NCBI GenBank assembly: GCA_015522695.1
Contig: WALT01000033.1
Coordinates: forward strand, 1 to 64,000
Reading direction: 5' to 3'
From: Nitrososphaerota archaeon
Lineage (GTDB): Archaea > Thermoproteota > Nitrososphaeria > Conexivisphaerales > Conexivisphaeraceae
Length of the DNA: 64,000 nucleotides
The position numbers and the translations under genes were made by a program. The notes below the pieces were generated by a model, which searched no databases, was not told the DNA's origin, and saw only the letters and a list, made by a program, of their open reading frames with translations. Below, piece after piece: positions 1 through 64,000 of the stretch. The first letter of the stretch is position 1, and each line of letters opens with the position of its first letter.

Positions 1-1
1 G

Positions 2-325
2 ATCGTGGTGGTCGCGACCACGCAGAGGATAACAGCGGCCAGCATGGAGGATATATGCGTGGTTCTGAAGCTTAGCGGTATGCCGATCGTATGTGGGATC
101 CTGTCGAATGCATATGATGGACCTCTAAATTTACTCGTCTGGCTATCCAGGGCTCCGTTCAGGAGGGGGTTCAAGTTGAAGAGGGGCGACGTCATCCTCA
201 CGGGCTCACCAGTACCCCCACAGGATCTACGGGGATCTGGACTCGTGGAGTCCATTATCTGTGGCATCTGGAAGGCAGCTGGTATCCTCAAGGCCGATGA
301 CCAAACACGCTTAATAGGTGCTTAG
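2..325 (+). CDS. C-terminal part of a 2-keto-4-pentenoate hydratase/decarboxylase-like protein (5' truncated by window edge)
   Basis: The frame is open from the first bases of the window, so the start lies upstream. The visible 107 residues match the C-terminal end of the MhpD/hydratase branch of the fumarylacetoacetate hydrolase superfamily: a segment resembling G-N..GPLNLLVWL, followed by 'LKRGDVILTGS' and a Pro-Pro turn. These proteins hydrate or decarboxylate 2-oxo-4-enoate intermediates of aromatic or catechol meta-cleavage using a divalent metal. The metal-binding N-terminal part is not visible, so the substrate cannot be judged. A TenA-family gene follows 11 nt downstream on the same strand. 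Confidence 0.65.
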   Translation: MVVVATTQRITAASMEDICVVLKLSGMPIVCGILSNAYDGPLNLLVWLSRAPFRRGFKLKRGDVILTGSPVPPQDLRGSGLVESIICGIWKAAGILKADDQTRLIGA

Positions 326-336
326 CCGTCATACCA

Positions 337-993
337 ATGATAATGGACGGTCGCCACATCCTCAGAAATATCAGGGATGACCTGCGCGATATCAACGACG
401 AAATAACATCACATCGGCTATTACAGGATGCCGAGAGCGGCAAGCTTCCCAGGAGGGCGTTCGGGATATTCATCGAACAGCAGAAGTATATAATCCCCCA
501 TGACGCCAAGAGCTTAGCTCTGATGGCGACGAGATCCAGGGAGCATGACGAGGCATCGTACTTCCTTAGGCTCTCTGAAGGCGACCTGGAGTCGCTGAGG
601 CTTCTCGGCAGATTCGAGGAGTCGCTGGGCTCAAGCGGCACCGGTGCGATAATACCACATGCTGTCAGCTATACGCACTACTTAGCATGGCTGGCGCTCT
701 ACGGATCTCCAGGTCTACAGACACTAGCCCTCGTCGTCAACCTACCGATATGGAGTTCAAACTGTGCTAGGTTGTCGTGGGCCCTTAAAGAGGTGTATGA
801 CGTAAGGGAGACGGGATTCCTGGATTACTTCTCGGAGATCCCTGGATGGGTAGAGGAGGAGGCCTGCAGGATAATGGAACGATACGAGGACGATGTCGAG
901 GAGCACGGACTCGAGGTGGCGAGGTTGATACAGGCCTATGAGCTGTCCTTCTGGGATGGGATAATGGAGGCCACAGGTAGGACCGAGAGTTGA
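337..993 (+). CDS. TenA/PqqC-like (thiaminase II family) protein, cysteine-less type
   Basis: 218 residues, the normal TenA length, predicted all-helical. Family landmarks are the 'YTHYLAWLALYG' helix around residues 107-118 and the C-terminal 'YELSFWDGIME' helix, which carries the conserved glutamate next to FWD. Classical TenA hydrolyses aminopyrimidines in thiamine salvage with a catalytic cysteine in an LPC-W motif. Here that position reads 'NLPIW', so the enzyme belongs to the TenA_E-like group, whose glutamate is proposed to do the chemistry. The start is ATG at 337, with a second ATG at 343. The next gene overlaps its stop, which suggests co-transcription. Thiamine salvage is the best guess, but no other thiamine gene is nearby. 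Confidence 0.8.
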   Translation: MIMDGRHILRNIRDDLRDINDEITSHRLLQDAESGKLPRRAFGIFIEQQKYIIPHDAKSLALMATRSREHDEASYFLRLSEGDLESLRLLGRFEESLGSSGTGAIIPHAVSYTHYLAWLALYGSPGLQTLALVVNLPIWSSNCARLSWALKEVYDVRETGFLDYFSEIPGWVEEEACRIMERYEDDVEEHGLEVARLIQAYELSFWDGIMEATGRTES

Positions 994-1439
994 TCGAGGA
1001 CTTCATGACAGTCAGTGTATCGGACAGAAGGATAAGGGAGAGGAAGAGACTATTGTTATATAGTACATGCCTGACCAGATCTGCAGCCAACCTCGACCTC
1101 GTCTCGAGCTTCTCGAATGATTATGTGTCGTTCTCCGTGTGCCTCGAGTCCACACACATGAACATGGTCGGGTTCAAATTGCTCGGCACAGCTATCAGGA
1201 CCGGTTTGAAGGAGGTGGCCGCCCTCACGGTGGATGGATCCCCTCATTGCATACAGCTTCATTACGTGCTGGAGGAGGTCGCAAGGGTCCTACCGGACCT
1301 GAACGTGAGGCACATGGTCGTGAGCAAGGGCCATGTGATCGAGATAAACCCGAGGACCGTAAGGAACTCTAGATATCTAGCTAGATTAGAGGAGGAGTGC
1401 AGCTGGTATCAAGAAGATGAGCGTGAGCGCCACGGCTAA
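990..1439 (+). CDS. Small conserved-looking protein of unknown function
   Basis: 149 residues from a TTG that overlaps the TenA stop codon; an ATG at 1005 in the same frame is an equally good start. I do not recognise the family. The central part looks selected: an 'HMNMVGFKLLGTAIRTG' segment and then 'LTVDGSPHCIQLHYVLEEVARV', in which a Cys and two His could bind metal or a cofactor, followed by beta strands around 'HMVVSKGHVIEINP'. There is no signal peptide or membrane span. Its 3' end overlaps the convergent DUF401 gene by about 54 nt. Cysteines at the start of the domain (YSTC) and in SVC, SPHC and ECSW leave an Fe-S or thiol role open. Confidence 0.55.
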   Translation: MIEDFMTVSVSDRRIRERKRLLLYSTCLTRSAANLDLVSSFSNDYVSFSVCLESTHMNMVGFKLLGTAIRTGLKEVAALTVDGSPHCIQLHYVLEEVARVLPDLNVRHMVVSKGHVIEINPRTVRNSRYLARLEEECSWYQEDERERHG

Positions 1440-2585
1440 GAGCACCATCGGAAACACGCTGGCATAGTCGGTCTCATAATAGTGGAGGGTGAGGATTATA
1501 CATAGATGAAGGGGCGATAGCATTGTGCCCATGTGGCCACCCATGTAGGCAACCAGAAGTGGTAAGGCCTTGATCCCTACACCTTTACCGATGATATCGG
1601 TGAGCATGGGAAGTGCAACGGCTGAGAACACGAATTCTCCACTGGATATTATCCCAACGCTGAAGGTGAGCAGGAATGCTACTAGAAGCTCTGGAATCCC
1701 GAATGCGACGGCAGCTCCATATAGACTTACAGCAGCACCGGAAGATTCTATGTAGCTCGCGAACAGCATGCTGCCCACGACTATCGCCAACAACTTGGGG
1801 GAGAGGGCGAACTTAGCAGCCTCCAAAACCGATTTCCTCTTCGGCCTGTAGATCGCGAACGATACGATGACTGTGATGAGGATCGCCATCCACACGGTCA
1901 TCCCGGTCCCTATGACTAGGGCGGCCAGCAACAGGAATGGCCAGATGGCGGTCAAGCTACCCCCTCCCCCTCCGCACCTGTCCTTTGTCCTCCTCCTAAC
2001 GGTCACCAGATATACTATGACGCCGGCGGTTATTGCCGCAAAGGTTCCAGGATAGGTGATCGAGACTATCCTTGAAACCTTCGTGTCGAGGACGGCGGCC
2101 GCTATTATCATCGACTGATACAAGGGCCATGTAGGAACCCATACGTGCCTGAACCAATAGTTCGTGAATGTGGCCTTCGCCCTTCCCAACTTCATTTCAT
2201 CGAAGAACGTCCTCTTCAACATCATAGCGGAGATGAGGGCACCTCCAGACATTGGTACGAGGCCCACGAGCGCTGGCACCCCAAGCGCAGCTGCGTCACA
2301 ACTCCTTCTGGTGAATGCCTTCGTTATGTCCTCGAGCGCGCCGACCTCCCTCAGCAGCCCAGCCAGGAAGAATGCGAGAAGGAATGCCAGCAGGACGTTG
2401 AGCGTTCTATATGATATTATCCCAAAGGAGGTCGATCTAATGAGATCGATAGGTCCGAGCGAGAGTAATCCAAACGCTGCCGCAGCGAGCAGCAGAACCT
2501 TTACAGGATCCCTCCTTAACGCTAGAAGGACGTATATTAGAGCAAGGGTGACGAAGAACGCTTGAAGCGGTTCCAGAAGGCTCAC
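1386..2585 (-). CDS. DUF401 family integral membrane protein (transporter-like)
   Basis: 399 residues with ten or more hydrophobic spans, matching the archaeal DUF401/AF0261-type family related to ion/gluconate permeases. Recognisable motifs are 'GLVPMSGGALISAMM' near residue 110 and a 'NYWFRHVWVPTWPLYQS' segment near residue 140, both typical of this family; the function is unknown but the fold is transporter-like. A second half-repeat with 'SSGEFVFSAVALPML' follows the basic loop at residues 195-205. The start overlaps the upstream methyltransferase stop by 4 nt, so this is the last gene of a long leftward operon. The 3' end overlaps the convergent gene at 990-1439. Confidence 0.8.
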   Translation of the reverse strand: MSLLEPLQAFFVTLALIYVLLALRRDPVKVLLLAAAAFGLLSLGPIDLIRSTSFGIISYRTLNVLLAFLLAFFLAGLLREVGALEDITKAFTRRSCDAAALGVPALVGLVPMSGGALISAMMLKRTFFDEMKLGRAKATFTNYWFRHVWVPTWPLYQSMIIAAAVLDTKVSRIVSITYPGTFAAITAGVIVYLVTVRRRTKDRCGGGGGSLTAIWPFLLLAALVIGTGMTVWMAILITVIVSFAIYRPKRKSVLEAAKFALSPKLLAIVVGSMLFASYIESSGAAVSLYGAAVAFGIPELLVAFLLTFSVGIISSGEFVFSAVALPMLTDIIGKGVGIKALPLLVAYMGGHMGTMLSPLHLCIILTLHYYETDYASVFPMVLLAVALTLIFLIPAALLL

Positions 2586-3205
2586 CTATATGCTAGCGTC
2601 AGGCCTGTTCTCCTCTCAAGGTGAAACCCACATCCCTCAAGCCTCTCCTCCAACTTACAGCCTCCCGGGATTATGAAAGATCGGGGAAGGAGCAAAGCCT
2701 CACATCCCAGCTTCGTAGCCGCATCCGCACACTCTAAACAACACATGATGATGAGGTCGACATCTCCCCTGAGTATCCTATGGATTCCAGCCGTCTCTAT
2801 CCTCGTCGGTCCACCAGCTGCCTGGATCATGAACCTATCCTCATCCGTCCCCACGGCTTCACATCTGACGTCGGCGCTCACACCGTTAAGCTCCAAGTTC
2901 TCGTAAAGGAGTTCGCAATACGCTGGATCTGGCTCATATGCTAATATCCTCTTACACCCGGCCCTCCAAACCCAGATCACCGTCTCCCCTATATGGGCCC
3001 CGACGATCACACATCTTTTCGGTTCTACCTTCCTCACGATCCATGACATGCCATCCAAGTGGCTGATACTCCATGGCCTCGCATATCCAGCAGCCTTCAG
3101 CAGGATGTCATCACCCTTCAATAATATCCTCCCACCTTCCAACAATGCCTTCAGTCTCCAATCCTCAGTCATCGCGATCCACACGAGTGGGTTGCCATCT
3201 GCCAT
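2582..3205 (-). CDS. FkbM-like class I SAM-dependent methyltransferase
   Basis: 207 residues. The Rossmann methyltransferase core starts around residue 60: motif I reads 'CVIVGAHIGET', followed by the acidic end of strand 2 in 'RILAYEPDPAYCELLYENLELNG', which resembles FkbM and Trm5-like enzymes. A later strand is 'DVDLIIMCCLECADAATKLG'. The first 55 residues form a small beta domain seen in related archaeal proteins. The substrate is unknown; archaeal FkbM-like enzymes act on sugars, lipids or RNA. It is separated from the ROK kinase by about 100 nt and coupled to the DUF401 gene by a 4-nt overlap. Confidence 0.7.
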   Translation of the reverse strand: MADGNPLVWIAMTEDWRLKALLEGGRILLKGDDILLKAAGYARPWSISHLDGMSWIVRKVEPKRCVIVGAHIGETVIWVWRAGCKRILAYEPDPAYCELLYENLELNGVSADVRCEAVGTDEDRFMIQAAGGPTRIETAGIHRILRGDVDLIIMCCLECADAATKLGCEALLLPRSFIIPGGCKLEERLEGCGFHLERRTGLTLAYR

Positions 3206-3308
3206 AATCGTTCTGATATGTCCAGATCAAGATCAAGCCGCTTTCACAGCCAGATCGCTCTCCATCGTCCGGACCGTATTTGAAAACGATCGGTCATGGA
3301 ATACGCTA

Positions 3309-4250
3309 TCATCTCCAAGGCTTCCACCTACGAAGGGCAGCGACCGCCGCCCCTATGAGTGGTGCATCCTCACCTAGACCTGCTGCAGCTGTGTTGATGG
3401 GCATCCCCCCGATCGAGTAGTGGGTTAGCCATGATCGTATCCTCGCATCCAACAGATCTCTATTTCTGAGGTATACGGGCCCCCCGAGCAAGATGATCTC
3501 CGGATCATATGCACTGGCTACACTGGCTATCCCGGCGGCAGCTATCCTCGAGAACTCCTCCACGACCTCCAGCGCTAGATCATCACCCTTCCTCGCATAC
3601 TCGAATATTTCCGGCGCTTCAATCCCCTCCTCCACTAACCTCTGGAACTTCCCTCCTCCACCCCTCCTATTCGCCAGGAGCTTTGCCAGCTTCGGTAATC
3701 CAGAGCCGGAGCAATATGCCTCCCAATGGCCCATTCCGCCACATCCACAAGCGAGATCTCCATCGTAATCGACCACGAGATGACCAATCTCATGTGCATT
3801 ACCGGCCCTCCCTACGATCAATCTTCCATCGACTATTGCACCACCCCCCAGGCCCGTGCTAAACGTCACATAGACCATGTTCCCAAAACCCCTTCCAGCC
3901 CCAAAGACGTTCTCGCCGAGGGCGCCAGCCATGGCGTCATTTATCATGTAAACATCTAATCCCAGCTCCTCCACGGTCCTCTTGACCTCGATCCTATCGT
4001 ACGGTAGGTTCGGGGTCCTCACGATAACTCCGTTGCGCATATCCAGCGGTCCTATGCTCGAGATACCGATGGACTCCGCGTCCGCCGTCCCGAGATCCCT
4101 GATGACCTCGACGATCCTCCTGGGTATGGAGTCCGCTCCCCCACTTCTAGGGGTCTTCGTCTTCCTGAAGCTCTTGATAGTCCCCTCTTCATCGACGATG
4201 GCGATCCTGAGGTTTGTGGCCCCTAAATCCACGGCTAATACCGCTTTCAT
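3309..4250 (-). CDS. ROK family sugar kinase (glucokinase-like)
   Basis: 313 residues, full length for a ROK kinase. The N-terminal phosphate-binding motif is 'LAVDLGATNLRIAIVDEEG', then 'INDAMAGALGE' with the catalytic-type Asp, 'TFSTGLGGGAIVDG', the ROK signature 'GNAHEIGHLVVD', and the zinc knuckle 'CGCGGMGHWEAYCSG'. It would phosphorylate glucose or a related hexose with ATP in the cytoplasm. The start ATG overlaps the stop of the NifX-like gene by 4 nt, so it is translated with the Fe-S operon, an odd pairing that may only reflect dense packing. Hexose specificity cannot be read from the sequence. Confidence 0.88.
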   Translation of the reverse strand: MKAVLAVDLGATNLRIAIVDEEGTIKSFRKTKTPRSGGADSIPRRIVEVIRDLGTADAESIGISSIGPLDMRNGVIVRTPNLPYDRIEVKRTVEELGLDVYMINDAMAGALGENVFGAGRGFGNMVYVTFSTGLGGGAIVDGRLIVGRAGNAHEIGHLVVDYDGDLACGCGGMGHWEAYCSGSGLPKLAKLLANRRGGGGKFQRLVEEGIEAPEIFEYARKGDDLALEVVEEFSRIAAAGIASVASAYDPEIILLGGPVYLRNRDLLDARIRSWLTHYSIGGMPINTAAAGLGEDAPLIGAAVAALRRWKPWR

Positions 4251-4585
4251 CCCGTGGTTTCCAGGACCTTCTTCAGGGCATCCGAGACCTTCATCCCGGC
4301 CATTTCTACATATTTTATCCCAAGCTCATCAAGCGCGGCCATCGCATTGGGGCCGAAGCCTCCGGCCACGACCACGTCGACATCCTCCTCCACGAGTTTC
4401 TGAACAGCCTTTATACCGGCTCCGCTCTTCGCCTCCGTGGCTGGATTTTCGACGATCGTTGTGTTCACACGACCAATCTCCCCATCAGTGTCCACGATGA
4501 CGAAATACTCAGCCCTGGCGAACCTACTGCTGATCTCCGAGTCTACTCCCCTATCATCTTCACATACGAATGCGACCCTTACCGT
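4247..4585 (-). CDS. NifX/NifB-type dinitrogenase iron-molybdenum cofactor domain protein with apparent non-canonical start
   Basis: The domain fits the small ribonuclease H-like NifX/NafY family that carries Fe-S or FeMo-type clusters: 'VAFVCEDDRG', 'ISSRFARAEYFVIVD', a middle helix, and 'VDVVVAGGFGPNAMAALDELGI'. The first canonical start, GTG at 4495, would drop the first two strands, yet the frame stays open and family-like back to about 4582. No ATG, GTG or TTG exists between 4496 and the upstream in-frame stop at 4592-4594. A full Shine-Dalgarno, GGAGGTGATC, lies about 4 nt before an ACG codon at 4583-4585, taken here as the start (112 aa). It sits between a MinD ATPase and the ROK kinase. 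A sequencing indel is the alternative. Confidence 0.7.
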   Translation of the reverse strand, partial: TVRVAFVCEDDRGVDSEISSRFARAEYFVIVDTDGEIGRVNTTIVENPATEAKSGAGIKAVQKLVEEDVDVVVAGGFGPNAMAALDELGIKYVEMAGMKVSDALKKVLETTG

Positions 4586-4591
4586 CGATGA

Positions 4592-5566
4592 TCACCTCCC
4601 GCGTGGACTTATTATAACGGGCTTATAAGGTTCAGGTCTTTTCGGCTTATGCTGGATCCACCACCTCCTCCAGTCGGATACAATCTCGATGACCTCCATC
4701 CCTATCCTCTTGAGGGCCTTCGCCGCCGGGCTATCTGGAAATGCCTCTATCAAGGGCTTCATCATCGCCATGCTTCTGGGGACTACATCATCGTATGGTA
4801 TTCTACCCATGATCTCGATGCCATTCTCCTTGGAGTATATCTCTATTTCCTCCGTGAGATCCTCTCGAATATCATATTTATTGATGACTATAGCCGAGGG
4901 CATCATGAAGTGTTTTGTCAGTGTATGTACACGTTTTAGATCGCTCAAGCTAGCTGGCGTCGGTTCAGCGACGAGGATGGCTATGTGCGCCCCGGCGAGG
5001 CTCGATATGACCTGACATCCCACCCCAGCTGCAGAGTCCAGGACTATGATCGTGTTCTCATTCGCTATGCTCTTAGCTACATCCTTTTCCTCCGTTACGA
5101 GCTTCCCCGTGTTAGGCCTGCCGGGATTCAATCTCGCGGATACCAGCGGGAACCCATAGCCGGTGTCCGCCAAGAGCACCTTTCCCGATTCCACCCTTTC
5201 CCTGACTATCGCTCCATCGATAGGGCATGCCAAGCTACATGTAGAACATCCCTCGCACAACACCGGACTTATCATATATCTACCGTCCTCCAGGAGGTGG
5301 ACAGCATCGTACGTGCACACATCGGCGCACACACCACATCGCACACACATATCGTCGACTATCTTGGCTATCATGGTGTCGGAATAGGGCTTCTCCTCCC
5401 TCCAACCGTCAACCCCAAGCACCAGATGTAGATTCGGTGCATCGGCGTCAGCATCGACGGCGACGACCTCCCTCCCGCTACGGGCGAGCATTATCGCCAC
5501 GGTAGAGGAAACGGTCGACTTTCCCACACCTCCTTTACCGCTAGCTATAGCGAGCTCAAGTGGCAA
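4592..5566 (-). CDS. MinD-superfamily P-loop ATPase with inserted 2[4Fe-4S] ferredoxin domain
   Basis: 324 residues from a TTG start. The deviant Walker A 'ASGKGGVGKSTVSS' is at residues 8-21 and the 'VDADADAPNLHLVLG' switch region at about 38-52. An inserted ferredoxin domain at about 70-110 has 'CVRCGVCADVC' and 'CEGCSTCSLAC', and later 'VLDSAAGVGCQV' forms the Walker B/switch II area. Such ATPases occur beside NifX-like proteins in archaea and are thought to move or insert Fe-S clusters, related to Mrp/Nbp35. It lies 1 nt downstream of a paralogue. The C-terminus has a basic Trp/Pro-rich tail. The function as an Fe-S carrier is inferred from the family and the operon. Confidence 0.85.
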   Translation of the reverse strand: MPLELAIASGKGGVGKSTVSSTVAIMLARSGREVVAVDADADAPNLHLVLGVDGWREEKPYSDTMIAKIVDDMCVRCGVCADVCTYDAVHLLEDGRYMISPVLCEGCSTCSLACPIDGAIVRERVESGKVLLADTGYGFPLVSARLNPGRPNTGKLVTEEKDVAKSIANENTIIVLDSAAGVGCQVISSLAGAHIAILVAEPTPASLSDLKRVHTLTKHFMMPSAIVINKYDIREDLTEEIEIYSKENGIEIMGRIPYDDVVPRSMAMMKPLIEAFPDSPAAKALKRIGMEVIEIVSDWRRWWIQHKPKRPEPYKPVIISPRGR

Positions 5567-5567
5567 T

Positions 5568-6449
5568 TCATAAAACCTCCCTCACGGTGTCGGCCAGCTT
5601 CCTGAGGGCTACCGCCGGTTTAGAGTCAGGTTTGGACAGAACTATCGGCTTCCCGGTGACGTAGGAGTCCACGACATCCCTCGAGTATGGAAGCCTGACG
5701 GCTATCCTAGCGTCATGCTTCTTCACGACTTCCTCCACAGAACCCTCGGATCCTATGCCAGACCTGTTGATCACAACCCATGATTCCAGGCCCATCGCTC
5801 CAGCAACCTCGAGGATCATGTCGAGGTCGTGTGCCCCTAGAGGTGTCGGCTCCGTGACGGCTAAGGTGAGCCTCGCTCCATCCAAAGCTGTTGACACGGT
5901 ATTGCTCGTGCCGGCGGCGGTGTCTATTAAATATAGGTTTGCATCCTCCGAGAGCGCCCTCCTCTTGGCCGCCACGACCACTGGAGGTGTATGCTCCTCA
6001 CCCTCCCTGAGCATTCCGGTCACGAGCGTCAGTTTGCCCCCATCCAAAGATATCACCGTCCTATAGGTGTAGCCTATCGTCCTCTGTCCTTCTATTATCG
6101 CATTGTCCGGACAGGCGAAGTAACAGCTGCGGCAGCCACTGCACAGCCTCGGGATCACCAATGGGGTCTTGTCCTTCGCAAGCATTATGGCCCCGGTGTC
6201 GCATACCTCAGCGCATATACCGCATTTGGTGCACCTACCGTAATCTATGAACGGCAACATCACGTTGACTGGTTGCTCATCCTCCAAGTTTGAGCTGAGG
6301 AGTATGTGATCGTCTGGGGCTTCGACGTCGAGATCGGCCAACAACAGATCTTCATCTGCCGCCAGCGCCGCCGCCACGTTAACAGCTACGGTGGACTTGC
6401 CCGTGCCGCCCTTTCCTCCGGTAACGGCAACTATCCTCCCCCTCATCAT
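5568..6449 (-). CDS. MinD-superfamily P-loop ATPase with inserted 2[4Fe-4S] ferredoxin domain (paralogue)
   Basis: 293 residues. Walker A is 'VTGGKGGTGKSTVAVN' near residue 10, then 'LLADLDVEAPDDHILL', a ferredoxin insert with 'CTKCGICAEVC' and 'CSGCRSCYFAC' at about residues 73-115, and 'YLIDTAAGTSNTV' further on. It shares the layout of the neighbouring ATPase and probably arose by duplication; the two may form a heterodimer, since MinD/Nbp35 proteins act as dimers across the nucleotide. The ATG overlaps the stop of the small upstream gene by 4 nt. A role in cluster assembly or transfer is inferred. Confidence 0.85.
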   Translation of the reverse strand: MMRGRIVAVTGGKGGTGKSTVAVNVAAALAADEDLLLADLDVEAPDDHILLSSNLEDEQPVNVMLPFIDYGRCTKCGICAEVCDTGAIMLAKDKTPLVIPRLCSGCRSCYFACPDNAIIEGQRTIGYTYRTVISLDGGKLTLVTGMLREGEEHTPPVVVAAKRRALSEDANLYLIDTAAGTSNTVSTALDGARLTLAVTEPTPLGAHDLDMILEVAGAMGLESWVVINRSGIGSEGSVEEVVKKHDARIAVRLPYSRDVVDSYVTGKPIVLSKPDSKPAVALRKLADTVREVL

Positions 6450-6844
6450 GCGTGGCCCTCGAGTATCCGCCCATATCTATCGTCCTTTATCACAGACCTG
6501 TTCAACTCTTGATCGCTGAGGTCCTTCGTCCTCTCGTAGACGTCATCCAGGATTTCCTTTATATCGTCATCTATCTCTGGAGGATCGCCACAGGAATATC
6601 GGAAGCATTTCCTCCCCTCGCCCTTTATCTTTATGGCACAGCCTTTAGAGGTCAAGTCATCTAAGATCTCAGGGATCTCCTCGATATAGAAACCGAAACT
6701 CTCACCTCTCACGGTCATCTCAGGGAGTAAGCGTTCTGCTCCCTCCCATGCGGCAAGGACCAACATCCTGCTGATCCTATATGGATGAAGACAATCGTTC
6801 CTATAGAGGAGATAAGCTACAGAACCCTTCAGAAGATCCCCCAT
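6446..6844 (-). CDS. Small unknown protein in the Fe-S/MinD operon
   Basis: 132 residues, family not recognised. The N-terminal half is helical and begins 'LLKGSVAYLLYRNDCLHPYRISRMLVLA', loosely like SocA/Panacea-type domains, though the similarity is too weak to name it. The middle, 'RGESFGFYIEEIPEILDDLTSKGCAIKI', has the look of a winged helix, and a 'KCFRYSCGD' pair of cysteines follows before an acidic helical tail. The placement, between DUF59 (13 nt upstream) and a MinD ATPase (4-nt overlap), suggests an accessory or sensory role in Fe-S handling. Confidence 0.65.
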   Translation of the reverse strand: MGDLLKGSVAYLLYRNDCLHPYRISRMLVLAAWEGAERLLPEMTVRGESFGFYIEEIPEILDDLTSKGCAIKIKGEGRKCFRYSCGDPPEIDDDIKEILDDVYERTKDLSDQELNRSVIKDDRYGRILEGHA

Positions 6845-6857
6845 CGCTTATCCCTCC

Positions 6858-7277
6858 TTAATGGATATCGCCCGTGTCAGCAGGTTCCTGCTGATATTCC
6901 TGCATCCTCTTCTGCCATTCCTCAACGACGTCGTAACCGTATATCTGCTTAAGCTGCTCCCTGCCCTCCTGCGTCACCCAATCCGGAGTCCAGGGCTCAT
7001 CCCAGACGAGCTCTACGGTGACGGACTTGGCTTCAGGTACCTTCTCCCACACTGTGCTCTCGGTCATGAGCGCGATCGTAGAAGCTATGGGACATCCTAC
7101 GGCTGTAAGGGTCATTTTTATCATGACATGACCCTCCTCGTCGATCTCCATACCCCTGATCAAGCCTAGATCCCAGACGCTTATCGGTATCTCTGGATCG
7201 TAAACATCCTTTAATGCAGCCACGATCTTCTCCCCGATCTGTCTCCTCCCTTCCTCGCTTAATGGCACACCGAACAC
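6858..7277 (-). CDS. DUF59/MIP18-family Fe-S assembly protein (SufT/PaaD-like)
   Basis: 139 residues. The DUF59 signature is clear: 'IVAALKDVYDPEIPISVWDLGLIRGMEID' at about 17-45 and 'MIKMTLTAVGCPIASTIALM' at about 53-72, containing the reactive cysteine. 'VELVWDEPWTPDWVTQEGR' completes the fold. Proteins of this family help mature Fe-S enzymes (SufT, Cia2/MIP18, PaaD). It is the first gene of the leftward operon with two ferredoxin-MinD ATPases and a NifX-like protein, which supports a cluster-assembly module. An AT-rich TATA-like stretch lies upstream around 7335-7345. A Glu/Gln-rich C-terminal tail of about 25 residues is extra. Confidence 0.88.
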   Translation of the reverse strand: MFGVPLSEEGRRQIGEKIVAALKDVYDPEIPISVWDLGLIRGMEIDEEGHVMIKMTLTAVGCPIASTIALMTESTVWEKVPEAKSVTVELVWDEPWTPDWVTQEGREQLKQIYGYDVVEEWQKRMQEYQQEPADTGDIH

Positions 7278-7356
7278 CTCCTGCAGGCATTGATCAGGGC
7301 GGTAATTTAGGGTTCTCCAAGAATCACATGGTGAAGGATATATTTGTTTGAAGGTA

Positions 7357-8490
7357 TCATGTGAAATCTGAGTGTAGGAGCTTCATCTCGGCTTCCGTTA
7401 TCCCTTCCTTCTTCGCCACCTCATAGACGAATGCCTCGAGCAGTATGAGGGTCCTGAGCTCGAATATCGAATCGGCTGGATTCCTAGGCAGATAACTGCT
7501 CCTGAGCCCCTTTATCCTCTGGATCCTTCTCCCAGGGACCTTCACGATGACATCGCTGAAGCCTCCAAGCGTGGATTCCGGAAAGGACGTCACCGATGCT
7601 ACCCTAGCACCTTTAGACTTAGCCCTAGAGGCCAGGAGCGCTGGAAGCTGCTCTCCTGATCCGGATATTATGAGCGCGACATCACCCCGGGTGACGGCTA
7701 CGTTCCCCCTGTCGAGCCAATAATACACCTCACGGATCTCATCCCTGTGGGATACATGTCTAAACCTCGTCACGAAGAATCTGGCGACTATCCCGGAGAA
7801 TCCCTCGCCTATGACCACGGTTTTGCCAGGCCACGGGTTAGATCCCCTGCGTGGACGTGGGAGAAGCCTATATAGCTCATCGAGCTCCATCGGGTTTGGG
7901 GTGAACGCATATATCAGCTTGAGCAAGTTCTCATAGTTCTCCCTAACACCCGTGTTCTCAGCAAGGTGACCGATGAACGCCAGCGATAACAGTAAACTTC
8001 TAAGCTCGAAGAGAGTCCCGAGAGGGGTTAGGGGTGCATGCCCCTCCCTCACCAATATCCTCTCGTAGTAATCCTCCGCCATGTCGAGCTTCGTTTTAGC
8101 TGGCACGTGGACGACGAGATCGGCCATCCTGGCTGCCGGACTTTGTGGTGATGCCGTGAAGACCACTATCTTAACTCCAGCCTCGCGTGCCACCGTGACG
8201 GTCTGCAACGTATACGTCGTGGCGCCACTTCCCGTGAACGCTATCAATAGATCGCTATATTTGATCACGTACGGTATATCATCTGGACCATAGCTCCTCT
8301 CGTAGCCCAGGTTTCTTAAGAACCTCATGAACGTCTCGGCGACGTCGCCGGATCGGCCAGCTCCAACTGTTATTATCCTCCCAGCCCCTTCGACGAGCTC
8401 CCTCAGCCTCCCCATCGTCTCCTCATCTGGGAGCTCGAGGGATACCAATAGTTCATGGAGTTCGCGATAGGAGTCGACGAGGGTGTCCAT
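7357..8490 (-). CDS. Tandem SIS-domain protein, duplicated 6-phospho-3-hexuloisomerase-like
   Basis: 377 residues made of two sugar-isomerase (SIS) domains, about residues 5-185 and 190-370. The first has the phosphosugar loop 'ITVGAGRSGDVAETFMRFL', 'LIAFTGSGATTYTLQTV' and the PHI-like 'PLGTLFELRSLLLSL'. The second repeats the plan with 'VVIGEGFSGIVARFFVTRF', 'ALIISGSGEQLPALLASRA' and 'SIFELRTLILLEAF'. PHI enzymes interconvert 3-hexulose 6-phosphate and fructose 6-phosphate and are usually single-domain tetramers of about 180-200 aa, so this fusion is unusual. No hexulose-phosphate synthase is beside it. Phosphosugar binding is likely; isomerase activity is a guess. A minus-strand TATA-like GCTTAAATAC lies at about 8525-8535. 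Confidence 0.75.
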   Translation of the reverse strand: MDTLVDSYRELHELLVSLELPDEETMGRLRELVEGAGRIITVGAGRSGDVAETFMRFLRNLGYERSYGPDDIPYVIKYSDLLIAFTGSGATTYTLQTVTVAREAGVKIVVFTASPQSPAARMADLVVHVPAKTKLDMAEDYYERILVREGHAPLTPLGTLFELRSLLLSLAFIGHLAENTGVRENYENLLKLIYAFTPNPMELDELYRLLPRPRRGSNPWPGKTVVIGEGFSGIVARFFVTRFRHVSHRDEIREVYYWLDRGNVAVTRGDVALIISGSGEQLPALLASRAKSKGARVASVTSFPESTLGGFSDVIVKVPGRRIQRIKGLRSSYLPRNPADSIFELRTLILLEAFVYEVAKKEGITEAEMKLLHSDFT

Positions 8491-8740
8491 CGATTGCTCC
8501 CTTGATGCCTGCCTTCCACCAGGTGTATTTAAGCTATCGCGTAATACTCATTGCCTAACCGCTCAAAGCTTTCTACCTTTCACCGCATTCCAACAAATGA
8601 TATCTCGACCCGATGTTCGGTGGTGGGGATCGTACAGCCGATTCCCTTCCGTCCATCGATTGTGCGTTCCATTCCAACTTCGATAGCACCGAATGTTCTG
8701 CATGAACGCTTATCTTCATCCCCGACTGAACACGTGCGTG
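8491..8740. promoter_or_regulatory. Divergent intergenic region between the tandem-SIS gene and the iron alcohol dehydrogenase
   Basis: 250 nt without a convincing gene. On the minus strand a TATA-like GCTTAAATAC at about 8525-8535 is placed to serve the SIS gene (start 8490). An in-frame upstream extension of the dehydrogenase (to 8693) exists but does not look like protein of that family. I see no clear operator or Shine-Dalgarno for the rightward gene. Confidence 0.4.
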
Positions 8741-9883
8741 ATGTTTCGGTTAAGGTTCGGTAGATTGATCGTATATTTCGGCGAAGGATCTACTGAGGCC
8801 CTAGCTGAGCATATATATGGCGTAAGGAGGGTTCTCGTGGTCACCGGAAGATCCAGCGCTAGGAGGAGTGGTGCCCTAGCCGATGTCATCAAGATCCTGA
8901 ACGACGCAGGCATCGAGCATGAAGTTTTCGATCACGTGTTCCCCAACCCGACGGATAGCGTCGTCGATTCTATAGTCGAGAAGGCGTCCGAATCCGGCGT
9001 GGAGGCGCTGATCGCTATAGGGGGTGGGAGTGTGATCGATTCAACGAAGTTCGCATCCGTCCTTCTGTGCTCGGGTGGGAAGGCCAGGGACTATCTGCTC
9101 GGCGACCTCTCTCCAAGGTGCTCGAAACCCGTGTACGCCGTGAACTTGACACATGGGACGGGCTCAGAGGTCGATAGATATTCCGTCGCGAATATCGAGG
9201 GGGAGAAATTGAAGATAGGGATCGATACGACGTATCCGGAGGTCAGCGTCGACAACCCCAGATACGCGCTCACGTTGCCGCTGGATCAAACGAGGTACAC
9301 GAGCATAGATGCCTTCTATCATTCCCTCGAGTCATCGACGAGTACGCTCTCCAATCCTCTGACGGAAACGCTGGCCTCCGAATCAGTATCGTTGATCGCC
9401 GGGCGACTTCCAAGGGTCCTGAAGTCTCCAGGGGACATCGAGGCCAGGGAGGACCTCCTCTATGCTGCATCCATAGCCGGAGTCGGGATAGATAATTCTC
9501 TCACCCATGTCGTTCACTCATTGGAGCATACCCTCAGCGGTGAGAATCCAATGCTACCTCATGGTGCTGGGCTCGCCATACTTGGTCCTCGAAGCATCCG
9601 TTACATGTACAAGGCTAGGCCCCAGACGTTAGCCCGTATCCTGAGGCCGCTCGATCCAGACCTGAGGCCGCTAGCAGTGGATGCCGAGAGGGCAGAGGCT
9701 GCTGTCAGGAGGTTCCAGGAGGGCGTTGGCCTCGTCGAGAACTTGGCCGATTATGGATTCTCAACTTCTGACGCCGATCGTGTGGCATCGAAGACCCTCG
9801 AGGTGTTCGGCAAGCTCACCGGCGTCGCACCGTTCTCGGTCTCCGAGGAAATCCTCGTGGAGATATACAAGGACGGGTTCTAG
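8741..9883 (+). CDS. Iron-containing alcohol dehydrogenase family protein
   Basis: 380 residues from the ATG at 8741. That start begins directly before the first beta strand; the open frame continues to 8693, but the extra 16 residues are not family-like. The NAD(P)-binding motif is 'ALIAIGGGSVIDSTKFA'. Metal ligands are suggested by 'DAFYHSLES', 'HVVHSLEHTLSGENPMLPHGAGLAI'. The family reduces aldehydes or ketones, or oxidises alcohols, using Fe2+ or Zn2+. Its last 4 nt overlap the convergent radical SAM gene. Substrate not assignable; lactaldehyde- or 1,3-propanediol-type enzymes are relatives. Confidence 0.82.
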   Translation: MFRLRFGRLIVYFGEGSTEALAEHIYGVRRVLVVTGRSSARRSGALADVIKILNDAGIEHEVFDHVFPNPTDSVVDSIVEKASESGVEALIAIGGGSVIDSTKFASVLLCSGGKARDYLLGDLSPRCSKPVYAVNLTHGTGSEVDRYSVANIEGEKLKIGIDTTYPEVSVDNPRYALTLPLDQTRYTSIDAFYHSLESSTSTLSNPLTETLASESVSLIAGRLPRVLKSPGDIEAREDLLYAASIAGVGIDNSLTHVVHSLEHTLSGENPMLPHGAGLAILGPRSIRYMYKARPQTLARILRPLDPDLRPLAVDAERAEAAVRRFQEGVGLVENLADYGFSTSDADRVASKTLEVFGKLTGVAPFSVSEEILVEIYKDGF

Positions 9884-10998
9884 GGTATTATCTCCACGGT
9901 GTTGTTGAACTTCGGGTAGCTGATTTCTTCCCAGGAGACCAACCCGCTCTCCACGGCTTTCCATATACGGTTCAGCCTGCCCAAGATGGTATCTATAGTC
10001 CTCCTCGTGACTCTACATATCGTATCGAAACCTTCCCTTCCCCATAATCTTTCCTTGAACGTATAGAGACATCTCCCTCCACATATCCTGAAGTAACTAC
10101 AACCCCCACATCCTTCACGGATCTCGGGATACCTCTCGACAGGCCATATCTCCTTGGTTTCGCCCAATCTTCCTAGAACGGCCCACCCCTCCTCCAGTGC
10201 TATCGGGCATGCCAATATCCTCCCATCTGTGCTTATGGCCACCGCATCGCTTCCGGCTCCACATGGCGGGTTCGGTCCTCCATCTAAATATCTCTTGATG
10301 ATCCCCTGAAATGGCGCTATCCCAAGGACAGATCCTTCCTCGATCCTCGACACCCATAACTCGGCCAACCTTTCCACGCCATGTAGATAACTTCCATCGG
10401 CCCATCCTTCAAATCCCCATCTCTCACTCCAGACGACGTTCAGTTGCCAGTGGACGTGATCGAAAAGTCCAAGGTTGAACAGATGCATCACGTCCCTATA
10501 TATATCGGTGTCCTCAGTGGCCGTCATCCTCGCTATCATATCACCCTTGAACCCCATCTCCCTCAGATATCTGGCGGCATCGAGGACGACCTTGTACACG
10601 CCCTTTCCCCTGTATTTGTCGGTGACCTCCTCGATTCCGTCGATGGATAGCAATATGGCATCCATTTCCAAGGGTATGATGGGCTTCACGCGTCTGATGA
10701 GTGTCCCATTCGTCTGCAAGACGAATCTGACCTTACCCCGAAGCCTTCTGATGACATCCTCCATGAACCAGGGATTCAGGAGCGGTTCTCCGCCATAGAA
10801 CGCGACGACTGCCTCCTCGTCTCTCTCGATGAGCTCGACGAGGTCATCTATCTCATAGGTGGGCCACCAGGGTACCAGATGAGGGTCGAACGTGCCGCCA
10901 CAGTACGAACATCTGAGGTTACATGCACCTGTGGTGAACACGATATAGAGCATCTCCGTCTTGGGATAAATAGCTAACCTTTTTACAGCATTCCACAT
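9880..10998 (-). CDS. SPASM-domain radical SAM enzyme, putative peptide-modifying (TIGR04084-like)
   Basis: 372 residues. The SAM-cleaving cluster motif is CX3CX2C at Cys26, Cys30 and Cys33 ('CNLRCSYC'), followed by 'VAFYGGEPLLNPWFM' and 'FVLQTNGTL'. The C-terminal third has a SPASM cysteine array: 'CGAGSDAVAISTDGRILACP', 'CGGCSYFRICGGRCLY' and a last Cys at 'TICRVTR', enough for two auxiliary [4Fe-4S] clusters. This matches an archaeal group annotated as putative peptide modifiers with unknown target. No small precursor gene is visible next to it. Only 11 nt separate its start from the divergent nitrilase, so the promoters must overlap. It could instead be an anaerobic sulfatase-type maturase. 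Confidence 0.8.
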   Translation of the reverse strand: MWNAVKRLAIYPKTEMLYIVFTTGACNLRCSYCGGTFDPHLVPWWPTYEIDDLVELIERDEEAVVAFYGGEPLLNPWFMEDVIRRLRGKVRFVLQTNGTLIRRVKPIIPLEMDAILLSIDGIEEVTDKYRGKGVYKVVLDAARYLREMGFKGDMIARMTATEDTDIYRDVMHLFNLGLFDHVHWQLNVVWSERWGFEGWADGSYLHGVERLAELWVSRIEEGSVLGIAPFQGIIKRYLDGGPNPPCGAGSDAVAISTDGRILACPIALEEGWAVLGRLGETKEIWPVERYPEIREGCGGCSYFRICGGRCLYTFKERLWGREGFDTICRVTRRTIDTILGRLNRIWKAVESGLVSWEEISYPKFNNTVEIIP

Positions 10999-11009
10999 TC
11001 CAGAACACG

Positions 11010-11783
11010 ATGACCAGCGTTAGGGTGGGAATAATACAGATTGGCAGGGTCGAAAGTCTGGAGGAAGGGATAGCCGGGATCAGCGGATTGGCGTCGACCC
11101 TTGGGAGGGTCGACGTTGCAGCGTTACCGGAGCTGTGGCTCCTCGATACGATGAACGATGATGATGAGGGGAAGTTGACCGCGGCGGCATCAGACATCGC
11201 CTCGAGGATCGGCGGCGTGCTCGTGACCGGGGGCTATAGAGCCGTTCGCGATGGTCGAGTGAATGTCGTGGCAAGGGCGATCTCTGCAGATGGCATCGTG
11301 GCTGAGGCCTCGAAGAGGTTCCCATCACACGCGATAGGGGAGAGGTTGGAGGTGTCGCCAGGTCGTGGCCCTACGACCTTCGACCATCCAGCCGGCAGGG
11401 CAGGGGTGGTCATATGTGTCGACGCGATCTATCCGGAGCTCGTCAGGAGGCCTGTGCTCAGCGGTGCCACCGTGATAATAAACGTGGCCAACATATCGTT
11501 CGATAGGATATACCTTTGGCGTGCCCTATCCCAGACGAGGGCCGCGGAGAACACCGTCTTCTTCGTCTTCGTCAACCTAGCCTCCGGCCGTTACCCAGAT
11601 GGCAGGGCTGTTGAGGGGAATAGTTTGGTCGCCACGCCTGAGGGTAAGATAGTGCTCGAGCTCAGGAGGGGGGAGACCGCCGAGGTAGTGGTGCTCGACT
11701 CCAGCGAGGTCGAGAGGATCAGGAGAAGGTGGTTATACTTAGAGGATATCAGGAGGGAATATGGGAAGGACAACAGTAAATAA
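11010..11783 (+). CDS. Carbon-nitrogen hydrolase (nitrilase/omega-amidase superfamily)
   Basis: 257 residues with the Glu-Lys-Cys triad in its expected places: 'VAALPELWLL' (Glu about 41), 'EASKRFPSHA' (Lys about 105) and 'GVVICVDAIYPEL' (Cys about 139). The superfamily cleaves non-peptide C-N bonds in amides or nitriles. The loop after the Lys differs from the usual K-HL/F form, so the substrate is unclear; omega-amidase or N-carbamoyl hydrolase types are possible. It is the first gene of a rightward set with coaBC and ppsA, 24 nt before coaBC. Confidence 0.8.
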   Translation: MTSVRVGIIQIGRVESLEEGIAGISGLASTLGRVDVAALPELWLLDTMNDDDEGKLTAAASDIASRIGGVLVTGGYRAVRDGRVNVVARAISADGIVAEASKRFPSHAIGERLEVSPGRGPTTFDHPAGRAGVVICVDAIYPELVRRPVLSGATVIINVANISFDRIYLWRALSQTRAAENTVFFVFVNLASGRYPDGRAVEGNSLVATPEGKIVLELRRGETAEVVVLDSSEVERIRRRWLYLEDIRREYGKDNSK

Positions 11784-11807
11784 CCTCCGCTCACGTCACC
11801 TAATGCT

Positions 11808-13067
11808 GTGATCAGCTGGAGCACGGTCGAAGATATCAAGGGTTCATGGTCGAGCATCCTCTCAGGGGTGAAGGTGGCGCTCTGTATAACCGGTAGTGCA
11901 GCAGCATATAAATCGATAGATCTGGCACGGCAGCTCATCAGGCATGGTGCGGACGTCATCCCCGTGATGACGCGGAGGGCGACCGAATTTGTGGGCCCGG
12001 AACTCCTTCACTGGGCTACTGGTAATAGACCAGTAGTGGAGCTCACCGGGGGGCTTGAGCACGTGGAGCTCGCCGGCGATAACCCGAGCTCAGTAAACGT
12101 GGTGCTAGTGGCACCGGCCACCGCCACCACGGTGTCCAAGATAGCTTGCGGTGATGCGTCGACGCCGGTCACGGCTCTCGTGAACGTAGCGTTGGGGACG
12201 GGGAAACCAGTGGTCGTCGTCCCTGCGATGCACGAACAGATGTACAGGAACCCAGCGATCGTCGAGATGATCGAGAGGCTTACCTCGATGGGCGTCCACG
12301 TATTGCCTCCCCTGATAGAGGAGGGTAAGGCGAAAATCCCACCCTTGGAGGAGATTGTGGAGGCTGTTATAGCCTCGCTCAGGAGGAAGACGATGAGGGG
12401 CTTCAAGGTGTTAATCACAGCTGGTCCAACTGTTGAGAGGATAGATCCGGTGAGGATCTTGACGAACCCCAGCAGTGGAAGGATGGGTGCAGCGATAGCT
12501 TGGGAGGCCCTCGCCAGGGGCGCTGAGGTGACGATCGTACACGGACCGGTACAGGTCCCTTTACCCAGACGATCCAGGCTCCGCAAGGTCTACACGACCG
12601 AGGAGATGCTATCGGAGGTCGAGAGGGCTGTCAAGGAGTGGGGACCGCACATGGCGATGGCCGTCGCCGCTGTCGCCGACTACAAGCCAGAGAGGGAAGC
12701 CGAGATGAAGATGTCCACGGAATCGGGACCCATACAACTGAGGTTCGTTCCTACACCAAAGGTGGTGGACAAATTGGCCGAGCTAGGCATTCCCGTGGCC
12801 GCGTTCAGGGCCGTCTATAAGGCTGGAAGCGACGACGAGATGGCGTTGATGGGAAGGGAGTACATCAGGAAACATTCCGGCATATTCGCCGTCGCGGTGA
12901 ACGATGTGTCGGAGCCCGGCTTGGGCTTCGCCAGCGAATATAATAGGTTTGTACTGGTCTCCAGGAACAAGGTCGAGAAGCTTCCACCGATGAAGAAGAG
13001 GGTCCTAGCCATCCACATCCTCGACTTCCTCGAGGGTGAGATCCCTGAACGCAACATAAATAACTAG
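11808..13067 (+). CDS. coaBC: Bifunctional phosphopantothenoylcysteine decarboxylase/phosphopantothenate-cysteine ligase
   Basis: 419 residues from a GTG start. The N-terminal flavoprotein CoaC domain (about 22-190) shows 'VALCITGSAAAYKSIDLARQL' and 'VVVPAMHEQMYRNPA'. The C-terminal CoaB domain (about 197-410) shows 'VLITAGPTVERIDPVRI', 'TNPSSGRMGAAIAWEAL' and 'MAVAAVADYKP'. Together they turn 4-phosphopantothenate and cysteine into 4-phosphopantetheine on the way to coenzyme A. The length is typical for Dfp/CoaBC. Three nucleotides separate it from ppsA. CoA demand fits the acyl-CoA synthetase and POR enzymes in this window. Confidence 0.93.
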   Translation: MISWSTVEDIKGSWSSILSGVKVALCITGSAAAYKSIDLARQLIRHGADVIPVMTRRATEFVGPELLHWATGNRPVVELTGGLEHVELAGDNPSSVNVVLVAPATATTVSKIACGDASTPVTALVNVALGTGKPVVVVPAMHEQMYRNPAIVEMIERLTSMGVHVLPPLIEEGKAKIPPLEEIVEAVIASLRRKTMRGFKVLITAGPTVERIDPVRILTNPSSGRMGAAIAWEALARGAEVTIVHGPVQVPLPRRSRLRKVYTTEEMLSEVERAVKEWGPHMAMAVAAVADYKPEREAEMKMSTESGPIQLRFVPTPKVVDKLAELGIPVAAFRAVYKAGSDDEMALMGREYIRKHSGIFAVAVNDVSEPGLGFASEYNRFVLVSRNKVEKLPPMKKRVLAIHILDFLEGEIPERNINN

Positions 13068-13070
13068 TGG

Positions 13071-15554
13071 ATGGCTACATTCTCTGGATTGTCGAACTCC
13101 GTTGCACCCACAGGACATTCGGTGATCGTTTGGCTCGAGGATACGGGCAAGGATAATGTGAACGTAGTCGGGGGCAAGGCCGCCAATCTGGGTGAGCTCG
13201 TCAAGAACGGCATCCCCGTACCACCGGGATTCGTCGTGACGGCGGAGGCCTACAAGAGATTTGTCGAGGAAACTGGGATACATGACGATATGATCAAGGT
13301 TCTGGAGGAGGTCGTCAAGACCGGCCTTCCACAGGAGTACGAGGAGGCTTCAAGGCGCTTCAAGGAGCTGATTATGAAGACATCGATTCCTCCGAGCATA
13401 GAGAGGGAGATCTCGAGGGCCTATAGCAGACTGGAGGAGCTCGCCGGCAACGAGTGCACAAGGGTAGCGGTGAGGAGCAGCGCTACGCTTGAGGACATGC
13501 CAGATGCTAGCTTCGCTGGACAACAGGATACATATCTTAACGTGACCTGTGGTGAGGAGGTCGTGGAGAGCGTCAAGAGGGCTTGGGCGAGCCTATGGAC
13601 GGCCAGGGCACTATCGTATAGGGATAGCTTGGGGTTGGGACACGAGAAAGCCTACATGGCGGTCATCGTGCAGAAGATGGTCAACAGCAGAAGTGCTGGG
13701 GTGATGTTCACACTCCATCCGGTAACGGGCGACAGGATGAAGATAGTGATCGAGAGCAGCTGGGGACTCGGGGAGGCGGTCGTGGTAGGACGAGTAACTC
13801 CAGACGAATTCGTCGTCGACAAGGAGAGCCTAGAGATCGTGGAGGCGACTGTAGCTAACAAGGACCAGGCATTACTGTACGATCAGGACACGAGAGATAA
13901 CGTCTGGGTCGATCTTCCCTCGAGCGTCGAGGAGCTGGAGAAGGTGAAGGGTGGGCTTCCATCGAAGGTATATGAGCTCATGAGGAAACATGCGATGGTG
14001 AGAGGGGAACCTTCATTGAGGAAGGAGGAGGTCGTCGAGCTGTCCAGGATAGCGAAGCGCGTGGAGGGGATGTACGGCATCCCGATGGACCTGGAATGGG
14101 CGATAGATGCCGATCTGCCCTTCCCGAAGAACGTGATCATATTGCAGGCGAGGGCTGAGACCGTATGGTCGAAGAAGGAAAGGAAGATAGAGCAGCTTCA
14201 GCGTCCAAGGGAAGAAGCTGCTGTCCTAGTTAGGGGGATTCCTGCGAGTCCCGGAATCGCCATGGGCACGGCGAAGGTGGCGCTCACCGTGGAGGAGGCT
14301 GCTAGATTGATGAGGAGGGGAGACATCCTGATCACGAAGATGACGAACCCTGATTGGGTTCCCTACATGAAGCTCGCCTCAGCGATAATCACGGATGAAG
14401 GCGGCATAACGGCACATGCTGCTATCGTCGCCAGGGAGCTCGGCATACCGGCGATAGTAGGTACTAGAAACGCCATGGACGCGATCAGGACGGGCACACA
14501 GATAACTGTCGATGCGACTAATGGCGTAGTATATGAGGGTATTGTGGAGGCGATGGCCAAGCCCGAGAGGGCGGCTGGGGTCATGCCAGCCCTCTCAAAG
14601 CGAGAACTGAGGGAACTGTATCCGGTCACCGCTACGAAGATTTATATGAATCTGGGCGAGCCCGAGGCCATAGACAAGTATGTGGACCTGCCGTTCGACG
14701 GCATAGGCTTGATGAGAATAGAGTTCGTCATATCAAGTTGGATCGGCTACCATCCTCTCTACCTGATAGAACAGGGCAGGGGTGAATTCTTCGTCGAGAA
14801 GCTTGCGGACGCGATGGCGAAGGTAGCCAGGACCATCTATCCTAGGCCAGTCGTGGTCAGGTTCAGCGACTTCAAGAGCAATGAGTATAAGCAACTCAGG
14901 GGTGGTGAGAAGTATGAGCCAGATGAGCGTAACCCCATGCTCGGATGGCGAGGTGTATCTAGATATATCAGCCCGGAGTACGAGCCAGCGTTCAGGCTGG
15001 AGGTCAGGGCGATAAGAAAGGTCAGGGAACATTATAGGTTGGGGAACGTCTGGATAATGTTCCCCTTCGTCCGCACGACATGGGAGCTCGACAGGGCCCT
15101 CGAGATAATGAAGGACGAGGGCCTCAAGAGGACGCCGGACTTCAAGGTATGGGTTATGGCCGAGGTGCCGAGCATCGTGTTCATGGCGGACGAGATCTCA
15201 GATAGGATAGATGGTTTCAGCATAGGTAGCAATGACCTGACACAGCTCGTGCTCGGCGTCGATAGAGATTCAGCCCTCCTGGCGGAGAGGGGCTACTTCG
15301 ACGAGAGGGATCCAGCTGTGACAAGGGCCATCAAGACGTTGATAGAAATCGCACACAAAAATGGGGTCACCGCATCCATATGTGGTCAGGCCCCGAGCGT
15401 CTACCCGGAGATAACGGAGTTCCTTGTAGGGGCAGGCATAGACAGCATAAGCGTGAACCCGGACGTGGTGACGAGGACCAGGAGGTTAGTGGCGAGCATA
15501 GAGAGGAAGCTGATGCTCAACAAGCTACGCAGGTTGGACGATAGGAAACCGTGA
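13071..15554 (+). CDS. ppsA: Phosphoenolpyruvate synthase (pyruvate, water dikinase)
   Basis: 827 residues, full length. The N-terminal ATP-grasp domain has '[16 protein letters not shown]', '[20 protein letters not shown]' and '[13 protein letters not shown]'. The central phosphohistidine domain has '[21 protein letters not shown]' split around His about 447. The C-terminal TIM barrel has 'GIGLMRIEF', '[17 protein letters not shown]' and the proton-donor Cys in 'ASICGQAPS' near residue 772. It makes PEP from pyruvate and ATP for gluconeogenesis, and in thermophilic archaea may also work in the glycolytic direction. It follows coaBC by 3 nt. Confidence 0.95.
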
Positions 15555-15631
15555 TATACCACCAGAGCCCTCAGATCCTGGGGGAGGAAGTATCCTTAAG
15601 TTCTGAGCCCCTCGAGGAGCTTTGAGGAACG

Positions 15632-16819
15632 ATGGGCGAAGCTGACCCCAACCTCGAGATGATAGGGGAGGGCCTATATAAGCCGGACTACAGGCTCAAT
15701 ATAGTCACCCTTGCCAATAGCGTGCTCGCCGCCCTCGGCTATAGACCACATGGATCTAAGCTTCCCCCCGACCTTCACCAAGCATTGGAAGGGGGTGAAA
15801 GGATAGTTCTAGCAGTGCTGGACGGGTTGGGAGCTTCGATTATAGAGTCGAGCATCCCCTTCATGAAGCTCCGTGAGCTGGGCTTCTATACGAGGATAAG
15901 CTCCGTTTTTCCCTCCACCACGAGCTCCGCGCTCGCCAGCCTAGCGACGGGGCTCGAACCGGCTTCACACGGCCTCCTGGGCTTCACGATGTTGTGCAGG
16001 AAGGCAGGTGGATTGATCAAGCTCCTCAGGCTTCCGCAAAGCCTCTCATGGAGAGGGATGGAGCCTGATATTCTCTCACCTCTCGACATAATGGGAGAGA
16101 GGACGATCTACGAGACGATGGCCAGGGAGGGTGAACCGCCACTCCTCCTCACAAGACGACATCTAACCGATTCCCTGCTCACGAGGACCCTTTACTCAGG
16201 CTCAGAGGTCCTCGGCTACGCCGAGCCGGAGGATGGCTTGATAGCCCTCGACAGGGCACTCCAGGGCAACCATAGACTGATAACGTTCTATTCCGAAATC
16301 TTCGACGTCGTCGGCCATATATATGGCCCCTCATCGTTGGAGGCATCTCTACAGGCCGATAGGCTCCTCTCATTGTTTACAAAGCTGGAGGGACATGGAA
16401 ACTCTAGGCTCATAGTGACGGCCGACCACGGGATGATCTGGATCGGCGGCAGACAGTATCAGCTGGCCGAGGATGAGGAGGTGTTGGAACACCTGGAGCT
16501 CCCTCCATATGGTGACATGAGGGCGACGATGTTGAAGTCCTCGTCTGAGGGATTGCTAGATCTGCTGGAGGACAGGGGTGCTGGCTCATGGTTTACGGTC
16601 CTCGAGAAGCGGAGCGTGGTGGAGAAGGGGCTTCTGGGCTCGAGCGATCTCGGTAAGTATTCTGAACTTAGGCTCGGCGACTACGTCCTAGTTCCTGGAC
16701 CGGGATCGGCGTTCGACCTCAAGCTGAGGAGACGTGGAAAATCCCACAAGCTCCTCGGGGGTCATAGCGGCCTCGACCCTGAGGAACTACTGGTCCCCTT
16801 ACTCATCATCGATATTTAA
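15632..16819 (+). CDS. Alkaline phosphatase superfamily protein (type I phosphodiesterase/nucleotide pyrophosphatase)
   Basis: 395 residues. Metal and nucleophile motifs of the superfamily are in order: 'VLAVLDGLGASIIES' (first Asp), 'SVFPSTTSSALASLATG' (Thr/Ser nucleophile), 'DVVGHIYGP' (Asp/His), 'IVTADHGMIWIGG' (Asp-His) and 'GGHSGLDPEELLVPLL' (last His). Such enzymes hydrolyse phosphodiester or pyrophosphate bonds. No signal peptide or membrane span is visible, so it acts in the cytoplasm or leaves by an unknown route. The gap from ppsA is 77 nt, perhaps with its own promoter. Confidence 0.85.
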   Translation: MGEADPNLEMIGEGLYKPDYRLNIVTLANSVLAALGYRPHGSKLPPDLHQALEGGERIVLAVLDGLGASIIESSIPFMKLRELGFYTRISSVFPSTTSSALASLATGLEPASHGLLGFTMLCRKAGGLIKLLRLPQSLSWRGMEPDILSPLDIMGERTIYETMAREGEPPLLLTRRHLTDSLLTRTLYSGSEVLGYAEPEDGLIALDRALQGNHRLITFYSEIFDVVGHIYGPSSLEASLQADRLLSLFTKLEGHGNSRLIVTADHGMIWIGGRQYQLAEDEEVLEHLELPPYGDMRATMLKSSSEGLLDLLEDRGAGSWFTVLEKRSVVEKGLLGSSDLGKYSELRLGDYVLVPGPGSAFDLKLRRRGKSHKLLGGHSGLDPEELLVPLLIIDI

Positions 16820-16852
16820 CCTATATTAGTCCTCGGTTCAAATACCTCTTCG

Positions 16853-17542
16853 ATGTTAATCTTAGGGATCGATGGATCACCCAGGAGATATGGCGCAACA
16901 GCGAAGCTGTTGAGGCTAGCCCTAAGGGCTGCTGAACTTAACGGCGCCCATTATAGGATCTTATTTTTGTACGAGCACGATGTCAAGCCATGTATCGGAT
17001 GCTTTTCCGACTCCCCCGAGGCGTGTAGGGAGCCATGCCCGCTTAAGGACGAGTGGTCAGATATACTCGAACTCGTTTTGGAATCCGAGGCTCTGATAAT
17101 GGCCACACCGGTTTACTGGTATGGACCGAGCTGCATGGTCAAGATATTCATGGAAAGGCTGACGATACTCGAGAACAAGAGCACATTGGGGGGGAAGAAC
17201 CCGCTGGAGGGTAAGGCAGCTGGGGTGATAGCGGCTGGCCTGGAGGATGGCTCTTCCCAAGCTGGCTATTATGTGGCTCAAGTATTGAACGCGATGGGCA
17301 TGATCATCCCGCCATATGGCGTCGTCCACTATACGGGTTCAGGAGATCCCCTCGAGAGCAGAACGACAGTCTTAGATACCGTGAACCTGGGTCGAGCGGT
17401 CGTCTTGGCTTCATCAGCCGAGCTGGATTGGTATGTTGAACCAAGCGAGATGGAAACGATGCTCGATCACGCACGCAGGGACTCTGGTCAAGACGAGGCT
17501 TGGCAGAGGCCGCTCAGGGAATCCATCCGATCAAACCCTTAA
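16853..17542 (+). CDS. NAD(P)H-dependent FMN reductase/iron-sulfur flavoprotein-like
   Basis: 229 residues with a flavodoxin-like fold: FMN phosphate loop 'GIDGSPRRYGATAKLL' at residues 5-20 and 'ATPVYWYGPSCMVKIFMERL' binding the isoalloxazine. A cysteine set 'CIGCFSDSPEACREPC' follows the loop, as in archaeal iron-sulfur flavoproteins that carry a [4Fe-4S] cluster, though the spacing is not canonical. It probably shuttles electrons or reduces quinones or disulfides. Start ATG at 16853, 33 nt after the phosphodiesterase gene. Confidence 0.8.
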   Translation: MLILGIDGSPRRYGATAKLLRLALRAAELNGAHYRILFLYEHDVKPCIGCFSDSPEACREPCPLKDEWSDILELVLESEALIMATPVYWYGPSCMVKIFMERLTILENKSTLGGKNPLEGKAAGVIAAGLEDGSSQAGYYVAQVLNAMGMIIPPYGVVHYTGSGDPLESRTTVLDTVNLGRAVVLASSAELDWYVEPSEMETMLDHARRDSGQDEAWQRPLRESIRSNP

Positions 17543-17569
17543 ATCCCTCGACCTTTAACCTAGTGTGTC

Positions 17570-17821
17570 ATGCGGTACCTGATCCTCCTGAAACTGAGGG
17601 GAAAGTTGAGTAGGGAAGCTGCAGGTCGCCTGAAGGATGATGTTATGGACCAGAAGGGCTATAAGACGATAGATTTCCATTGGCTCATAGGCCCGTACGA
17701 CGCAGCTTGGATCGTCGAGACGGACGAGATGGAAAACCTCGCTAGAAAGCTCGCTGAGCTTCAGGAAGCGTTCGAGACCACGACCATGGTAACACTACCT
17801 CTCGAGATCCTTGCGCCCTGA
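17570..17821 (+). CDS. GYD-domain-like small protein
   Basis: 83 residues with the ferredoxin-like alpha/beta pattern of the GYD family: 'RYLILLKLRGKLSREAAGRL', 'IGPYDAAWIVETDEMENLARKLAEL' (the equivalent of the G-x-YD motif) and a final beta strand. GYD proteins are small, probably oligomeric and of unknown function, often near dehydrogenases or flavoproteins. It lies 27 nt downstream of the flavoprotein gene and is likely co-transcribed. Confidence 0.75.
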   Translation: MRYLILLKLRGKLSREAAGRLKDDVMDQKGYKTIDFHWLIGPYDAAWIVETDEMENLARKLAELQEAFETTTMVTLPLEILAP

Positions 17822-18006
17822 TTCTCGGTAAATTAAACGGAGGATGATGGATTCATGGTCGTCGAGGATAACCTCGTTCACCGGGATCTGGCTGGATGAA
17901 AGTGGATCTGGAGATCATAACCTCTGCTCGTGCTCGAGTCGAGAGAATGGAGGTCCCTGGGTGGAAAGGGAAAACCACCAACTGGAAAACCCTTTCATGA
18001 GGCTAC

Positions 18007-18018
18007 CTTAAGTATAAA
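18007..18018 (+). promoter_or_regulatory. TATA-like promoter element upstream of the secreted helical protein
   Basis: CTTAAGTATAAA matches an archaeal TATA box. With the usual 25-27 nt to the transcription start, transcription would begin close to the ATG codons at 18031 and 18040, giving a leaderless mRNA. The preceding 185 nt (from 17822) hold no gene I can support. Confidence 0.5.
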
Positions 18019-18030
18019 CCTAGACGATAG

Positions 18031-19722
18031 ATGGGCGGGATGAAATTTAACCAGAAGGCTGTCGTGATCGTTTCGGCGATAGTAATAGCGACATCAGCCC
18101 TACTACTTGCCTCAACGGTCGCCACCAGCTGTGCATATGCTCAGACACCACGATATAGTAATAATAGAGGGCTCTACATACTCATAGAGAGGTTGGGGGA
18201 TGCCGCCAGCTACTTCAACGCGACAGACAAGGTCATTCCGATACTAGATCAAGCAAAGACCGCTTTGGGCTCAGGCAACGTTACGTTGGCTAGACAACTG
18301 ATAAGGGATGCCATGTATACGCTCAGGGAAAATGCATCGGCATCGATGGGGAACGCCAGCATCGCCAGGGCATATGCGCTTCATGAGGCGATAGAGAGAG
18401 CTAAGGAATTCGCCTCGAGGATAGAATCATCGGCTCAGAGGGTAAAGGTCTCCGTCTCCACCGACGTCTCCGGAGTAATGGAAAAGCTCGATGTGGCTGA
18501 CGCTGAGGCTAGGGCTGGCAACATAAGCGGCGCTGCAAAGGTGTTAGCGGAGTCCAGGAAACTCCTTGGAAGGGCTATGGATGACCTGATGGTCAAGACG
18601 AGGCCTATGAGGATTGTGAAGGCCAGACACTTCCTGAATGAGACTGTGGAGATGATGAATAGGAGGATAGAGCTCGCCAGGAATATGGGATTACCGAACG
18701 AGACGATCCAAGCCCTCGAGAACGCCAAGTCCCTGTTGTTACAAGCGATGAAGATCCCCAGTGAGAAGATGATACTCTCCATGGAGAAGATGAAGATGGC
18801 GCTGGCCCGTAGCGCATTGGCGAACATCGCTAAGAGATTTGGGGTGAAGATGCCACCCCTTCGGAATCCGCTGGAGGTCGCGCGCGTTTTGAGGGCGTTC
18901 GAGAAAATAGGCACTCAGCATAATATCACGTTAGTTAAGGGTGTGATGAAGAGCGTCAAGGGGAAGCCGAAGGCGCTGAAACACCTCCTGGAGATGATGG
19001 CGAATAGGACGGGGATGAACGCGACGAAAATTTTGAAGAAATTCATGGGGAAGATGGTGAATAAAACCGGCGTCCCTATGAACGCGACGTTGTTGGGCAT
19101 GATCGAGGGCCTAAAGTCTGAGACGAGCTCGCTGAGCGATGAGACTAGGGACGTCGCCGAGGGCCTCATCGCGGAGATCGAGGAGGCTGCCAGGGAAGGC
19201 AACGTTACTTGCGTGACCGAGAAGATGACCTACGCTAAGGTCGCCATACCGGTTTTGAAGATGGCCGACAAGCTCTTGGAGAAGGCTAAGGGAGTCCCAG
19301 GACCATTGGCGAAGACCATGAAGGATCTGGCGTCAAGGATGATCAATGCCGTTAAGAGCAGGGCTCCCATAAATGTACTCAAACAGCTGCTGAAGGCCGC
19401 TATGAAACTCTGGGCTAAACCGTTCGCCGAGATCGGACATAACCGTACATGTACACGCACACGTACGCCAGAAAAAACAAAAACTAGGTACAATAGTACA
19501 CGTACAGGTACACAAGAAAGGGTCGGTGAACTACCTCTCCCCTACGGGAGGGGTCTTGCAAGCAACGGGATGATAAAGGGCCATGTTAGATCAAGCTCGA
19601 CCCCTTCACAATGGTCGTCGCCCTCACGTAGTCAGGATGTCAGTATACGATTCCACAGCCCTCCTGGAGGACGAGTGGCTGTAGACCGGAAGACGGATGT
19701 TCCCACCCAGTTCACCATGTAG
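18031..19722 (+). CDS. Secreted, glycosylatable alpha-helical protein with aberrant C-terminus
   Basis: 563 residues. An N-terminal signal segment (about 8-35, ending near 'CAYAQT') directs export. Residues 45-470 are helical repeats rich in Ala, Lys and Met, with many N-glycosylation sequons (NAT, NVT, NAS, NIS, NET, NRT). From about residue 470 the sequence turns into Thr/Arg-rich low complexity ('TCTRTRTPEKTKTRYNST') and then a Ser/Pro tail. That tail is encoded by DNA containing an IS200/IS605-like hairpin, so the native C-terminus, possibly with an anchor, may be lost. ATG at 18040 may be the true start given the TATA box. Function unknown; an envelope or surface role is inferred. Confidence 0.7.
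   Translation: MGGMKFNQKAVVIVSAIVIATSALLLASTVATSCAYAQTPRYSNNRGLYILIERLGDAASYFNATDKVIPILDQAKTALGSGNVTLARQLIRDAMYTLRENASASMGNASIARAYALHEAIERAKEFASRIESSAQRVKVSVSTDVSGVMEKLDVADAEARAGNISGAAKVLAESRKLLGRAMDDLMVKTRPMRIVKARHFLNETVEMMNRRIELARNMGLPNETIQALENAKSLLLQAMKIPSEKMILSMEKMKMALARSALANIAKRFGVKMPPLRNPLEVARVLRAFEKIGTQHNITLVKGVMKSVKGKPKALKHLLEMMANRTGMNATKILKKFMGKMVNKTGVPMNATLLGMIEGLKSETSSLSDETRDVAEGLIAEIEEAAREGNVTCVTEKMTYAKVAIPVLKMADKLLEKAKGVPGPLAKTMKDLASRMINAVKSRAPINVLKQLLKAAMKLWAKPFAEIGHNRTCTRTRTPEKTKTRYNSTRTGTQERVGELPLPYGRGLASNGMIKGHVRSSSTPSQWSSPSRSQDVSIRFHSPPGGRVAVDRKTDVPTQFTM
19526..19575. mobile_element. IS200/IS605-like terminal hairpin relic
   Basis: The sequence GTGAACTACC is followed by an 8-bp stem (19534-19541 with 19546-19553, one T-G wobble, loop CTAC) and a 'CTTGCAAGC' palindrome. 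This closely resembles the hairpins at the ends of archaeal IS200/IS605-family elements. No transposase gene is next to it. It lies inside the 3' part of the secreted protein gene. The GTGAACTACC core recurs at 35202-35211. Confidence 0.45.
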
Positions 19723-19792
19723 TCGAACATGAGCTCATCATAGAAGAGAAGTCGTCAAAAGCTCCGGTCCGTCCTCATCTCCAATCCGTAAA

Positions 19793-19804
19793 GTTTTTTT
19801 CTTT
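19793..19804 (+). terminator. T-rich tract, probable transcription terminator
   Basis: A run of seven T followed by CTTT after 'AAAG', in the gap after the secreted protein gene. Archaeal RNA polymerase terminates at such U-tracts without needing a hairpin. The remaining bases of the 106-nt gap hold no gene. Confidence 0.4.
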
Positions 19805-19828
19805 CACGACCTCCCGGGTTAAGGCGAC

Positions 19829-20692
19829 TTGAGATCATCGATGCTGCTCCTCATATTCGCTTTAACTCTCCTATCTGTTAACATCATAGCCGCGCAAACG
19901 GCGTGGAAGAAGCCTCCCTATATCTCGGTGAAGCTCTATCCGGACGGGTGGGCTGGGATCATGCAGGTTGAACCTGGAGATCCAGACGTCGGTGCCATGA
20001 ACGTGACCCTTCTGACATCGAAGGTCACAAATATAGTCGTTCTGGCGAACGACGGCACGCCCTTAAACTATCACCAGAACGGGAGGACGCTGACGGTCAT
20101 AAGCCTGGGATCGACATCGGTCAACGTCTCCTATTACACCGATGAGCTGACATCCAAGTCGGGTGGAACATGGATCGCCACCATAAATTCGACTGAGCCG
20201 ACGTTGGTGACGTTGCCACGGGATATCCTCCTGCTCCAAGCCGATCCTCTTCCAGATGACGTGATGGCCAGCAATACTACGACGATGTTATCATATAACA
20301 AGGGGCCCGTGAACATCTACTACTCCGTCATCGTAAAACCGCTTCCCCCTAAACCAAGCCCCACCAAGACTTCTGCCCTCCTACCAGCGATCGTGATCAA
20401 CACAAGGATACTCCTCTCCATTTCGGCGGTGGCCATCGTCATAATAATAGCTGGCGTGGCCATCGTAGCGCTGAGGAGGAGCAAGAGAGGACGTGTGGAG
20501 CTCAGGCCTGATGATACACGTGTCCTAGAGCTCGTCAGGAAGGAGGGCCCGCTCCCCGAGTCGGAGATAAGCAGGAGGCTTACGATACCCAGGACGACGA
20601 CCTCTAGGATCGTGAGGCGACTAGAGAGGATGGGGCTGATCAAGGTGGAGAAGGCCGGGGGGATAAACCTAGTTAAGGCCGTGGGCTCCTAG
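19829..20692 (+). CDS. Membrane-anchored protein with cytoplasmic winged-helix DNA-binding domain
   Basis: 287 residues. There is a signal peptide (residues 1-22, from a TTG; the ATG at 19841 is an alternative), an extracellular beta-rich domain (about 25-180) with sequons such as 'MNVTLL', 'VNVSYY' and 'INSTEP', and a Pro/Thr linker. One transmembrane span follows (about 192-212), then basic residues and a MarR/ArsR-like winged helix (about 222-285) with 'ESEISRRLTIPRTTTSRIVRRLERMGLI'. The topology places DNA binding inside and the sensor outside, a plan seen in a set of archaeal membrane regulators. It may regulate the neighbouring exported protein or itself. It sits 5 nt before the acyl-CoA synthetase. 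Confidence 0.8.
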   Translation: MRSSMLLLIFALTLLSVNIIAAQTAWKKPPYISVKLYPDGWAGIMQVEPGDPDVGAMNVTLLTSKVTNIVVLANDGTPLNYHQNGRTLTVISLGSTSVNVSYYTDELTSKSGGTWIATINSTEPTLVTLPRDILLLQADPLPDDVMASNTTTMLSYNKGPVNIYYSVIVKPLPPKPSPTKTSALLPAIVINTRILLSISAVAIVIIIAGVAIVALRRSKRGRVELRPDDTRVLELVRKEGPLPESEISRRLTIPRTTTSRIVRRLERMGLIKVEKAGGINLVKAVGS

Positions 20693-20697
20693 AGATA

Positions 20698-22794
20698 GTG
20701 GTGTTGCCAGATAGCATCATGGAGCTGTTCCTAGAACCTAGAAGTATAGCGGTCGTCGGCGCTTCCAGCGACTCCAGGAAACTTGGCTATCATGTGCTGA
20801 CGAACCTCAAGAAGGCGTTCGCTGGCACTGTCTATCCGGTGAACCCTAAGGGTGGCATCATACAGGGCCTAAGGGCGTACAGGAGCTTAGTGGAGCTGCC
20901 GGAATCCGTGGACCTCGCCGTCGTGGTGATACCGTCGGATAAGGTCTTGGGAGTCATCGAGGAGGCTGGCGAGGTCGGAATAAGGGCGGTCGTGGTCGAG
21001 AGCGGCGGTTTCGCTGAGGTCGGTAGAGCAGATCTCGAACGAGAGCTCATCAGGACTGCTTACAGATGGGGAATCAGGGTGGTAGGGCCCAACTGTATAG
21101 GCGTGTTCAATCCATCGCTGGGCCTGAACACCGCCTTCCTGCCTCCCGGCAGGATGAGGATGCCGAGACGAGGCGGCCTCTCCCTCGTCAGTCAGAGCGG
21201 GGCCATGATGGCTTCGATAATGGATTGGGCTGGATACGAGGATGTAGGCTTAGCGAAGGCCGTCAGCTTCGGCAACAAATCCGATATAGACGAGGTAGAC
21301 GTCCTTGAGTACCTCGCCGACGACGAAGACACGAAGGTCGTCTTCCTCTATCTTGAGGGATTCAAGAGGGGGCGAGGCCCAGCGTTCATCGCCATCTCAC
21401 GGAAGTTGACGGCCAAGAAACCGATGGTGGTCTACGTCGGTGGAAGGACGCAACGCGGAGCTGAGGCAGCGAAGAGTCACACAGCTGCGATCGCATCTCC
21501 ATATAGAATCATGAGGGGTATGTTAAGACAGGCTGGAGCGATAGAGGCATCCAGCCTTAGGGATGCTTTCAACGTGATAGTTGGCTTCGATAAACTCGGC
21601 GTCAGCACCAAGCCGGGACACAGGGTGGGGGTGATAACGGACGGCGGAGGGATAGGCGTGGCCTCGGTCGATGCGCTCGTGTCGAAGGACCTCGAGGTAC
21701 CGGTGTTCTCCCGTGATCTCCAGTCCGGAATCAAGGAGATACTGCCTCCAGTCGGCTCACCCACCAACCCCGTGGACCTCACCGGGAATGCCACAGATGA
21801 TATTTACGCCAGGGCCGTGGATCTCGTTGCAAGCTCCGGTGAGACGGATGCATTGTTGGTGACGATACTCGTACAAGTGCCATCGCTATCCGAGGATGTA
21901 GTGGATGGAATCGCCTACAATCACGGTGGATTACCGACGGTGGCCGTCACGGTCGGCGGCAAGTTCGCCGACAGGATAGCAAAGCGGCTGAAGGCCTCTG
22001 GCATACCTACATATTCGTCAGCCGAGGAGGCCGCGGAGGTCATCAAGGCCATCTTGGACTATGCTAACAGGCCCGTTAGACGATCTCCCAAGATCACGAG
22101 ATCATGGAGGAGGAACTCGATCGAACCCTTACTCCGATCAGCTGGCTCGGTGAGGTTGGACATCGCATACGATATCCTCGGCAAGTATGGGATCTCGGCT
22201 CCCAGGTCCCTGTTCGCATCGACCCCGGAAGGCGCTGTGAAGGCCGCGGAGGACGTGGGCTATCCCGTGGTCCTCAAGGTGTCAAGTCCCCAAATAGTGC
22301 ATAAGAGCGATGTCGGTGGTGTCGTCCTTGACCTTCACAGCTCAGAGGATGTCGAGAGAGCTTATGTGAGGATCATGAAGAGGATCTCATCGGCCGTTCC
22401 ACAGGCCATCATCGAAGGGGTAATCGTTCAAGGGATGGTCGAGGGAGGACTTGAGGCCTTTATTGGTGGATTTAGGGATGAGAGGCTCGGAGTGATCGTC
22501 GCAGCCGGTCTCGGGGGCACGACGGTAGAGCTGTTGAACGATGTGTCATTCAGATCTTATCCGGCCACGCTCGACGATTCCCTCGAGATGATCCATGAGA
22601 CCACACTTTCTAAAGCCCTCCAGGGCTTTAGGGGCATCTGTCCCTGCGACCCCATGTCCTTGGCCAGGATGACCCTGGACGTAGGTAGGATCATTTGGGA
22701 GAATGAGGAGATAGAAAGCGTCGACCTCAATCCGGTCATGGTCTATGCACATGGAGCTATGGTAGCTGACGCCAGGATAGTCCTCAGATCCTGA
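20698..22794 (+). CDS. ADP-forming acetyl/acyl-CoA synthetase, fused alpha-beta chain
   Basis: 698 residues. The alpha part (about 1-460) has the CoA-binding Rossmann domain 'SIAVVGASSDSRKLGYHVLTN' and two succinyl-CoA-synthetase-like domains with 'LVSQSGAMMASIMDWA' and the phosphohistidine motif 'AAKSHTAAIA' (His about 261). The beta part (about 480-695) is an ATP-grasp domain with 'LKVSSPQIVHKSDVGGVVLD' and 'EAFIGGFRDERLGVIVAAG'. It converts acyl-CoA, ADP and Pi to acid, CoA and ATP, the main substrate-level phosphorylation of fermentative archaea. Single-chain fusion is one of the known forms. Its 3' end overlaps a small convergent gene by 11 nt. Confidence 0.93.
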   Translation: MVLPDSIMELFLEPRSIAVVGASSDSRKLGYHVLTNLKKAFAGTVYPVNPKGGIIQGLRAYRSLVELPESVDLAVVVIPSDKVLGVIEEAGEVGIRAVVVESGGFAEVGRADLERELIRTAYRWGIRVVGPNCIGVFNPSLGLNTAFLPPGRMRMPRRGGLSLVSQSGAMMASIMDWAGYEDVGLAKAVSFGNKSDIDEVDVLEYLADDEDTKVVFLYLEGFKRGRGPAFIAISRKLTAKKPMVVYVGGRTQRGAEAAKSHTAAIASPYRIMRGMLRQAGAIEASSLRDAFNVIVGFDKLGVSTKPGHRVGVITDGGGIGVASVDALVSKDLEVPVFSRDLQSGIKEILPPVGSPTNPVDLTGNATDDIYARAVDLVASSGETDALLVTILVQVPSLSEDVVDGIAYNHGGLPTVAVTVGGKFADRIAKRLKASGIPTYSSAEEAAEVIKAILDYANRPVRRSPKITRSWRRNSIEPLLRSAGSVRLDIAYDILGKYGISAPRSLFASTPEGAVKAAEDVGYPVVLKVSSPQIVHKSDVGGVVLDLHSSEDVERAYVRIMKRISSAVPQAIIEGVIVQGMVEGGLEAFIGGFRDERLGVIVAAGLGGTTVELLNDVSFRSYPATLDDSLEMIHETTLSKALQGFRGICPCDPMSLARMTLDVGRIIWENEEIESVDLNPVMVYAHGAMVADARIVLRS

Positions 22795-22930
22795 GGGGCC
22801 TCTCCATGACCTTGGCACATTCATCCATACAAGTAGCCACACAGACGTTGTAGGAGTCCATTCCATGAATGTCGTCACAGTATTCTGAACACTTCATCTC
22901 ACAGTCGAGAAGACCTCCTAAGCCCTTCAT
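22784..22930 (-). CDS. 48-residue cysteine-rich helical hairpin protein, possible metal binder
   Basis: This short frame runs from ATG (22928-22930) to TGA (22784-22786). It encodes 48 residues with six Cys at 10, 14, 18, 30, 34 and 38, i.e. C-X3-C-X3-C twice, separated by 'DDIHGMDSYNV'. The i, i+4, i+8 spacing puts three thiols on one face of each of two helices joined by a short turn, like the cysteine faces of four-helix copper-storage (Csp/DUF326) proteins, though far smaller. Such regularity is unlikely by chance in a shadow frame. The Shine-Dalgarno is weak. It converges on the acyl-CoA synthetase gene. Function unknown; Cu, Zn or Fe-S binding is inferred. Confidence 0.65.
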   Translation of the reverse strand: MKGLGGLLDCEMKCSEYCDDIHGMDSYNVCVATCMDECAKVMERPLRI

Positions 22931-23036
22931 GCACGTCCAGCGATGAATCCACCCCCAATATAAGGCTCATCACCGCCGCCCAGCTACATCGGTTATATGA
23001 GAAACTTTAACATTCATGGAGCCCTAGAATGATATC

Positions 23037-23411
23037 ATGGGGGGCTTCACCGATATCCTCTCATGTGCTTCCTCCCCCCGGGAGAGATTGATGGGGGATA
23101 TCCTGAGGGTCCTTGGGCTCAGTCTGGGCAGGCTTTGGCTCGCTGAGCTTGCCGCAGAGATAGCAGCCTTTAGGGAGACATTGGGGTTCTCAGAACCTAC
23201 GAGTAGAAAGGAGCTCGTGGATGCGGTGATGTCGCTTGCTGGACTGGGCCTCGTCACCGTGGAGGAGAGGATACGTGCTACGTATAGCGGCGGGGAGAAC
23301 GATCTATTGGTCGGGGTGGTGGACTTCGATGAACTATCCAATGCCCTCATGGACGACGAGGCGTATAACAGATATAGATCGATATTGGACGGCATCTTCG
23401 GGAGGGGCTAA
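23037..23411 (+). CDS. Small unknown protein, possibly winged-helix
   Basis: 124 residues from ATG. It is helical at first ('LMGDILRVLGLSLGRLWLAELAAE'), then has a helix-turn-helix-like run 'TSRKELVDAVMSLAGLGLVTVEERI' with a beta wing, and a C-terminal helical tail. It resembles a winged-helix protein but I cannot assign a family. It converges with the broken ACT-domain gene, the two stops overlapping by 3 nt. The 106-nt gap before it contains only AT-rich promoter-like sequence. Confidence 0.5.
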   Translation: MGGFTDILSCASSPRERLMGDILRVLGLSLGRLWLAELAAEIAAFRETLGFSEPTSRKELVDAVMSLAGLGLVTVEERIRATYSGGENDLLVGVVDFDELSNALMDDEAYNRYRSILDGIFGRG

Positions 23412-23640
23412 CACCGCCTCCCCACCTCCAATATCGCATCCTCCAAGGTCGATACGCCCTGGTGACGTCCCTTCTATCCACGACGAGTATCGTATCGCTA
23501 TAACAGGAGATAATCTCAGTCAAGTTCACATCGGCCATCCATAACAGGTTCGTAATATATGAGATGAATCCAGGTGTGGCCTCGATCCCCTCCGGGCTCG
23601 TCAAGAGTCCGATAAGCGTACAATTCATCGTCAAAGGCAA
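23408..23640 (-). pseudogene. Broken ACT-domain protein gene
   Basis: The minus strand reads a good ACT-domain core: 'SPEGIEATPGFISYITNLL' then 'VNLTEIISCYSDTILVVD' with 'RRDVTRAY'. The frame then goes off, but the neighbouring frame continues as 'STLEDAILEVGRRC' to a stop at 23408. A single missing base near 23452 separates the two parts. Upstream, the N-terminal half expected for this kind of archaeal ACT regulator is absent or scrambled (stop at about 23689 in the same frame). So the gene is frameshifted and probably truncated. Confidence 0.55.
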
Positions 23641-23648
23641 CGAGGTAT

Positions 23649-24159
23649 ATGCTCGAGGCGAACGTCGAGACGAGCAGGTCCGTGCCCTTCACAGGTAAGG
23701 TGAGGGAGCTCGATTTGGCCAGGCTGGCGGCCCATGCTGTACTAGAAGGCGACCTGGGATTTCCACGAGCCACAATCCTGGAGATGGACGGTGAAGACCC
23801 CAACAGTTTTCATGGGCCCAGATGGAGGGGGATCATGTCCGTGTTTGGGCCCCGAGATGATGGGCACTGGGGAGGTTGCAACGGTGTCCGAGAACCCATG
23901 GGCATCTGTGCTGAATTGGCTCTCCGCACCGCCGAACGGGCTCCCGCGATCCGGCTCGATGATAATGATCTATGGTCTAGATGGAAGGACGAGGCCGCCG
24001 GACGGCATTGTCCATGGGTCTGAGGCCTGTGAGCCTCGAGGGTGCAGAGAGGTTGGAGGGCTGAAAATACCATCTGAACCCGTGGCCGTTGAGGAGCTTG
24101 AGATCAGGTCATCCGTCGATGCTCATCACGGGTGGATGCATGTAATGGCTGGATCGTAG
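23649..24159 (+). pseudogene. Degenerate coding region, two overlapping frames, unrecognised
   Basis: Two overlapping plus-strand frames (23649-24023 and 23791-24159) each look protein-like in part. The first has 'KVRELDLARLAAHAVLEGDLG' and 'RATILEMDGEDPN'. The second continues with 'TVFMGPDGGG' and 'MMGTGEVATVSENPWASVLN'. A one-base shift around 23795-23810 would join them into about 170 residues. I recognise no family. This could be a decayed gene, or chance open frames opposite the lost part of the ACT gene. The following 210 nt to 24369 hold no gene but have a TATA-like GCTTAAAGG near 24308. Confidence 0.3.
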
Positions 24160-24369
24160 GCTGAGAAGGCTAGCGGCAGATAACCTCGTGCCGATGATAA
24201 TGGATTCCAGACCCGAAGCCACGTAGTGCTACCAGCAGGTTCTCAGCGTTAGCTCTTGGAGGAACTAGTTAGGCGACGGTTGCATAAATTATTACTGGCC
24301 AAGAATGCTTAAAGGATATTACCGTAGCTTTGTCTCCGGATCTATGAGGTTAGGGGGTGGATAGTAGAC

Positions 24370-26034
24370 GTGTTGAGGAATAGTAGGATTTGGGCACTAA
24401 TATTAGTGGTTGCCGTTCTTATATCTTTGGCATCAGTAGCGATTTACACCAGCCCTCACTTCTCGGGTCGATATCGCTCTCTAGAGTTCTCAATACCTGA
24501 TTGTAGGGCTGTGCAGTTGGCTACGTGGTTTAGAACCGATTTCCCGCTTGCCTCTCTATCGTTCAATTTTAGCTCGATGAACAGTAGCTTAGCGCTATAT
24601 ACCCCTGAAGGAAGAATGCTCGTATACGAACCTAGCGGCTATATCTCTCTGATAGACAGGAGCTTGTTCGATGGTAATTGGCACTTTCTGACGGCTAGTT
24701 TTGGGCGATCGGTTAGTGTTTCAGTAGATGGGCTTCAGGCATACCAGGGAGAGGGACCAGGCGACTTGTGTAAACTAGCCGTAAAGCACTCCGGAGATCT
24801 ACGTTTGGGATGTCTTAAGGTTTGGGGATCTGAGGGTATGCTTCTACTCGCAAAGGGTGCATGCCCAAGAAGCTTTACAATTAAGACTAGCCCTATGCCT
24901 GGAATGCCGCTAGGTTTAGCTGATCTAGCATCCGTTTACCTACCCGGCTCGGACAGGTTTCTACTATTTGGTGGCTACACTAGGGGTGGTGGCAATCCGA
25001 CCAGTGTGGCTTTAGCGTATGATGTCAAAAGTGGTGTATGGCAATACCTTGCAAGGATGCCGCTAGCAGAGTGGGGTGGCTGCAGCTGCTACTATCCAGA
25101 CAACAGGAAAGTATATTTGCTCGGAGGGCTCAGCCTGAGGGGGAACATCTCTGGTGTCTACGAGTACGATCCATTCTTTAACTATTGGCGAGTGATACCA
25201 GGCCCCAGCATTTTCCGAGGAAGCATGTGCGCATACTCGCCTGACGATGGCAGAATACACGTGATAACAGAGAGGAACGGTAGACCGCTACATCTCGTAT
25301 TCGATCCCATTAACGCCTCTTTTTCAGAGGCACAGCCTCCACCAGTGCCAGTGAGGTGGGGCTCGCTAACCTATTACGACAGAAAGCTCTACTTAGTCAG
25401 CGGTACGAATCCGCGGACGGGTCATAAAGAGCCCCACCTAATAGTATATGACATAAGTAGCGATGAATGGGAGCTTAGGACGCCACCTCCCTTCCGCGGT
25501 CATGGCATGGTGAGAGAGTGGGGCTGGCTGGACGGGAGACTATATGTCGTTGATTTCTACGATGGCCAGAGGTTCTATGGTCGCGTGTACAGCTATAATG
25601 AATCCAGCGGTGGGTGGAGACTTGAAGGATACACGCTTTACCCAAGGGATGGTGTTGCTGGCGGCATAACTAAGGATGGATTTGTGCTTATCTTTGGGGG
25701 CAGAAACTCCAGGAGGAGCCCACGTGGACTTAGCTATGTAGAAAAGCTGGAGTTTCTAGGGACCATGTTGGTTGCCTTCTCGCCGAGCAGCAATGTATAC
25801 GGTTTTGTGGGAGACAAAATAAATATCTTGGTGCTATCGGATGGTAGGCAAGCCGACGGGCATAGCATAACAGTATACTTAGACGGCAACCCGCACTCGA
25901 AGCTAGAAGCGATTGATGGCAGAGCCTCTCTAATAGTTACGAAACCAGGAGTCTACAGGTTTAAGTGTTGCGGAGCATGGTCTAACAAGATGGTAGTAGT
26001 TCCTAATCGACGATTACAAGCTCGAGCAGGCTAG
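24370..26034 (+). CDS. Exported or membrane-anchored LamG/Kelch-repeat protein of foreign-looking composition
   Basis: 554 residues from GTG. One hydrophobic span (about 8-28) can act as signal or anchor. Residues 30-160 look like a LamG/concanavalin-type jelly roll ('FDGNWHFLTASFGRSVSVSVDG'). Residues 190-460 contain about five Kelch beta-propeller blades ('RFLLFGGYTRGGG', 'KVYLLGGLSLRGN', 'RLYVVDFYDG', 'FVLIFGGRNSRR'), and the end is an Ig-like strand set. The parts suggest binding of carbohydrate or protein at the cell surface. Codons are noticeably richer in A/T third positions than in neighbouring genes, hinting at acquisition. Neighbours on both sides are decayed. Confidence 0.75.
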   Translation: MLRNSRIWALILVVAVLISLASVAIYTSPHFSGRYRSLEFSIPDCRAVQLATWFRTDFPLASLSFNFSSMNSSLALYTPEGRMLVYEPSGYISLIDRSLFDGNWHFLTASFGRSVSVSVDGLQAYQGEGPGDLCKLAVKHSGDLRLGCLKVWGSEGMLLLAKGACPRSFTIKTSPMPGMPLGLADLASVYLPGSDRFLLFGGYTRGGGNPTSVALAYDVKSGVWQYLARMPLAEWGGCSCYYPDNRKVYLLGGLSLRGNISGVYEYDPFFNYWRVIPGPSIFRGSMCAYSPDDGRIHVITERNGRPLHLVFDPINASFSEAQPPPVPVRWGSLTYYDRKLYLVSGTNPRTGHKEPHLIVYDISSDEWELRTPPPFRGHGMVREWGWLDGRLYVVDFYDGQRFYGRVYSYNESSGGWRLEGYTLYPRDGVAGGITKDGFVLIFGGRNSRRSPRGLSYVEKLEFLGTMLVAFSPSSNVYGFVGDKINILVLSDGRQADGHSITVYLDGNPHSKLEAIDGRASLIVTKPGVYRFKCCGAWSNKMVVVPNRRLQARAG

Positions 26035-26281
26035 TCGGCCTCAGTTGGATTACCCGACCCGCCCGAGACATGTATTTCTCTATTCCCGGAGGGCCTATAG
26101 ATGCCCCTAGTGAACAAGAATTTGTAAGCAGCACCACGCCAGCTATGACAACGCCGCCGTGGACATGTCCGGCCAGCACCCTTAAGCCTGACCTTGCGTC
26201 CACAGCCGTGTTCGGGTCGTGCGCAACGACTAGCCCATCAGCGCTGGGATCTCCTCGAGTCCCTCCAGTCGAGGCCTGTTA
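26003..26281 (-). pseudogene. Remnant of a metallophosphoesterase (C-terminal part)
   Basis: The minus strand carries the end of a calcineurin-like phosphoesterase: 'LVVAHDPNT', then 'LRVLAGHVHGGVV' with the GH-x-HGG metal motif, and 'GPPGIEKYMSRAG'. The frame meets a stop at 26279-26281, and the N-terminal motifs (D-x-H, GDxxD, GNHD) are not found upstream. Other-frame debris such as 'GHITGLDWRDSR' lies between 26281 and 26400. The 3' end overlaps the Kelch gene by 32 nt. No canonical start fits except a GTG at 26203. Confidence 0.55.
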
Positions 26282-26406
26282 TATGTCCCGTGCATATGTC
26301 AGCTGTCGTATCCTGTCCCTTGACCACGAATCCGTTTACAAGATCGTGGCGGTCCGATCGGTATGGAGGGAACGATTATAACTCCTCAATTCCTCCCGGG
26401 CACGAG

Positions 26407-27990
26407 ATGAAGGTTAGCACAGTAGCCGAGATGCGTGAGATGGACTCGACTGCGGTCGAGGGATATGGCATCGATCACGAGATCCTCATGGAAAACGCAG
26501 GACATGCCGTCTACTTCGTCATACTCAAGGAGTTCGGGGTGAGGGACAGAAAGTTCGCGGTGGTGGCTGGGCTGGGCAACAACGGTGGAGATGCCCTCGT
26601 GGTGGCGAGGAAATTGTACTCGAACGGCGCTCACGTGGTGGTGTTCATAGTGGGTGATGCATCTAAGTATCGAGGACCGGCACAGAAGAACTATGAGATC
26701 GTCAAGAAATTCGGGTTGGATATCCTCACGATATCGAGCGAGGAGGATTTAGAGAGATTGATCGAGGCGCTCGGATGGTGTGACGCGGTCGTGGATGGTC
26801 TATTCGGGACGGGATTATCGAGGGAGATAACCGGAGTGTACAGGCGCATCATCGAGGAGATGAACAAATCCGGGAAGAAGGTGTTCAGCGTGGACATACC
26901 TTCTGGTGTAGGTGGCGACGATGGGCTCGTGTACGGCGTCGCCGTCAAGGCGAGCTCCACTGTAACCTTCGGGCTCCCGAAGGTGGGCAACGTATTATAT
27001 CCCGGTTATCATTACGTGGGTAAACTCTACGTTTCACATATATCCTTCCCTCCAGAACTCTACTCTAAGGGAAGCATGAAGGCTGAGATAAACACGCCGA
27101 TGAAGTTCCCTGAAAGGTTGGAATGGGGACATAAGGGGACGTTCGGCAAATTGCTCGTCGTGGCTGGTGCGAGGAACTATTACGGTGCCCCTTACTTCTC
27201 AGCCCTCTCATTCCTTAAGGCAGGAGGGGGTTACTCGAGGCTCGCAGCCCCCAGATCCATCATACCATATATAGCGGCCAAGGCCAGCGAGATCGTGTAC
27301 ATACCGTTGGATGAGACGCCCAACGGTACGCTCGCGAAGGCGAACGAGGATAGGATAATCAACCTGATAGAGGAATATGGGATAGATATCGCGATAATGG
27401 GACCTGGCGTCTCGCTGGATGGGGAGACACAGGGGTTGGTCAGGAGCCTTACACCCAAGATAGATGTGCCTTTGGTGGTAGACGGCGATGGACTAACGGC
27501 GATCTCATCGGATCTAGAGTCGGTGAAGTCCAGGAACAAGCCCACAGTGCTCACACCACACCCGGTCGAGATGTCCAGGCTCATCGGCAGGAGCGTCAGG
27601 GAGATAGATGCGAAGAAGGTCGAGGTGGCCAGGGAGGCAGCTGAATCCCTGAATTCCTACATAGTTCTGAAGGGTGCACACAGCCTGGTAGCATATCCAA
27701 ATGGCGATATTTATGTGAACACGAGCGGGAACAGTGGGATGGCCACGGCTGGCTCGGGCGATGTTCTAACGGGCACGATAGCCGCGATGTATGGACTGGG
27801 TCTGGAAATCGGCGGTGCTGTCAGGATGGGCGTGTTCGTACACGGCTTAGCCGGCGACATCGCTGCCACGTCGAAGGGTGAGGATGGGATAACGTCGGAG
27901 GACGTGCTCCAATGGCTCCCGATGGCGATGAAGGCCCTGAGGGAGAGGTTCGATGATATTTCATCGAGATATCTACCTGAGGTGATCTAG
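26407..27990 (+). CDS. nnr: Bifunctional NAD(P)H-hydrate epimerase/ADP-dependent dehydratase
   Basis: 527 residues from ATG at 26407. The frame is open further upstream, but that part is not family-like. The YjeF_N epimerase domain (about 1-215) has 'LMENAGHAVYFVIL', 'VVAGLGNNGGDALVVARKL' and 'VVDGLFGTGLSREITG'. The C-terminal ribokinase-like dehydratase domain (about 225-510) has 'GTFGKLLVVAGARNYYGAPY', 'VLTPHPVEMSRL' and 'GMATAGSGDVLTGTIAAM'. It repairs NADHX and NADPHX formed by heat or enzymes, important in thermophiles. The following alcohol dehydrogenase gene starts 1 nt after its stop. Confidence 0.93.
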   Translation: MKVSTVAEMREMDSTAVEGYGIDHEILMENAGHAVYFVILKEFGVRDRKFAVVAGLGNNGGDALVVARKLYSNGAHVVVFIVGDASKYRGPAQKNYEIVKKFGLDILTISSEEDLERLIEALGWCDAVVDGLFGTGLSREITGVYRRIIEEMNKSGKKVFSVDIPSGVGGDDGLVYGVAVKASSTVTFGLPKVGNVLYPGYHYVGKLYVSHISFPPELYSKGSMKAEINTPMKFPERLEWGHKGTFGKLLVVAGARNYYGAPYFSALSFLKAGGGYSRLAAPRSIIPYIAAKASEIVYIPLDETPNGTLAKANEDRIINLIEEYGIDIAIMGPGVSLDGETQGLVRSLTPKIDVPLVVDGDGLTAISSDLESVKSRNKPTVLTPHPVEMSRLIGRSVREIDAKKVEVAREAAESLNSYIVLKGAHSLVAYPNGDIYVNTSGNSGMATAGSGDVLTGTIAAMYGLGLEIGGAVRMGVFVHGLAGDIAATSKGEDGITSEDVLQWLPMAMKALRERFDDISSRYLPEVI

Positions 27991-27991
27991 G

Positions 27992-28999
27992 GTGAAGGCC
28001 TGGATCCTGGAGGGACAGGCCAAGATAGAGGAGAGGCCGCTGAGGATCGTCGACGATTACCCGACGCCAATGCCCATGGACGATCAGATAAGGATCAAGA
28101 TAATGGCCACGGGGATATGTAGGACCGACCTTCATATAGCTGAGGGCGACCTCCCATTACATAAGAGGCCGCTGATACTGGGTCATGAGATAGCCGGTGT
28201 CGTGGACGAGGTCGGGGACGACGTCACCACGTTTAAGGTCGGTGACAGGGCAGGACTCACATGGCTCTATAAGGCATGTGGCAGCTGCCGTTATTGCATC
28301 ACCGGTCAGGAGAACTATTGTCCCCATATAATGAGGACGGGTTGGGACGTGGATGGAGGGTTCGCCGAGTATGTCGTGGCACATGAGGCATATGCGCTCC
28401 CGCTTAATGGGGTACCGTTGGGTTTCGACGACCTAGCACCGCTGATGTGCCCAGGGGTGGCAGCATATCTAGCGTTCGAGCTCGCCTCCTTGAAGCCTGG
28501 TGATAAGATGGGGATAGTGGGGTTCGGTCCTACCGCTTATTATCTGGTCAAGATAGCCGAGGGCTTAGGTATAGATGTGTACGTCAGCACGAGGTCCAAG
28601 GGACATAGGGAGATCGCCGAGATGATCGGGGCGACATGGGTCGGCAACATCCTACAGGAGGGACCTCCTTCACCCCTCGACAGCATAATATGGTTCCCTC
28701 CGGTTGGCGAAGCCCTGGAGAAGGCGCTCAAGGCCTTGGCCCCGGCTGGGATCTTAGTTCTTGCACAGATAGCCTCCACGCCCATAACGATAATGGACTA
28801 TGGCAGCATATGGGGCAAGACGATAAAGACCGTTTACAACGTCAAGAGGAGCACATCCCGCGCGATGGTCGAGCTGGCTAAGAAGGTGGATATGAGCATA
28901 GAGAAGCGTATATTCCGATTCGAGGAACTCCAGGATGCCATGATGATGAGTAAGAGGGGCGAGATGGAGGAGCTTGTGGGCGTGTTGAGGATTGGATGA
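27992..28999 (+). CDS. Zinc-dependent alcohol dehydrogenase (MDR superfamily)
   Basis: 335 residues from GTG. Catalytic zinc ligands are Cys in 'GICRTDLHIAEG' (about 43), His in 'LGHEIAG' and Cys in 'APLMCPGVAAY'. The structural zinc site is the CX2CX2CX7C of 'ACGSCRYCITGQENYC'. The nucleotide fold starts at 'MGIVGFGPTAYYLVKIA', where the usual GxGxxG reads GFGPTA. It oxidises alcohols or reduces aldehydes with NAD(P). It is probably co-transcribed with nnr. It is slightly shorter than the 340-360 residues typical of the family. Substrate unknown. Confidence 0.87.
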   Translation: MKAWILEGQAKIEERPLRIVDDYPTPMPMDDQIRIKIMATGICRTDLHIAEGDLPLHKRPLILGHEIAGVVDEVGDDVTTFKVGDRAGLTWLYKACGSCRYCITGQENYCPHIMRTGWDVDGGFAEYVVAHEAYALPLNGVPLGFDDLAPLMCPGVAAYLAFELASLKPGDKMGIVGFGPTAYYLVKIAEGLGIDVYVSTRSKGHREIAEMIGATWVGNILQEGPPSPLDSIIWFPPVGEALEKALKALAPAGILVLAQIASTPITIMDYGSIWGKTIKTVYNVKRSTSRAMVELAKKVDMSIEKRIFRFEELQDAMMMSKRGEMEELVGVLRIG

Positions 29000-29036
29000 T
29001 GGCCCGACCCATCCCCGTTAAACTCGGTGAGCCCAG

Positions 29037-29228
29037 CTATCCAACGGCGTTCTTCAGGAAGGTGTCGGTTACCCTCCACTCCCTGGAACCCGTGGGGAAG
29101 GCCATCCCGGATCTCCGATGCAGAGCTTCCCTCAGATATCCTCGAATTTCGATCCCACAATCAAGGATAAAACCGCACATCAAGCCCATCGACGCTTCCA
29201 TATCCCCGATCGGCATCCCATTGCACAT
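29037..29228 (-). CDS. Doubtful small ORF in the gap between ADH and the BASS transporter
   Basis: The 324-nt gap 29000-29323 contains this 63-codon minus frame. The product looks moderately protein-like ('MPIGDMEASMGLMCGFILDCGIEIRGYLREALHRR') and the frame stays open to about 29288 with no better start. No family is recognised, no Shine-Dalgarno is clear, and the opposite strand is open too. It may be a relic. I see nothing else in the gap. Confidence 0.2.
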   Translation of the reverse strand: MCNGMPIGDMEASMGLMCGFILDCGIEIRGYLREALHRRSGMAFPTGSREWRVTDTFLKNAVG

Positions 29229-29323
29229 TTCCCGGGCTTTACTGCATGCCTCCGAAACCCGGGTGATAAACGACCGATCCGCAGAGCTTTAGTGTCATCT
29301 AGTTCGGGGGATTCCAGCGCATC

Positions 29324-30304
29324 TTGTCTGACGGTCTAAAGAGAGCTCTACTAGAACTTAAGGATAGGCTTTACATCTACGTTGCGGCTGATTTTCTGCT
29401 GGCGCTTCTCGCCGGCCACGTCCTCGACTTCGAGGATATAAGCATGAGGATTGTAGGGGCGGTATCCGTCTTCATAATGCTGTACCCAATGCTCACGGGA
29501 ATGGAGGTAGAGAGGATAAAGAGCGCCGGCAGGAACTTCCGGTTGATAATATCAACATTGGCCTTCGCCTATCTCGCCGCGTCCGCCGTCGCCTACACGA
29601 TATCGAGGGCCATGCTGGGCGGCTATCCAGATATCGCCTTCGCCTTGGTGATGGTTGGAGCCATACCATGTTCGAACATGTTGATAGGCTGGTCTGGGAT
29701 CGCCGATGCCAGCGTCGAGGACGCCCTCGTGATAGCCGTGCTAGGCCTGCTGACGATACCGTTCATCTCCCCATTATTGTTGGAGCTCAGCGGTGGAGGT
29801 TATGTGCGGTTTAAGCTGGAAGCACTGTTGTTCATCCTGCTGACATATATCTTCGTGCCTTTAATTGCTGGATTTCTGACCAGGAGTGCTATAATCAAGA
29901 AGAGAGGAAGGCGCTACTTCATGGATGTGAGGAGGCTCTTCCCAGGCATCTCCGCCACTGGGGTGTTATTGATAGTATTCTTTTCCGTCGCCAAGGTTTC
30001 TAAGCTCGTGATGGCAAACCCGATCATCTTCATGATGGTAATAGCTGGCTTGATCTCCTACTATATCGTCCAGACGGTCCTCTCAACATTGGCGGCCAAG
30101 CTTCTAGGGTTCAGATATGAGCATGGCCTGGTGCTGATACTGGGATCTACGGCGAGCTCCCAGGCGATCTCGCTCAGCGTGGCGGCCACGATGTTCAGCG
30201 CCCTGACCGTCTTCGCCCTTTCGTTTAAGCCGATCCTTCAGGTGTCCTACATCCTATTCCTGATCTACGGGTTAGGCCCGTGGTTGAGGAAGTTCCTAAG
30301 CTGA
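29324..30304 (+). CDS. Bile acid:sodium symporter/ACR3 (BASS) family transporter
   Basis: 326 residues from TTG, with ten hydrophobic spans. Motifs fit the BASS/ACR3 superfamily: 'IMLYPMLTGMEVERI' in the first repeat, then 'VGAIPCSNMLIGWSGIADASVEDALVIAVLG', where Cys is in the position of the arsenite-binding Cys of ACR3, and 'GSTASSQAISLSVAA' near the end. It may export arsenite or carry an organic anion with Na+. No arsenic regulator or reductase is adjacent, so the substrate is open. Confidence 0.78.
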   Translation: MSDGLKRALLELKDRLYIYVAADFLLALLAGHVLDFEDISMRIVGAVSVFIMLYPMLTGMEVERIKSAGRNFRLIISTLAFAYLAASAVAYTISRAMLGGYPDIAFALVMVGAIPCSNMLIGWSGIADASVEDALVIAVLGLLTIPFISPLLLELSGGGYVRFKLEALLFILLTYIFVPLIAGFLTRSAIIKKRGRRYFMDVRRLFPGISATGVLLIVFFSVAKVSKLVMANPIIFMMVIAGLISYYIVQTVLSTLAAKLLGFRYEHGLVLILGSTASSQAISLSVAATMFSALTVFALSFKPILQVSYILFLIYGLGPWLRKFLS

Positions 30305-30344
30305 CGGTTCTCCCCCAAGTTTAAGCGATTTTCGTGATGCTCGA

Positions 30345-30608
30345 TCACCTTGAGGGATTCCCCCGTTCCATCCAGCTCACTGGGTCGGACTTCACCTGGG
30401 GAACCGCGTTTCGTTTTAGCTCACATCTCGACTTGAACGATTTGAGGATGGCTACGACATCTCCATCAAACGTCGTTCCATAGCTGTTGCATTTCATCAA
30501 CCTCTGCCCATTTGAGTTTAGTTTAGACCACATATCGGATGGAAGCTTAAAGATTTGTGGATTAACGCGGTCGACACTTGAATAATTCCATCCAGCATTA
30601 TACCTCAT
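30345..30608 (-). pseudogene. Degraded TnpB (IS605 OrfB-type) C-terminal fragment
   Basis: The 87 codons end like the C-terminal zinc-ribbon/RuvC III part of TnpB: 'NGQRLMKCNSYGTTFDGDVVAILKSF', which aligns by eye with the CPxCG..xDRDVVAVLN consensus, and a tail 'SWMERGNPSR'. Only one of the expected four zinc Cys survives; 'CNSYG' has lost its second Cys and the first CxxC is gone, and RDVVA has become GDVVA. There is no N-terminal RuvC I/II part. The element is dead. It is flanked on its upstream side by a hairpin at 30632-30660. Confidence 0.6.
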
Positions 30609-30631
30609 GAAGAGCTGTGATCCACTCCACG

Positions 30632-30660
30632 ACTGAGGTCGGGGGCTTCATTCCCCTCAG
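30632..30660. mobile_element. IS200/IS605-like hairpin beside the TnpB fragment
   Basis: CTGAGGTCGGGGG and ATTCCCCTCAG pair around the loop CTTC, a structure of the kind found at ends of archaeal IS605-family elements ('CCCCGAC..CAG' type). The TnpB fragment lies just downstream on the minus strand, consistent with remains of one element. The rest of the gap (30661-30936) shows no gene. Confidence 0.4.
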
Positions 30661-30936
30661 CCAGGGCTCCTTATGGAGCACCGACCCAGAGACCCGGGCA
30701 TCACGACATGTCCAGGGCTTGCTCACTACCGCAGCAGCCCCAGCCTGCAGGATATACCAACGGGCTCGTCGATGGGAATATTAAAAATGGGGAATACGAA
30801 TTTAATGATGGTCCATCCCATGGTTCAAACCGAGCTTTCTAGTCGAAATTATGTAATCTCTTGAAGTTCCATCCGTTTAACCCTGAAATCCCCACTCGCA
30901 GCTGAGATGAAAAATTCCAGCACGTCACATCGCCGA

Positions 30937-31842
30937 TCAACTCCATCGGCCCGAACAGGACCTAATTACGAGCTCCCGAGAGAGCCTAATCGAGAGCCGT
31001 CGATCCAAGGCCCTGGAGAATATGTTCTCGGCCTCGACCTTCGCTGCATCGACATGGAGCTTCCTCGGGGCCCATCCTATCAACCAGATCACGGTATCTA
31101 TATGGAGCGATGGGATACCAGAGATTTCGGACACGAGCTTCCACGCTCGCCTTACAAGATCTGGCCTCGACATCATCCCCTTGACGGGATCGCCCGATAC
31201 CTCCATGAGGCCGGATGAATAGGAGATACACGATACCCTCACATCGACCGGTATCGGGATCTCCGGGGGAAGGGCCCTCCTATCACCTGTGGCCCCTCTG
31301 AGGGCATAGTAGGCCATCTTCAACGAGAGGACTATCGTCTTATCGTACGGCCTCTGTCCCAGGGCTGATGCTATTGATGACAGGAGGATCTCGTATCCCT
31401 CGAATATCGTCTCCATAGGATGAAGCGCCAAAGTCTCCAACGACGCGGAGGCCGATAGGGCCCTCCTGAGCCTGGAGATCTTTTGGGCCCTCTGGATGAT
31501 CACCCCCTTATAGTCCTCGAGAAAGCCCACGACATCGAACGCGGCCTCCCTCACGCTCCCAGGAGGCCTGCCGGCCCTCTTGGACGAGATGTATTCTGAG
31601 AACTCGGACCACCATTTCTCCCCTCGGACCGTGAGCCTATAGCTGACCAACGCGTTCAGAAGGGCATAGAGGGAGGCCCAGCCTGAGCTTTTGAGCGACC
31701 TTGCCATCGATGACAGGACCCTCAACTGGGGATCCGCCACGTCCTCCAATCGGAGTATGCCCTCCACTCCAACTTCCCCTAGAACTCGAGCTATCGCCCT
31801 CATCCTCTCCTCGTTCATGGTCGACAATGTGTCCCTAAACAT
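30937..31842 (-). CDS. Archaeal 8-oxoguanine DNA glycosylase (AGOG, N-glycosylase/DNA lyase)
   Basis: 301 residues. The helix-hairpin-helix-like AGOG core is recognisable: 'ALVSYRLTVRGEKWWSEFSEYI', 'IIQRAQKISRLRR', the lysine-bearing helix 'DKTIVLSLKMAYYALRG', 'PPEIPIPVDVRV' and 'IPSLHIDTVIWLIGW' with the catalytic-type Asp. It excises 8-oxoguanine and nicks the backbone in base excision repair. An N-terminal extension of about 30 residues precedes the domain. It is convergent with the decayed transposon region; a divergent HAD gene lies upstream. Confidence 0.85.
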   Translation of the reverse strand: MFRDTLSTMNEERMRAIARVLGEVGVEGILRLEDVADPQLRVLSSMARSLKSSGWASLYALLNALVSYRLTVRGEKWWSEFSEYISSKRAGRPPGSVREAAFDVVGFLEDYKGVIIQRAQKISRLRRALSASASLETLALHPMETIFEGYEILLSSIASALGQRPYDKTIVLSLKMAYYALRGATGDRRALPPEIPIPVDVRVSCISYSSGLMEVSGDPVKGMMSRPDLVRRAWKLVSEISGIPSLHIDTVIWLIGWAPRKLHVDAAKVEAENIFSRALDRRLSIRLSRELVIRSCSGRWS

Positions 31843-31964
31843 CTTGGACGTTTACGTAGCGTCCCTAAATTTCTTTCCGATCCATCACCGCGGCATTGAC
31901 AAAAAAATCTCGGCATATTGCCGAAGGGGGCAAAAGATGAGCGCGCTGATATCATCTCGTCTTG

Positions 31965-32858
31965 ATGAGGGCTTTAAGCATACTGGAGCTCAGGGAGGAG
32001 GGACTGGTCGTGGCCAAGAGGGAGAAACCCCCCGAGGACTGGAGGAGGATAACTGTCTTCGACTTGGACGGTGTCCTGGTGGATCCATCGGAAAGGCTCA
32101 GGAGGGCGCTCGAGATGGCTGGCCTCCAGCCGCCCGTGGACGATCTGCCAGATGATGAAGGGATCAGAACCAGGTTCTTCAGGGAGCTCTTCTCCCCAGA
32201 GACGCTAAAACTGGACAAACCGATAGAGGAGGCCCTCAAGATGCTCGAGTACAGAATGGAGGATGGAAGTTATCTAGCTGTAGTCTCAGGCAGACCGGAG
32301 AGCTTGATAGAGGCTTCAGCGAAGGTCCTCGACAACCTGGGGATAGGGTGGCATATGCTCATCCACAGGGCTAGGGGAAATGATAAGCTAGAGGGATTAT
32401 TGAAGGCACATGCGTTCAAGACGCTCCTTCCAAGGGCACGTGAATACCATGACGATAGATTGGAGAATCTGGTGCTGGCAGATAGTGCGAGCCTTATCGC
32501 TAGGCTCTTCAGACATACGGACAACTTCTGGTACAACGTCCCAGGTAGGGCGCTGCAAGTCGAGTGGTCGGACGGGAGAAGGATGGTCGATTCGACGGAG
32601 CTCGCTGTACAACCCCAGATCATCGGCTATCCAGCCAGGATCTCATGGATGAGTTTCAATACGATCGTAGATGACCCAGGGAAGGCAGCCAGGCTCGCCT
32701 CGAAGATAACTGTGCTCAGGGGGATATTCAGGAGGCATTCACCCAGGGCACTCCATGCGAGACCATCGAGCGTCGTGACCATGTGGACCAGAGGCGCCAG
32801 GTGGAGGATCCCCGTGGACGTCCTCTCGATCGCTAGAACCTTGGATCTGAGGATATGA
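31965..32858 (+). CDS. HAD-like hydrolase with extra C-terminal domain
   Basis: 297 residues from ATG at 31965 (TTG at 31962 precedes it). The HAD motif I is 'ITVFDLDGVLVDPSERL' at about residues 29-45, motif II 'LAVVSGRPESLIEAS', and 'NLVLADSASLIARLF' fits motif IV poorly. The C-terminal 100 residues, with 'ISWMSFNTIVDDPGKAARLASK', are not part of a usual HAD fold and I do not recognise them. Phosphatase activity is likely; the substrate is unknown. It is divergent from AGOG, with 122 nt between. Confidence 0.7.
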   Translation: MRALSILELREEGLVVAKREKPPEDWRRITVFDLDGVLVDPSERLRRALEMAGLQPPVDDLPDDEGIRTRFFRELFSPETLKLDKPIEEALKMLEYRMEDGSYLAVVSGRPESLIEASAKVLDNLGIGWHMLIHRARGNDKLEGLLKAHAFKTLLPRAREYHDDRLENLVLADSASLIARLFRHTDNFWYNVPGRALQVEWSDGRRMVDSTELAVQPQIIGYPARISWMSFNTIVDDPGKAARLASKITVLRGIFRRHSPRALHARPSSVVTMWTRGARWRIPVDVLSIARTLDLRI

Positions 32859-33259
32859 CATACGGGCTACCGAGGACGCATCTAGACCGGTGACGATAGC
32901 GCCGTTTGATAGGTCCACAAGCATGAAACGATATTCTTCCAAAGGAACCCTCCTTCAGACTTCTGAAGAACGAAGACTATCAAGGAAGGAGGTCGCCGAT
33001 GCCCTGGATCGATGATGACCGTCGATCTGGATGTGATGGACATGTACCTGTAGCTCGAGCCCATCTACTACAACCTCGAAAGTAGATATCAACCACGCTT
33101 TGCGTCCACTTCCTCTCTTCGAACCTTCGAACTGATCCATACTTCTCAGCTCAGCACAGCCCCCTCTATCCACAACGGTCAGCCACCGACTTCACCTCCA
33201 GTCGATCCAGGATGGAGGGGATAATTCGAGCCTTGGAGGGCTCCCAGTAAAGGGATCGC
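32859..33259. other. Gene-free gap with possible decayed coding sequence
   Basis: About 400 nt between convergent genes. On the minus strand, fragments in different frames look weakly protein-like ('STFEVVVDGLELQVHVHHIQ' near 33050-33090 and 'EEYRFMLVDLSNGAIVTGLD' near 32880-32940), which could be a frameshifted small gene. No family recognised, and no RNA gene or repeat seen. Confidence 0.25.
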
Positions 33260-34564
33260 CTAGCGCTCCGGAAGGGAAGCGAGGATATCCACTATGCGTT
33301 CTACCCCGGAGCACAAGCTCTTGGGCGATCTATGTTTTCTCCTAGCCTCCTCGACTATGGCATGAGCCAGCTTCCTGGGATTCAGGCCTTCCTCCTTAAG
33401 CACGGCATAGCCGAACCTGCCATGGATATCCCTCGCTATATGCTCTTGCTCCATATGCCCAGATATGGGCACGAGGACCGCGCCCACACCAGAGCAGATT
33501 ATATCGGCGGTCGTGGTCCTCCCAGCTCTGGTTACGAGGACATCTGCAGCTGCATAGTACCTGGCGAGGCTCCTCGGGTATCTATCCACCTCCACCAGGT
33601 GGCTTCGAGGATCCCAGCCGGTCCGGGGACCTGGCACCGCTATTATCCTCATTCCATTCGATCCTAGTTTCTCCTTGACCATCCCAAAGATCTCCATGGC
33701 TGCCCCATCGACGGCATCCAAGAGCGCTTTGCTACGAGCGGACGTGCCGCCGACGGTAACTACGATCAAGAGCTCTTCATCCCCGACCTTCAGTTCCCTG
33801 CGGGCTTCCTCCCTTCCCGGTAGCTCTTCCCTCATATAGCTGGTGAGCAACCCTACAGATATAGCATGCTCGTGCAGCCAATCTGTGACCCTGCTGCCGG
33901 CCACCAGATACCAGCGTGCTCGTCCGAGGGCGATCGGGTCATTGAGATAGATGAGTTTGCCGAATTCGGCCAGCCTCTTCTTGAAGTACGCATTCAGGAT
34001 CGTGCTGATGAGGGCCCTGAATGGTCTTCTCGGATATGGCATGTAGATGAGATCGGTGCCGAACACGACCTCCTCCTTCACCTCTTTAGGGGCAGCATAG
34101 ACGAGCTCCCAGAACTCGTCAGCGAACACGAAGTTATAGTCTCCATCGAGGAGCTCATGTATGTCCTCGTAGTTCTCCTTGAGCTTCCCCAGCTCCTCTG
34201 CCATCCTGCTGGGACTCCTGATCCTCCCCTCGATGAATCCCTCCACGGTGGTGGAGAAGGACTTCAGCTCTGGACAGCCGCTCGCTAGCCTCTCATCCCA
34301 AGCTGTGATCATCGAGGTTGCGGGCTCAGCGCTGCACCACTCGACTTCTATCCTTGGCTCGAGCCTCCTGAGGGCTCTAGCTACGGCGAGATCCCTCGTC
34401 ACATGTCCGAGCCCGACGTGGGAAGGCAGGAAGAGCACCTTCGATGACCTTAGAAAGGGAAAATCAGCCCCTCCCTTGGTCGGCCCAGCGGCAGGGGCTC
34501 TAGGATCGTGTACAACTTCTCCAAGATCCCTATAGGAAGTGGTATCCTCCATCCCCATCCCCAT
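33260..34564 (-). CDS. GT28/MurG-like glycosyltransferase
   Basis: 434 residues. The GT-B fold has an N-terminal domain beginning 'VLFLPSHVGLGHVTRDLAVARAL' (about 42-64) and a C-terminal nucleotide-sugar domain with 'LLIVVTVGGTSARSKALLDAV', 'YYAAADVLVTRAGRTTTADII' and 'LVPISGHMEQEHIARDI'. These match UDP-sugar transferases related to MurG and archaeal glycolipid or glycan enzymes. The first 35 residues are probably not part of the fold; an internal start is possible. No sugar or acceptor can be inferred. It stands alone. Confidence 0.8.
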   Translation of the reverse strand: MGMGMEDTTSYRDLGEVVHDPRAPAAGPTKGGADFPFLRSSKVLFLPSHVGLGHVTRDLAVARALRRLEPRIEVEWCSAEPATSMITAWDERLASGCPELKSFSTTVEGFIEGRIRSPSRMAEELGKLKENYEDIHELLDGDYNFVFADEFWELVYAAPKEVKEEVVFGTDLIYMPYPRRPFRALISTILNAYFKKRLAEFGKLIYLNDPIALGRARWYLVAGSRVTDWLHEHAISVGLLTSYMREELPGREEARRELKVGDEELLIVVTVGGTSARSKALLDAVDGAAMEIFGMVKEKLGSNGMRIIAVPGPRTGWDPRSHLVEVDRYPRSLARYYAAADVLVTRAGRTTTADIICSGVGAVLVPISGHMEQEHIARDIHGRFGYAVLKEEGLNPRKLAHAIVEEARRKHRSPKSLCSGVERIVDILASLPER

Positions 34565-35347
34565 CCACAGGATCCTTTATCTTTTGGATTTTACCGATCC
34601 ACATGAGGATCCAGCTCATCCGACATCGCCGAATTCCGTAGATGTCCAAGGTTCATGAGATCCATGGTAACATACCCTCTAGGATGTTATTGAAAAGAGG
34701 ATGTGCCTGATTATTAGTAGACTAAGTGATGGAAAACATAAAATAAATAACCCTCTTCCGTTAATATGGATGAAAAATTGGAAATTCTCTAACCACCAAT
34801 CGGATTAGAGTCGTCACAAAGATCATGGAAACCCACATCAGAGCCTATCGTCCAGTACCCCATCCATGGCTCCTCATCTACATAATTATATGCTTACCTT
34901 TTACCTATTTCGTTGTAGATTCTTACAGATCATGATGAGCTATGATTGTGATTTAATGAAATGATATGGATATGAGCACTATCATTAACTTGAGATCGAT
35001 CGTCACGTGGATCGAGCGTGGAGACGCCGTCTCGGATCATTCGTCTGATATTCGTGGATCTGTGCAGTTCTTTGAGATAATATACCGGATATTTTCCTAT
35101 ATCTGGAGATATTATTTATTTATTGGCAAGACTTTATATCATTCATTGGAAGCTCCATGAGGGTCACCCTCCAACTTTCATACAGCTGGTCTGAACGTAA
35201 AGTGAACTACCACCGCAGTGGCTTCCAGCGTTCATCATGCCTCGACCTCATCTGGGAGTTCGGGAGGGGGGTTCACGGCTCCCCCATCCCAGGGGAGGAA
35301 CACAATCCTCGGGAACCCTTTTCTGTCACCCATCGTTTCGTATATCG
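34565..35347. other. AT-rich gene-poor region with transposon-like relics
   Basis: About 780 nt with much lower GC than the surroundings, especially 34680-34970 and 35080-35160. The only frames are short and not protein-like (for example 34966-35160). From about 35200 the GC rises and IS200/IS605-like sequence begins. No tRNA, snoRNA-type motif or CRISPR repeat was recognised. Confidence 0.4.
35202..35230. mobile_element. IS200/IS605-like end relic with GTGAACTACC core
   Basis: GTGAACTACC (35202-35211) is identical to the core at 19526 and is followed by a small CCAC-CGCA-GTGG hairpin and 'GGCTTCC', typical of such ends. GC-rich sequence with further inverted blocks ('GGGAGGGGGG', 'GCTCCCCC') runs on to about 35310. 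It abuts the NSUN methyltransferase gene. No transposase is present. Confidence 0.35.
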
Positions 35348-36826
35348 TTGTCCTCTCTACCTGGGAGGTCGCTGGAATACATCAAGAGGTACAGGGATAT
35401 AGTCGACGATTTCGATTGCTTCGTGGAGGCGATCTCGAGGCCCCTGAATCCGAGCATAAGGGCGAACACCTTGTTGATAGATCCAGATCTATTGGCATCC
35501 AGGCTCGAGAAAAGGGGATTCAAGCTCAGACGGGTGCCTTGGCATCAATGGTTCTTCATCGTGGATGATCCTGAGCTGGCCGAACATCCTGGGAGGTCGC
35601 TGGAACACCTCCTCGGCTATTATTACGTTCAGGAACTGTCGTCAGCCCTACCCCCGATCGTGCTCGATCCAAAGCCGGGTGACCTCGTGCTCGACATGGC
35701 TGCAGCCCCAGGAAGCAAGACCACGCAGATGGCCCAGATGATGAAGGGGATAGGCACGATAGTCGCTAACGACGTCAGCTCGGATAGGATAGGTGCGTTG
35801 AGGTCGAATATAGATAGGTTAAGGGTGACGAACGTGATCTTGACGAGGGAGGACAGCAGGTCGTTCAGGTCGAAGATCAAGTACCCGAAGATACTCCTGG
35901 ATGCCCCATGTAGTTCTGAGGGGACCGTCAGGAAGGATCCATCGCATCTCGCCAACCTGACGATGACGAGGATAAGGAGGTTCTCGAGCCTTCAGAAGGC
36001 CCTGGTCAGGAGATCATATGATCTCCTGGAGCCCGGTGGCGTCCTAGTATATTCGGTCTGTACCTTTGCGCCGGAGGAGGCTGAGGATGTCGTGAGCTAT
36101 GCCATCGACTTGGGCTTAGATGTCGAGGGGTTCGAGCTGCCGGTGATGAGCGATCCAGGTGTCGTCAAGTGGGTCGATGAGAAGGGCAGGGTCCATGAGT
36201 ACCACAAGAAGGTCGAGAGGACTGCAAGGGTATGGCCACATCTAAACGATACCGGCGGCATGTTCATAGCTAAGCTCAGAAAGCCAGGTGGAAGATTGTC
36301 CCAAGATCGCGGATATGATATATTTATGACCGATGACATCCACGGCACAGCCTACATGGAGCCTGCCTCCAAGGATGACTTGGAGTTCTTCAACCGTTAT
36401 TTCGAGTCGAGGTTCGGCGTAGATAGGAGGGAGCTCTCCTCATACATCGTGCTCAAGAGGGGAAGGAGCTTCTGGGCCTTCAGCGGGGAAATGAGGACCT
36501 TGGAAGTACTGGATAGGGTCGAGTCAGCCGGGATCAGAGCCCTGAACATATCCGGTAGAATACCGAAGCCCACAACTTCCTTCCTGAGGCTCATCGGGAA
36601 CCGAGCTAAGAGGAACATCACATCGCTCAGAAGCTACTCCGAGCTCGTCGAGTTCATGTCGGGTGGGATCGTCAGGAGGAAATTCGATGCGGATCCAGGG
36701 TTCGTCATCGTGAAATATGGAGATGATGTACTCGGGTGCGGCATGTACTCGCCGCGTCTCGGGCTCGTCTCCCAGCTGCCGAAATATATGAGGGCAGAGG
36801 CTTCCTGGGGACTTCACCCTGAATAG
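35348..36826 (+). CDS. NOL1/NOP2/Sun family tRNA/rRNA cytosine-C5 methyltransferase with C-terminal PUA-like domain
   Basis: 492 residues from a TTG at 35348. The frame is open to ATG 35237, but that part is translated transposon-like DNA. The RsmB/NSUN core has 'LDMAAAPGSKTTQMAQMM' (motif I), 'ILLDAPCSSEGTVRKD' (motif IV, first Cys) and 'VLVYSVCTFAPEEAEDVV' (motif VI, catalytic Cys). Residues after about 350 ('RELSSYIVLKRGRSFWAF' to the end) resemble the NIP7/PUA-type RNA-binding module. It forms m5C in RNA. An in-frame 18-nt repeat (35360 and 35588) encodes PGRSLE twice. The stop overlaps the next gene by 1 nt. Confidence 0.85.
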   Translation: MSSLPGRSLEYIKRYRDIVDDFDCFVEAISRPLNPSIRANTLLIDPDLLASRLEKRGFKLRRVPWHQWFFIVDDPELAEHPGRSLEHLLGYYYVQELSSALPPIVLDPKPGDLVLDMAAAPGSKTTQMAQMMKGIGTIVANDVSSDRIGALRSNIDRLRVTNVILTREDSRSFRSKIKYPKILLDAPCSSEGTVRKDPSHLANLTMTRIRRFSSLQKALVRRSYDLLEPGGVLVYSVCTFAPEEAEDVVSYAIDLGLDVEGFELPVMSDPGVVKWVDEKGRVHEYHKKVERTARVWPHLNDTGGMFIAKLRKPGGRLSQDRGYDIFMTDDIHGTAYMEPASKDDLEFFNRYFESRFGVDRRELSSYIVLKRGRSFWAFSGEMRTLEVLDRVESAGIRALNISGRIPKPTTSFLRLIGNRAKRNITSLRSYSELVEFMSGGIVRRKFDADPGFVIVKYGDDVLGCGMYSPRLGLVSQLPKYMRAEASWGLHPE

Positions 36827-37926
36827 TGCTAGAAAAACACTTTAATCCCGAGCATGCCGAGATTCCTGCAGCGGGAAGATTGCATCAGCTATTGGAGGCC
36901 GGCAACGGGCCACGTGAGGTGCTCAAGGGGTTGATCGATGGATCGCTCCTCGAGGGTGCGATATACCTCGTGAGGGGTGTTGCAGGCTCCGGTTCGCATC
37001 TCATAACCTTCCACTCTGCGTGTAGGGCATCGGCAACGCGAAAGACCCTCCTGTTTACATTATCGAACATATCGAAGACGATCGAAAAGAGGCTGGACGC
37101 CATCGGCTGCAACGGACCGATCGTCCTCGATGCCTCGACGATAAGGGAGGAGGGGGTTACGGTCGTGGCCGAGAAGCTCATGGATACTTTATCATCCGGT
37201 GGGGCAGTCTACATAGATAACGTCGATCTCTTCTCCTCGCTCCTGAGCAACAGGGAATATCAGAGCATAACGTATACCCTCGAGAGGGTCGCCAGGATGA
37301 GCGGGGGAAGCCTAGTCCTTCTATCGACGTCCGCCGACCTCTATGAACAGCTCTTCTCAGACGTCGTAGTGGAGATTTACCTCATGGAGAAGGATGAGAG
37401 GATGTTCAGGATCGCCAAGGTCTCCTCTCCAGCATCGCCATCATATAGGAGTAGATTCCTCATCGCATTCTCCCCTAAGCCGGCGATCCCAGAACCCTTG
37501 GACGTGCCAGGGGGCCTGAGCATCGAGATGGATCCATCGATCCTACATCTATTATCGAGTTTGAAACCAGGCTCCATCCTGGAACTGGAGATCGACAACG
37601 GTGTCCCAGGATCGCTCGTCGATACATTCACCTCCGGGGTCGTGGAGGCTATCGAAAGCAGCGGCATACAGGCCAGGGTATATCCGGAAAGGCTCGAGGA
37701 GCACAGCTCTAGCTCCGAACTCCTCTTGCTATCCAGGCCCAAACACATGGTCTCCATAATCGTGACGTGTCCCGGTCGTGGGGGAAGGAGGCCCCTATAC
37801 GATGGCAAGGCGGTCCTAACGTGCATGGCCGGCGTGTTGGTCTTCTATTTCGAGAGGCCATGGAGTCCAGCATATTTCCTCGAGAGGACACCGGGTGATA
37901 AGCTTTCGCTGAGACAATTCTATTGA
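36826..37926 (+). CDS. KaiC/RecA-fold ATPase-like protein with degenerate Walker A
   Basis: 366 residues from GTG, overlapping the methyltransferase stop by 1 nt. It resembles archaeal KaiC/GvpD-type proteins: 'GAIYLVRGVAGSGSHLITFHSAC' stands where GxxGxGK[ST]T is expected, but the Lys and Thr are replaced (GSGSH). 'GAVYIDNVDLFSSLL' takes the Walker B place, and 'LERVARMSGGSLVLLST' is a typical RecA strand. The second half (about 210-366) is a divergent repeat-like domain. Without the P-loop Lys it probably does not hydrolyse ATP and may be a regulatory partner. The identity of the partner is unknown. Confidence 0.65.
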   Translation: MLEKHFNPEHAEIPAAGRLHQLLEAGNGPREVLKGLIDGSLLEGAIYLVRGVAGSGSHLITFHSACRASATRKTLLFTLSNISKTIEKRLDAIGCNGPIVLDASTIREEGVTVVAEKLMDTLSSGGAVYIDNVDLFSSLLSNREYQSITYTLERVARMSGGSLVLLSTSADLYEQLFSDVVVEIYLMEKDERMFRIAKVSSPASPSYRSRFLIAFSPKPAIPEPLDVPGGLSIEMDPSILHLLSSLKPGSILELEIDNGVPGSLVDTFTSGVVEAIESSGIQARVYPERLEEHSSSSELLLLSRPKHMVSIIVTCPGRGGRRPLYDGKAVLTCMAGVLVFYFERPWSPAYFLERTPGDKLSLRQFY

Positions 37927-37993
37927 AGCTGAGCTCCATGAGTAACGAGATTATTTACATAGTGTAGAAGGCTCCCAGGTTTCATCGGTAACG

Positions 37994-38001
37994 CTTAAAA
38001 T
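37994..38001 (+). promoter_or_regulatory. TATA-like box upstream of the por operon
   Basis: CTTAAAAT lies 30-37 nt before the TTG start of porG, at the distance expected for an archaeal promoter with a very short leader. The gap 37927-38030 holds no gene. Confidence 0.45.
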
Positions 38002-38030
38002 GCAACACGCTCTCCAAACCACGACCGATA

Positions 38031-38591
38031 TTGATATATGAGGTTAGGATACATGGCCGTGGTGGCCAAGGTGCAGTCCTCGCCGGTCGCTTGCTCGGTG
38101 AGGCCGCGATGAACACGGGATTCTACGCTCAATCCTTCCCAGAGTTCGGGGCGGAGAGATCAGGAGCACCTGTGACCGCCTACACGAGGGTCGCCGATGA
38201 ACCGATAGAATCCAGGAGCCCGGTGAGATATCCGCACTTCGTCCTCTCGATAGACATGTACCTCTCTGTGGACAGACAGATAGTGAGTGGACTCCGTGAT
38301 GGAGGTATCATCGTCGTGAACTCGACCGTTCAGCCCGATAAAGTGAGGGACGTCCTCGGTCTCTCAGGTAGAGACGTGAAGGTGGCTGCCGTCGACGCCA
38401 CACGGATAGCCCTCGAAGCCCTCGGTAGGAACAACCCCAACACGACGGTCCTAGGGGCCTTCGCTGCAGTCTCCAAGATAATTCCGGTGGACTCGATCGC
38501 CGATGCTGCCAGGAGATGGTTCCCCGGTAAGGTTGGGGAAGCGAATGCAGATGCTGTAGCCCGTGGAGCCAGAGAGGTGACGGTCGTGTGA
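38031..38591 (+). CDS. porG: 2-oxoacid:ferredoxin oxidoreductase gamma subunit
   Basis: 186 residues from TTG, first gene of a gamma-delta-alpha-beta operon. The gamma signature is 'EVRIHGRGGQGAVLAGRLLGEAA', followed by 'AQSFPEFGAERSGAPVTAYTRV'. The subunit helps hold the dimer and CoA site in the complex that oxidises pyruvate (or a branched 2-oxoacid) to acyl-CoA, passing electrons to ferredoxin. Full length. It overlaps the delta gene by 4 nt. Confidence 0.92.
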   Translation: MIYEVRIHGRGGQGAVLAGRLLGEAAMNTGFYAQSFPEFGAERSGAPVTAYTRVADEPIESRSPVRYPHFVLSIDMYLSVDRQIVSGLRDGGIIVVNSTVQPDKVRDVLGLSGRDVKVAAVDATRIALEALGRNNPNTTVLGAFAAVSKIIPVDSIADAARRWFPGKVGEANADAVARGAREVTVV

Positions 38592-38902
38592 AGGATCCGA
38601 AGCTTAAACCTCAACTTCGCTTTCAGATAAACCCCGGCGGCTGGTTCGAGGGAGGCTCCAGCGTCGAGTATACGACGAATGACTGGAGACTGGAGAGGCC
38701 GGTGATAAACCTCGACAAGTGCGTGGGATGTCTCTACTGTTGGATCTATTGTCCAGAGCCGGCCATAATCCCGTTGGATAGGGAGGGGAGGGGACCGACC
38801 AAGGTCGAGGTCGACTATGACCATTGTAAGGGATGTGGAATATGTGCCCAGGTCTGTCCCACCAAGGCCATAGAGATGGTCAGAGAGGAGGTGAAGGTGT
38901 AG
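38588..38902 (+). CDS. porD: 2-oxoacid:ferredoxin oxidoreductase delta (ferredoxin) subunit
   Basis: 104 residues. It has two [4Fe-4S] motifs, 'CVGCLYCWIYCPEP' and 'CKGCGICAQVCPTKAI', preceded by a 40-residue N-terminal segment typical of PorD/VorD. It conducts electrons from the thiamine site to external ferredoxin. GTG start overlapping porG; its stop shares bases with the porA GTG. Confidence 0.92.
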   Translation: MKDPKLKPQLRFQINPGGWFEGGSSVEYTTNDWRLERPVINLDKCVGCLYCWIYCPEPAIIPLDREGRGPTKVEVDYDHCKGCGICAQVCPTKAIEMVREEVKV

Positions 38903-40086
38903 TGGAGCTGGGCGAGAGATTGGAGTACAAGAAGATGTTGCTAACCGGTGATGACGCCGTGGCGTACGCTGTCAAACAGTCCAGGGTGGACCTGGTGGCG
39001 GCCTATCCGATAACCCCCCAGACGGTGATCGTCGAGAGGATAGCAGAGTTCGCCGCCAATGGGGAATTCGAGGGCGAGTTCGTCCCCGTCGAGTCTGAGC
39101 ACAGTGCGATGAGCGCCTGTGTCGGCGGCGCCCTTACGGGAGCTAGGGTATTCACGGCTACGGCCAGCCAGGGGTTGGCGCTCATGCACGAGATCCTCTA
39201 TGCTGCAGCGAGCATGAGGCTCCCAATGGCGATGGCAGTCGCCAACAGGGCCCTCAACGCGCCCTTGAACATACATAACGATCACTCAGATATCATGGGC
39301 TCGAGGGACAGCGGTTGGATAATACTGTTTTCTGAGAGCCCTGAGGAGGCATACGATCGCGTGATACAGGCCTTCAAGATCTCCGAGTCCGTGGATCTAC
39401 CAGTGGCCGTTAACCTGGATGCTTTCACCCTGACACATTCAGCTGAGATAGTGAGGATGCTCCCGGACGAAGTCATAGCTAGGTTCGTGGGCCGTCCACC
39501 AAGGAGACCTACCCTCCTAGATGAACGTTCGAAGAGCTTCGGCTTGATGGCCCTACCGGATACCTATCAGTACTTTAAGGACGATCACTATAGGTCCATG
39601 GAGGAATCGCCGCCATCGATAAGGAGGGTTGAGGAGGAATACAAGGGCATCTCGGGGAGGAGCTATGAGCCCATCAAGAAATACGCTCTGGAGGATGCAG
39701 ATGTCGTCATGATCATGCTCGGCAGCTATGCTGGAACGGCGAGGATGGCCGCCAGGCGGATGAGGTCGGAGGGTCATAAAGTCGGTGTGCTCAGCCTAGG
39801 TTGGTACAGACCATTTCCCAAACGGGAGATATTGGATGCTGTGGAGGACGCCGATACGCTCGTGGTGATGGATAGGGCGCTGAGCTATGGCGCCCCAGCG
39901 AATCCGCTCATGACGGACATCATAACGATGCTATACGAGGCCGGGATGAGGAAGCGTATAATCAACGTGGCATATGGTCTCGGTGGAGGGGAGTTCACTG
40001 AGGACGATGCGAGGACGTTACTGGAGTATGCCCTTAAAGAGGGTCCTCGTCGGGAATTCTTCTTCTATTATGGAGGTAGGGAATGA
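38902..40086 (+). CDS. porA: 2-oxoacid:ferredoxin oxidoreductase alpha subunit
   Basis: 394 residues. The GTG at 38902 overlapping the porD stop is chosen because the longer open frame (to 38833) only reads through porD out of frame. Motifs: 'AAYPITPQTVIVERIAEF' (pyrimidine-side binding), 'EFVPVESEHSAMSACVGGALTGARVFTATASQ' split across the first domain, and 'LPVAVNLDAFTLTHSAE'. Together with the beta chain it forms the thiamine diphosphate site. Substrate pyruvate versus 2-oxoisovalerate cannot be settled by eye. Confidence 0.92.
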   Translation: MELGERLEYKKMLLTGDDAVAYAVKQSRVDLVAAYPITPQTVIVERIAEFAANGEFEGEFVPVESEHSAMSACVGGALTGARVFTATASQGLALMHEILYAAASMRLPMAMAVANRALNAPLNIHNDHSDIMGSRDSGWIILFSESPEEAYDRVIQAFKISESVDLPVAVNLDAFTLTHSAEIVRMLPDEVIARFVGRPPRRPTLLDERSKSFGLMALPDTYQYFKDDHYRSMEESPPSIRRVEEEYKGISGRSYEPIKKYALEDADVVMIMLGSYAGTARMAARRMRSEGHKVGVLSLGWYRPFPKREILDAVEDADTLVVMDRALSYGAPANPLMTDIITMLYEAGMRKRIINVAYGLGGGEFTEDDARTLLEYALKEGPRREFFFYYGGRE

Positions 40087-41033
40087 TGGAGGAATTCAAA
40101 CCGGTCAGGAGCATATTTGAGATCCCGAGGAAGGAGAGGCTCGCCCCTGGACATAGAGCATGTGCCGGCTGTGGACCGATGATCGCTATACGCCAGATAC
40201 TCCTGGTCTCGCCCGAGGAACCGATAGTGGTCAATGCGACCGGTTGTGTGGAGGTAGCCACCAGCGTCTATCCACAGACGGCATGGATCGTCCCCTGGGC
40301 CCATGTAGCCTTCGAGAACTCAGCCGCTGTGGCATCGGGGGTCGAGGCCGCCATGAAGTCCTTGAAGAGAAGGGGAGGAATAGATAAGGAGAGGCCGGTG
40401 ATAGTGTTCGCTGGCGACGGTGGCACATTCGATATAGGATTACAGGCGCTCTCGGGCGCCCTGGAGAGGGGTCACAAGATGCTCTACGTGTGTTATGACA
40501 ACGAGGCCTACATGAATACCGGTATACAGAGGAGCAGTGCAACGCCATATGGAGCATGGACGACCACAAGCCCTTTCGGTAAGGTATGGCCAGGAAAAAG
40601 GGAGCGCAAGAAGGACATAATAAGTATAGTTGCATCACATGGTGTGCCGTACACCGCCACGGCCTCGATATATCATTGGAAGGACTTGATGACGAAGGTC
40701 AGAAAGGCATTGAGCTACGATGGTCCAACGTTCCTCCACGTCTACGCTCCATGTAACAGGGGATGGAGGTTCGACCCCTCACTGACCGTCGAGGTCGCTA
40801 GGCGTGCCGTGGAGACGAGGTTCTTCCCCCTCTATGAGGTTGAGGAAGGCAAGTATAGGATAACCGTGCCGGTACCGAAGCCGAGGCCGCTCGAGGACTT
40901 CCTCTCGATACAGGGAAGGTTCAGACACCTATTGAGGCCTGAATACAGGGAGGCCCTGGAGACCTTGAAGAAGATGGTCGACGATCGATGGACATGGCTG
41001 GAGAGGATGGCCACTGCGACATCGAAATCCTAA
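40083..41033 (+). CDS. porB: 2-oxoacid:ferredoxin oxidoreductase beta subunit
   Basis: 316 residues. It binds thiamine diphosphate through 'VIVFAGDGGTFDIGLQALSGA' (GDG start) with 'CYDNEAYMNTGIQRS' completing the motif. The proximal [4Fe-4S] cluster ligands are in 'RACAGCGPMIAIRQIL', 'ATGCVEVATSVYP' and the late 'YAPCNRGW'. It starts 4 nt inside the porA end. A 40-nt gap to the next gene marks the end of the por operon proper. Confidence 0.93.
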   Translation: MMEEFKPVRSIFEIPRKERLAPGHRACAGCGPMIAIRQILLVSPEEPIVVNATGCVEVATSVYPQTAWIVPWAHVAFENSAAVASGVEAAMKSLKRRGGIDKERPVIVFAGDGGTFDIGLQALSGALERGHKMLYVCYDNEAYMNTGIQRSSATPYGAWTTTSPFGKVWPGKRERKKDIISIVASHGVPYTATASIYHWKDLMTKVRKALSYDGPTFLHVYAPCNRGWRFDPSLTVEVARRAVETRFFPLYEVEEGKYRITVPVPKPRPLEDFLSIQGRFRHLLRPEYREALETLKKMVDDRWTWLERMATATSKS

Positions 41034-41072
41034 AATTCCAATATCCAGATTTTTAGTGGTAGGTGCAGAAAA

Positions 41073-41471
41073 GTGGCCAAACCCGGGGTCGACGAGATAA
41101 TCCTCATGCACCTAGTGTATACAGGGGTGGACACCCTTGAGAAGCTCTCGGAGAAGCTTGAGAAGCCCACGGATGCGCTCAAGGAACTCACGGACAGGCT
41201 CGAGATAACGGGATACATGGAGGAGCGCACATATGGTCTTGTCTGGAAGAGGAAAAGGTACAGGCTTACGGAGCAGGGCCTCAGGGAGCTCCTCAGGTTC
41301 AAGAGGAAGGTATGCGATGATATAGAGGAGGCCTTGCATGATGCTGGAGAGGGCTTGGTGGAGGAGGCGAGGGACATCCTCTCAGCCTATGCGTCCCATC
41401 TGGAAGATCTTAGGATATATGAGATCGTGGGGAAGGAGGCCGCGAAGAGGGCGGAGGCCATCTTGGAATGA
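41073..41471 (+). CDS. Winged-helix DNA-binding protein
   Basis: 132 residues from GTG. The N-terminal winged helix reads 'VDTLEKLSEKLEKPTDALKELTDRLEITGYMEE', with a wing 'GLVWKRKRYRLTEQGLRELL', as in PadR/MarR-like regulators. The C-terminal half is a charged helix likely to dimerise. It may be a transcription regulator of the por operon or of the genes downstream. Its stop overlaps the endonuclease V start by 4 nt. Confidence 0.7.
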   Translation: MAKPGVDEIILMHLVYTGVDTLEKLSEKLEKPTDALKELTDRLEITGYMEERTYGLVWKRKRYRLTEQGLRELLRFKRKVCDDIEEALHDAGEGLVEEARDILSAYASHLEDLRIYEIVGKEAAKRAEAILE

Positions 41472-42088
41472 CCTTCGACACGGCGAAGGCCAAGATCTTT
41501 CAGGAGAAGTTCTCCTCACATGTCCGTCTGGAGCCTGGTCTACTGGAGGATGCTGAGTTCATCGCCGGCCTCGACGTAGCATATGACGGTGGCTATTCCT
41601 TTGGGGCTGCAGCCCTCGTGGAGAGAAGGAGTCTGAGGGTTCTGGACAGGAGCATCTCCACTACCGTGACGAGGATCCCGTATATGCCGGGTTTGCTCGC
41701 ATTCAGGGAGGCCGGCCCCATGATATCTGCGCTCCTGAAGCTCAAGGGGAGATTCGATGCCGTGATGGTCAATGGACACGGGATGGCTCATCCAAGGCGG
41801 TTCGGGATAGCGTGTCACGTGGGCGTCGCATTGGATATCAGGAGCGTGGGCGTGGCGAAGAAAAGGCTCGTCGGCGTGGAGGAGGACGATAGATTGTACC
41901 TTGATGGGGACGAAGTCGCGAGGATACTGAAGAACGGCAAGCTCAAGCTCTATGTGAGCGTCGGCCACAGATCCACATTGGACGAAGCTGAGGAGCTAGT
42001 ATCCGAGATGCTGGAGGGGAAGGGGCTTCTGCCGAAACCGTTGCAAGAAGCTCATAATACGGCCACGAGGGCATCGAGATCAAGGTAA
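41468..42088 (+). CDS. nfi: Endonuclease V (deoxyinosine endonuclease)
   Basis: 206 residues. Family motifs: 'AEFIAGLDVAYDGG' with the first catalytic Asp, 'ITRIPYMPGLLAFRE'-like strand ('TRIPYMPGLLAFREAGPM'), 'VMVNGHGMAHPRRFGIACHVGV' split over the second metal site (the usual Asp of DG-G reads NGHG here), and 'SVGVAKKRLVG'. It nicks DNA (or RNA) one nucleotide 3' of inosine, repairing heat-driven adenine deamination. The Asp-to-Asn change in the VxDGxG motif deserves attention. Coupled to a regulator upstream. Confidence 0.87.
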   Translation: MTFDTAKAKIFQEKFSSHVRLEPGLLEDAEFIAGLDVAYDGGYSFGAAALVERRSLRVLDRSISTTVTRIPYMPGLLAFREAGPMISALLKLKGRFDAVMVNGHGMAHPRRFGIACHVGVALDIRSVGVAKKRLVGVEEDDRLYLDGDEVARILKNGKLKLYVSVGHRSTLDEAEELVSEMLEGKGLLPKPLQEAHNTATRASRSR

Positions 42089-42093
42089 TATCG

Positions 42094-42672
42094 TTGCATC
42101 CACTGGCACATGCTGTCTACACAGTGATCTCCGGGATGAGCATGAACGCAGCCCTCACGGCGTATATCGCCGACCATCCGAGCATAAAGGACACCCTCCA
42201 CGATCCGATATATTCCCATCCTGGGGGCAGAAGAGGCCTGCTGGCCTCCCGTGAGATCCTGAGGTCTGCTGGATTCTCCGGGGAGGTGCTCGTCGGCCTG
42301 CTGGCGCACCTAGCCCAGGACGTGTGGTGGGAGGAGAACGTGAGGTCTAGGCTTCCATCGATGGATCTGGCGGAAAGGAGAAGGATAGAGACCTGTTGGT
42401 GCATTAGGCACTTGAGATCATCCGAGGAGAGGAAGGATATGGCAGGGATGATCCTATCCCTGGCATATGCCAGGGAGACAGACCTCGATGCCCTCCTGTG
42501 GAAGCTCACATCCGCCTTGGGCTCAAGGAGCTCAAGCATCAGGCGCTACTTGGATATGTTGGCCTCACACTTCGAGGATGAGCTATTCGAGAGGCGTGAG
42601 TGCGATATTATAGAGGAGAGCTTCGACCCGATATCGCTGGTCGAATTCGTGTTGAGATCCCAATTGGGATAG
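42094..42672 (+). CDS. Unknown helical protein, possible metal-dependent hydrolase-like fold
   Basis: 192 residues from TTG, 5 nt after nfi. All helical, with His and Asp at regular places: 'HPLAHAVYTVISG', 'DTLHDPIYSHPGG' and 'GLLAHLAQDVWWEENV'. The last is reminiscent of HD-domain or zinc phospholipase C helices (H-xxx-D), but no complete signature is present. The tail 'EESFDPISLVEFVLRSQLG' is amphipathic. I do not recognise the family. The placement suggests a repair or regulatory cluster with nfi and the ATPase that follows. Confidence 0.55.
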   Translation: MHPLAHAVYTVISGMSMNAALTAYIADHPSIKDTLHDPIYSHPGGRRGLLASREILRSAGFSGEVLVGLLAHLAQDVWWEENVRSRLPSMDLAERRRIETCWCIRHLRSSEERKDMAGMILSLAYARETDLDALLWKLTSALGSRSSSIRRYLDMLASHFEDELFERRECDIIEESFDPISLVEFVLRSQLG

Positions 42673-42707
42673 TACTTATATCCTCGTCCACCACATGAGA
42701 TACATCA

Positions 42708-44042
42708 ATGTTGTTGACCGAGCTCTTAGATCCTAACATCAAGGTCACCCTGATAAAGGGTAAGCCAGGTGCTGGCAAGACGACATTGGCACTCGAGCTG
42801 ATCACATCATATGGAAGGGGGGTATACATATCCACCAGGGTCTCTGAGGCAAGGTTGATACATCAGTTCCCCCACATGAGGAGGATGGTGGAGGAGGGGC
42901 GGCTTCATGGTTATGCCTTGGAGACTGGGATCCTCTTCCACGATCACAGGATGGCCTCAGCCGATAATATAATAGAGGCTGTTAGCAGCACCGCTATGGG
43001 CATAAAGAGCCCCATGATAATACTCGATAGTTGGGATGCCATAGCCAAGGAGCTCTCCGAGAGCGAGAGGTTGAAGGCCGAGAGGAGCATCGTGGCGATG
43101 GCTGAGGCTGGAGACGCGAAGATCATATTCATAAGCGAGGAGCCAGAGTTGACCACTACAGACTACATGGCCGACGCGATAGTCGTCCTCCACGACGAGG
43201 AGGTTGAGGGTAGGAGATATAGGAGGCTTGAGCTATTAAAGATCAGGGGAATGCCCATCCCCTCCAAATATCTTCCCTTCACGCTCATCGGTGCGAGGTT
43301 CAAGGTATTAGCATATGATCTACTCAAACCTGAACATGAACTGGAGCGTGCTATAAGGGAGATCCTCGATGGAGGGAAGGAACCAAAGCTCACGACTGGG
43401 ATCGCCCAACTCGATGATCTATTGATCCGGATAATATCCCCAGGATCCATGTTGCCACTGGAGCTTGGACCCACAGTCCAACTCTCACAGATGCTCCGTG
43501 TCTTCGCCCACTGGACCATCAGCATACTGGCCCTTGAGGGTTGCATAGTCATGCTTCCATCGATGGCATCATCCCCCTACATGCTCAAGCTGAGATCGCT
43601 CCTCGAGGGGAGGGAGGAACTCTCAAGGTTCAAGATCGGTTGTATGAAGGAGGAACAAGGTTGTTTCAAGGTAGATCCCACCTATCCTGGGATCACATTT
43701 AGGAGGATAATAGAAACCGCCAAAACGATGAAAAACAGGACGGCCGGTCCCTGTGGCATCCACGTCTCCATGGACTTCCTCGAGAGCCTATATGAGCCGT
43801 CTTCGGTCCTCAGGCACTTGACGCTCCTGGTGGCGGAGGCCCATGGAATCCCCTCCTATCTACTCGTGGACCTCAGGAGCAGCTCCAAGCTCGTCGACCA
43901 CGTGGAGGGTATGAGCCCCATCTATCTGAGGGTTGTGGAGAGGGATGGCGGCTTGTTCCTCTATAGGGTTAAGCCCTTCTCACAGCTCTACGCATTCTCG
44001 ACGGGAGATGACGGTTCGGTGGAGTTGATCCCGGTCATGTAA
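42708..44042 (+). CDS. GvpD/KaiC-like P-loop ATPase with a second degenerate domain
   Basis: 444 residues from TTG. Domain one (about 1-195) has an intact Walker A 'LIKGKPGAGKTTLALELI' at residues 13-30 and a Walker B-like 'SPMIILDSWDAIAKEL', plus 'AKIIFISEEPELTTTDYMADAIVVLHD', as in archaeal GvpD-type RecA ATPases. Domain two (about 220-440) starts 'LTTGIAQLDDLLIRIISPGS', like a KaiC domain, but its P-loop is replaced by 'LELGPTVQLSQMLRVFA'. Such proteins are putative regulators or kinases. It may be functionally paired with the ATPase-dead relative at 36826-37926. Confidence 0.78.
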   Translation: MLLTELLDPNIKVTLIKGKPGAGKTTLALELITSYGRGVYISTRVSEARLIHQFPHMRRMVEEGRLHGYALETGILFHDHRMASADNIIEAVSSTAMGIKSPMIILDSWDAIAKELSESERLKAERSIVAMAEAGDAKIIFISEEPELTTTDYMADAIVVLHDEEVEGRRYRRLELLKIRGMPIPSKYLPFTLIGARFKVLAYDLLKPEHELERAIREILDGGKEPKLTTGIAQLDDLLIRIISPGSMLPLELGPTVQLSQMLRVFAHWTISILALEGCIVMLPSMASSPYMLKLRSLLEGREELSRFKIGCMKEEQGCFKVDPTYPGITFRRIIETAKTMKNRTAGPCGIHVSMDFLESLYEPSSVLRHLTLLVAEAHGIPSYLLVDLRSSSKLVDHVEGMSPIYLRVVERDGGLFLYRVKPFSQLYAFSTGDDGSVELIPVM

Positions 44043-44061
44043 GGGGGTATAGTGGATCAGC

Positions 44062-44361
44062 ATGGACAGTTTTAAGGCCAGGATCTTGAGATGTGTAGAT
44101 CGTGGGTTGGCGAGCATAGGTGACACAGCCAAAAGGGTCGTCTATTGGCATCTTGAGAACACATTTAAGCTTAAGGTGGACGAGATCCCCGATAGACCGG
44201 AGAGGCTCTCTCACGCCCTCCATAGGATGTATGGACCGGCCGCTATGATGCTCGAGGCCAATATCATCAGGGAGATCGCCTCCGAGTTCGATCTGAGGGA
44301 GACGCCCACGGACCTAGCCAAGGCCGTTAGATCCGCCCGTGAGTCCATCGCTAAAGTTTAG
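44062..44361 (+). CDS. Small helical protein, NitrOD5-like
   Basis: 99 residues. The pattern 'LRCVDRGLASIGDTAKRVVYWHLENTFKL' followed by 'IPDRPERLSHALHRMYGPAAMMLEANIIREI' resembles the small archaeal output domain called NitrOD5 (formerly a DUF), found fused to regulators or alone. It lies 19 nt after the GvpD-like ATPase, so the two may act together. No catalytic residues. The 3' end overlaps the convergent SAM hydrolase by 11 nt. Family call by memory of pattern, so moderate. Confidence 0.6.
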   Translation: MDSFKARILRCVDRGLASIGDTAKRVVYWHLENTFKLKVDEIPDRPERLSHALHRMYGPAAMMLEANIIREIASEFDLRETPTDLAKAVRSARESIAKV

Positions 44362-45130
44362 AGATCGTGACCTCATCTCCCTCTGAAACCCCATAAACAT
44401 CGGAGAAGCTCCCCTCACTCACGGCGAGCTCCAGGAAGCCCTCCGAGTTCACGAGCAAAAGGGGCTCTCCCTTCTCGACCAACCCATACGTGTCGGAGAT
44501 CTTCGCCGTTATCCTGTGGCCTCCGACGTCGACCCTCAATTTCTCGCCTGTACTCCAAGGCGGTTTCCCTCTATAACTGGTATAGACGTTTCCGAACCTA
44601 TCGACGTACACGATCCTTACCTTTAACGTCTCCCCTTCCATCTCATGCTCGAGCAGCTCCAGCACCTTCATGTCGTTCAGCCTCGATCCGATCGACCTCA
44701 TCGGGATCCCAGACGCCAAGGCCGCAGCGGCCGGCGCGAACAGGTCCCTACCATGGAAAGTCCTTGAGATCCCTGTGGATAACCCACGTGAAAGTTCGAC
44801 GATATCCACGATGCCATCATCCTTTGCTGCTGGACTGAGAACGCCGTTATCCGGCCCTACGAAGTAGTATCTATTTCCCCTGATGGCTATGCTCCTCCTC
44901 CCGGATCCCACCCCGGGATCCACTATGACCATAAATACGGTGTCGAAGGGAAACCACTTATAAGCCATCCATAAAATAAAGGCTGCCCTCGCCACGTTGT
45001 ATGGCGGTATCTCATGTGTTATATCGACGATCGTCGTGCCCGGCGCGATAGTCGAGATCACGCCCTTGATGCTCGCGACGAAGTAGTCCGAGCTACCTAG
45101 ATCGCTCATGAGGGCGACGAGCCCTTTCAT
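44351..45130 (-). CDS. S-adenosylmethionine hydrolase (DUF62 / SAM hydroxide adenosyltransferase family)
   Basis: 259 residues. The N-terminal domain has 'ALMSDLGSSDYFVASIKGVI' and 'VDITHEIPPYNVARAAFIL', 'VDPGVGSGRRSIAI' and 'YFVGPDNGVLSP', all family marks. The C-terminal beta barrel starts at about 165 with 'VRIVYVDRFGNVYTSY'. The fold is that of SAM-dependent fluorinase/chlorinase, but archaeal members use water or hydroxide, giving adenosine and methionine. It would keep SAM levels in check. Divergent from the DUF973 gene. Confidence 0.9.
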   Translation of the reverse strand: MKGLVALMSDLGSSDYFVASIKGVISTIAPGTTIVDITHEIPPYNVARAAFILWMAYKWFPFDTVFMVIVDPGVGSGRRSIAIRGNRYYFVGPDNGVLSPAAKDDGIVDIVELSRGLSTGISRTFHGRDLFAPAAAALASGIPMRSIGSRLNDMKVLELLEHEMEGETLKVRIVYVDRFGNVYTSYRGKPPWSTGEKLRVDVGGHRITAKISDTYGLVEKGEPLLLVNSEGFLELAVSEGSFSDVYGVSEGDEVTISKL

Positions 45131-45207
45131 ACCTTCCCGTTTGCAACTGGATTTAAAATGTGTTCCGAGCTACGCGCGAAAGTGTTTTAGGATGTCAGCC
45201 CTTCCCC

Positions 45208-45891
45208 ATGATGAAGATGGCACTGGAGGAGGTGGAGGCTGCGAAGAACATCAGGAGCTTCGCCCTGTACAATATAGCGGCCTTCATAATAGAGGTGATC
45301 GCGACCGTATTCTCGGCTGGCCTTTTCTTCACGGCCCTAACGGGTGGTGGAAGGATGGTGCCCAGCCCCGGATTTCCAGCCCCGTATGTACCGTTGCTGG
45401 GCCTGAGCGGCCTGATCGGTTCTGTGGCGTTGCTGGTGATGGCCATCATAATAGGGCTCATCTCGATATATTATTTGATCAAAGGGCTCGGCGGTTATTG
45501 TGCGATCGACGATGTCTTCTGCACACCGCATAAGCTGACCAAGTATGGTCTTATGGGCGGCCTTGTGCTGATGTTGATGGCCCTACTAATCGTACTCGGA
45601 GGTTTAACGTCATCAGGCGGCAATCCCATGTCGGCGCTCACGGTCATAGGTGCAGGTGGAGTCGTGCTCCTGGTGGGACTGGTGCTACTGGTTATCGGTG
45701 GAATAGCATCCCTGATCGGTCTATGGAGGTTCGGCTCACTTTATGGGAACGTACTCGTGAAGGCATCGGTGATCCTTTATATAGTAGGTGCCTTATTCTC
45801 GGCCAAGCACTGGATCGGCGGTCTGTTATCGATAATGGCGCTAGTGCTTCTCTATATGGGTTCCACTGAGATATATAGGAATCTGACCTGA
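45208..45891 (+). CDS. DUF973-like integral membrane protein
   Basis: 227 residues from ATG at 45208; an open extension to 45160 lacks a good start. A short charged N-terminus ('MALEEVEAAKNIRSFALYNIAAFIIEV') leads into six or seven hydrophobic spans, with Gly-rich loops such as 'GLTSSGGNPMSALTVIGAGG'. The layout fits DUF973, a membrane family mostly of Thermoproteota with no known function. It overlaps nothing and converges with the unknown gene at 45895, 3 nt away. Confidence 0.7.
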   Translation: MMKMALEEVEAAKNIRSFALYNIAAFIIEVIATVFSAGLFFTALTGGGRMVPSPGFPAPYVPLLGLSGLIGSVALLVMAIIIGLISIYYLIKGLGGYCAIDDVFCTPHKLTKYGLMGGLVLMLMALLIVLGGLTSSGGNPMSALTVIGAGGVVLLVGLVLLVIGGIASLIGLWRFGSLYGNVLVKASVILYIVGALFSAKHWIGGLLSIMALVLLYMGSTEIYRNLT

Positions 45892-45894
45892 CCT

Positions 45895-46425
45895 TCAGGA
45901 TTTCACAGTCCCTTCCCTGATGCTCGGGTGCATGAGCCAATATAGGATCCTTCTGAGCCCTTCCTCCAGATCCTCCTCATCCAACCGGTCGCTCTCCGCC
46001 CTGACATATAGGCCGTCCTCGAACATGAGCTCCACATATTTATCATCCAGCTCTACATGTAACCTCACGATATCGCCCTCGAACGTGGGTTCGCCAGCCT
46101 TCCCCTTCATCTTGGACTCCACCGCCTCCTTAGCGATTATGGCGCCGAGGTAGTTGAAGAAGAGCATGGAATAATGAACCCATCCACGTTGACCGACGGG
46201 GTCCCCCGCGACGCTTATCGTTCCATCTGGCCACCTAGTGAACCCTATACCACGCGGTACGTCATCGGATACGATCGACACATCAGGGAACATCCTCCTC
46301 CCCATCTGGTCCGACACATACTTGGACATCCTCCCTCCAGCGACCTCGATTACCCTCGCCGCCACCGTCCTCAGCTTCTCCAGCTCCCTCGTCATGGGGA
46401 TGAACCTAGCTTTCCTCCCGTCCAA
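45895..46425 (-). CDS. Unknown protein, alpha/beta
   Basis: 176 residues. No family recognised. Visible features: basic N-terminus 'MDGRKARFIPMTRELEKLRTVAARVIEVAGG', a strand-rich middle ('VSIVSDDVPRGIGFTRWPDGTISVAG'), and an acidic C-terminal region 'LDEEDLEEGLRRILYWLMHP'. There are no membrane spans or Cys. It is 34 nt downstream of another unknown gene on the same strand, probably co-transcribed. Confidence 0.55.
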   Translation of the reverse strand: MDGRKARFIPMTRELEKLRTVAARVIEVAGGRMSKYVSDQMGRRMFPDVSIVSDDVPRGIGFTRWPDGTISVAGDPVGQRGWVHYSMLFFNYLGAIIAKEAVESKMKGKAGEPTFEGDIVRLHVELDDKYVELMFEDGLYVRAESDRLDEEDLEEGLRRILYWLMHPSIREGTVKS

Positions 46426-46459
46426 GGCGCCCTTCCTCGGGCAATCGAAGGATATATAT

Positions 46460-46921
46460 TCACTCGCGCTTACCGCCAGCCTTGCCGTTCCCCACGGCCT
46501 TGGTGAGCACCCTGTATACTATGTCGTCGATCTCCCTGTAGAGTTGGGGGAGAAGTTTAGCCAAACTCAACACTATTCCCTTATAGTCGCCGGATTCCAG
46601 CACGATCTCAGCCGCCTCTATCGATGCCGGGGCCACGGCCTGTTTCTCCCTGTCCGGTCCGTCCATATGTGGTAGGAGATCGCTGGCGAATGGAGAATCC
46701 TTGTAGAGCTTCCTTATATATCTGTGATAGGAATCTGCGAGTACGGAGACCCTTATACACTTCTCCCATCTCCTCTCCAGCTCTTCAAATTCCTCATCCC
46801 CAAGCGCCCTCCTAGCCTGTCTGAGCATGTGTCCGGCGAGCACGGTCTTCTCCAAGGGCCTGCTCCTGGTCACATACTCCCAATATAGTTCAGCGATGAC
46901 CTCCTTCTCCTCGTTGCTCAC
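46460..46921 (-). CDS. Unknown highly charged helical protein
   Basis: 153 residues, nearly all helix. It shows amphipathic, coiled-coil-like runs ('KEVIAELYWEYVTRSRPLEKTVLAGHMLRQARRAL', quoted here only to show charge; first 20 residues suffice for identity) and a basic Gly/Lys tail 'GNGKAGGKRE'. No family assigned; size and charge would allow a replication or RNA-binding accessory protein. GTG/ATG choice is not critical: the ATG at 46921 starts after an AT-rich stretch. Confidence 0.5.
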   Translation of the reverse strand: MSNEEKEVIAELYWEYVTRSRPLEKTVLAGHMLRQARRALGDEEFEELERRWEKCIRVSVLADSYHRYIRKLYKDSPFASDLLPHMDGPDREKQAVAPASIEAAEIVLESGDYKGIVLSLAKLLPQLYREIDDIVYRVLTKAVGNGKAGGKRE

Positions 46922-47129
46922 GGTTCAAGATCTGTGGGCGGACATTCTAAACTTATTGGCTAATCCACATGCGGATTATTTCCAACGGACATTTTCATCA
47001 TCTATCCTTCGTTAATGGACGAAGATCGCTGGCTGATGGTGACAACGGTCACGAAATGGAAGATGAACTGCATGGATTTTGTCGTACTAGCCGCCAAGCT
47101 TTTTTCCCACTTCATCATAGGGCGGTGTC
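46922..47129. promoter_or_regulatory. Divergent intergenic region upstream of moeA
   Basis: 208 nt, AT-rich compared with the genes. A T-rich tract 'AAGCTTTTTTCCC' lies at about 47096-47108 just before moeA, and a TGGTGACAACGGTCACGA inverted pair (GTGAC / GTCAC) lies at about 47037-47056. No gene is seen. Either could be part of the promoters of the two divergent operons. Confidence 0.35.
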
Positions 47130-48353
47130 ATGATCTCGACAGATGAAGCCATCAAGATCATGGAAGGATGTCTGGAACCGGTCGACGACTCCATCCAAGT
47201 AAGCGTGTGGCATGCGATCGGGAGTGTTACGGCAAAGCCCGTCTTGGCACCAGCGGATTATCCTCCATCCCCAAGGGCTGGATACGATGGCTACGCTGTG
47301 AGGTCCTCCGATACGCCGGGGAAGCTCAGGTTGTCCGGTCACATCACAGTAGGCTCTCGACCTTGTGGGAGGCTTAACCCCGACGAGGCCATCTACGTCA
47401 CAACGGGTGCATTATTGCCTGAGGATGCTGATGCCATCATACCTCAAGAGAAGGCACATATTGTCGATGAAGGTGACGTCCACTTCCTGATCGTCGACGA
47501 GCACGTGGGGAGATGGAGCTACGTGGACCCTCCGGGCTATCATTGCAGGAAGGGCGATGTGCTCGTGGATGAGGGAAGGTTGATGACGGCCCTAGATGTT
47601 GTAGCGCTAGCGAGCGTCGGCGTGGGATCGGTCAGGGTGAAGAGGAAGGTCAAGGTGTTCTCCCTCAGCGTAGGTTCCGAGCTCATAGAGCGCTCCACGG
47701 CTAGGGACTTGGGCTTACTCGTCGCCGATGGTGAGGTGGTGGAATCGAATTCCCTCCTCCTGGAGTGGCTCTTGAAGATGAGGACGCCGTTCGCAACGTT
47801 GTCCGGCAGGAGGATCGTGAGGGACGATCCCGGGGAGATAATCGATACAGCCCTCTCCGCCCTCAAGGGGGTCGATGTGCTCGTGGCCTTCGGCGGCAGC
47901 GGGCCCAGCAAGGTGGATTATACGGGGCGTCTGCTGGATCTAGGCTCGTGCTCCGTGGATGGGATCAAGATGAAGCCTGGTAAGCCCATCAAGCTAGCGG
48001 CTTACAAGGGTAAGCTCATGGCCCTACTACCAGGTCATCCTGTTTCCACGCTCCATGCCCTGACGAGGCTCCTGGATCCTCTGCTCCAGCTCATCGCAGG
48101 TATCAGAGGGCCGAGGCCATGGCCCTCAGTTCGTGCGTCGCTGGCCGATGAACTTCCGGAGAGGAAGCTCGGCTTCGTCCAACAGTATCCAGCGATATTG
48201 GAGGAGAAGGATGGGAGGGTTATAGTCCATCCCATCTATAAACACGGTACCGGCGTCACGACGAAGCTGCTCTCGATAAATGGTCTTCTAAACCTGTGCG
48301 AGGATTGCGATCCCGTCCCTGGAAGCGATGTAGACGTCGCCCTTATAGGCTAG
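47130..48353 (+). CDS. moeA: Molybdopterin molybdotransferase (MoeA)
   Basis: 407 residues. Typical order: 'MEGCLEPVDDSIQVSVWHAIG', 'ADYPPSPRAGYDGYAVRSSDT' (the P-x-S-xDGYA loop), 'YVTTGALLPEDADAIIPQE', the MogA-like domain with 'VFSLSVGSELIE' and 'VLVAFGGSGPSK' and 'GIKMKPGKPIKLAAYKGKLMALLPGHPVS' (split over the catalytic region), then the C-terminal beta barrel. It inserts molybdate (or tungstate) into adenylated molybdopterin. First gene of the Mo island, with modD 19 nt downstream. Confidence 0.92.
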   Translation: MISTDEAIKIMEGCLEPVDDSIQVSVWHAIGSVTAKPVLAPADYPPSPRAGYDGYAVRSSDTPGKLRLSGHITVGSRPCGRLNPDEAIYVTTGALLPEDADAIIPQEKAHIVDEGDVHFLIVDEHVGRWSYVDPPGYHCRKGDVLVDEGRLMTALDVVALASVGVGSVRVKRKVKVFSLSVGSELIERSTARDLGLLVADGEVVESNSLLLEWLLKMRTPFATLSGRRIVRDDPGEIIDTALSALKGVDVLVAFGGSGPSKVDYTGRLLDLGSCSVDGIKMKPGKPIKLAAYKGKLMALLPGHPVSTLHALTRLLDPLLQLIAGIRGPRPWPSVRASLADELPERKLGFVQQYPAILEEKDGRVIVHPIYKHGTGVTTKLLSINGLLNLCEDCDPVPGSDVDVALIG

Positions 48354-48372
48354 CGGCCCCTGCCCTAGGGCG

Positions 48373-49221
48373 TTGAAGCCCCTAATACCCCAGTGGCTTC
48401 TAGAACAATGGCTCGCTGAGGATCTACAGCTGGGGGATATCACGACAAGTCTTCTAGGGTTGGAGGGGCTCGGCCGAGCTAGGCTCTTGTTGAGGGAGGC
48501 CGAAGCTGTGGCCGCATGCTGTAGAGAGGCGGCCCGCATCTATAGCATAGCTGGTGCACGTCCTGTCAGGTTCGCGGCTGATGGACAGGTCCTGCGACGG
48601 GGCTCAGCGCTCCTGGAGGTCCAGGGCGACGTCAGATCGCTTCATGCAGCCTGGAGGGTCGCCCAAGAACTGGCGTCGATCTGTGTAGGGATAGCGACGA
48701 AGTCCAGAAGACTCGTCGAAAGGGCGAAGAGGATCAACCCGAACGTCGAGATAGTATCGACGAGGAAGACCTATCCGGGATTGAGGGCTCTCATGGTCAA
48801 GGCGGCGACCTCTGGGGGTATCTTCCCACATAGGACAGGACTGAGCGATTCGATCCTGATATTCAAGAATCATGTTAAGCTCCTGGGCGGACCGGAGAAG
48901 GCTGCACATATCCTGAACGGATTGAAGCGCTCCTTGTCAGCACGTAGAATAATGATCGAGGCTGAGAGCCTCGATGAAGCATACATCTACGCTAGGGGCG
49001 GTGCCGACGTCGTGCAGCTGGATCACATGAGCCCAGATGATATAAGATCTGCGGTCCCCGAACTCAGGAGGATTTCACAATCGCTATTGGTGGCTGCTGC
49101 AGGTGGAATAGATGAGGACAACATAGCTGATTATGTATCGACTGGGGTCGATATGATTGTGACCAGTGCACCATATAGGGCAAAGCCGGCCGACCTCACT
49201 ACCGTGATGGAGCCGCTTTGA
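48373..49221 (+). CDS. modD: ModD, nicotinate-nucleotide pyrophosphorylase-like molybdenum-associated protein
   Basis: 282 residues from TTG. The fold is that of quinolinate phosphoribosyltransferase (NadC): 'DLQLGDITTSLLG', 'VSTRKTYPGLRALMVKA', 'GGIFPHRTGLSDSILIFKNHV' and 'GGADVVQLDHMSPDDI'. The 'IFKNH' and 'KAATSGGIFPHR' variants match ModD rather than NadC, and the setting beside moeA and an ABC transporter agrees. ModD function is unknown; it is linked to molybdate uptake operons and may transfer phosphoribose to an unidentified base. Its 3' end overlaps the convergent molybdopterin-binding protein by 23 nt. Confidence 0.83.
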   Translation: MKPLIPQWLLEQWLAEDLQLGDITTSLLGLEGLGRARLLLREAEAVAACCREAARIYSIAGARPVRFAADGQVLRRGSALLEVQGDVRSLHAAWRVAQELASICVGIATKSRRLVERAKRINPNVEIVSTRKTYPGLRALMVKAATSGGIFPHRTGLSDSILIFKNHVKLLGGPEKAAHILNGLKRSLSARRIMIEAESLDEAYIYARGGADVVQLDHMSPDDIRSAVPELRRISQSLLVAAAGGIDEDNIADYVSTGVDMIVTSAPYRAKPADLTTVMEPL

Positions 49222-50236
49222 CCTTCCTCTCCGCGAACTCCAGAAAACCGTCCATGAGTCCTCCATCGCCGAGGCCGACGATATCCTCCTTGGTCCACCC
49301 ATCGCCAACACATATGACGGGCAATAGAACGTCCAGGACGTTCTCTCTACCGAAGAAGATGATGCCCGAGGATACGCCGATCACAGGCTTTCCATCGATG
49401 TACGCTAGAAGGCTCATGGTCGTGGGCTTCACCGGGATCCCATATATGAGTACATCGGCCCCTGCCGCTGCGATGGCCTTCGGGGTTACGTCGCTCGGAT
49501 CGACGCTCATGCCCCCCGTCACGATGACCAGATCGTGTTCTGCCGCTGCCTTCCTCACACCCTCAGCTATCCTCTCCTCATCGTCTGGCACCACAGTCTT
49601 TCCACCGAGCTTACAGCCGTAGGCCTCCAGCTTCCTCTTGACCTTGGGTCCTGCAAGATCTTGAACACGCCCCTCATACACCTCCGTCCCGGTCACCACG
49701 AGTCCAGCTACTAGACCGAGCGCCTCCTTAACCTCCATGAGCGGCTCCGTGATCCCCTCGAGAACCTCCGTCATCCTTCCCCTGTTCACGTAAAGTGGGA
49801 TCAGCTCAGCGACGGCGATGACATCATCAGCATGGACCCAGCTTCCATCCTTTCGCGTTATCAGCAGGAAGTCCCCGCTGGAGTTCAGCTCTAACAGCCT
49901 CCTGTGATCTATCTTCAAGAGCCCAGCCCTGGAGGCGACGATGTACGCTTTCCCCTCCCCCATGAGCCTGACAGAGCATCCCTTCCTGCATGCTTTCTCC
50001 GCCAGCTTCAACACAGCTTCATCCTCCCAGACTACCTCGCTACCTTTCCCTTCCTCCACAATAACGGCCACTAGATAGTGGCCTGCCCTCTTCAGGACCT
50101 CCACATGATCTTCCCTGACTATTTCCCCCTTCCTGAGGATGGGCCCCTTCGTGCTTTCCGTGACCATGGTGATGTCGTGTGCTATCCTAAGTCCAACTGC
50201 CTCCTCCACGTTGACGATCCTCCAATTCTCGGTCAA
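49199..50236 (-). CDS. Molybdopterin-binding (MoaB/MoeA-domain) protein with extra N-terminal region
   Basis: 345 residues from TTG. The C-terminal half (about 175-330) is the MoCF-binding fold: 'GLVVTGTEVYEGRVQD', 'VIVTGGMSVDPSDVTPKAI' and 'IPVKPTTMSLLAYIDGKPVIGVSSG'. The N-terminal part starts 'GLRIAHDITMVTESTKGPILRKGEIV', reminiscent of MoeA-like or SelB-type sensing domains. Several archaea have this longer type, often with Mo/W enzymes, function unproven. It is the only leftward gene of the island and shares a palindrome-bearing region with the ABC transporter. Confidence 0.82.
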   Translation of the reverse strand: MTENWRIVNVEEAVGLRIAHDITMVTESTKGPILRKGEIVREDHVEVLKRAGHYLVAVIVEEGKGSEVVWEDEAVLKLAEKACRKGCSVRLMGEGKAYIVASRAGLLKIDHRRLLELNSSGDFLLITRKDGSWVHADDVIAVAELIPLYVNRGRMTEVLEGITEPLMEVKEALGLVAGLVVTGTEVYEGRVQDLAGPKVKRKLEAYGCKLGGKTVVPDDEERIAEGVRKAAAEHDLVIVTGGMSVDPSDVTPKAIAAAGADVLIYGIPVKPTTMSLLAYIDGKPVIGVSSGIIFFGRENVLDVLLPVICVGDGWTKEDIVGLGDGGLMDGFLEFAERKVKAAPSR

Positions 50237-50261
50237 CCCACCGCATGGTCAACCCAAATAT

Positions 50262-50317
50262 GATATAAACGTTTATGCTTACATTATGCGTTCTTTGTAA
50301 GTGTAAACGTTTATATC
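50262..50317. promoter_or_regulatory. 22-nt-arm inverted repeat, putative operator of the divergent Mo-island genes
   Basis: Left arm 50262-50283 and right arm 50296-50317 are inverted copies matching at 20 of 22 positions (two mismatches, TG/CA), spacer 12 nt. Each arm starts with GATATAAACGTTTA and so contains the palindromic core TAAACGTTTA (12-bp ATAAACGTTTAT in the left arm). The site is between a TTG-started leftward gene (50236) and the ABC transporter (50341). A direct repeat GGTCAACCCA (50231-50240, 50247-50256) lies at the leftward start. A regulator of the Mo/W response is the natural reader, but none is identified. Confidence 0.65.
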
Positions 50318-50340
50318 GAGCTCCATCGTAAACGCGCGCG

Positions 50341-51276
50341 ATGAACCGGAGAGCCGTAACCGTGGTGATCGCAGTCCTAGCCATCATCGTCGCAGTCGCC
50401 GTGTACTCGGCCGTCGGCCGAGCTGGAGGGTTGAGGTTGAGGATAGCCATCGCCAGATATCATGTACACGAGGCACCACTCATCGTGGCGATCGAAAGGG
50501 GCTATTTCGAGGATGCTGGCCTCAGGATAGAACTCGTCAGATATTCGACTGGACTGGAGATGGCTACAGCTATCTCGAGGGGGGACGTGGACATCGCCAT
50601 CGCGCCAGCAGGCCCCATAATAATAGCCGCTTCGCGTGGCGCTCCAGTCAAGATAGTTTCCTTGATCAACGAGCTGGGTTGGGGGATCGTTGCAAGGCCG
50701 AGCGCGATGACCCCGGGGAACAGGATAGCCGAAGGGTCGGTGATAGCGACCCCGGGCAAAGGTTCCCCGGCCTGGTTGATGGTGAAGCTCCTCCTGGACA
50801 GGGAACATGTCAGGGGTGTCAGGATGCTCAAGATGGAGCCGTCAGCTGCAACGGCTGCACTACTGTCCGGAAAGGTCGATGCAGTGAGCCTGCCCGAGCC
50901 TCTGCCGACTCTGCTGGAGTCGAAGGGCATGATCAAGGTAGCCGGCTCCGTAGACATATGGCCCAAGATGCCCGGCTTCGTCGTCGCCGCCAGACGAGAT
51001 GCCCTGAAAGGTAAGAAGGGGGAGCTGAAGCTTTTCCTGAAGCTCATGAAGAAGGCCTCCATCGACGTCGTCGAAGATCCAGGAGATGCAGCCTACATAT
51101 TATCCAAGGACTTGAACATGAATACCGACGTCGTGAAGAAGGCGCTTAACAAGCTTAGATTCAATGTCACGTTGGATGAAGGACAGATATCCAAGTACTC
51201 TGAACTCCTGGTCGAGTACGGTGCTATCGGGAGGAAGATGTCCGCCGGGGATATCGTCTCGCGGATCCCGCCATGA
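50341..51276 (+). CDS. ABC transporter substrate-binding protein, SsuA/TauA/NMT1-like
   Basis: 311 residues. An N-terminal hydrophobic helix (about 7-27) serves as signal or anchor; no lipobox Cys. The periplasmic-binding fold begins 'LRIAIARYHVHEAPLIVAIERGYFEDAGLRIELVR', of which the key part is 'APLIVAIERGYFEDAGL' (sulfonate/nitrate/thiamine-precursor class). Other marks are 'GDVDIAIAPAGPIIIAASRG' and 'DAVSLPEPLPTLLESKG'. It is not of the ModA, WtpA or TupA type usually placed with molybdate or tungstate. Permease and ATPase follow. The substrate is unknown. Confidence 0.82.
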   Translation: MNRRAVTVVIAVLAIIVAVAVYSAVGRAGGLRLRIAIARYHVHEAPLIVAIERGYFEDAGLRIELVRYSTGLEMATAISRGDVDIAIAPAGPIIIAASRGAPVKIVSLINELGWGIVARPSAMTPGNRIAEGSVIATPGKGSPAWLMVKLLLDREHVRGVRMLKMEPSAATAALLSGKVDAVSLPEPLPTLLESKGMIKVAGSVDIWPKMPGFVVAARRDALKGKKGELKLFLKLMKKASIDVVEDPGDAAYILSKDLNMNTDVVKKALNKLRFNVTLDEGQISKYSELLVEYGAIGRKMSAGDIVSRIPP

Positions 51277-52019
51277 ACAGGGCGATCCCAGCAGTCTTAC
51301 TGGTACTCCTATCCCTGCTGATATGGGAGCTCACGTCGAGGGTCGTGGCCAGCTGGATCCTGCCATCGCCTTCGGCAGTGTTTACAACCATAATAGGAGG
51401 ACAGCTGATGATCGGCTATGTCCTCACAGCATACAGGTCCATCGTCGGCTTCGCCCTGGGTTCCCTGATCGGGATCTCCCTGGGATTAGCTGCAGCATCC
51501 ATGCGCAACTTCCCCGAGATGCTCAGTATGACATCTAGCGTGCTGGCGGCGATACCGCCGGTCGTGTTGGTCCCGTTACTCATCCTTTGGTTGGGGTTCG
51601 GTGACGTGCTCTCGGTAGCTGCATCAGCCATAGCTGCACTTGTACCCATATCCTATAACCTTCTGTCCGCGGCGGCCAACGTGGATCCCGGCATCTCGGA
51701 CTATTTAGCCACGCTCAGGATGGGGACTGCCTCAAGGCTCGAGGTGCTCTCTCGTATCTTGATGCCGCATATATTCCCGGGCTTGAGGTTGTCCGCCAAC
51801 ATGGCTTGGCGTGTATGCTTCGTGGTCGAGATGTTAGCTGTGCCCTCCGGGCTGGGGCACATAGCTTTCGATGCAGCTGGGGTTCTCGATTTGTCGACGG
51901 TGATCGCCGCGGTGTTGCTCCTCGCGGCGTCCAGCTACGTCCACCAAGCCCTGATCGACATCATGGGGAAAACCCTTTACGAGAGATGGGGGTTCGGTGC
52001 AACATGGGGACCTCGATAG
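51273..52019 (+). CDS. ABC transporter permease, SsuC/TauC-like
   Basis: 248 residues, six membrane spans. The EAA-type loop near residue 150, 'YLATLRMGTASRLEVLSRILMPHIFPGLRLSA', carries the G-x(9)-P coupling site to the ATPase. Spans include 'VLTAYRSIVGFALGSLIGISLGL' and 'VLAAIPPVVLVPLLILWLGFG', which are typical of nitrate/sulfonate/taurine permeases. It overlaps the binding protein by 4 nt and the ATPase by 16 nt. Confidence 0.87.
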   Translation: MNRAIPAVLLVLLSLLIWELTSRVVASWILPSPSAVFTTIIGGQLMIGYVLTAYRSIVGFALGSLIGISLGLAAASMRNFPEMLSMTSSVLAAIPPVVLVPLLILWLGFGDVLSVAASAIAALVPISYNLLSAAANVDPGISDYLATLRMGTASRLEVLSRILMPHIFPGLRLSANMAWRVCFVVEMLAVPSGLGHIAFDAAGVLDLSTVIAAVLLLAASSYVHQALIDIMGKTLYERWGFGATWGPR

Positions 52020-52999
52020 AGCTCATCGACGTAACTAATTACGCCCTACGTGGAGTCAGCTTGAGGGTCGGAGAAGGTGATCTACTGACGATATTGGGCC
52101 CCAACGGTTCAGGGAAGACAACCCTCATAAAGGCGATCGCCGGCCTAACCCCCTACATGGGATCAGTCATGATCGGCGGCAGGCCTGTAGATGGAGCACC
52201 GCCCAGCTCACGCAGGATAGGTTATGCCCCACAGGATCTGGGGCTCATACCGACGATGACTATTTTGGACAACGTGGCCTTGCCCCTCAGAGCTCGAGGT
52301 ATGAACGTCGATGAGGCCAGGAGGAAAGCGATGAGGACCCTTGTCGACATCGGCTTCGAGCATCTAGCGGATAAATATCCGCTCAGGGTGAGCGGAGGTG
52401 AGAGGAGGTTGGCCGTGGTCGCAAGGGCGATATCGGGAGATCCGGAGATAGTGCTCCTAGACGAACCGACATCCGGCCTCCAACCAAGTCGAGCCCGTGA
52501 AATAGCTAGGCTCATAGTCGAGCTATGGAGGAACGGGGACTACACCGTGGTCCTCGTGACACACGATATAGAGATAGCGGCCACGATGAACTCGCCCATC
52601 GCGCTTATGTTGAACGGGATGGTCATCGCTAAGGGTAACCTCTACGATACTGTGAAGGCAGCCTCCAGAGAATATTCATCCTATACTGGCCTCAACCTGC
52701 TGGCATGTAGGAAGAGCGGCGAGTCGAGCTACGGCTTGGCGATCTATGAGTGTGAAGGTGTAAAGCTAGTATCGCCGGATGGGGGCTCCAACGCGATCCT
52801 CGCCTTCTCTCCGGACGATGTCGTCATGAGCTCAGGCTCTAACAGATTGGAATGCGAGGTCATGGATTGTAGCGGCGGAGTCTCCCTGCTCGCCATCGGA
52901 CAGCTCCGCATGGTCGCCAGGTTACGGCGATGTCCTCCGCGTGGCGGCAAGGTGGTGGTCTCAATACCTCTATATGCCATCAGGGCCTATCCCAGTTAG
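52004..52999 (+). CDS. ABC transporter ATP-binding protein
   Basis: 331 residues from ATG at 52004, inside the permease end; the longer frame from 51806 is only a read-through. Walker A 'ILGPNGSGKTTLIKAI' (residues about 29-44), Q-loop 'RIGYAPQDLGLIPTMT', signature 'LRVSGGERRLAVVARAI' (LSGGQ-like with VSGGE), Walker B 'PEIVLLDEPTSGLQP' and 'VLVTHDIEIAA'. After about residue 230 comes an added TOBE-like regulatory domain ('AILAFSPDDVVMSSG'), as in ModC/PotA-type ATPases, so an oxyanion sensor is plausible. Confidence 0.88.
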   Translation: MGTSIELIDVTNYALRGVSLRVGEGDLLTILGPNGSGKTTLIKAIAGLTPYMGSVMIGGRPVDGAPPSSRRIGYAPQDLGLIPTMTILDNVALPLRARGMNVDEARRKAMRTLVDIGFEHLADKYPLRVSGGERRLAVVARAISGDPEIVLLDEPTSGLQPSRAREIARLIVELWRNGDYTVVLVTHDIEIAATMNSPIALMLNGMVIAKGNLYDTVKAASREYSSYTGLNLLACRKSGESSYGLAIYECEGVKLVSPDGGSNAILAFSPDDVVMSSGSNRLECEVMDCSGGVSLLAIGQLRMVARLRRCPPRGGKVVVSIPLYAIRAYPS

Positions 53000-53380
53000 A
53001 TGGGCGTGGTTGTCGAGAAGCTGAACGGCATGGACATAGAGGAGATATTCTCGAGGATCATAGATGCCCACAGAGGTAGGGTGGGCTCCATAATCGTATA
53101 CATGGGCGTGGTCAAGACGTCCAGCTCCAGGAATCCACCTTTGAATTTCCCAGAGGATGCTTGGTATATCCTCAACTCCGAGATCGAAGGAGCAGCGGCC
53201 AAGTATATGACCAGAAGGGGGATCTTAGAGCTCAGGATATACCATACGACCGGCTCCCCAGAAGTGGGGGAGACGGTGATCTACATTATCGTCGCGGCTG
53301 AGGATAGAGGATCGGCGTTCGACGTGGCGAGGAAATTGTTGGAGGACATAAAGATGATCCATGCAAGGCTATCCACCTAG
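53000..53380 (+). CDS. moaE: MoaE-like molybdopterin synthase large-subunit homologue, divergent
   Basis: 126 residues, starting right after the ATPase stop. The MoaE plan is visible: 'RVGSIIVYMGVVKT' (usual GAxVxFxGxVR), 'EIEGAAAKYMTRRGILELRIYHTTGSPEVGETVIYIIVAA', in which 'YHTTGSPEVGETVI' stands for HRxGxLxVGE, and 'DRGSAFDVARKLLEDIKMI'. The C-terminal WKKE segment with the thiocarboxylate-transfer lysine is missing, and the conserved HR pair is HT. It may be a low-activity or regulatory form; no moaD-like gene is in the window. Confidence 0.65.
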   Translation: MGVVVEKLNGMDIEEIFSRIIDAHRGRVGSIIVYMGVVKTSSSRNPPLNFPEDAWYILNSEIEGAAAKYMTRRGILELRIYHTTGSPEVGETVIYIIVAAEDRGSAFDVARKLLEDIKMIHARLST

Positions 53381-54361
53381 TGTATACATGGGTCTAACGT
53401 GTCTGGGGATTTCCCCTTTCTCGAGAAGGTACTTGACCCCCCTCTCCTTCTTCTCTACTGCAGTGCGTATAAAGCTGACCAACTCCTCGTCCCCCGCGCC
53501 TCCCCGCAGCAGGGGCTTCATGTCGAACTCGAGTTTGCCGAACATACATGGCACTAGCCTGCCATCTGCCGTCAGCCTTATCCTCTCGCAATCATCACAG
53601 AATGGAGCGGTCATGGAAGCTATGAAGCCCACCCCTCCACCATCTTTAAACGCATAGTTCAGCGACGTGCTCCCAGGCTCTCTGGGAAGTGGCATCAACT
53701 CGAACCTCTCCTTCACCTTGGAGAGCATATCCTTCCATGAGACTAGGAATTCGGGCTTCCACAAACCCCTACTGTCGAACGGCATGAACTCTATGAAACG
53801 GACGAATATCCCCTTCTCGGCACCGTATTCTGCGAGAGCAATTATCTCATCGTCGTTGAGCCCTCTGACTATCGTCGCATTCACCTTGACGGGATCGAAG
53901 CCCTCATCCAACGCTGCATCTACACCCCGTAGAACTCGGTCCAAGCCGTCCACGCCCGTTATCCTCTCGAACCTCTTCCTGTCCAAGCTGGGCAAGCTCA
54001 CGGTCACTGCCATCAGGCCAGCGCCCTTGAGGGCAGAGGCCTTCTCCGTGAGGAAGAAACCGTTCGTGGTCATAGCCAGCTGTTCTACCCCGGAGATGGA
54101 GGATAGTCCCCTCACAAGCTCCTCCACGCCCTTCCTGACCAGCGGTTCCCCGCCGGTTAACCTAACCTTGACCACGCCCATCCTCGTCAGTATCCTGACC
54201 ACCCTCGTTATCTCCTCGAACGTGAGTATCCTATTCCTGGGCATCCAGAGGGGAGTGGATGGCATACAGTATACACACCTGAAATTACATCTATCGGTCA
54301 CCGAAACCCTAACCTTCCTTATCACCCTTCCATATGAGTCAGCTAGAGGCCTTTCGTCCAT
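53369..54361 (-). CDS. moaA: GTP 3',8-cyclase (MoaA)
   Basis: 330 residues. Radical SAM motif 'VTDRCNFRCVYCMP' (CX3CX2C), then 'VRLTGGEPLVRKGVEEL' and 'LAMTTNGFFL'. The C-terminal second [4Fe-4S] cluster ligands are in 'APFCDDCERIRLTADGRLVPCMF'. The expected C-terminal GG of bacterial MoaA appears here as 'MYTLGG'. It turns GTP into 3',8-cyclo-GTP, the first step of molybdopterin synthesis. It overlaps moaE at the 3' end (12 nt). It lies 38 nt after moaC on the same strand. Confidence 0.95.
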   Translation of the reverse strand: MDERPLADSYGRVIRKVRVSVTDRCNFRCVYCMPSTPLWMPRNRILTFEEITRVVRILTRMGVVKVRLTGGEPLVRKGVEELVRGLSSISGVEQLAMTTNGFFLTEKASALKGAGLMAVTVSLPSLDRKRFERITGVDGLDRVLRGVDAALDEGFDPVKVNATIVRGLNDDEIIALAEYGAEKGIFVRFIEFMPFDSRGLWKPEFLVSWKDMLSKVKERFELMPLPREPGSTSLNYAFKDGGGVGFIASMTAPFCDDCERIRLTADGRLVPCMFGKLEFDMKPLLRGGAGDEELVSFIRTAVEKKERGVKYLLEKGEIPRHVRPMYTLGG

Positions 54362-54399
54362 TCCCGATCGCCCGCCATGGAACGAGATAAGGATGATGT

Positions 54400-54828
54400 T
54401 TACCCCCGCTTTATCTTTTCTACCACCTGTATCTCGGATATCCTGGTGTAGGGATAGTTTCCGGTCTCATCCTTCTCCAGATATTTAACCATGTCCCAAA
54501 CGTTCAGTAGCGCAGCCACGACGCCGCTGAGGGCATCCATCTCGACGCCGGTCTTGGCCGTCGTCCTCACCGTCACAGTAGCCCTAACGTATTCCCCCTC
54601 CACTTTCACATCCACGTCAACGCCAGTTATCGGGATATTATGACAGAAGGGCAACGTGTATGGGGTCTTCTTCACGGCCTCCATCGCCACGACCCTGGAG
54701 ACGAGCAGTGGATCCCCCTTCACGACCTCCCCCTTCTCTATCGCCGTGATTGTCTCTCCCCTCAATCTTATCCTTCCGGTCGCGGTGGCCTCCCTGTACA
54801 CCTCCTTCTTCCCGGTCACGTCGATCAT
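54400..54828 (-). CDS. moaC: Cyclic pyranopterin monophosphate synthase (MoaC)
   Basis: 142 residues from ATG at 54826-54828. The long open frame upstream (to 55401) is antisense to moaB and not MoaC-like; a TTG precedes the ATG directly. Family marks: 'MIDVTGKKEVYREATATGRI' at the N-terminus, 'TPYTLPFCHNIPITGVDVDV' (the P-L-CH-P motif), and 'TAKTGVEMDALSGVVAALL' with the catalytic region. It makes cPMP from 3',8-cyclo-GTP. Followed by moaA, preceded by divergent moaB. Confidence 0.93.
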   Translation of the reverse strand: MIDVTGKKEVYREATATGRIRLRGETITAIEKGEVVKGDPLLVSRVVAMEAVKKTPYTLPFCHNIPITGVDVDVKVEGEYVRATVTVRTTAKTGVEMDALSGVVAALLNVWDMVKYLEKDETGNYPYTRISEIQVVEKIKRG

Positions 54829-54912
54829 CAAGTCCAGTGGTGGGCGTGTGCCCCGGCCTATTAAGGTTCTCGGGCCGTTGCATTTTTCTCCCCCCGAACA
54901 TATCGGGATGAC

Positions 54913-55425
54913 GTGAGCCATCCGACGGTGGAGGTAGAGCCCATGTTCGCGATAATAACGGCGAGCGACTCGAGGTTCAAGAAGATGATAGAAGGAGGAA
55001 GCTATAGTGATGAGAGCGGTAGCACAGCGAGGGAGCTGCTGGAAAGGGAGGGCTTCAAGGTGCTGGGGCCTATACTGACGCCCAACAACACGGGCGTGCT
55101 GGAAGGGTTGATCGATTATCTGATCTCGGGGGGATTGGCGAACGTCATACTGATACTCGGCGGTACAGGGGTCTCCCAGCGGGACGTGAGCGTAGAGGCC
55201 GTGGAGGGGATATCCGATAGGATCCTTCCAGGGTTTGGCGAGGCGTTCAGGGCCCTCACGAGGGAACGGAGCTTGGAGAGGTCGCTGTTCACCAGGGCTA
55301 CCGCAGGTGTGTACTACGGCTCCCTGCTGTTCGCGGTGCCGGGGAGCCCGGACGCGGTCAGACTGGCCGTGGAGAAGTTGATAATATCCAGTGTAAGACA
55401 TCTGCTGGGCGAGACTAGGCGCTAG
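54913..55425 (+). CDS. moaB: MoaB/MogA family molybdopterin adenylyltransferase
   Basis: 170 residues from GTG. 'FAIITASDSRFKKMIEGGSYSDESG' (the ASDS/T start and the S-D-x-SG loop), 'NVILILGGTGVSQRDVSVEAV' (TGGTG equivalent) and 'AVPGSPDAVRLAVEKLI' identify the MoaB fold that adenylates molybdopterin before metal insertion by MoeA. Archaea commonly use MoaB for this step. Divergent from moaC with 84 nt between; converges with gltB by an 11-nt overlap. Confidence 0.92.
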   Translation: MSHPTVEVEPMFAIITASDSRFKKMIEGGSYSDESGSTARELLEREGFKVLGPILTPNNTGVLEGLIDYLISGGLANVILILGGTGVSQRDVSVEAVEGISDRILPGFGEAFRALTRERSLERSLFTRATAGVYYGSLLFAVPGSPDAVRLAVEKLIISSVRHLLGETRR

Positions 55426-57562
55426 TTACGGTCTCCCTTCCCACGAGTTTCACACCAGCTATCGCACTCATCTTCGGAGTCAGAGCCCTCAGGTCCTCCT
55501 TCTCCAGGTTCTTCAAGCTCGTCTTTCCAGCGAGCTGAGCCAACATACATGCCTCCTTGATGACGCTCCTCAACAAGTTCTCGAGGGAATCCGCGGCCCT
55601 GGCAACGTTCAACCTCTTCCTCAACCTCGGGTTCTGGGTTGCTATTCCGCTCGGACACCTACCGGTGCTGCATAGCCCGCACATCGTACAACCTAAGCCC
55701 ACGACGGCTAGCGTGCCTATGGCCACCGAATCTGCACCGAGAGCCAGGAGCTTTGCAACATCGGCCCCGTTCCTCACGCCACCGCTCACAACGAGGCTCA
55801 CCTTGTCCCTCAGCCCCAGTTCCTTAAGGACCCTGTTCGCCTCGACGACGGCAGCGATCGTCGGTATACCGGCATGCTCCGTGACTATGTGTGGAGAGGC
55901 ACCCGTGCCAGCTGGCTTGGCGTCGACCACGACGATGTCCGCTCCAGCTTTCGCTACTATCTTGACATCGTCCTCGACCCTTCCAGCCGCTATCTTGACG
56001 GCTATCGGAACGCGCCATCCGGTGACCTCCCTGAGCTCATCTATCTTCATCTTCAGGTCCTCTGGACCGACTATATCCAGATGCCTAGCTGGGCTTATCG
56101 CATCCGCCCCAGCAGGTATCCCCCTCATCTCCGATATCTCCTCCGTGACCTTTTCGCCCAATAGGAGGCCTCCCTGCCCAGGCTTTGCCCCTTGTCCGAT
56201 CTTGATCTCGACAGCATCGGCCGCCTTCAGATACGCCGCCGATACCCCGAACCTCGCGCTCGCATACTGGGCTATCAACATGGAGGCCTCAGCCCTCTCT
56301 TCGGGGAGCATCCCTCCCTCCCCCGTGTTGACGGCGATCCCGAGCCTCGTCGCAGCCCTAGCTATCGCTATCTTGGCCTCCCTACTTATGCTCCCAAAGC
56401 TCATGGCGCCGATGACCATGGGTGCCCTGAGCCTCAATGGCCTTTCTGCAAACCTCCTTCCCAGCACGACATCGGTGTCACATGGCTCCCTATAGCTATC
56501 TATGGGTGGTCTCGAAAGCTGCGCTGGAACTATAACCAGATCGTCCAGCCCGGGCAGCTCGATCTCCCTGGTGCCCATTCCCCTCACCATGGGGACCCCT
56601 GTAGACCTCAAGGACTGTGCATAGTTGATCTGATCGATATTCCAATATCCCCTCCTCAAATCTTGGAGGGGATAGATCCTCACGGAGCCCGTTGGACAAT
56701 ACTTCATACATGTATAGCAACCCACACACCTCTCGACATATGCCGGGTAGACATGTCCGCCCTTCTTGATGAAAACCTCCTCAGGACACATATTGTAACA
56801 TATCCCACACGCTATACATGTATCCTGAAGTATCTCGACCCTGTATCGAGGCATCAGAGGGGCCTTGACCCCGGGCATAGGCCTCCTAGGGCTGTAGATG
56901 GGCCTCCTCGACTTCGGCCTGACGAGATAATAGCTATTCCTCTCCTTGAAGCCGTACCTGGCTATCAGCTCGTTGGCCCTCCTCACATCCTCTTCAGCGG
57001 CCTCCAGGATCGACGCGTTCTTCCCTAGGCCCTCTACCCCTCCAGCGATGAAGATCTCCCCACCGATTATCATCTCGCCCAGGCTCTCACCGGCATCACC
57101 GAGGATCAACATGGTGCCGCCCATCATGTACAATCCGGCCATTATCCCCGTGCTACCCCCCACTATCAACATGCCCCTCCTCATCAGAGCACCAGGTCTA
57201 TCGCCGACGTCGCCCCTAACCACGACGGTACCGCCGACCAAGTACTGGCCTGGCCCATTACCGGCATCACCATCGACGATTATCTCCCCCTTCGTCAGGT
57301 TGTCGCCAGCATACCAGCCGGCATCACCATCGATCGCCATCCTGATTCCGTGTGCTAACGCTCCAGCATAGTAGCCCAGCGTTCCCCTGACGACGATCTC
57401 GACGTTAGCCTCCAGCCCAGCCGCTAGGTAATGTATCCCACGAGGTTCCTCGACCTCTATGAGCTTCGCCCCCTCCCTGACCATATTTCTGATCTCCCGG
57501 TTGACCTCCTTGTGGTCCCTGTCCCCCACTTTAACTCTCGCAGCCTCTACCTCGTGCACCAA
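55415..57562 (-). CDS. Archaeal glutamate synthase large-subunit-like protein (GXGXG, ferredoxin and FMN synthase domains fused)
   Basis: 715 residues in three parts. Residues 1-205 are the GXGXG beta-helix ('VRGTLGYYAGALAHGIRMAIDGDAGWYAGDN' type repeats, e.g. 'GGTVVVRGDVGDRPG'). About 245-300 is a two-cluster ferredoxin ('CIACGICYNMCPEE', 'CVGCYTCMKYCP'). About 310-700 is the FMN glutamate synthase barrel: 'APMVIGAMSFGSISREAKIAI', 'EIKIGQGAKPGQGG' and the [3Fe-4S] ligands 'CTMCGLCSTGRCPSG'. With the separate glutaminase next to it, it makes glutamate from 2-oxoglutarate and glutamine nitrogen, with ferredoxin as the likely donor. Starts inside the end of the upstream glutaminase gene. Confidence 0.92.
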   Translation of the reverse strand: MVHEVEAARVKVGDRDHKEVNREIRNMVREGAKLIEVEEPRGIHYLAAGLEANVEIVVRGTLGYYAGALAHGIRMAIDGDAGWYAGDNLTKGEIIVDGDAGNGPGQYLVGGTVVVRGDVGDRPGALMRRGMLIVGGSTGIMAGLYMMGGTMLILGDAGESLGEMIIGGEIFIAGGVEGLGKNASILEAAEEDVRRANELIARYGFKERNSYYLVRPKSRRPIYSPRRPMPGVKAPLMPRYRVEILQDTCIACGICYNMCPEEVFIKKGGHVYPAYVERCVGCYTCMKYCPTGSVRIYPLQDLRRGYWNIDQINYAQSLRSTGVPMVRGMGTREIELPGLDDLVIVPAQLSRPPIDSYREPCDTDVVLGRRFAERPLRLRAPMVIGAMSFGSISREAKIAIARAATRLGIAVNTGEGGMLPEERAEASMLIAQYASARFGVSAAYLKAADAVEIKIGQGAKPGQGGLLLGEKVTEEISEMRGIPAGADAISPARHLDIVGPEDLKMKIDELREVTGWRVPIAVKIAAGRVEDDVKIVAKAGADIVVVDAKPAGTGASPHIVTEHAGIPTIAAVVEANRVLKELGLRDKVSLVVSGGVRNGADVAKLLALGADSVAIGTLAVVGLGCTMCGLCSTGRCPSGIATQNPRLRKRLNVARAADSLENLLRSVIKEACMLAQLAGKTSLKNLEKEDLRALTPKMSAIAGVKLVGRETVTSA

Positions 57563-58467
57563 ACCTCCACCTCGCCGGGCCTCAAGTACCTGATCTTCAT
57601 CGGCGTCCCCAGCTCCTCCTCGGCCGCCTCCACGGCGGCCTCTTCACTGGCAGCCACCACGACCTCCTCACCTCTGGCGGTGAGTAATGGTCTTAAGCCG
57701 AGCTTGTCCCTGGCTATCCCTATACATCCAGGCGTCCCGACTATATATGCGAATGGGCCGTCCAGTTCCTCTATGCTGTCCTTGAGGATCTCCTCCAGGC
57801 CTTCACCCTTACCTAGCTTATCGGCTACATAGTGTACTATGAGCTCCGAGTCGTTGTCCGAATGGAACCTATCTCCTCTCATCTCCAAAATCTCCCTGGC
57901 CTTCCAGTAATTGGTTATCTGGCCGTTGTGCACGACGACGAGATCCTCATGGGTTAAACTTTGAAAGGGATGTGCATGGAAGAGGTCCACCGTGCTCTCG
58001 GTGGAGAACCTAACGTGACCCACACCATGCGTCCCCTCGACCTTCGATGCCCTGAATATAACGTCGAACCTCTCCACGGTCACCGTGTGCTTGATCACCT
58101 CGACGGTTCTCCCAGCACTTATGAGCCTCGAAACTCCGGTGGATTCTATCGCCTCAGCCAGCTGGGAGGCCGTTCCATCATAGTAGACCTCGAGCCTATC
58201 GAAGCTGACGTTCCCCACAGGATTGAGCTCTATGTTCCTGATATCGGCCCCCAAGTCGGCCAGCGCTGCTGTGATCTTACTGAGAGCTCCCACGACATCC
58301 TTGGTCAGGAGCCTGAGCTTATACGTCGCCCCGGACATCCTCTTATATACTGCTATGCCTGTGGAATCCCTGCCCCTATGTTGCAGCGCTTTGAGCATGG
58401 AGATCAGCAGCCTTCCGGCTGGTCCTTCATAACCTCCCCGGAACAGCACCGCAGCTATACCACACAT
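57547..58467 (-). CDS. Glutamate synthase glutaminase (class II amidotransferase) subunit with inserted ACT-like domain
   Basis: 306 residues. The catalytic Cys2 is exposed by 'MCGIAAVLFRGG'. 'LKALQHRGRDSTGIAVYKR' and 'GTHGVGHVRFSTES' plus 'DLVVVHNGQITNYWKAREIL' are Ntn-amidotransferase marks. Between about 52 and 132 there is an additional alpha/beta domain ('LLTKDVVGALSKITAALADLGADIRNIEL' reads like an ACT domain), inserted between the first strands. It releases ammonia from glutamine for the synthase gene just downstream (16-nt overlap). The insert may sense an amino acid. Similar inserts occur in some archaeal homologues. Confidence 0.88.
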   Translation of the reverse strand: MCGIAAVLFRGGYEGPAGRLLISMLKALQHRGRDSTGIAVYKRMSGATYKLRLLTKDVVGALSKITAALADLGADIRNIELNPVGNVSFDRLEVYYDGTASQLAEAIESTGVSRLISAGRTVEVIKHTVTVERFDVIFRASKVEGTHGVGHVRFSTESTVDLFHAHPFQSLTHEDLVVVHNGQITNYWKAREILEMRGDRFHSDNDSELIVHYVADKLGKGEGLEEILKDSIEELDGPFAYIVGTPGCIGIARDKLGLRPLLTARGEEVVVAASEEAAVEAAEEELGTPMKIRYLRPGEVEVWCTR

Positions 58468-58637
58468 TCTGAGGCCCCCGAACCATAAAATATCGAGTTT
58501 TAAAACGTTTATCTCGTTGAATGACGTACCAGCAATGTGAATAAATCTATCTTAAATATGGGATATCTTTAAACTCATTGTTAAATGATCGATCTGGCAT
58601 AAAATTTTTTAGAACCTCTTCCCATACCAACTCCGCC
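58468..58637. promoter_or_regulatory. Divergent AT-rich promoter region between glutaminase and MBL genes
   Basis: 170 nt, strongly AT-rich. Rightward TATA-like GCATAAAATT lies at about 58598-58607, 30 nt before the MBL ATG. Leftward TATA-like ATATTTTA lies at about 58485-58492. The motif AAACGTTTAT at 58504-58513 equals the core of the Mo-island operator arm, possibly a coincidence. No gene here. Confidence 0.45.
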
Positions 58638-59471
58638 ATGGACATCAAGATACTCGTGCTCGTCGACAATTACGTCCCGCGTCCTCAAGGGCTCATGGGT
58701 GAATACGGGCTCTCACTCCTCCTCGAGAAGGATGGCGTTAGGATACTCTACGATACGGGATCTACGGGAATACCGCTCATCAGTAACATGCATGTCTTGG
58801 GCGTGGATCCGACTAAGATGGACTACCTGTTTTTAAGCCATAGACATTTAGACCATACCGGGGGCGTTCTGAAGTTCCTGGAGACCAGAGGAGGTGCTCC
58901 GATACCAGTAATATCACACACGATGCTCTACGAGCCATCGATAGCGACGCTCGGAGGCAGAACGAGGGAGATAGGTTCAGGTCTCAAGGAAGGGGACCTC
59001 GAATCCAGAGGAGGGAGGCCGCTTTTCATTCAAGAGCCGTTCGAGCTCATCCATGGAGTGTGGGTGTCAGGTGAGATACCGAGAGAGTGGGGACCGAGCC
59101 ACACGGAGCATCTCTTCAGGCTGGAGGGCGGTAGATTGGTGGAGGATAGGATGGACGATGACATGGCGCTTTACATCGATATCGGTAAGGGCTTCTTGGC
59201 TATAACGGGATGCGGCCACGCTGGAGTGGAAAACATAATGGAATATGGAGAGAAATTGCTCGGGAAACCGGCCCTCGGAATAGTGGGCGGCCTCCATCTA
59301 GTCATGTCCCCTCCCGGACGCGTGGAGAAGCTCGTGGACTATTTGATCTCGAAGGATCTGAAGGTGATAGCTCCATTACATTGCACCGGTCCTCAACCAC
59401 ATTGGCTTCTGGCTAACAAGGCAAGGGATGCCTATAGGCCCTCCGGGGCTGGAGATCTTATGGAGCTGTGA
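58638..59471 (+). CDS. Metallo-beta-lactamase-fold hydrolase of the dihydropterin-ribofuranosylaminobenzene-phosphate-synthase-like group (COG1237-like)
   Basis: 277 residues from ATG at 58638. The open extension to 58578 is not conserved-looking and contains the TATA region. 'VLVDNYVPRPQGLMGEYGLSLLLE', 'ILYDTGSTGIPLISN', the metal motif 'LFLSHRHLDHTGG', 'GFLAITGCGHAGVENIM' and 'GIVGGLHLV' are typical of COG1237. Members are annotated as acting in methanopterin or related pterin metabolism, but biochemical function is mostly unproven. Confidence 0.78.
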   Translation: MDIKILVLVDNYVPRPQGLMGEYGLSLLLEKDGVRILYDTGSTGIPLISNMHVLGVDPTKMDYLFLSHRHLDHTGGVLKFLETRGGAPIPVISHTMLYEPSIATLGGRTREIGSGLKEGDLESRGGRPLFIQEPFELIHGVWVSGEIPREWGPSHTEHLFRLEGGRLVEDRMDDDMALYIDIGKGFLAITGCGHAGVENIMEYGEKLLGKPALGIVGGLHLVMSPPGRVEKLVDYLISKDLKVIAPLHCTGPQPHWLLANKARDAYRPSGAGDLMEL

Positions 59472-59493
59472 TGGTCGATGGACCTGGGGAGGA

Positions 59494-60117
59494 TCAGAGC
59501 AACCGCAGAAGGCGCCACAATTGCCTGAAGCCCGCTACCTCCACGTCCACATGGCGCTTCACGGCACGCTTTGGCCTGAAGCCCACCGCCAAATCGGCCT
59601 CATCGAACATCTCGATGTCGTTCCAGCCATCGCCGATGGCGACCGTCAAGCTCGGCGCTAACTCCTCCTTCAGGGCCCTAGCCGCCTTTCCCTTATCCTC
59701 GTAGCCCAGTTCATACCACCACAGTTTATCGTCCCTAAAGATGAGTTTATGGGACAGATATCGATCGTATGTCAGCCCACCTCTCCTGATCGTTTCCTCC
59801 AGTATATCGAAGCCACCTGTCACGATGGCTATCATCCAGCCCCTCTCCTTCAGAGCCCTCGTGAGCTTCGCGGCGGCTTTGCTGACGGTCGTCGATGTCG
59901 CGACCTCCTTGAACATGTGTTTTGGCACCCCCCTGAGGAGTGATATCCTCCTTTCCAAACTCTCAATCCAGGGCGTGTGCCCATTTATCCCATTATAGAA
60001 CTCGCGTCTGACTTCATCATATATGCCGGCCCTTTTAGCGGCCTCTAACAGGAACTCCTGTCTTACAGCTACTCCCTCGAGATCGAGTAGGAGGAGTCGT
60101 CCTCGGATTGGCGCATA
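59494..60117 (-). CDS. HAD-superfamily phosphatase (phosphoserine-phosphatase-like) with unclear start
   Basis: The first canonical start, TTG at 59958, gives only 154 residues and leaves out HAD motif I. The same frame stays open to 60117 and reads 'RGRLLLLDLEGVAVRQEFLLE', a good motif I (DLEG) with a helical cap after it. Then come motif II in 'MIAIVTGGFDILEETIRRGG', and 'LTVAIGDGWNDIEMFDEAD' (motif IV). No ATG, GTG or TTG exists in the N-terminal 50 codons. An ATG at 60114-60116 is out of frame by one base, so a missing base or frameshift is likely. Probably a SerB-like or sugar phosphatase. Confidence 0.7.
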   Translation of the reverse strand, partial: YAPIRGRLLLLDLEGVAVRQEFLLEAAKRAGIYDEVRREFYNGINGHTPWIESLERRISLLRGVPKHMFKEVATSTTVSKAAAKLTRALKERGWMIAIVTGGFDILEETIRRGGLTYDRYLSHKLIFRDDKLWWYELGYEDKGKAARALKEELAPSLTVAIGDGWNDIEMFDEADLAVGFRPKRAVKRHVDVEVAGFRQLWRLLRLL

Positions 60118-60191
60118 TCAGACCCCCGTCGTCGCCAATGACTGAGCTCCTTTTAACGGTTACGCTTCCTCGGGCACGAGGAACTATTTAA

Positions 60192-61073
60192 TTGTCCCCC
60201 ATCATCGAGATGGTCGGGATGGCCGTCAGAGGATTCCTGGAGCTCACGAAGCCCAAGCAGACGGCACTCCTCATGGTAACGATGTATGGGGCCTACCTCG
60301 CCGCTGGGGGTCTAAGTCCGATCGACATCGTGATATTATCGGCAGCCGATTTCCTGGCGATAGCGGGGACCACGGCCATGAACATGTATCTAGAGTTCGA
60401 TATAGATGCCATCATGCCCAGGACCTCCGGCAGACCATTGCCTTCAGGTCACGTCTCCATGGGCTCCGCCCTCCTCTTCTCCTCATCCCTGTTCTTGGCC
60501 GGGCTCTTCCTCGCGTCGCTGTTCTCGAAGCCCTTGGCGTTCACGATCCTCATAGGTTTCCTGGCCGATATCCTCGTCTACACGGATATAGTGAAGCGGA
60601 GGACCCCCTACAATATATTGCTCGGAGGGGTTGCCGGTGGAATGCCGGCCCTCGGTGGCTGGGCTATGGCCAGAGGAAGTATAGGGCTCAGCGGCCTGCT
60701 GCTGGCTGCCGTGGTCATGGCGTGGATCCCCATGCATATATGGTTCATAGCATCGTACTTCTACGATGATTATAGGTTGGCGGGGATCCCCATGCTCCCG
60801 GTGATCTCGGGTCCTGCAAGGGCCTCTAGGGCAACTGAGATCTCGCTGGCGATCATGTCCGCCCTGACATGGACCTATCTAGCCCTGGAGTCGAGAGGGC
60901 TCATCGCCGCCCTAGCGACGACCATGATATCCGTGGTGGCCATGAAGAAGATCGAGGATTTCAGAAGGAATCCTGGGAGGGAGACGGCCAGGAGCATGTT
61001 CAAGCTGGCAAGCCCCGTCGTGGCGGTCGTGTTCTTGCTCGAAGCTGTGGAGGGCGTGTTCGGCTTACTCTGA
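60192..61073 (+). CDS. UbiA-superfamily prenyltransferase, heme O synthase (CtaB)-like
   Basis: 293 residues from TTG with eight to nine membrane spans. The first Asp motif is 'NMYLEFDIDAIMPRTSGRPLPSG' (key residues N-x(5)-D-x-D, M-x-RT, RPL), the second region 'YTDIVKRRTPYNILLGGVAGGMPALGG' and 'WFIASYFYDDYRLAGIPMLPV'. These fit CtaB/Cox10, which farnesylates heme B to heme O. Related UbiA members make lipids or quinones, so heme O is likely but not certain. A short membrane protein follows with no gap. Confidence 0.78.
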   Translation: MSPIIEMVGMAVRGFLELTKPKQTALLMVTMYGAYLAAGGLSPIDIVILSAADFLAIAGTTAMNMYLEFDIDAIMPRTSGRPLPSGHVSMGSALLFSSSLFLAGLFLASLFSKPLAFTILIGFLADILVYTDIVKRRTPYNILLGGVAGGMPALGGWAMARGSIGLSGLLLAAVVMAWIPMHIWFIASYFYDDYRLAGIPMLPVISGPARASRATEISLAIMSALTWTYLALESRGLIAALATTMISVVAMKKIEDFRRNPGRETARSMFKLASPVVAVVFLLEAVEGVFGLL

Positions 61074-61790
61074 GTGATGGTAGCCATGTTATGTACCAGG
61101 ATACATCGGGAGCTCATCGGCATTTCGTCGGTGCTCCTAGCCGCCATCGTGGCGACCATCACATACTACCCGGGATTAGGAGAAGCCTGGGAGGTCACCC
61201 TTCTGGCGGCCTGTCTCATAGTCCTTTATACTCCGGCAACGCTGGAGTCGAGATCGGAGGCGACCTCCTGTATCCTCCTGGCGACCTCGACAATCCTCCT
61301 GGTGATCTATCCCATCCTCCCGGTGATCTATCCCATCCTCCTGGCCCTCCTGCTCCTCCTCCCGATCTCCCTAAGGGGATCTGGCTCTACTTCGACCCTT
61401 TCAGCCTCCATAATCATGATCACATCATCTCCATGGATCTCCCTGATCGCCGCCATCGCGCCCATCCCTCTAATTCTCGAGAGGAGAAAAGCGCATATGG
61501 CATTGCTCCCCTTGGGTTTTCTACTCTCCGGATTTCTGGTATATCGTGGAATGGATATGCAGGCCTCGTTCGTGGCCCTAGCTTCGGCGGCCGCCCTCAC
61601 CCTTTACGCCAGCAGAGGGTTCGCGATATGTCCGTTCAGGGTCGAGGCTAAGCTCGCCTCACTCGGCCTCGCATTACAGGCCGCCATCGCCCTTATCTCG
61701 TTCATCGTGACCGTGCACGACGTCGTACTGGCAGTCGAGGTCGGCAGCTTGTACCTTTATCTCTCCGGCCTCCTGGCACCGCGAGGCTAA
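61074..61790 (+). CDS. Polytopic membrane protein of unknown function
   Basis: 238 residues, starting GTG-ATG immediately after the ctaB-like stop. Eight or so hydrophobic spans, with 'ICPFRVEAKLASLGLALQAAIALISF' toward the end. A tandem 21-nt DNA repeat at 61272-61344 encodes a heptad 'ILLVIYP/ILPVIYP'. No family recognised; co-transcription suggests a role with heme or membrane lipid synthesis. It converges on the trehalose gene, overlapping by 4 nt. Confidence 0.6.
   Translation: MMVAMLCTRIHRELIGISSVLLAAIVATITYYPGLGEAWEVTLLAACLIVLYTPATLESRSEATSCILLATSTILLVIYPILPVIYPILLALLLLLPISLRGSGSTSTLSASIIMITSSPWISLIAAIAPIPLILERRKAHMALLPLGFLLSGFLVYRGMDMQASFVALASAAALTLYASRGFAICPFRVEAKLASLGLALQAAIALISFIVTVHDVVLAVEVGSLYLYLSGLLAPRG
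61272..61344 (+). repeat. 21-nt tandem repeat inside the membrane-protein gene
   Basis: Three full units (61272-61292, 61293-61313, 61314-61334) and a partial fourth (61335-61344) share the start ATCCTCC. Units two and three differ by one base in 21. In frame they encode seven-residue hydrophobic blocks, so copy-number changes keep the frame. Confidence 0.7.
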
Positions 61791-63976
61791 CGCTGTTTCG
61801 GCCTCTCCAAGAGAAGTTCTCCCAATAGCCTCCTCAGCTCCCACGGAGAATCCACATAGTATTTGGCCCTCGATGGGCCTATTCCCACCTTCACCGTGAA
61901 TGCATGTTCGGGCATAACGGAGAACATGTCCTCATCCGTGCTGTCGTCGCCTGCGGCCAGTATAAATTTCCATCTCCTCTTCGGTAACCAGAAGGACGCC
62001 GCCTCCCCCTTATTGATCCCGGCCATCCTGACCTCGACCACCTTGTTGTTCTCAACTATCTGAAGCCCCTTGCTGGCCGCCAAGCTCGTCAACACGTGTT
62101 TCAGCTCGGCAGCTTTTATCATTCCGAGCTCACTGTCGACCATCCTGTAGTGCCACACAAGGGAGTAGTCCTTCTCCTCTACGAACGAGCCGGGGGTCTT
62201 ATCGGCGAAAACCTCCATCACGGACCTGACTTCCCTCTTCCAATCCGCTTTCAACGGAGCTATCGTGCGCCACCCTCCTCCTCTCTCCTTTATCCATGCA
62301 CCATGTTCGGCTACAAGCCCCATGTCGATCGTCCCGAGCCACTCGTCGAGGGTCCATCTATCCCTGCCACTGATGACGACGACATCGTTGCCCTCGACCT
62401 CCGAGAGTCCCGTCAACATCTCCATGAGCTGATGGTCTGGCTTGCTCTCCTCGGGTCTGCCCATAAAGGGGACGAGCGTGCCGTCGTAGTCGAGGAACAA
62501 CAATCTGTTGTCGCTCTCGACGTAACTCCTCAATAACCCATTCCGCTCCCGCTCCAAGCTCTTCACCTCATACTCCCTCTGTATACTCTTAGCGTCCAGC
62601 AGCCTCCCAACGAACTCGTTAGCCCATCGAACGACATCATATCTCCTGAGCCTCTCCCTCATCTTCTCATTCCTCCTCTCCTGTTCTTCCTCGGACATCT
62701 CGAGGGCTTCCTTGATGGCCTCGGCTATGCTCCTCTTGTCATGTGGGTTCACGATGATGGCATCCCAAAGCTCCTCCGCCGCCCCAGCCATCTCACTGAG
62801 TATGAGTACCCCCCTATCCCTTCTGGACGCTAGATATTCTTTGGCCATGAGGTTCATGCCATCCCTATAGGGGGTTACGAGCATTACGTCCGCCGCCCTG
62901 TACATCGCTATGAGGTTCTCCACCGGAAGGAATCTATACACGTACCAGACCGGCATCCAGTCCAACGTGCCGAACCTTCCGTTTATCCTCCCAACGAGCT
63001 TGTCTATCTCCTCCTTCAGCCTCCTATATTCGGCCACCCCAGTTCTGGATGGTGAGACCAGGAGTACGAGCGTGACCTTACCCCTGTACTCCTCGTACCC
63101 CTCGAGGAGCTTCTCGAAGGCCTCCAATCTGGTCGGTATTCCCTTCGTGTAATCGAGCCTATCAGCTGAGAGCACGATCTTCCTTCCACGAACCCTTCCC
63201 TTCACCCTCCTCGCCTCCCTTTGGATCTTCGGGTTAGCGATAACCTGGGAGAACCAATCGTAGTCTATCCCGAGCGGGAACACGTCGACGAGAACTATCC
63301 TCTCACCTGTGTAGACCCTGTCGACTGCGACCTCACAACCCAGCACGCTCCTAACGCTCTCCATGAAGTTCCTAACATATCTATAAGTATGGAAACCAAC
63401 GAGGTCGGAGCCGAGCATTCCGTTCAATATCTCCCTCCTCTGGGGAAGGGCTCTAAATAGCTCGGATGATGGGAAGGGTATGTGGAGGAAGAAGCCGATG
63501 GGCAAGTGTGGCATCGACTCCCTGAGCATCTTTGGGAGGAGGAATAAATGGTAGTCGTGTACCCAAACGATGTCGCCCGGCTCGACCACATCTTCCACCG
63601 CCTTCCTAAATCTCTCGTTCACCCTCACGTAGCTCTTCCAGAACTTCTCCTCGTTGACGGTATATTCAGGGAAGTAATGGAAAAGGGGCCATATTGTCCT
63701 GTTGCAGTATCCATAGTAGTAGTTCTGTACCTCCTGTCTCGGCAGGTGCACGGGGTTGAGACCGACCTCGGTCAGTTTACCGCCGAGCTCCTCCTCCATG
63801 TCCGCCAGGTCTTCCTCCGGAAGACCTGGCCATCCGACCCACACCACCTTAAACCTACCCCTTATCACGTCGAGGCTTCTAGCCAGGCCGCCAACGCTCG
63901 ACTGGAGGTTTATGGATCCTCCCCTTCTCGATAGGGTTATCGGCAGTCTATTGGATACCAGCACTATTTTATCCAT
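61787..63976 (-). CDS. Bifunctional alpha,alpha-trehalose-phosphate synthase/trehalose-phosphatase
   Basis: 729 residues. The N-terminal GT20 domain (about 1-470) has 'LVSNRLPITLSRRGGSI', 'GWPGLPEEDLADM', 'VWVHDYHLFLLPKMLRE', 'IGFFLHIPFPSSELFRALP', 'SADRLDYTKGIPTRLEAF' and 'VTPYRDGMNLMAKEYLASR'. The C-terminal HAD-type phosphatase (about 485-720) has 'LLFLDYDGTLVPF', 'VVVISGRDRWTLDEWL' and 'AAGDDSTDEDMF'. Together they make trehalose from a nucleotide-glucose and glucose 6-phosphate through trehalose 6-phosphate. Fused forms are found in thermophilic archaea and bacteria. Trehalose protects against heat and osmotic stress. The 24 nt after the start hold no gene. Confidence 0.93.
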   Translation of the reverse strand: MDKIVLVSNRLPITLSRRGGSINLQSSVGGLARSLDVIRGRFKVVWVGWPGLPEEDLADMEEELGGKLTEVGLNPVHLPRQEVQNYYYGYCNRTIWPLFHYFPEYTVNEEKFWKSYVRVNERFRKAVEDVVEPGDIVWVHDYHLFLLPKMLRESMPHLPIGFFLHIPFPSSELFRALPQRREILNGMLGSDLVGFHTYRYVRNFMESVRSVLGCEVAVDRVYTGERIVLVDVFPLGIDYDWFSQVIANPKIQREARRVKGRVRGRKIVLSADRLDYTKGIPTRLEAFEKLLEGYEEYRGKVTLVLLVSPSRTGVAEYRRLKEEIDKLVGRINGRFGTLDWMPVWYVYRFLPVENLIAMYRAADVMLVTPYRDGMNLMAKEYLASRRDRGVLILSEMAGAAEELWDAIIVNPHDKRSIAEAIKEALEMSEEEQERRNEKMRERLRRYDVVRWANEFVGRLLDAKSIQREYEVKSLERERNGLLRSYVESDNRLLFLDYDGTLVPFMGRPEESKPDHQLMEMLTGLSEVEGNDVVVISGRDRWTLDEWLGTIDMGLVAEHGAWIKERGGGWRTIAPLKADWKREVRSVMEVFADKTPGSFVEEKDYSLVWHYRMVDSELGMIKAAELKHVLTSLAASKGLQIVENNKVVEVRMAGINKGEAASFWLPKRRWKFILAAGDDSTDEDMFSVMPEHAFTVKVGIGPSRAKYYVDSPWELRRLLGELLLERPKQR

Positions 63977-64000
63977 ATGTTCTCCTGGACAACCTAGTGC

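Follow-up and report, generated by a model that had tools for sequence, protein, structure and literature searches.

An apparently lineage-specific 48-residue archaeal micro-protein with six conserved cysteines, predicted to fold as a helical hairpin and probably cross-linked by a disulfide ladder

A short open reading frame with six regularly spaced cysteine codons runs, on the minus strand, into the end of an acyl-CoA synthetase gene in a 64,000-nt stretch of archaeal DNA (the window, i.e., the whole stretch analysed). The locus raises the question of whether this frame is a gene at all and, if it is, what its cysteines are for. The features needed to follow the argument are as follows.

20698..22794, plus strand: acd-type ADP-forming acyl-CoA synthetase (Pfam ATP-grasp_5, Succ_CoA_lig, CoA_binding_2); convergent with the micro-protein gene, 11-nt 3' overlap; not a conserved neighbour
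22784..22930, minus strand: gene of the 48-aa six-cysteine micro-protein, a predicted helical hairpin (ATG start, stop codon at 22784-22786; evidence from translation, orthologues in two related genomes (G001 and G002), dN/dS and an AlphaFold2 model)
22817..22903, minus strand: cysteine ladder motif CX3CX3C-X11-CX3CX3C (C10 to C38), fully conserved (pattern search and alignment)
22959..22964, minus strand: TATA-box-like hexamer CTTATA, 34 to 29 nt 5' of the micro-protein ATG
26407..27990, plus strand: nnr (YjeF_N / NAD(P)H-hydrate dehydratase; Pfam; tblastn synteny, 67% identity), a conserved divergent neighbour

Translation from the minus-strand ATG yields MKGLGGLLDCEMKCSEYCDDIHGMDSYNVCVATCMDECAKVMERPLRI (48 aa), with cysteines at positions 10, 14, 18, 30, 34 and 38. 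The original prediction had read the frame and its cysteines exactly in this way, and its 11-nt convergent overlap with the synthetase agrees with the coordinates of both genes. Only 0.7% of random window sites score as high as the hexamer CTTATA at -34; the upstream regions of the relatives' copies are weaker (13% and 53% of random sites are as good), and the promoter support is thus confined to the window locus. The position of the hexamer, 34 nt before the ATG, would imply a short-leader or leaderless transcript. The gene was treated as monocistronic, because every copy stands alone and points away from nnr.

When 61 related genomes were searched in six frames, orthologues came to light in two that belong to hot-spring archaea of the same family: G001 (E 1e-11, 41%) and G002 (E 3e-12, 45%; locus WYEM01000060.1, 'Thaumarchaeota archaeon isolate EvPrim.Bin14'). 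The G001 assembly is a single 1.59-Mb contig, which seems to resemble Conexivisphaera calida and which we take to be Conexivisphaera. A third relative (G003, only 55% complete) was without a credible match. All six cysteines align gap-free in the three proteins with identical spacing, so that the conservation on which the original prediction had staked its claim is fully kept in family-level relatives; 18 alignment columns are invariant, at an identity of 40-44%, including LGGL, DCE, YN, ECA and P45. Between G001 and G002 the dN/dS ratio is about 0.25 (NG86, aligned codons; Fisher p about 0.008), i.e., synonymous change exceeds nonsynonymous change and the ratio is well away from one, the value named beforehand as speaking against a gene. 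For the pairs that include the window copy, synonymous sites are saturated as against a pN of 0.33-0.36 (NG86; p about 1e-6 and 7e-6), and changes relative to the window copy at first, second and third codon positions number 21:11:30 and 16:11:31, the third positions varying most. The reverse frames are open in G001 and G002 across this short stretch and contain stops in the window copy.

These data bear on the reading of the frame as an accident, antisense to the end of acd and the downstream spacer. Its shortness, its 11-nt overlap with acd and the abundance of such frames in single-genome ORF lists would suit that reading; the orthologues (E about 1e-11) and their retained cysteine spacing, an orthologous neighbourhood that lacks acd and the purifying selection speak against it, as does the result that no RNA family or tRNA accounts for the conservation. 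An RNA explanation was rejected on the latter ground (no Rfam family, no tRNA), and no phage families were matched. The comparative evidence all but refutes a chance frame, which we regard as hardly credible; judged from sequence comparison, ORF 22784-22930 is a real, functional gene of a Conexivisphaera-related archaeon, its orthology and conservation being established.

The regularity of the spacing is itself beyond chance, as had been proposed: the strict cysteine pattern at the DNA level has a single match in the window, whereas 100 dinucleotide shuffles produced none; 9.6 Mb of simulated sequence contained no instance of the relaxed pattern (X7-15 loop, stop-free); and both relatives retain the spacing. 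In other genomes of the class, low-complexity repeats with a 12-nt period also satisfy the bare DNA pattern, and the pattern alone is therefore no evidence. Such repeats occur in many genomes of the class Nitrososphaeria (e.g., at L080, L088, L090 and L094) and are a trap for pattern-only searches; the remaining matches of the DNA scan look like them and were set aside.

Across 400 class-level and 398 phylum-level genomes, profile (HMM) searches recovered three confident members only (E 2e-29 to 3e-30), the next-best match having an E of 0.002 on short fragments, several of them with stops. Apart from such fragments (E at least 0.002), nothing outside the archaeal family was found by these profile searches, by single-protein search of the 398 phylum genomes, or in viral contigs, plasmids and genome contigs, and none of the sixteen genomes searched from sister families within the order had the micro-protein. 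It appears to be a lineage-specific and uncharacterised archaeal family.

The neighbourhood gives little reason to connect this family with the synthetase. In G001 and G002 the micro-protein gene directly adjoins nnr, from which it diverges, and converges with a TatD-like gene (so named from reading of the sequence); in the window 3.4 kb lie between it and nnr, and its orientation towards nnr is the same in all three genomes. As nnr is faced in all three and the other neighbours differ, the overlap with acd is lineage-specific. The best acd matches in the relatives sit elsewhere, away from the micro-protein copies, which are flanked by nnr and the TatD-like gene; functional coupling to acd was accordingly rejected, and the link to acd suggested at the outset is not borne out. 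The interval that separates the micro-protein gene from nnr in the window (22931-26406) contains two orphan ORFs (23037-23411 and 23649-24023, no Pfam/PHROG match) and, at 24370-26034, the gene of a Kelch-repeat protein whose N-terminus has a hydrophobic segment. A counterpart of this 3.4-kb stretch was not found by tblastn in 20-kb regions of the two relatives, and it looks, for this reason, like a lineage-specific insertion. Elsewhere in the window (4592-7277, minus strand) two adjoining genes for MinD/Mrp-like P-loop ATPases were seen, in both of which a ferredoxin-type cluster domain appears to be inserted; upstream of them lie a small gene and one of DUF59/PaaD type (all named from reading of the sequence).

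AlphaFold2, supplied with a two-row alignment (the window protein and the L073 row, the third orthologue being left out), returned a confident antiparallel helical hairpin with helices at residues 5-20 and 24-43 (mean pLDDT 82; 92-94 over residues 11-40), and a single-sequence run gave the same hairpin and helices. The two cysteine-lined helices first imagined from the spacing thus reappear as a structure prediction. Foldseek ranked Nigellin-1.1 (2NB2) first among PDB structures (rmsd 1.3 over 36 columns; TM 0.63 query / 0.76 target; probability 0.87, E 1.8), a match that is suggestive only, since its E exceeds 1, as is to be expected of a hairpin this short (48 aa). Further matches include other CX3C disulfide hairpins, among them VBP-8, vicilin leader peptides and Tim9/Tim10 (2bsk); a Csp (copper storage protein) structure was not among the fold matches.

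2NB2 is a six-cysteine (6C) alpha-hairpinin, a class defined by the motif CX3CX3C-X4-20-CX3CX3C, with X11 in 64 plant peptides (PMC11591084). All three archaeal proteins carry exactly this motif, with X11 and without further cysteines, and are of similar size; a helix-loop-helix architecture is predicted for the window protein, with 2NB2 as the best PDB match. The plant alpha-hairpinins differ in being defence peptides, cut from secreted precursors with signal peptides and of proven or predicted antimicrobial activity, whereas a hydrophobic leader was not found by inspection at the micro-protein N-terminus (MKGLGGLLDCEMKC), no signal peptide is evident, and its net charge is -4. With no detectable sequence homology, no signal peptide and an archaeal origin, the micro-protein is best described as a structural analogue of the 6C alpha-hairpinins and not as a member.

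Three other disulfide hairpins invite comparison. The olive pollen allergen Ole e 6 (PF09253, 1SS3), an acidic protein of about 50 residues with six cysteines and two antiparallel helices (PMC8198727), shares acidity, size, helices and two CX3CX3C stretches with the micro-protein and differs in being a plant pollen protein. When PDB sequences were searched with a profile, Ole e 6 alone was matched, on both of its CX3CX3C stretches and no better than chance (E 4.6); PF09253 was matched neither by the micro-protein in hmmscan nor in its genome at E 10. The fungal and insect hairpin loop peptides (HLPs) have six mirror-symmetric cysteines, and their two helices are linked by three nested disulfides (PMC13357843); they were likened to the micro-protein by description only. 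These eukaryotic, secreted peptides are longer (about 85 aa, signal peptide included), uncharged and highly hydrophobic. The disulfide-linked helical hairpin of the small Tim proteins (Tim9/Tim10, twin CX3C) is shared with the micro-protein model. Small Tims have two disulfides and longer helices, and form hexameric mitochondrial chaperones. No zf-Tim10_DDP or CHCH-type Pfam profile was matched by the micro-protein; the sole sub-threshold match, to TIL (trypsin-inhibitor-like, E 0.087), was rejected as probably due to mere cysteine content.

In the predicted hairpin, the cysteines that line one face of helix 1 would oppose the three of helix 2, and three nested rungs would most likely form, C10-C38, C14-C34 and C18-C30, the positions in each pair summing to 48. 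Four-cysteine alpha-hairpinins pair 1-4 and 2-3 (PMC7191063), which by extension would give 1-6, 2-5 and 3-4 here. The organism's own protein disulfide oxidoreductase (PDO) would introduce the disulfides in the cytosol, and the ladder would take the place of the normal hydrophobic core in a heat-stable mini-protein; as the inner face is mostly cysteine, the fold is probably ladder-dependent. Outside the cysteine strip, helix 2 has four positions that are hydrophobic in all three proteins (Tyr27, Val/Met31, Met/Ile35 and Met/Leu42), and this strip would be left free to dimerise or to bind a partner protein, which suggests a binding or regulatory role and not that of an enzyme. For the predicted hairpin we infer the disulfide state, the pairing and the binding function, and consider it probable, with some reserve, that the micro-protein is a cytosolic structural disulfide-ladder hairpin serving as a binding module.

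The genome offers a suitable setting. It encodes a PDO (TIGR02187, 223 bits, cut-off 185), the presence of which marks disulfide-rich thermophiles (PMC3177088), and a reverse gyrase (1248 bits); together they fit a thermophile with cytosolic disulfides. One contig carries both genes, at a distance of about 17 kb (L109 and L111; G000 contig C16, 1081-1704 and 18769-22455). A second topoisomerase I-like stretch (L112 and L113; G000 contig C1, 12557-14026) is below the cut-off against the reverse gyrase profile. Against the ladder stands the report that Conexivisphaeraceae are anaerobes (PMC10833072), and reduced cysteines could bind metal.

Two metal-binding readings were weighed. The original prediction had likened the spacing to the helices of copper storage proteins, and two reduced hairpins, with 12 thiols between them, could indeed pair into a cysteine-lined four-helix bundle that would store Cu(I) as a minimal counterpart of Csp or buffer another thiophilic metal; the conserved hydrophobic strip beside the cysteine strip would suit such dimerisation. 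Csp3 likewise binds Cu(I) by helix CXXXC pairs facing a shared core, in a four-helix bundle with 18-19 free-thiol cysteines and a conserved histidine (PMC5171941). The helix-lining CXXXC is common to Csp1/Csp3 (DUF326, PF03860) and the micro-protein, which by contrast has two predicted helices per chain and no conserved histidine. The DUF326/Csp profile matched neither the micro-protein nor anything in its genome, no Csp appeared among the fold matches, a copper-exporting P1B-ATPase above the curated cut-off was found in none of the three genomes, and the neighbouring genes are not metal genes. Moreover, a mirror-symmetric cysteine register is what a disulfide ladder requires. With PDO and reverse gyrase present and both DUF326 and an above-cut-off copper P1B-ATPase missing, disulfides are favoured over copper storage, which is disfavoured; we consider the reduced metal-binding dimer unlikely, and a disulfide hairpin of the six-cysteine alpha-hairpinin or Ole e 6 type is the better match.

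Four to six of the cysteines might instead ligate an iron-sulfur cluster or zinc in a small electron carrier or regulator. Small cysteine-rich archaeal proteins are often metal binding, e.g., the haloarchaeal zinc-finger micro-proteins, and the reported anaerobic life of the family would fit. The micro-protein, however, lacks a CXXC knuckle and matches no Pfam/NCBIfam family, be it ferredoxin, zinc ribbon or another; the fold predicted for it is simply a helical hairpin, and its nearest cysteine-bearing fold matches are disulfide hairpins; this reading appears rather improbable. A ladder that opens and closes as a PDO-linked redox buffer or switch, e.g., in control of partner binding, would draw on the PDO in the genome and on six conserved cysteines beside a hydrophobic strip that reduction could rearrange. 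The CXXC redox motif is missing, however, and a structural role is described for nested disulfides in alpha-hairpins (PMC7191063), which makes a reversible thiol-disulfide role very unlikely in our estimation.

The structural disulfide ladder is thus kept as the working model. It may be that an independently evolved, three-rung, mirror-symmetric CX3CX3C disulfide hairpin, specific to this archaeal lineage, is used in the cytosol of an anaerobic thermophile as a heat-stable binding or redox-switch module, a proposal that we make tentatively while leaning slightly against it. If the ladder is right, the protein would be a prokaryotic, cytosolic example of a fold so far reported, in the literature found, for secreted peptides of plants, fungi and insects, and would add an apparently uncharacterised family to the archaeal micro-proteins. 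With three nested disulfides in 48 residues, such a thermophile protein would be a compact scaffold for engineering and an easy PDO substrate for studies of archaeal oxidative folding, and would indicate that in a disulfide-permissive cytosol a cysteine ladder can largely replace a hydrophobic core.
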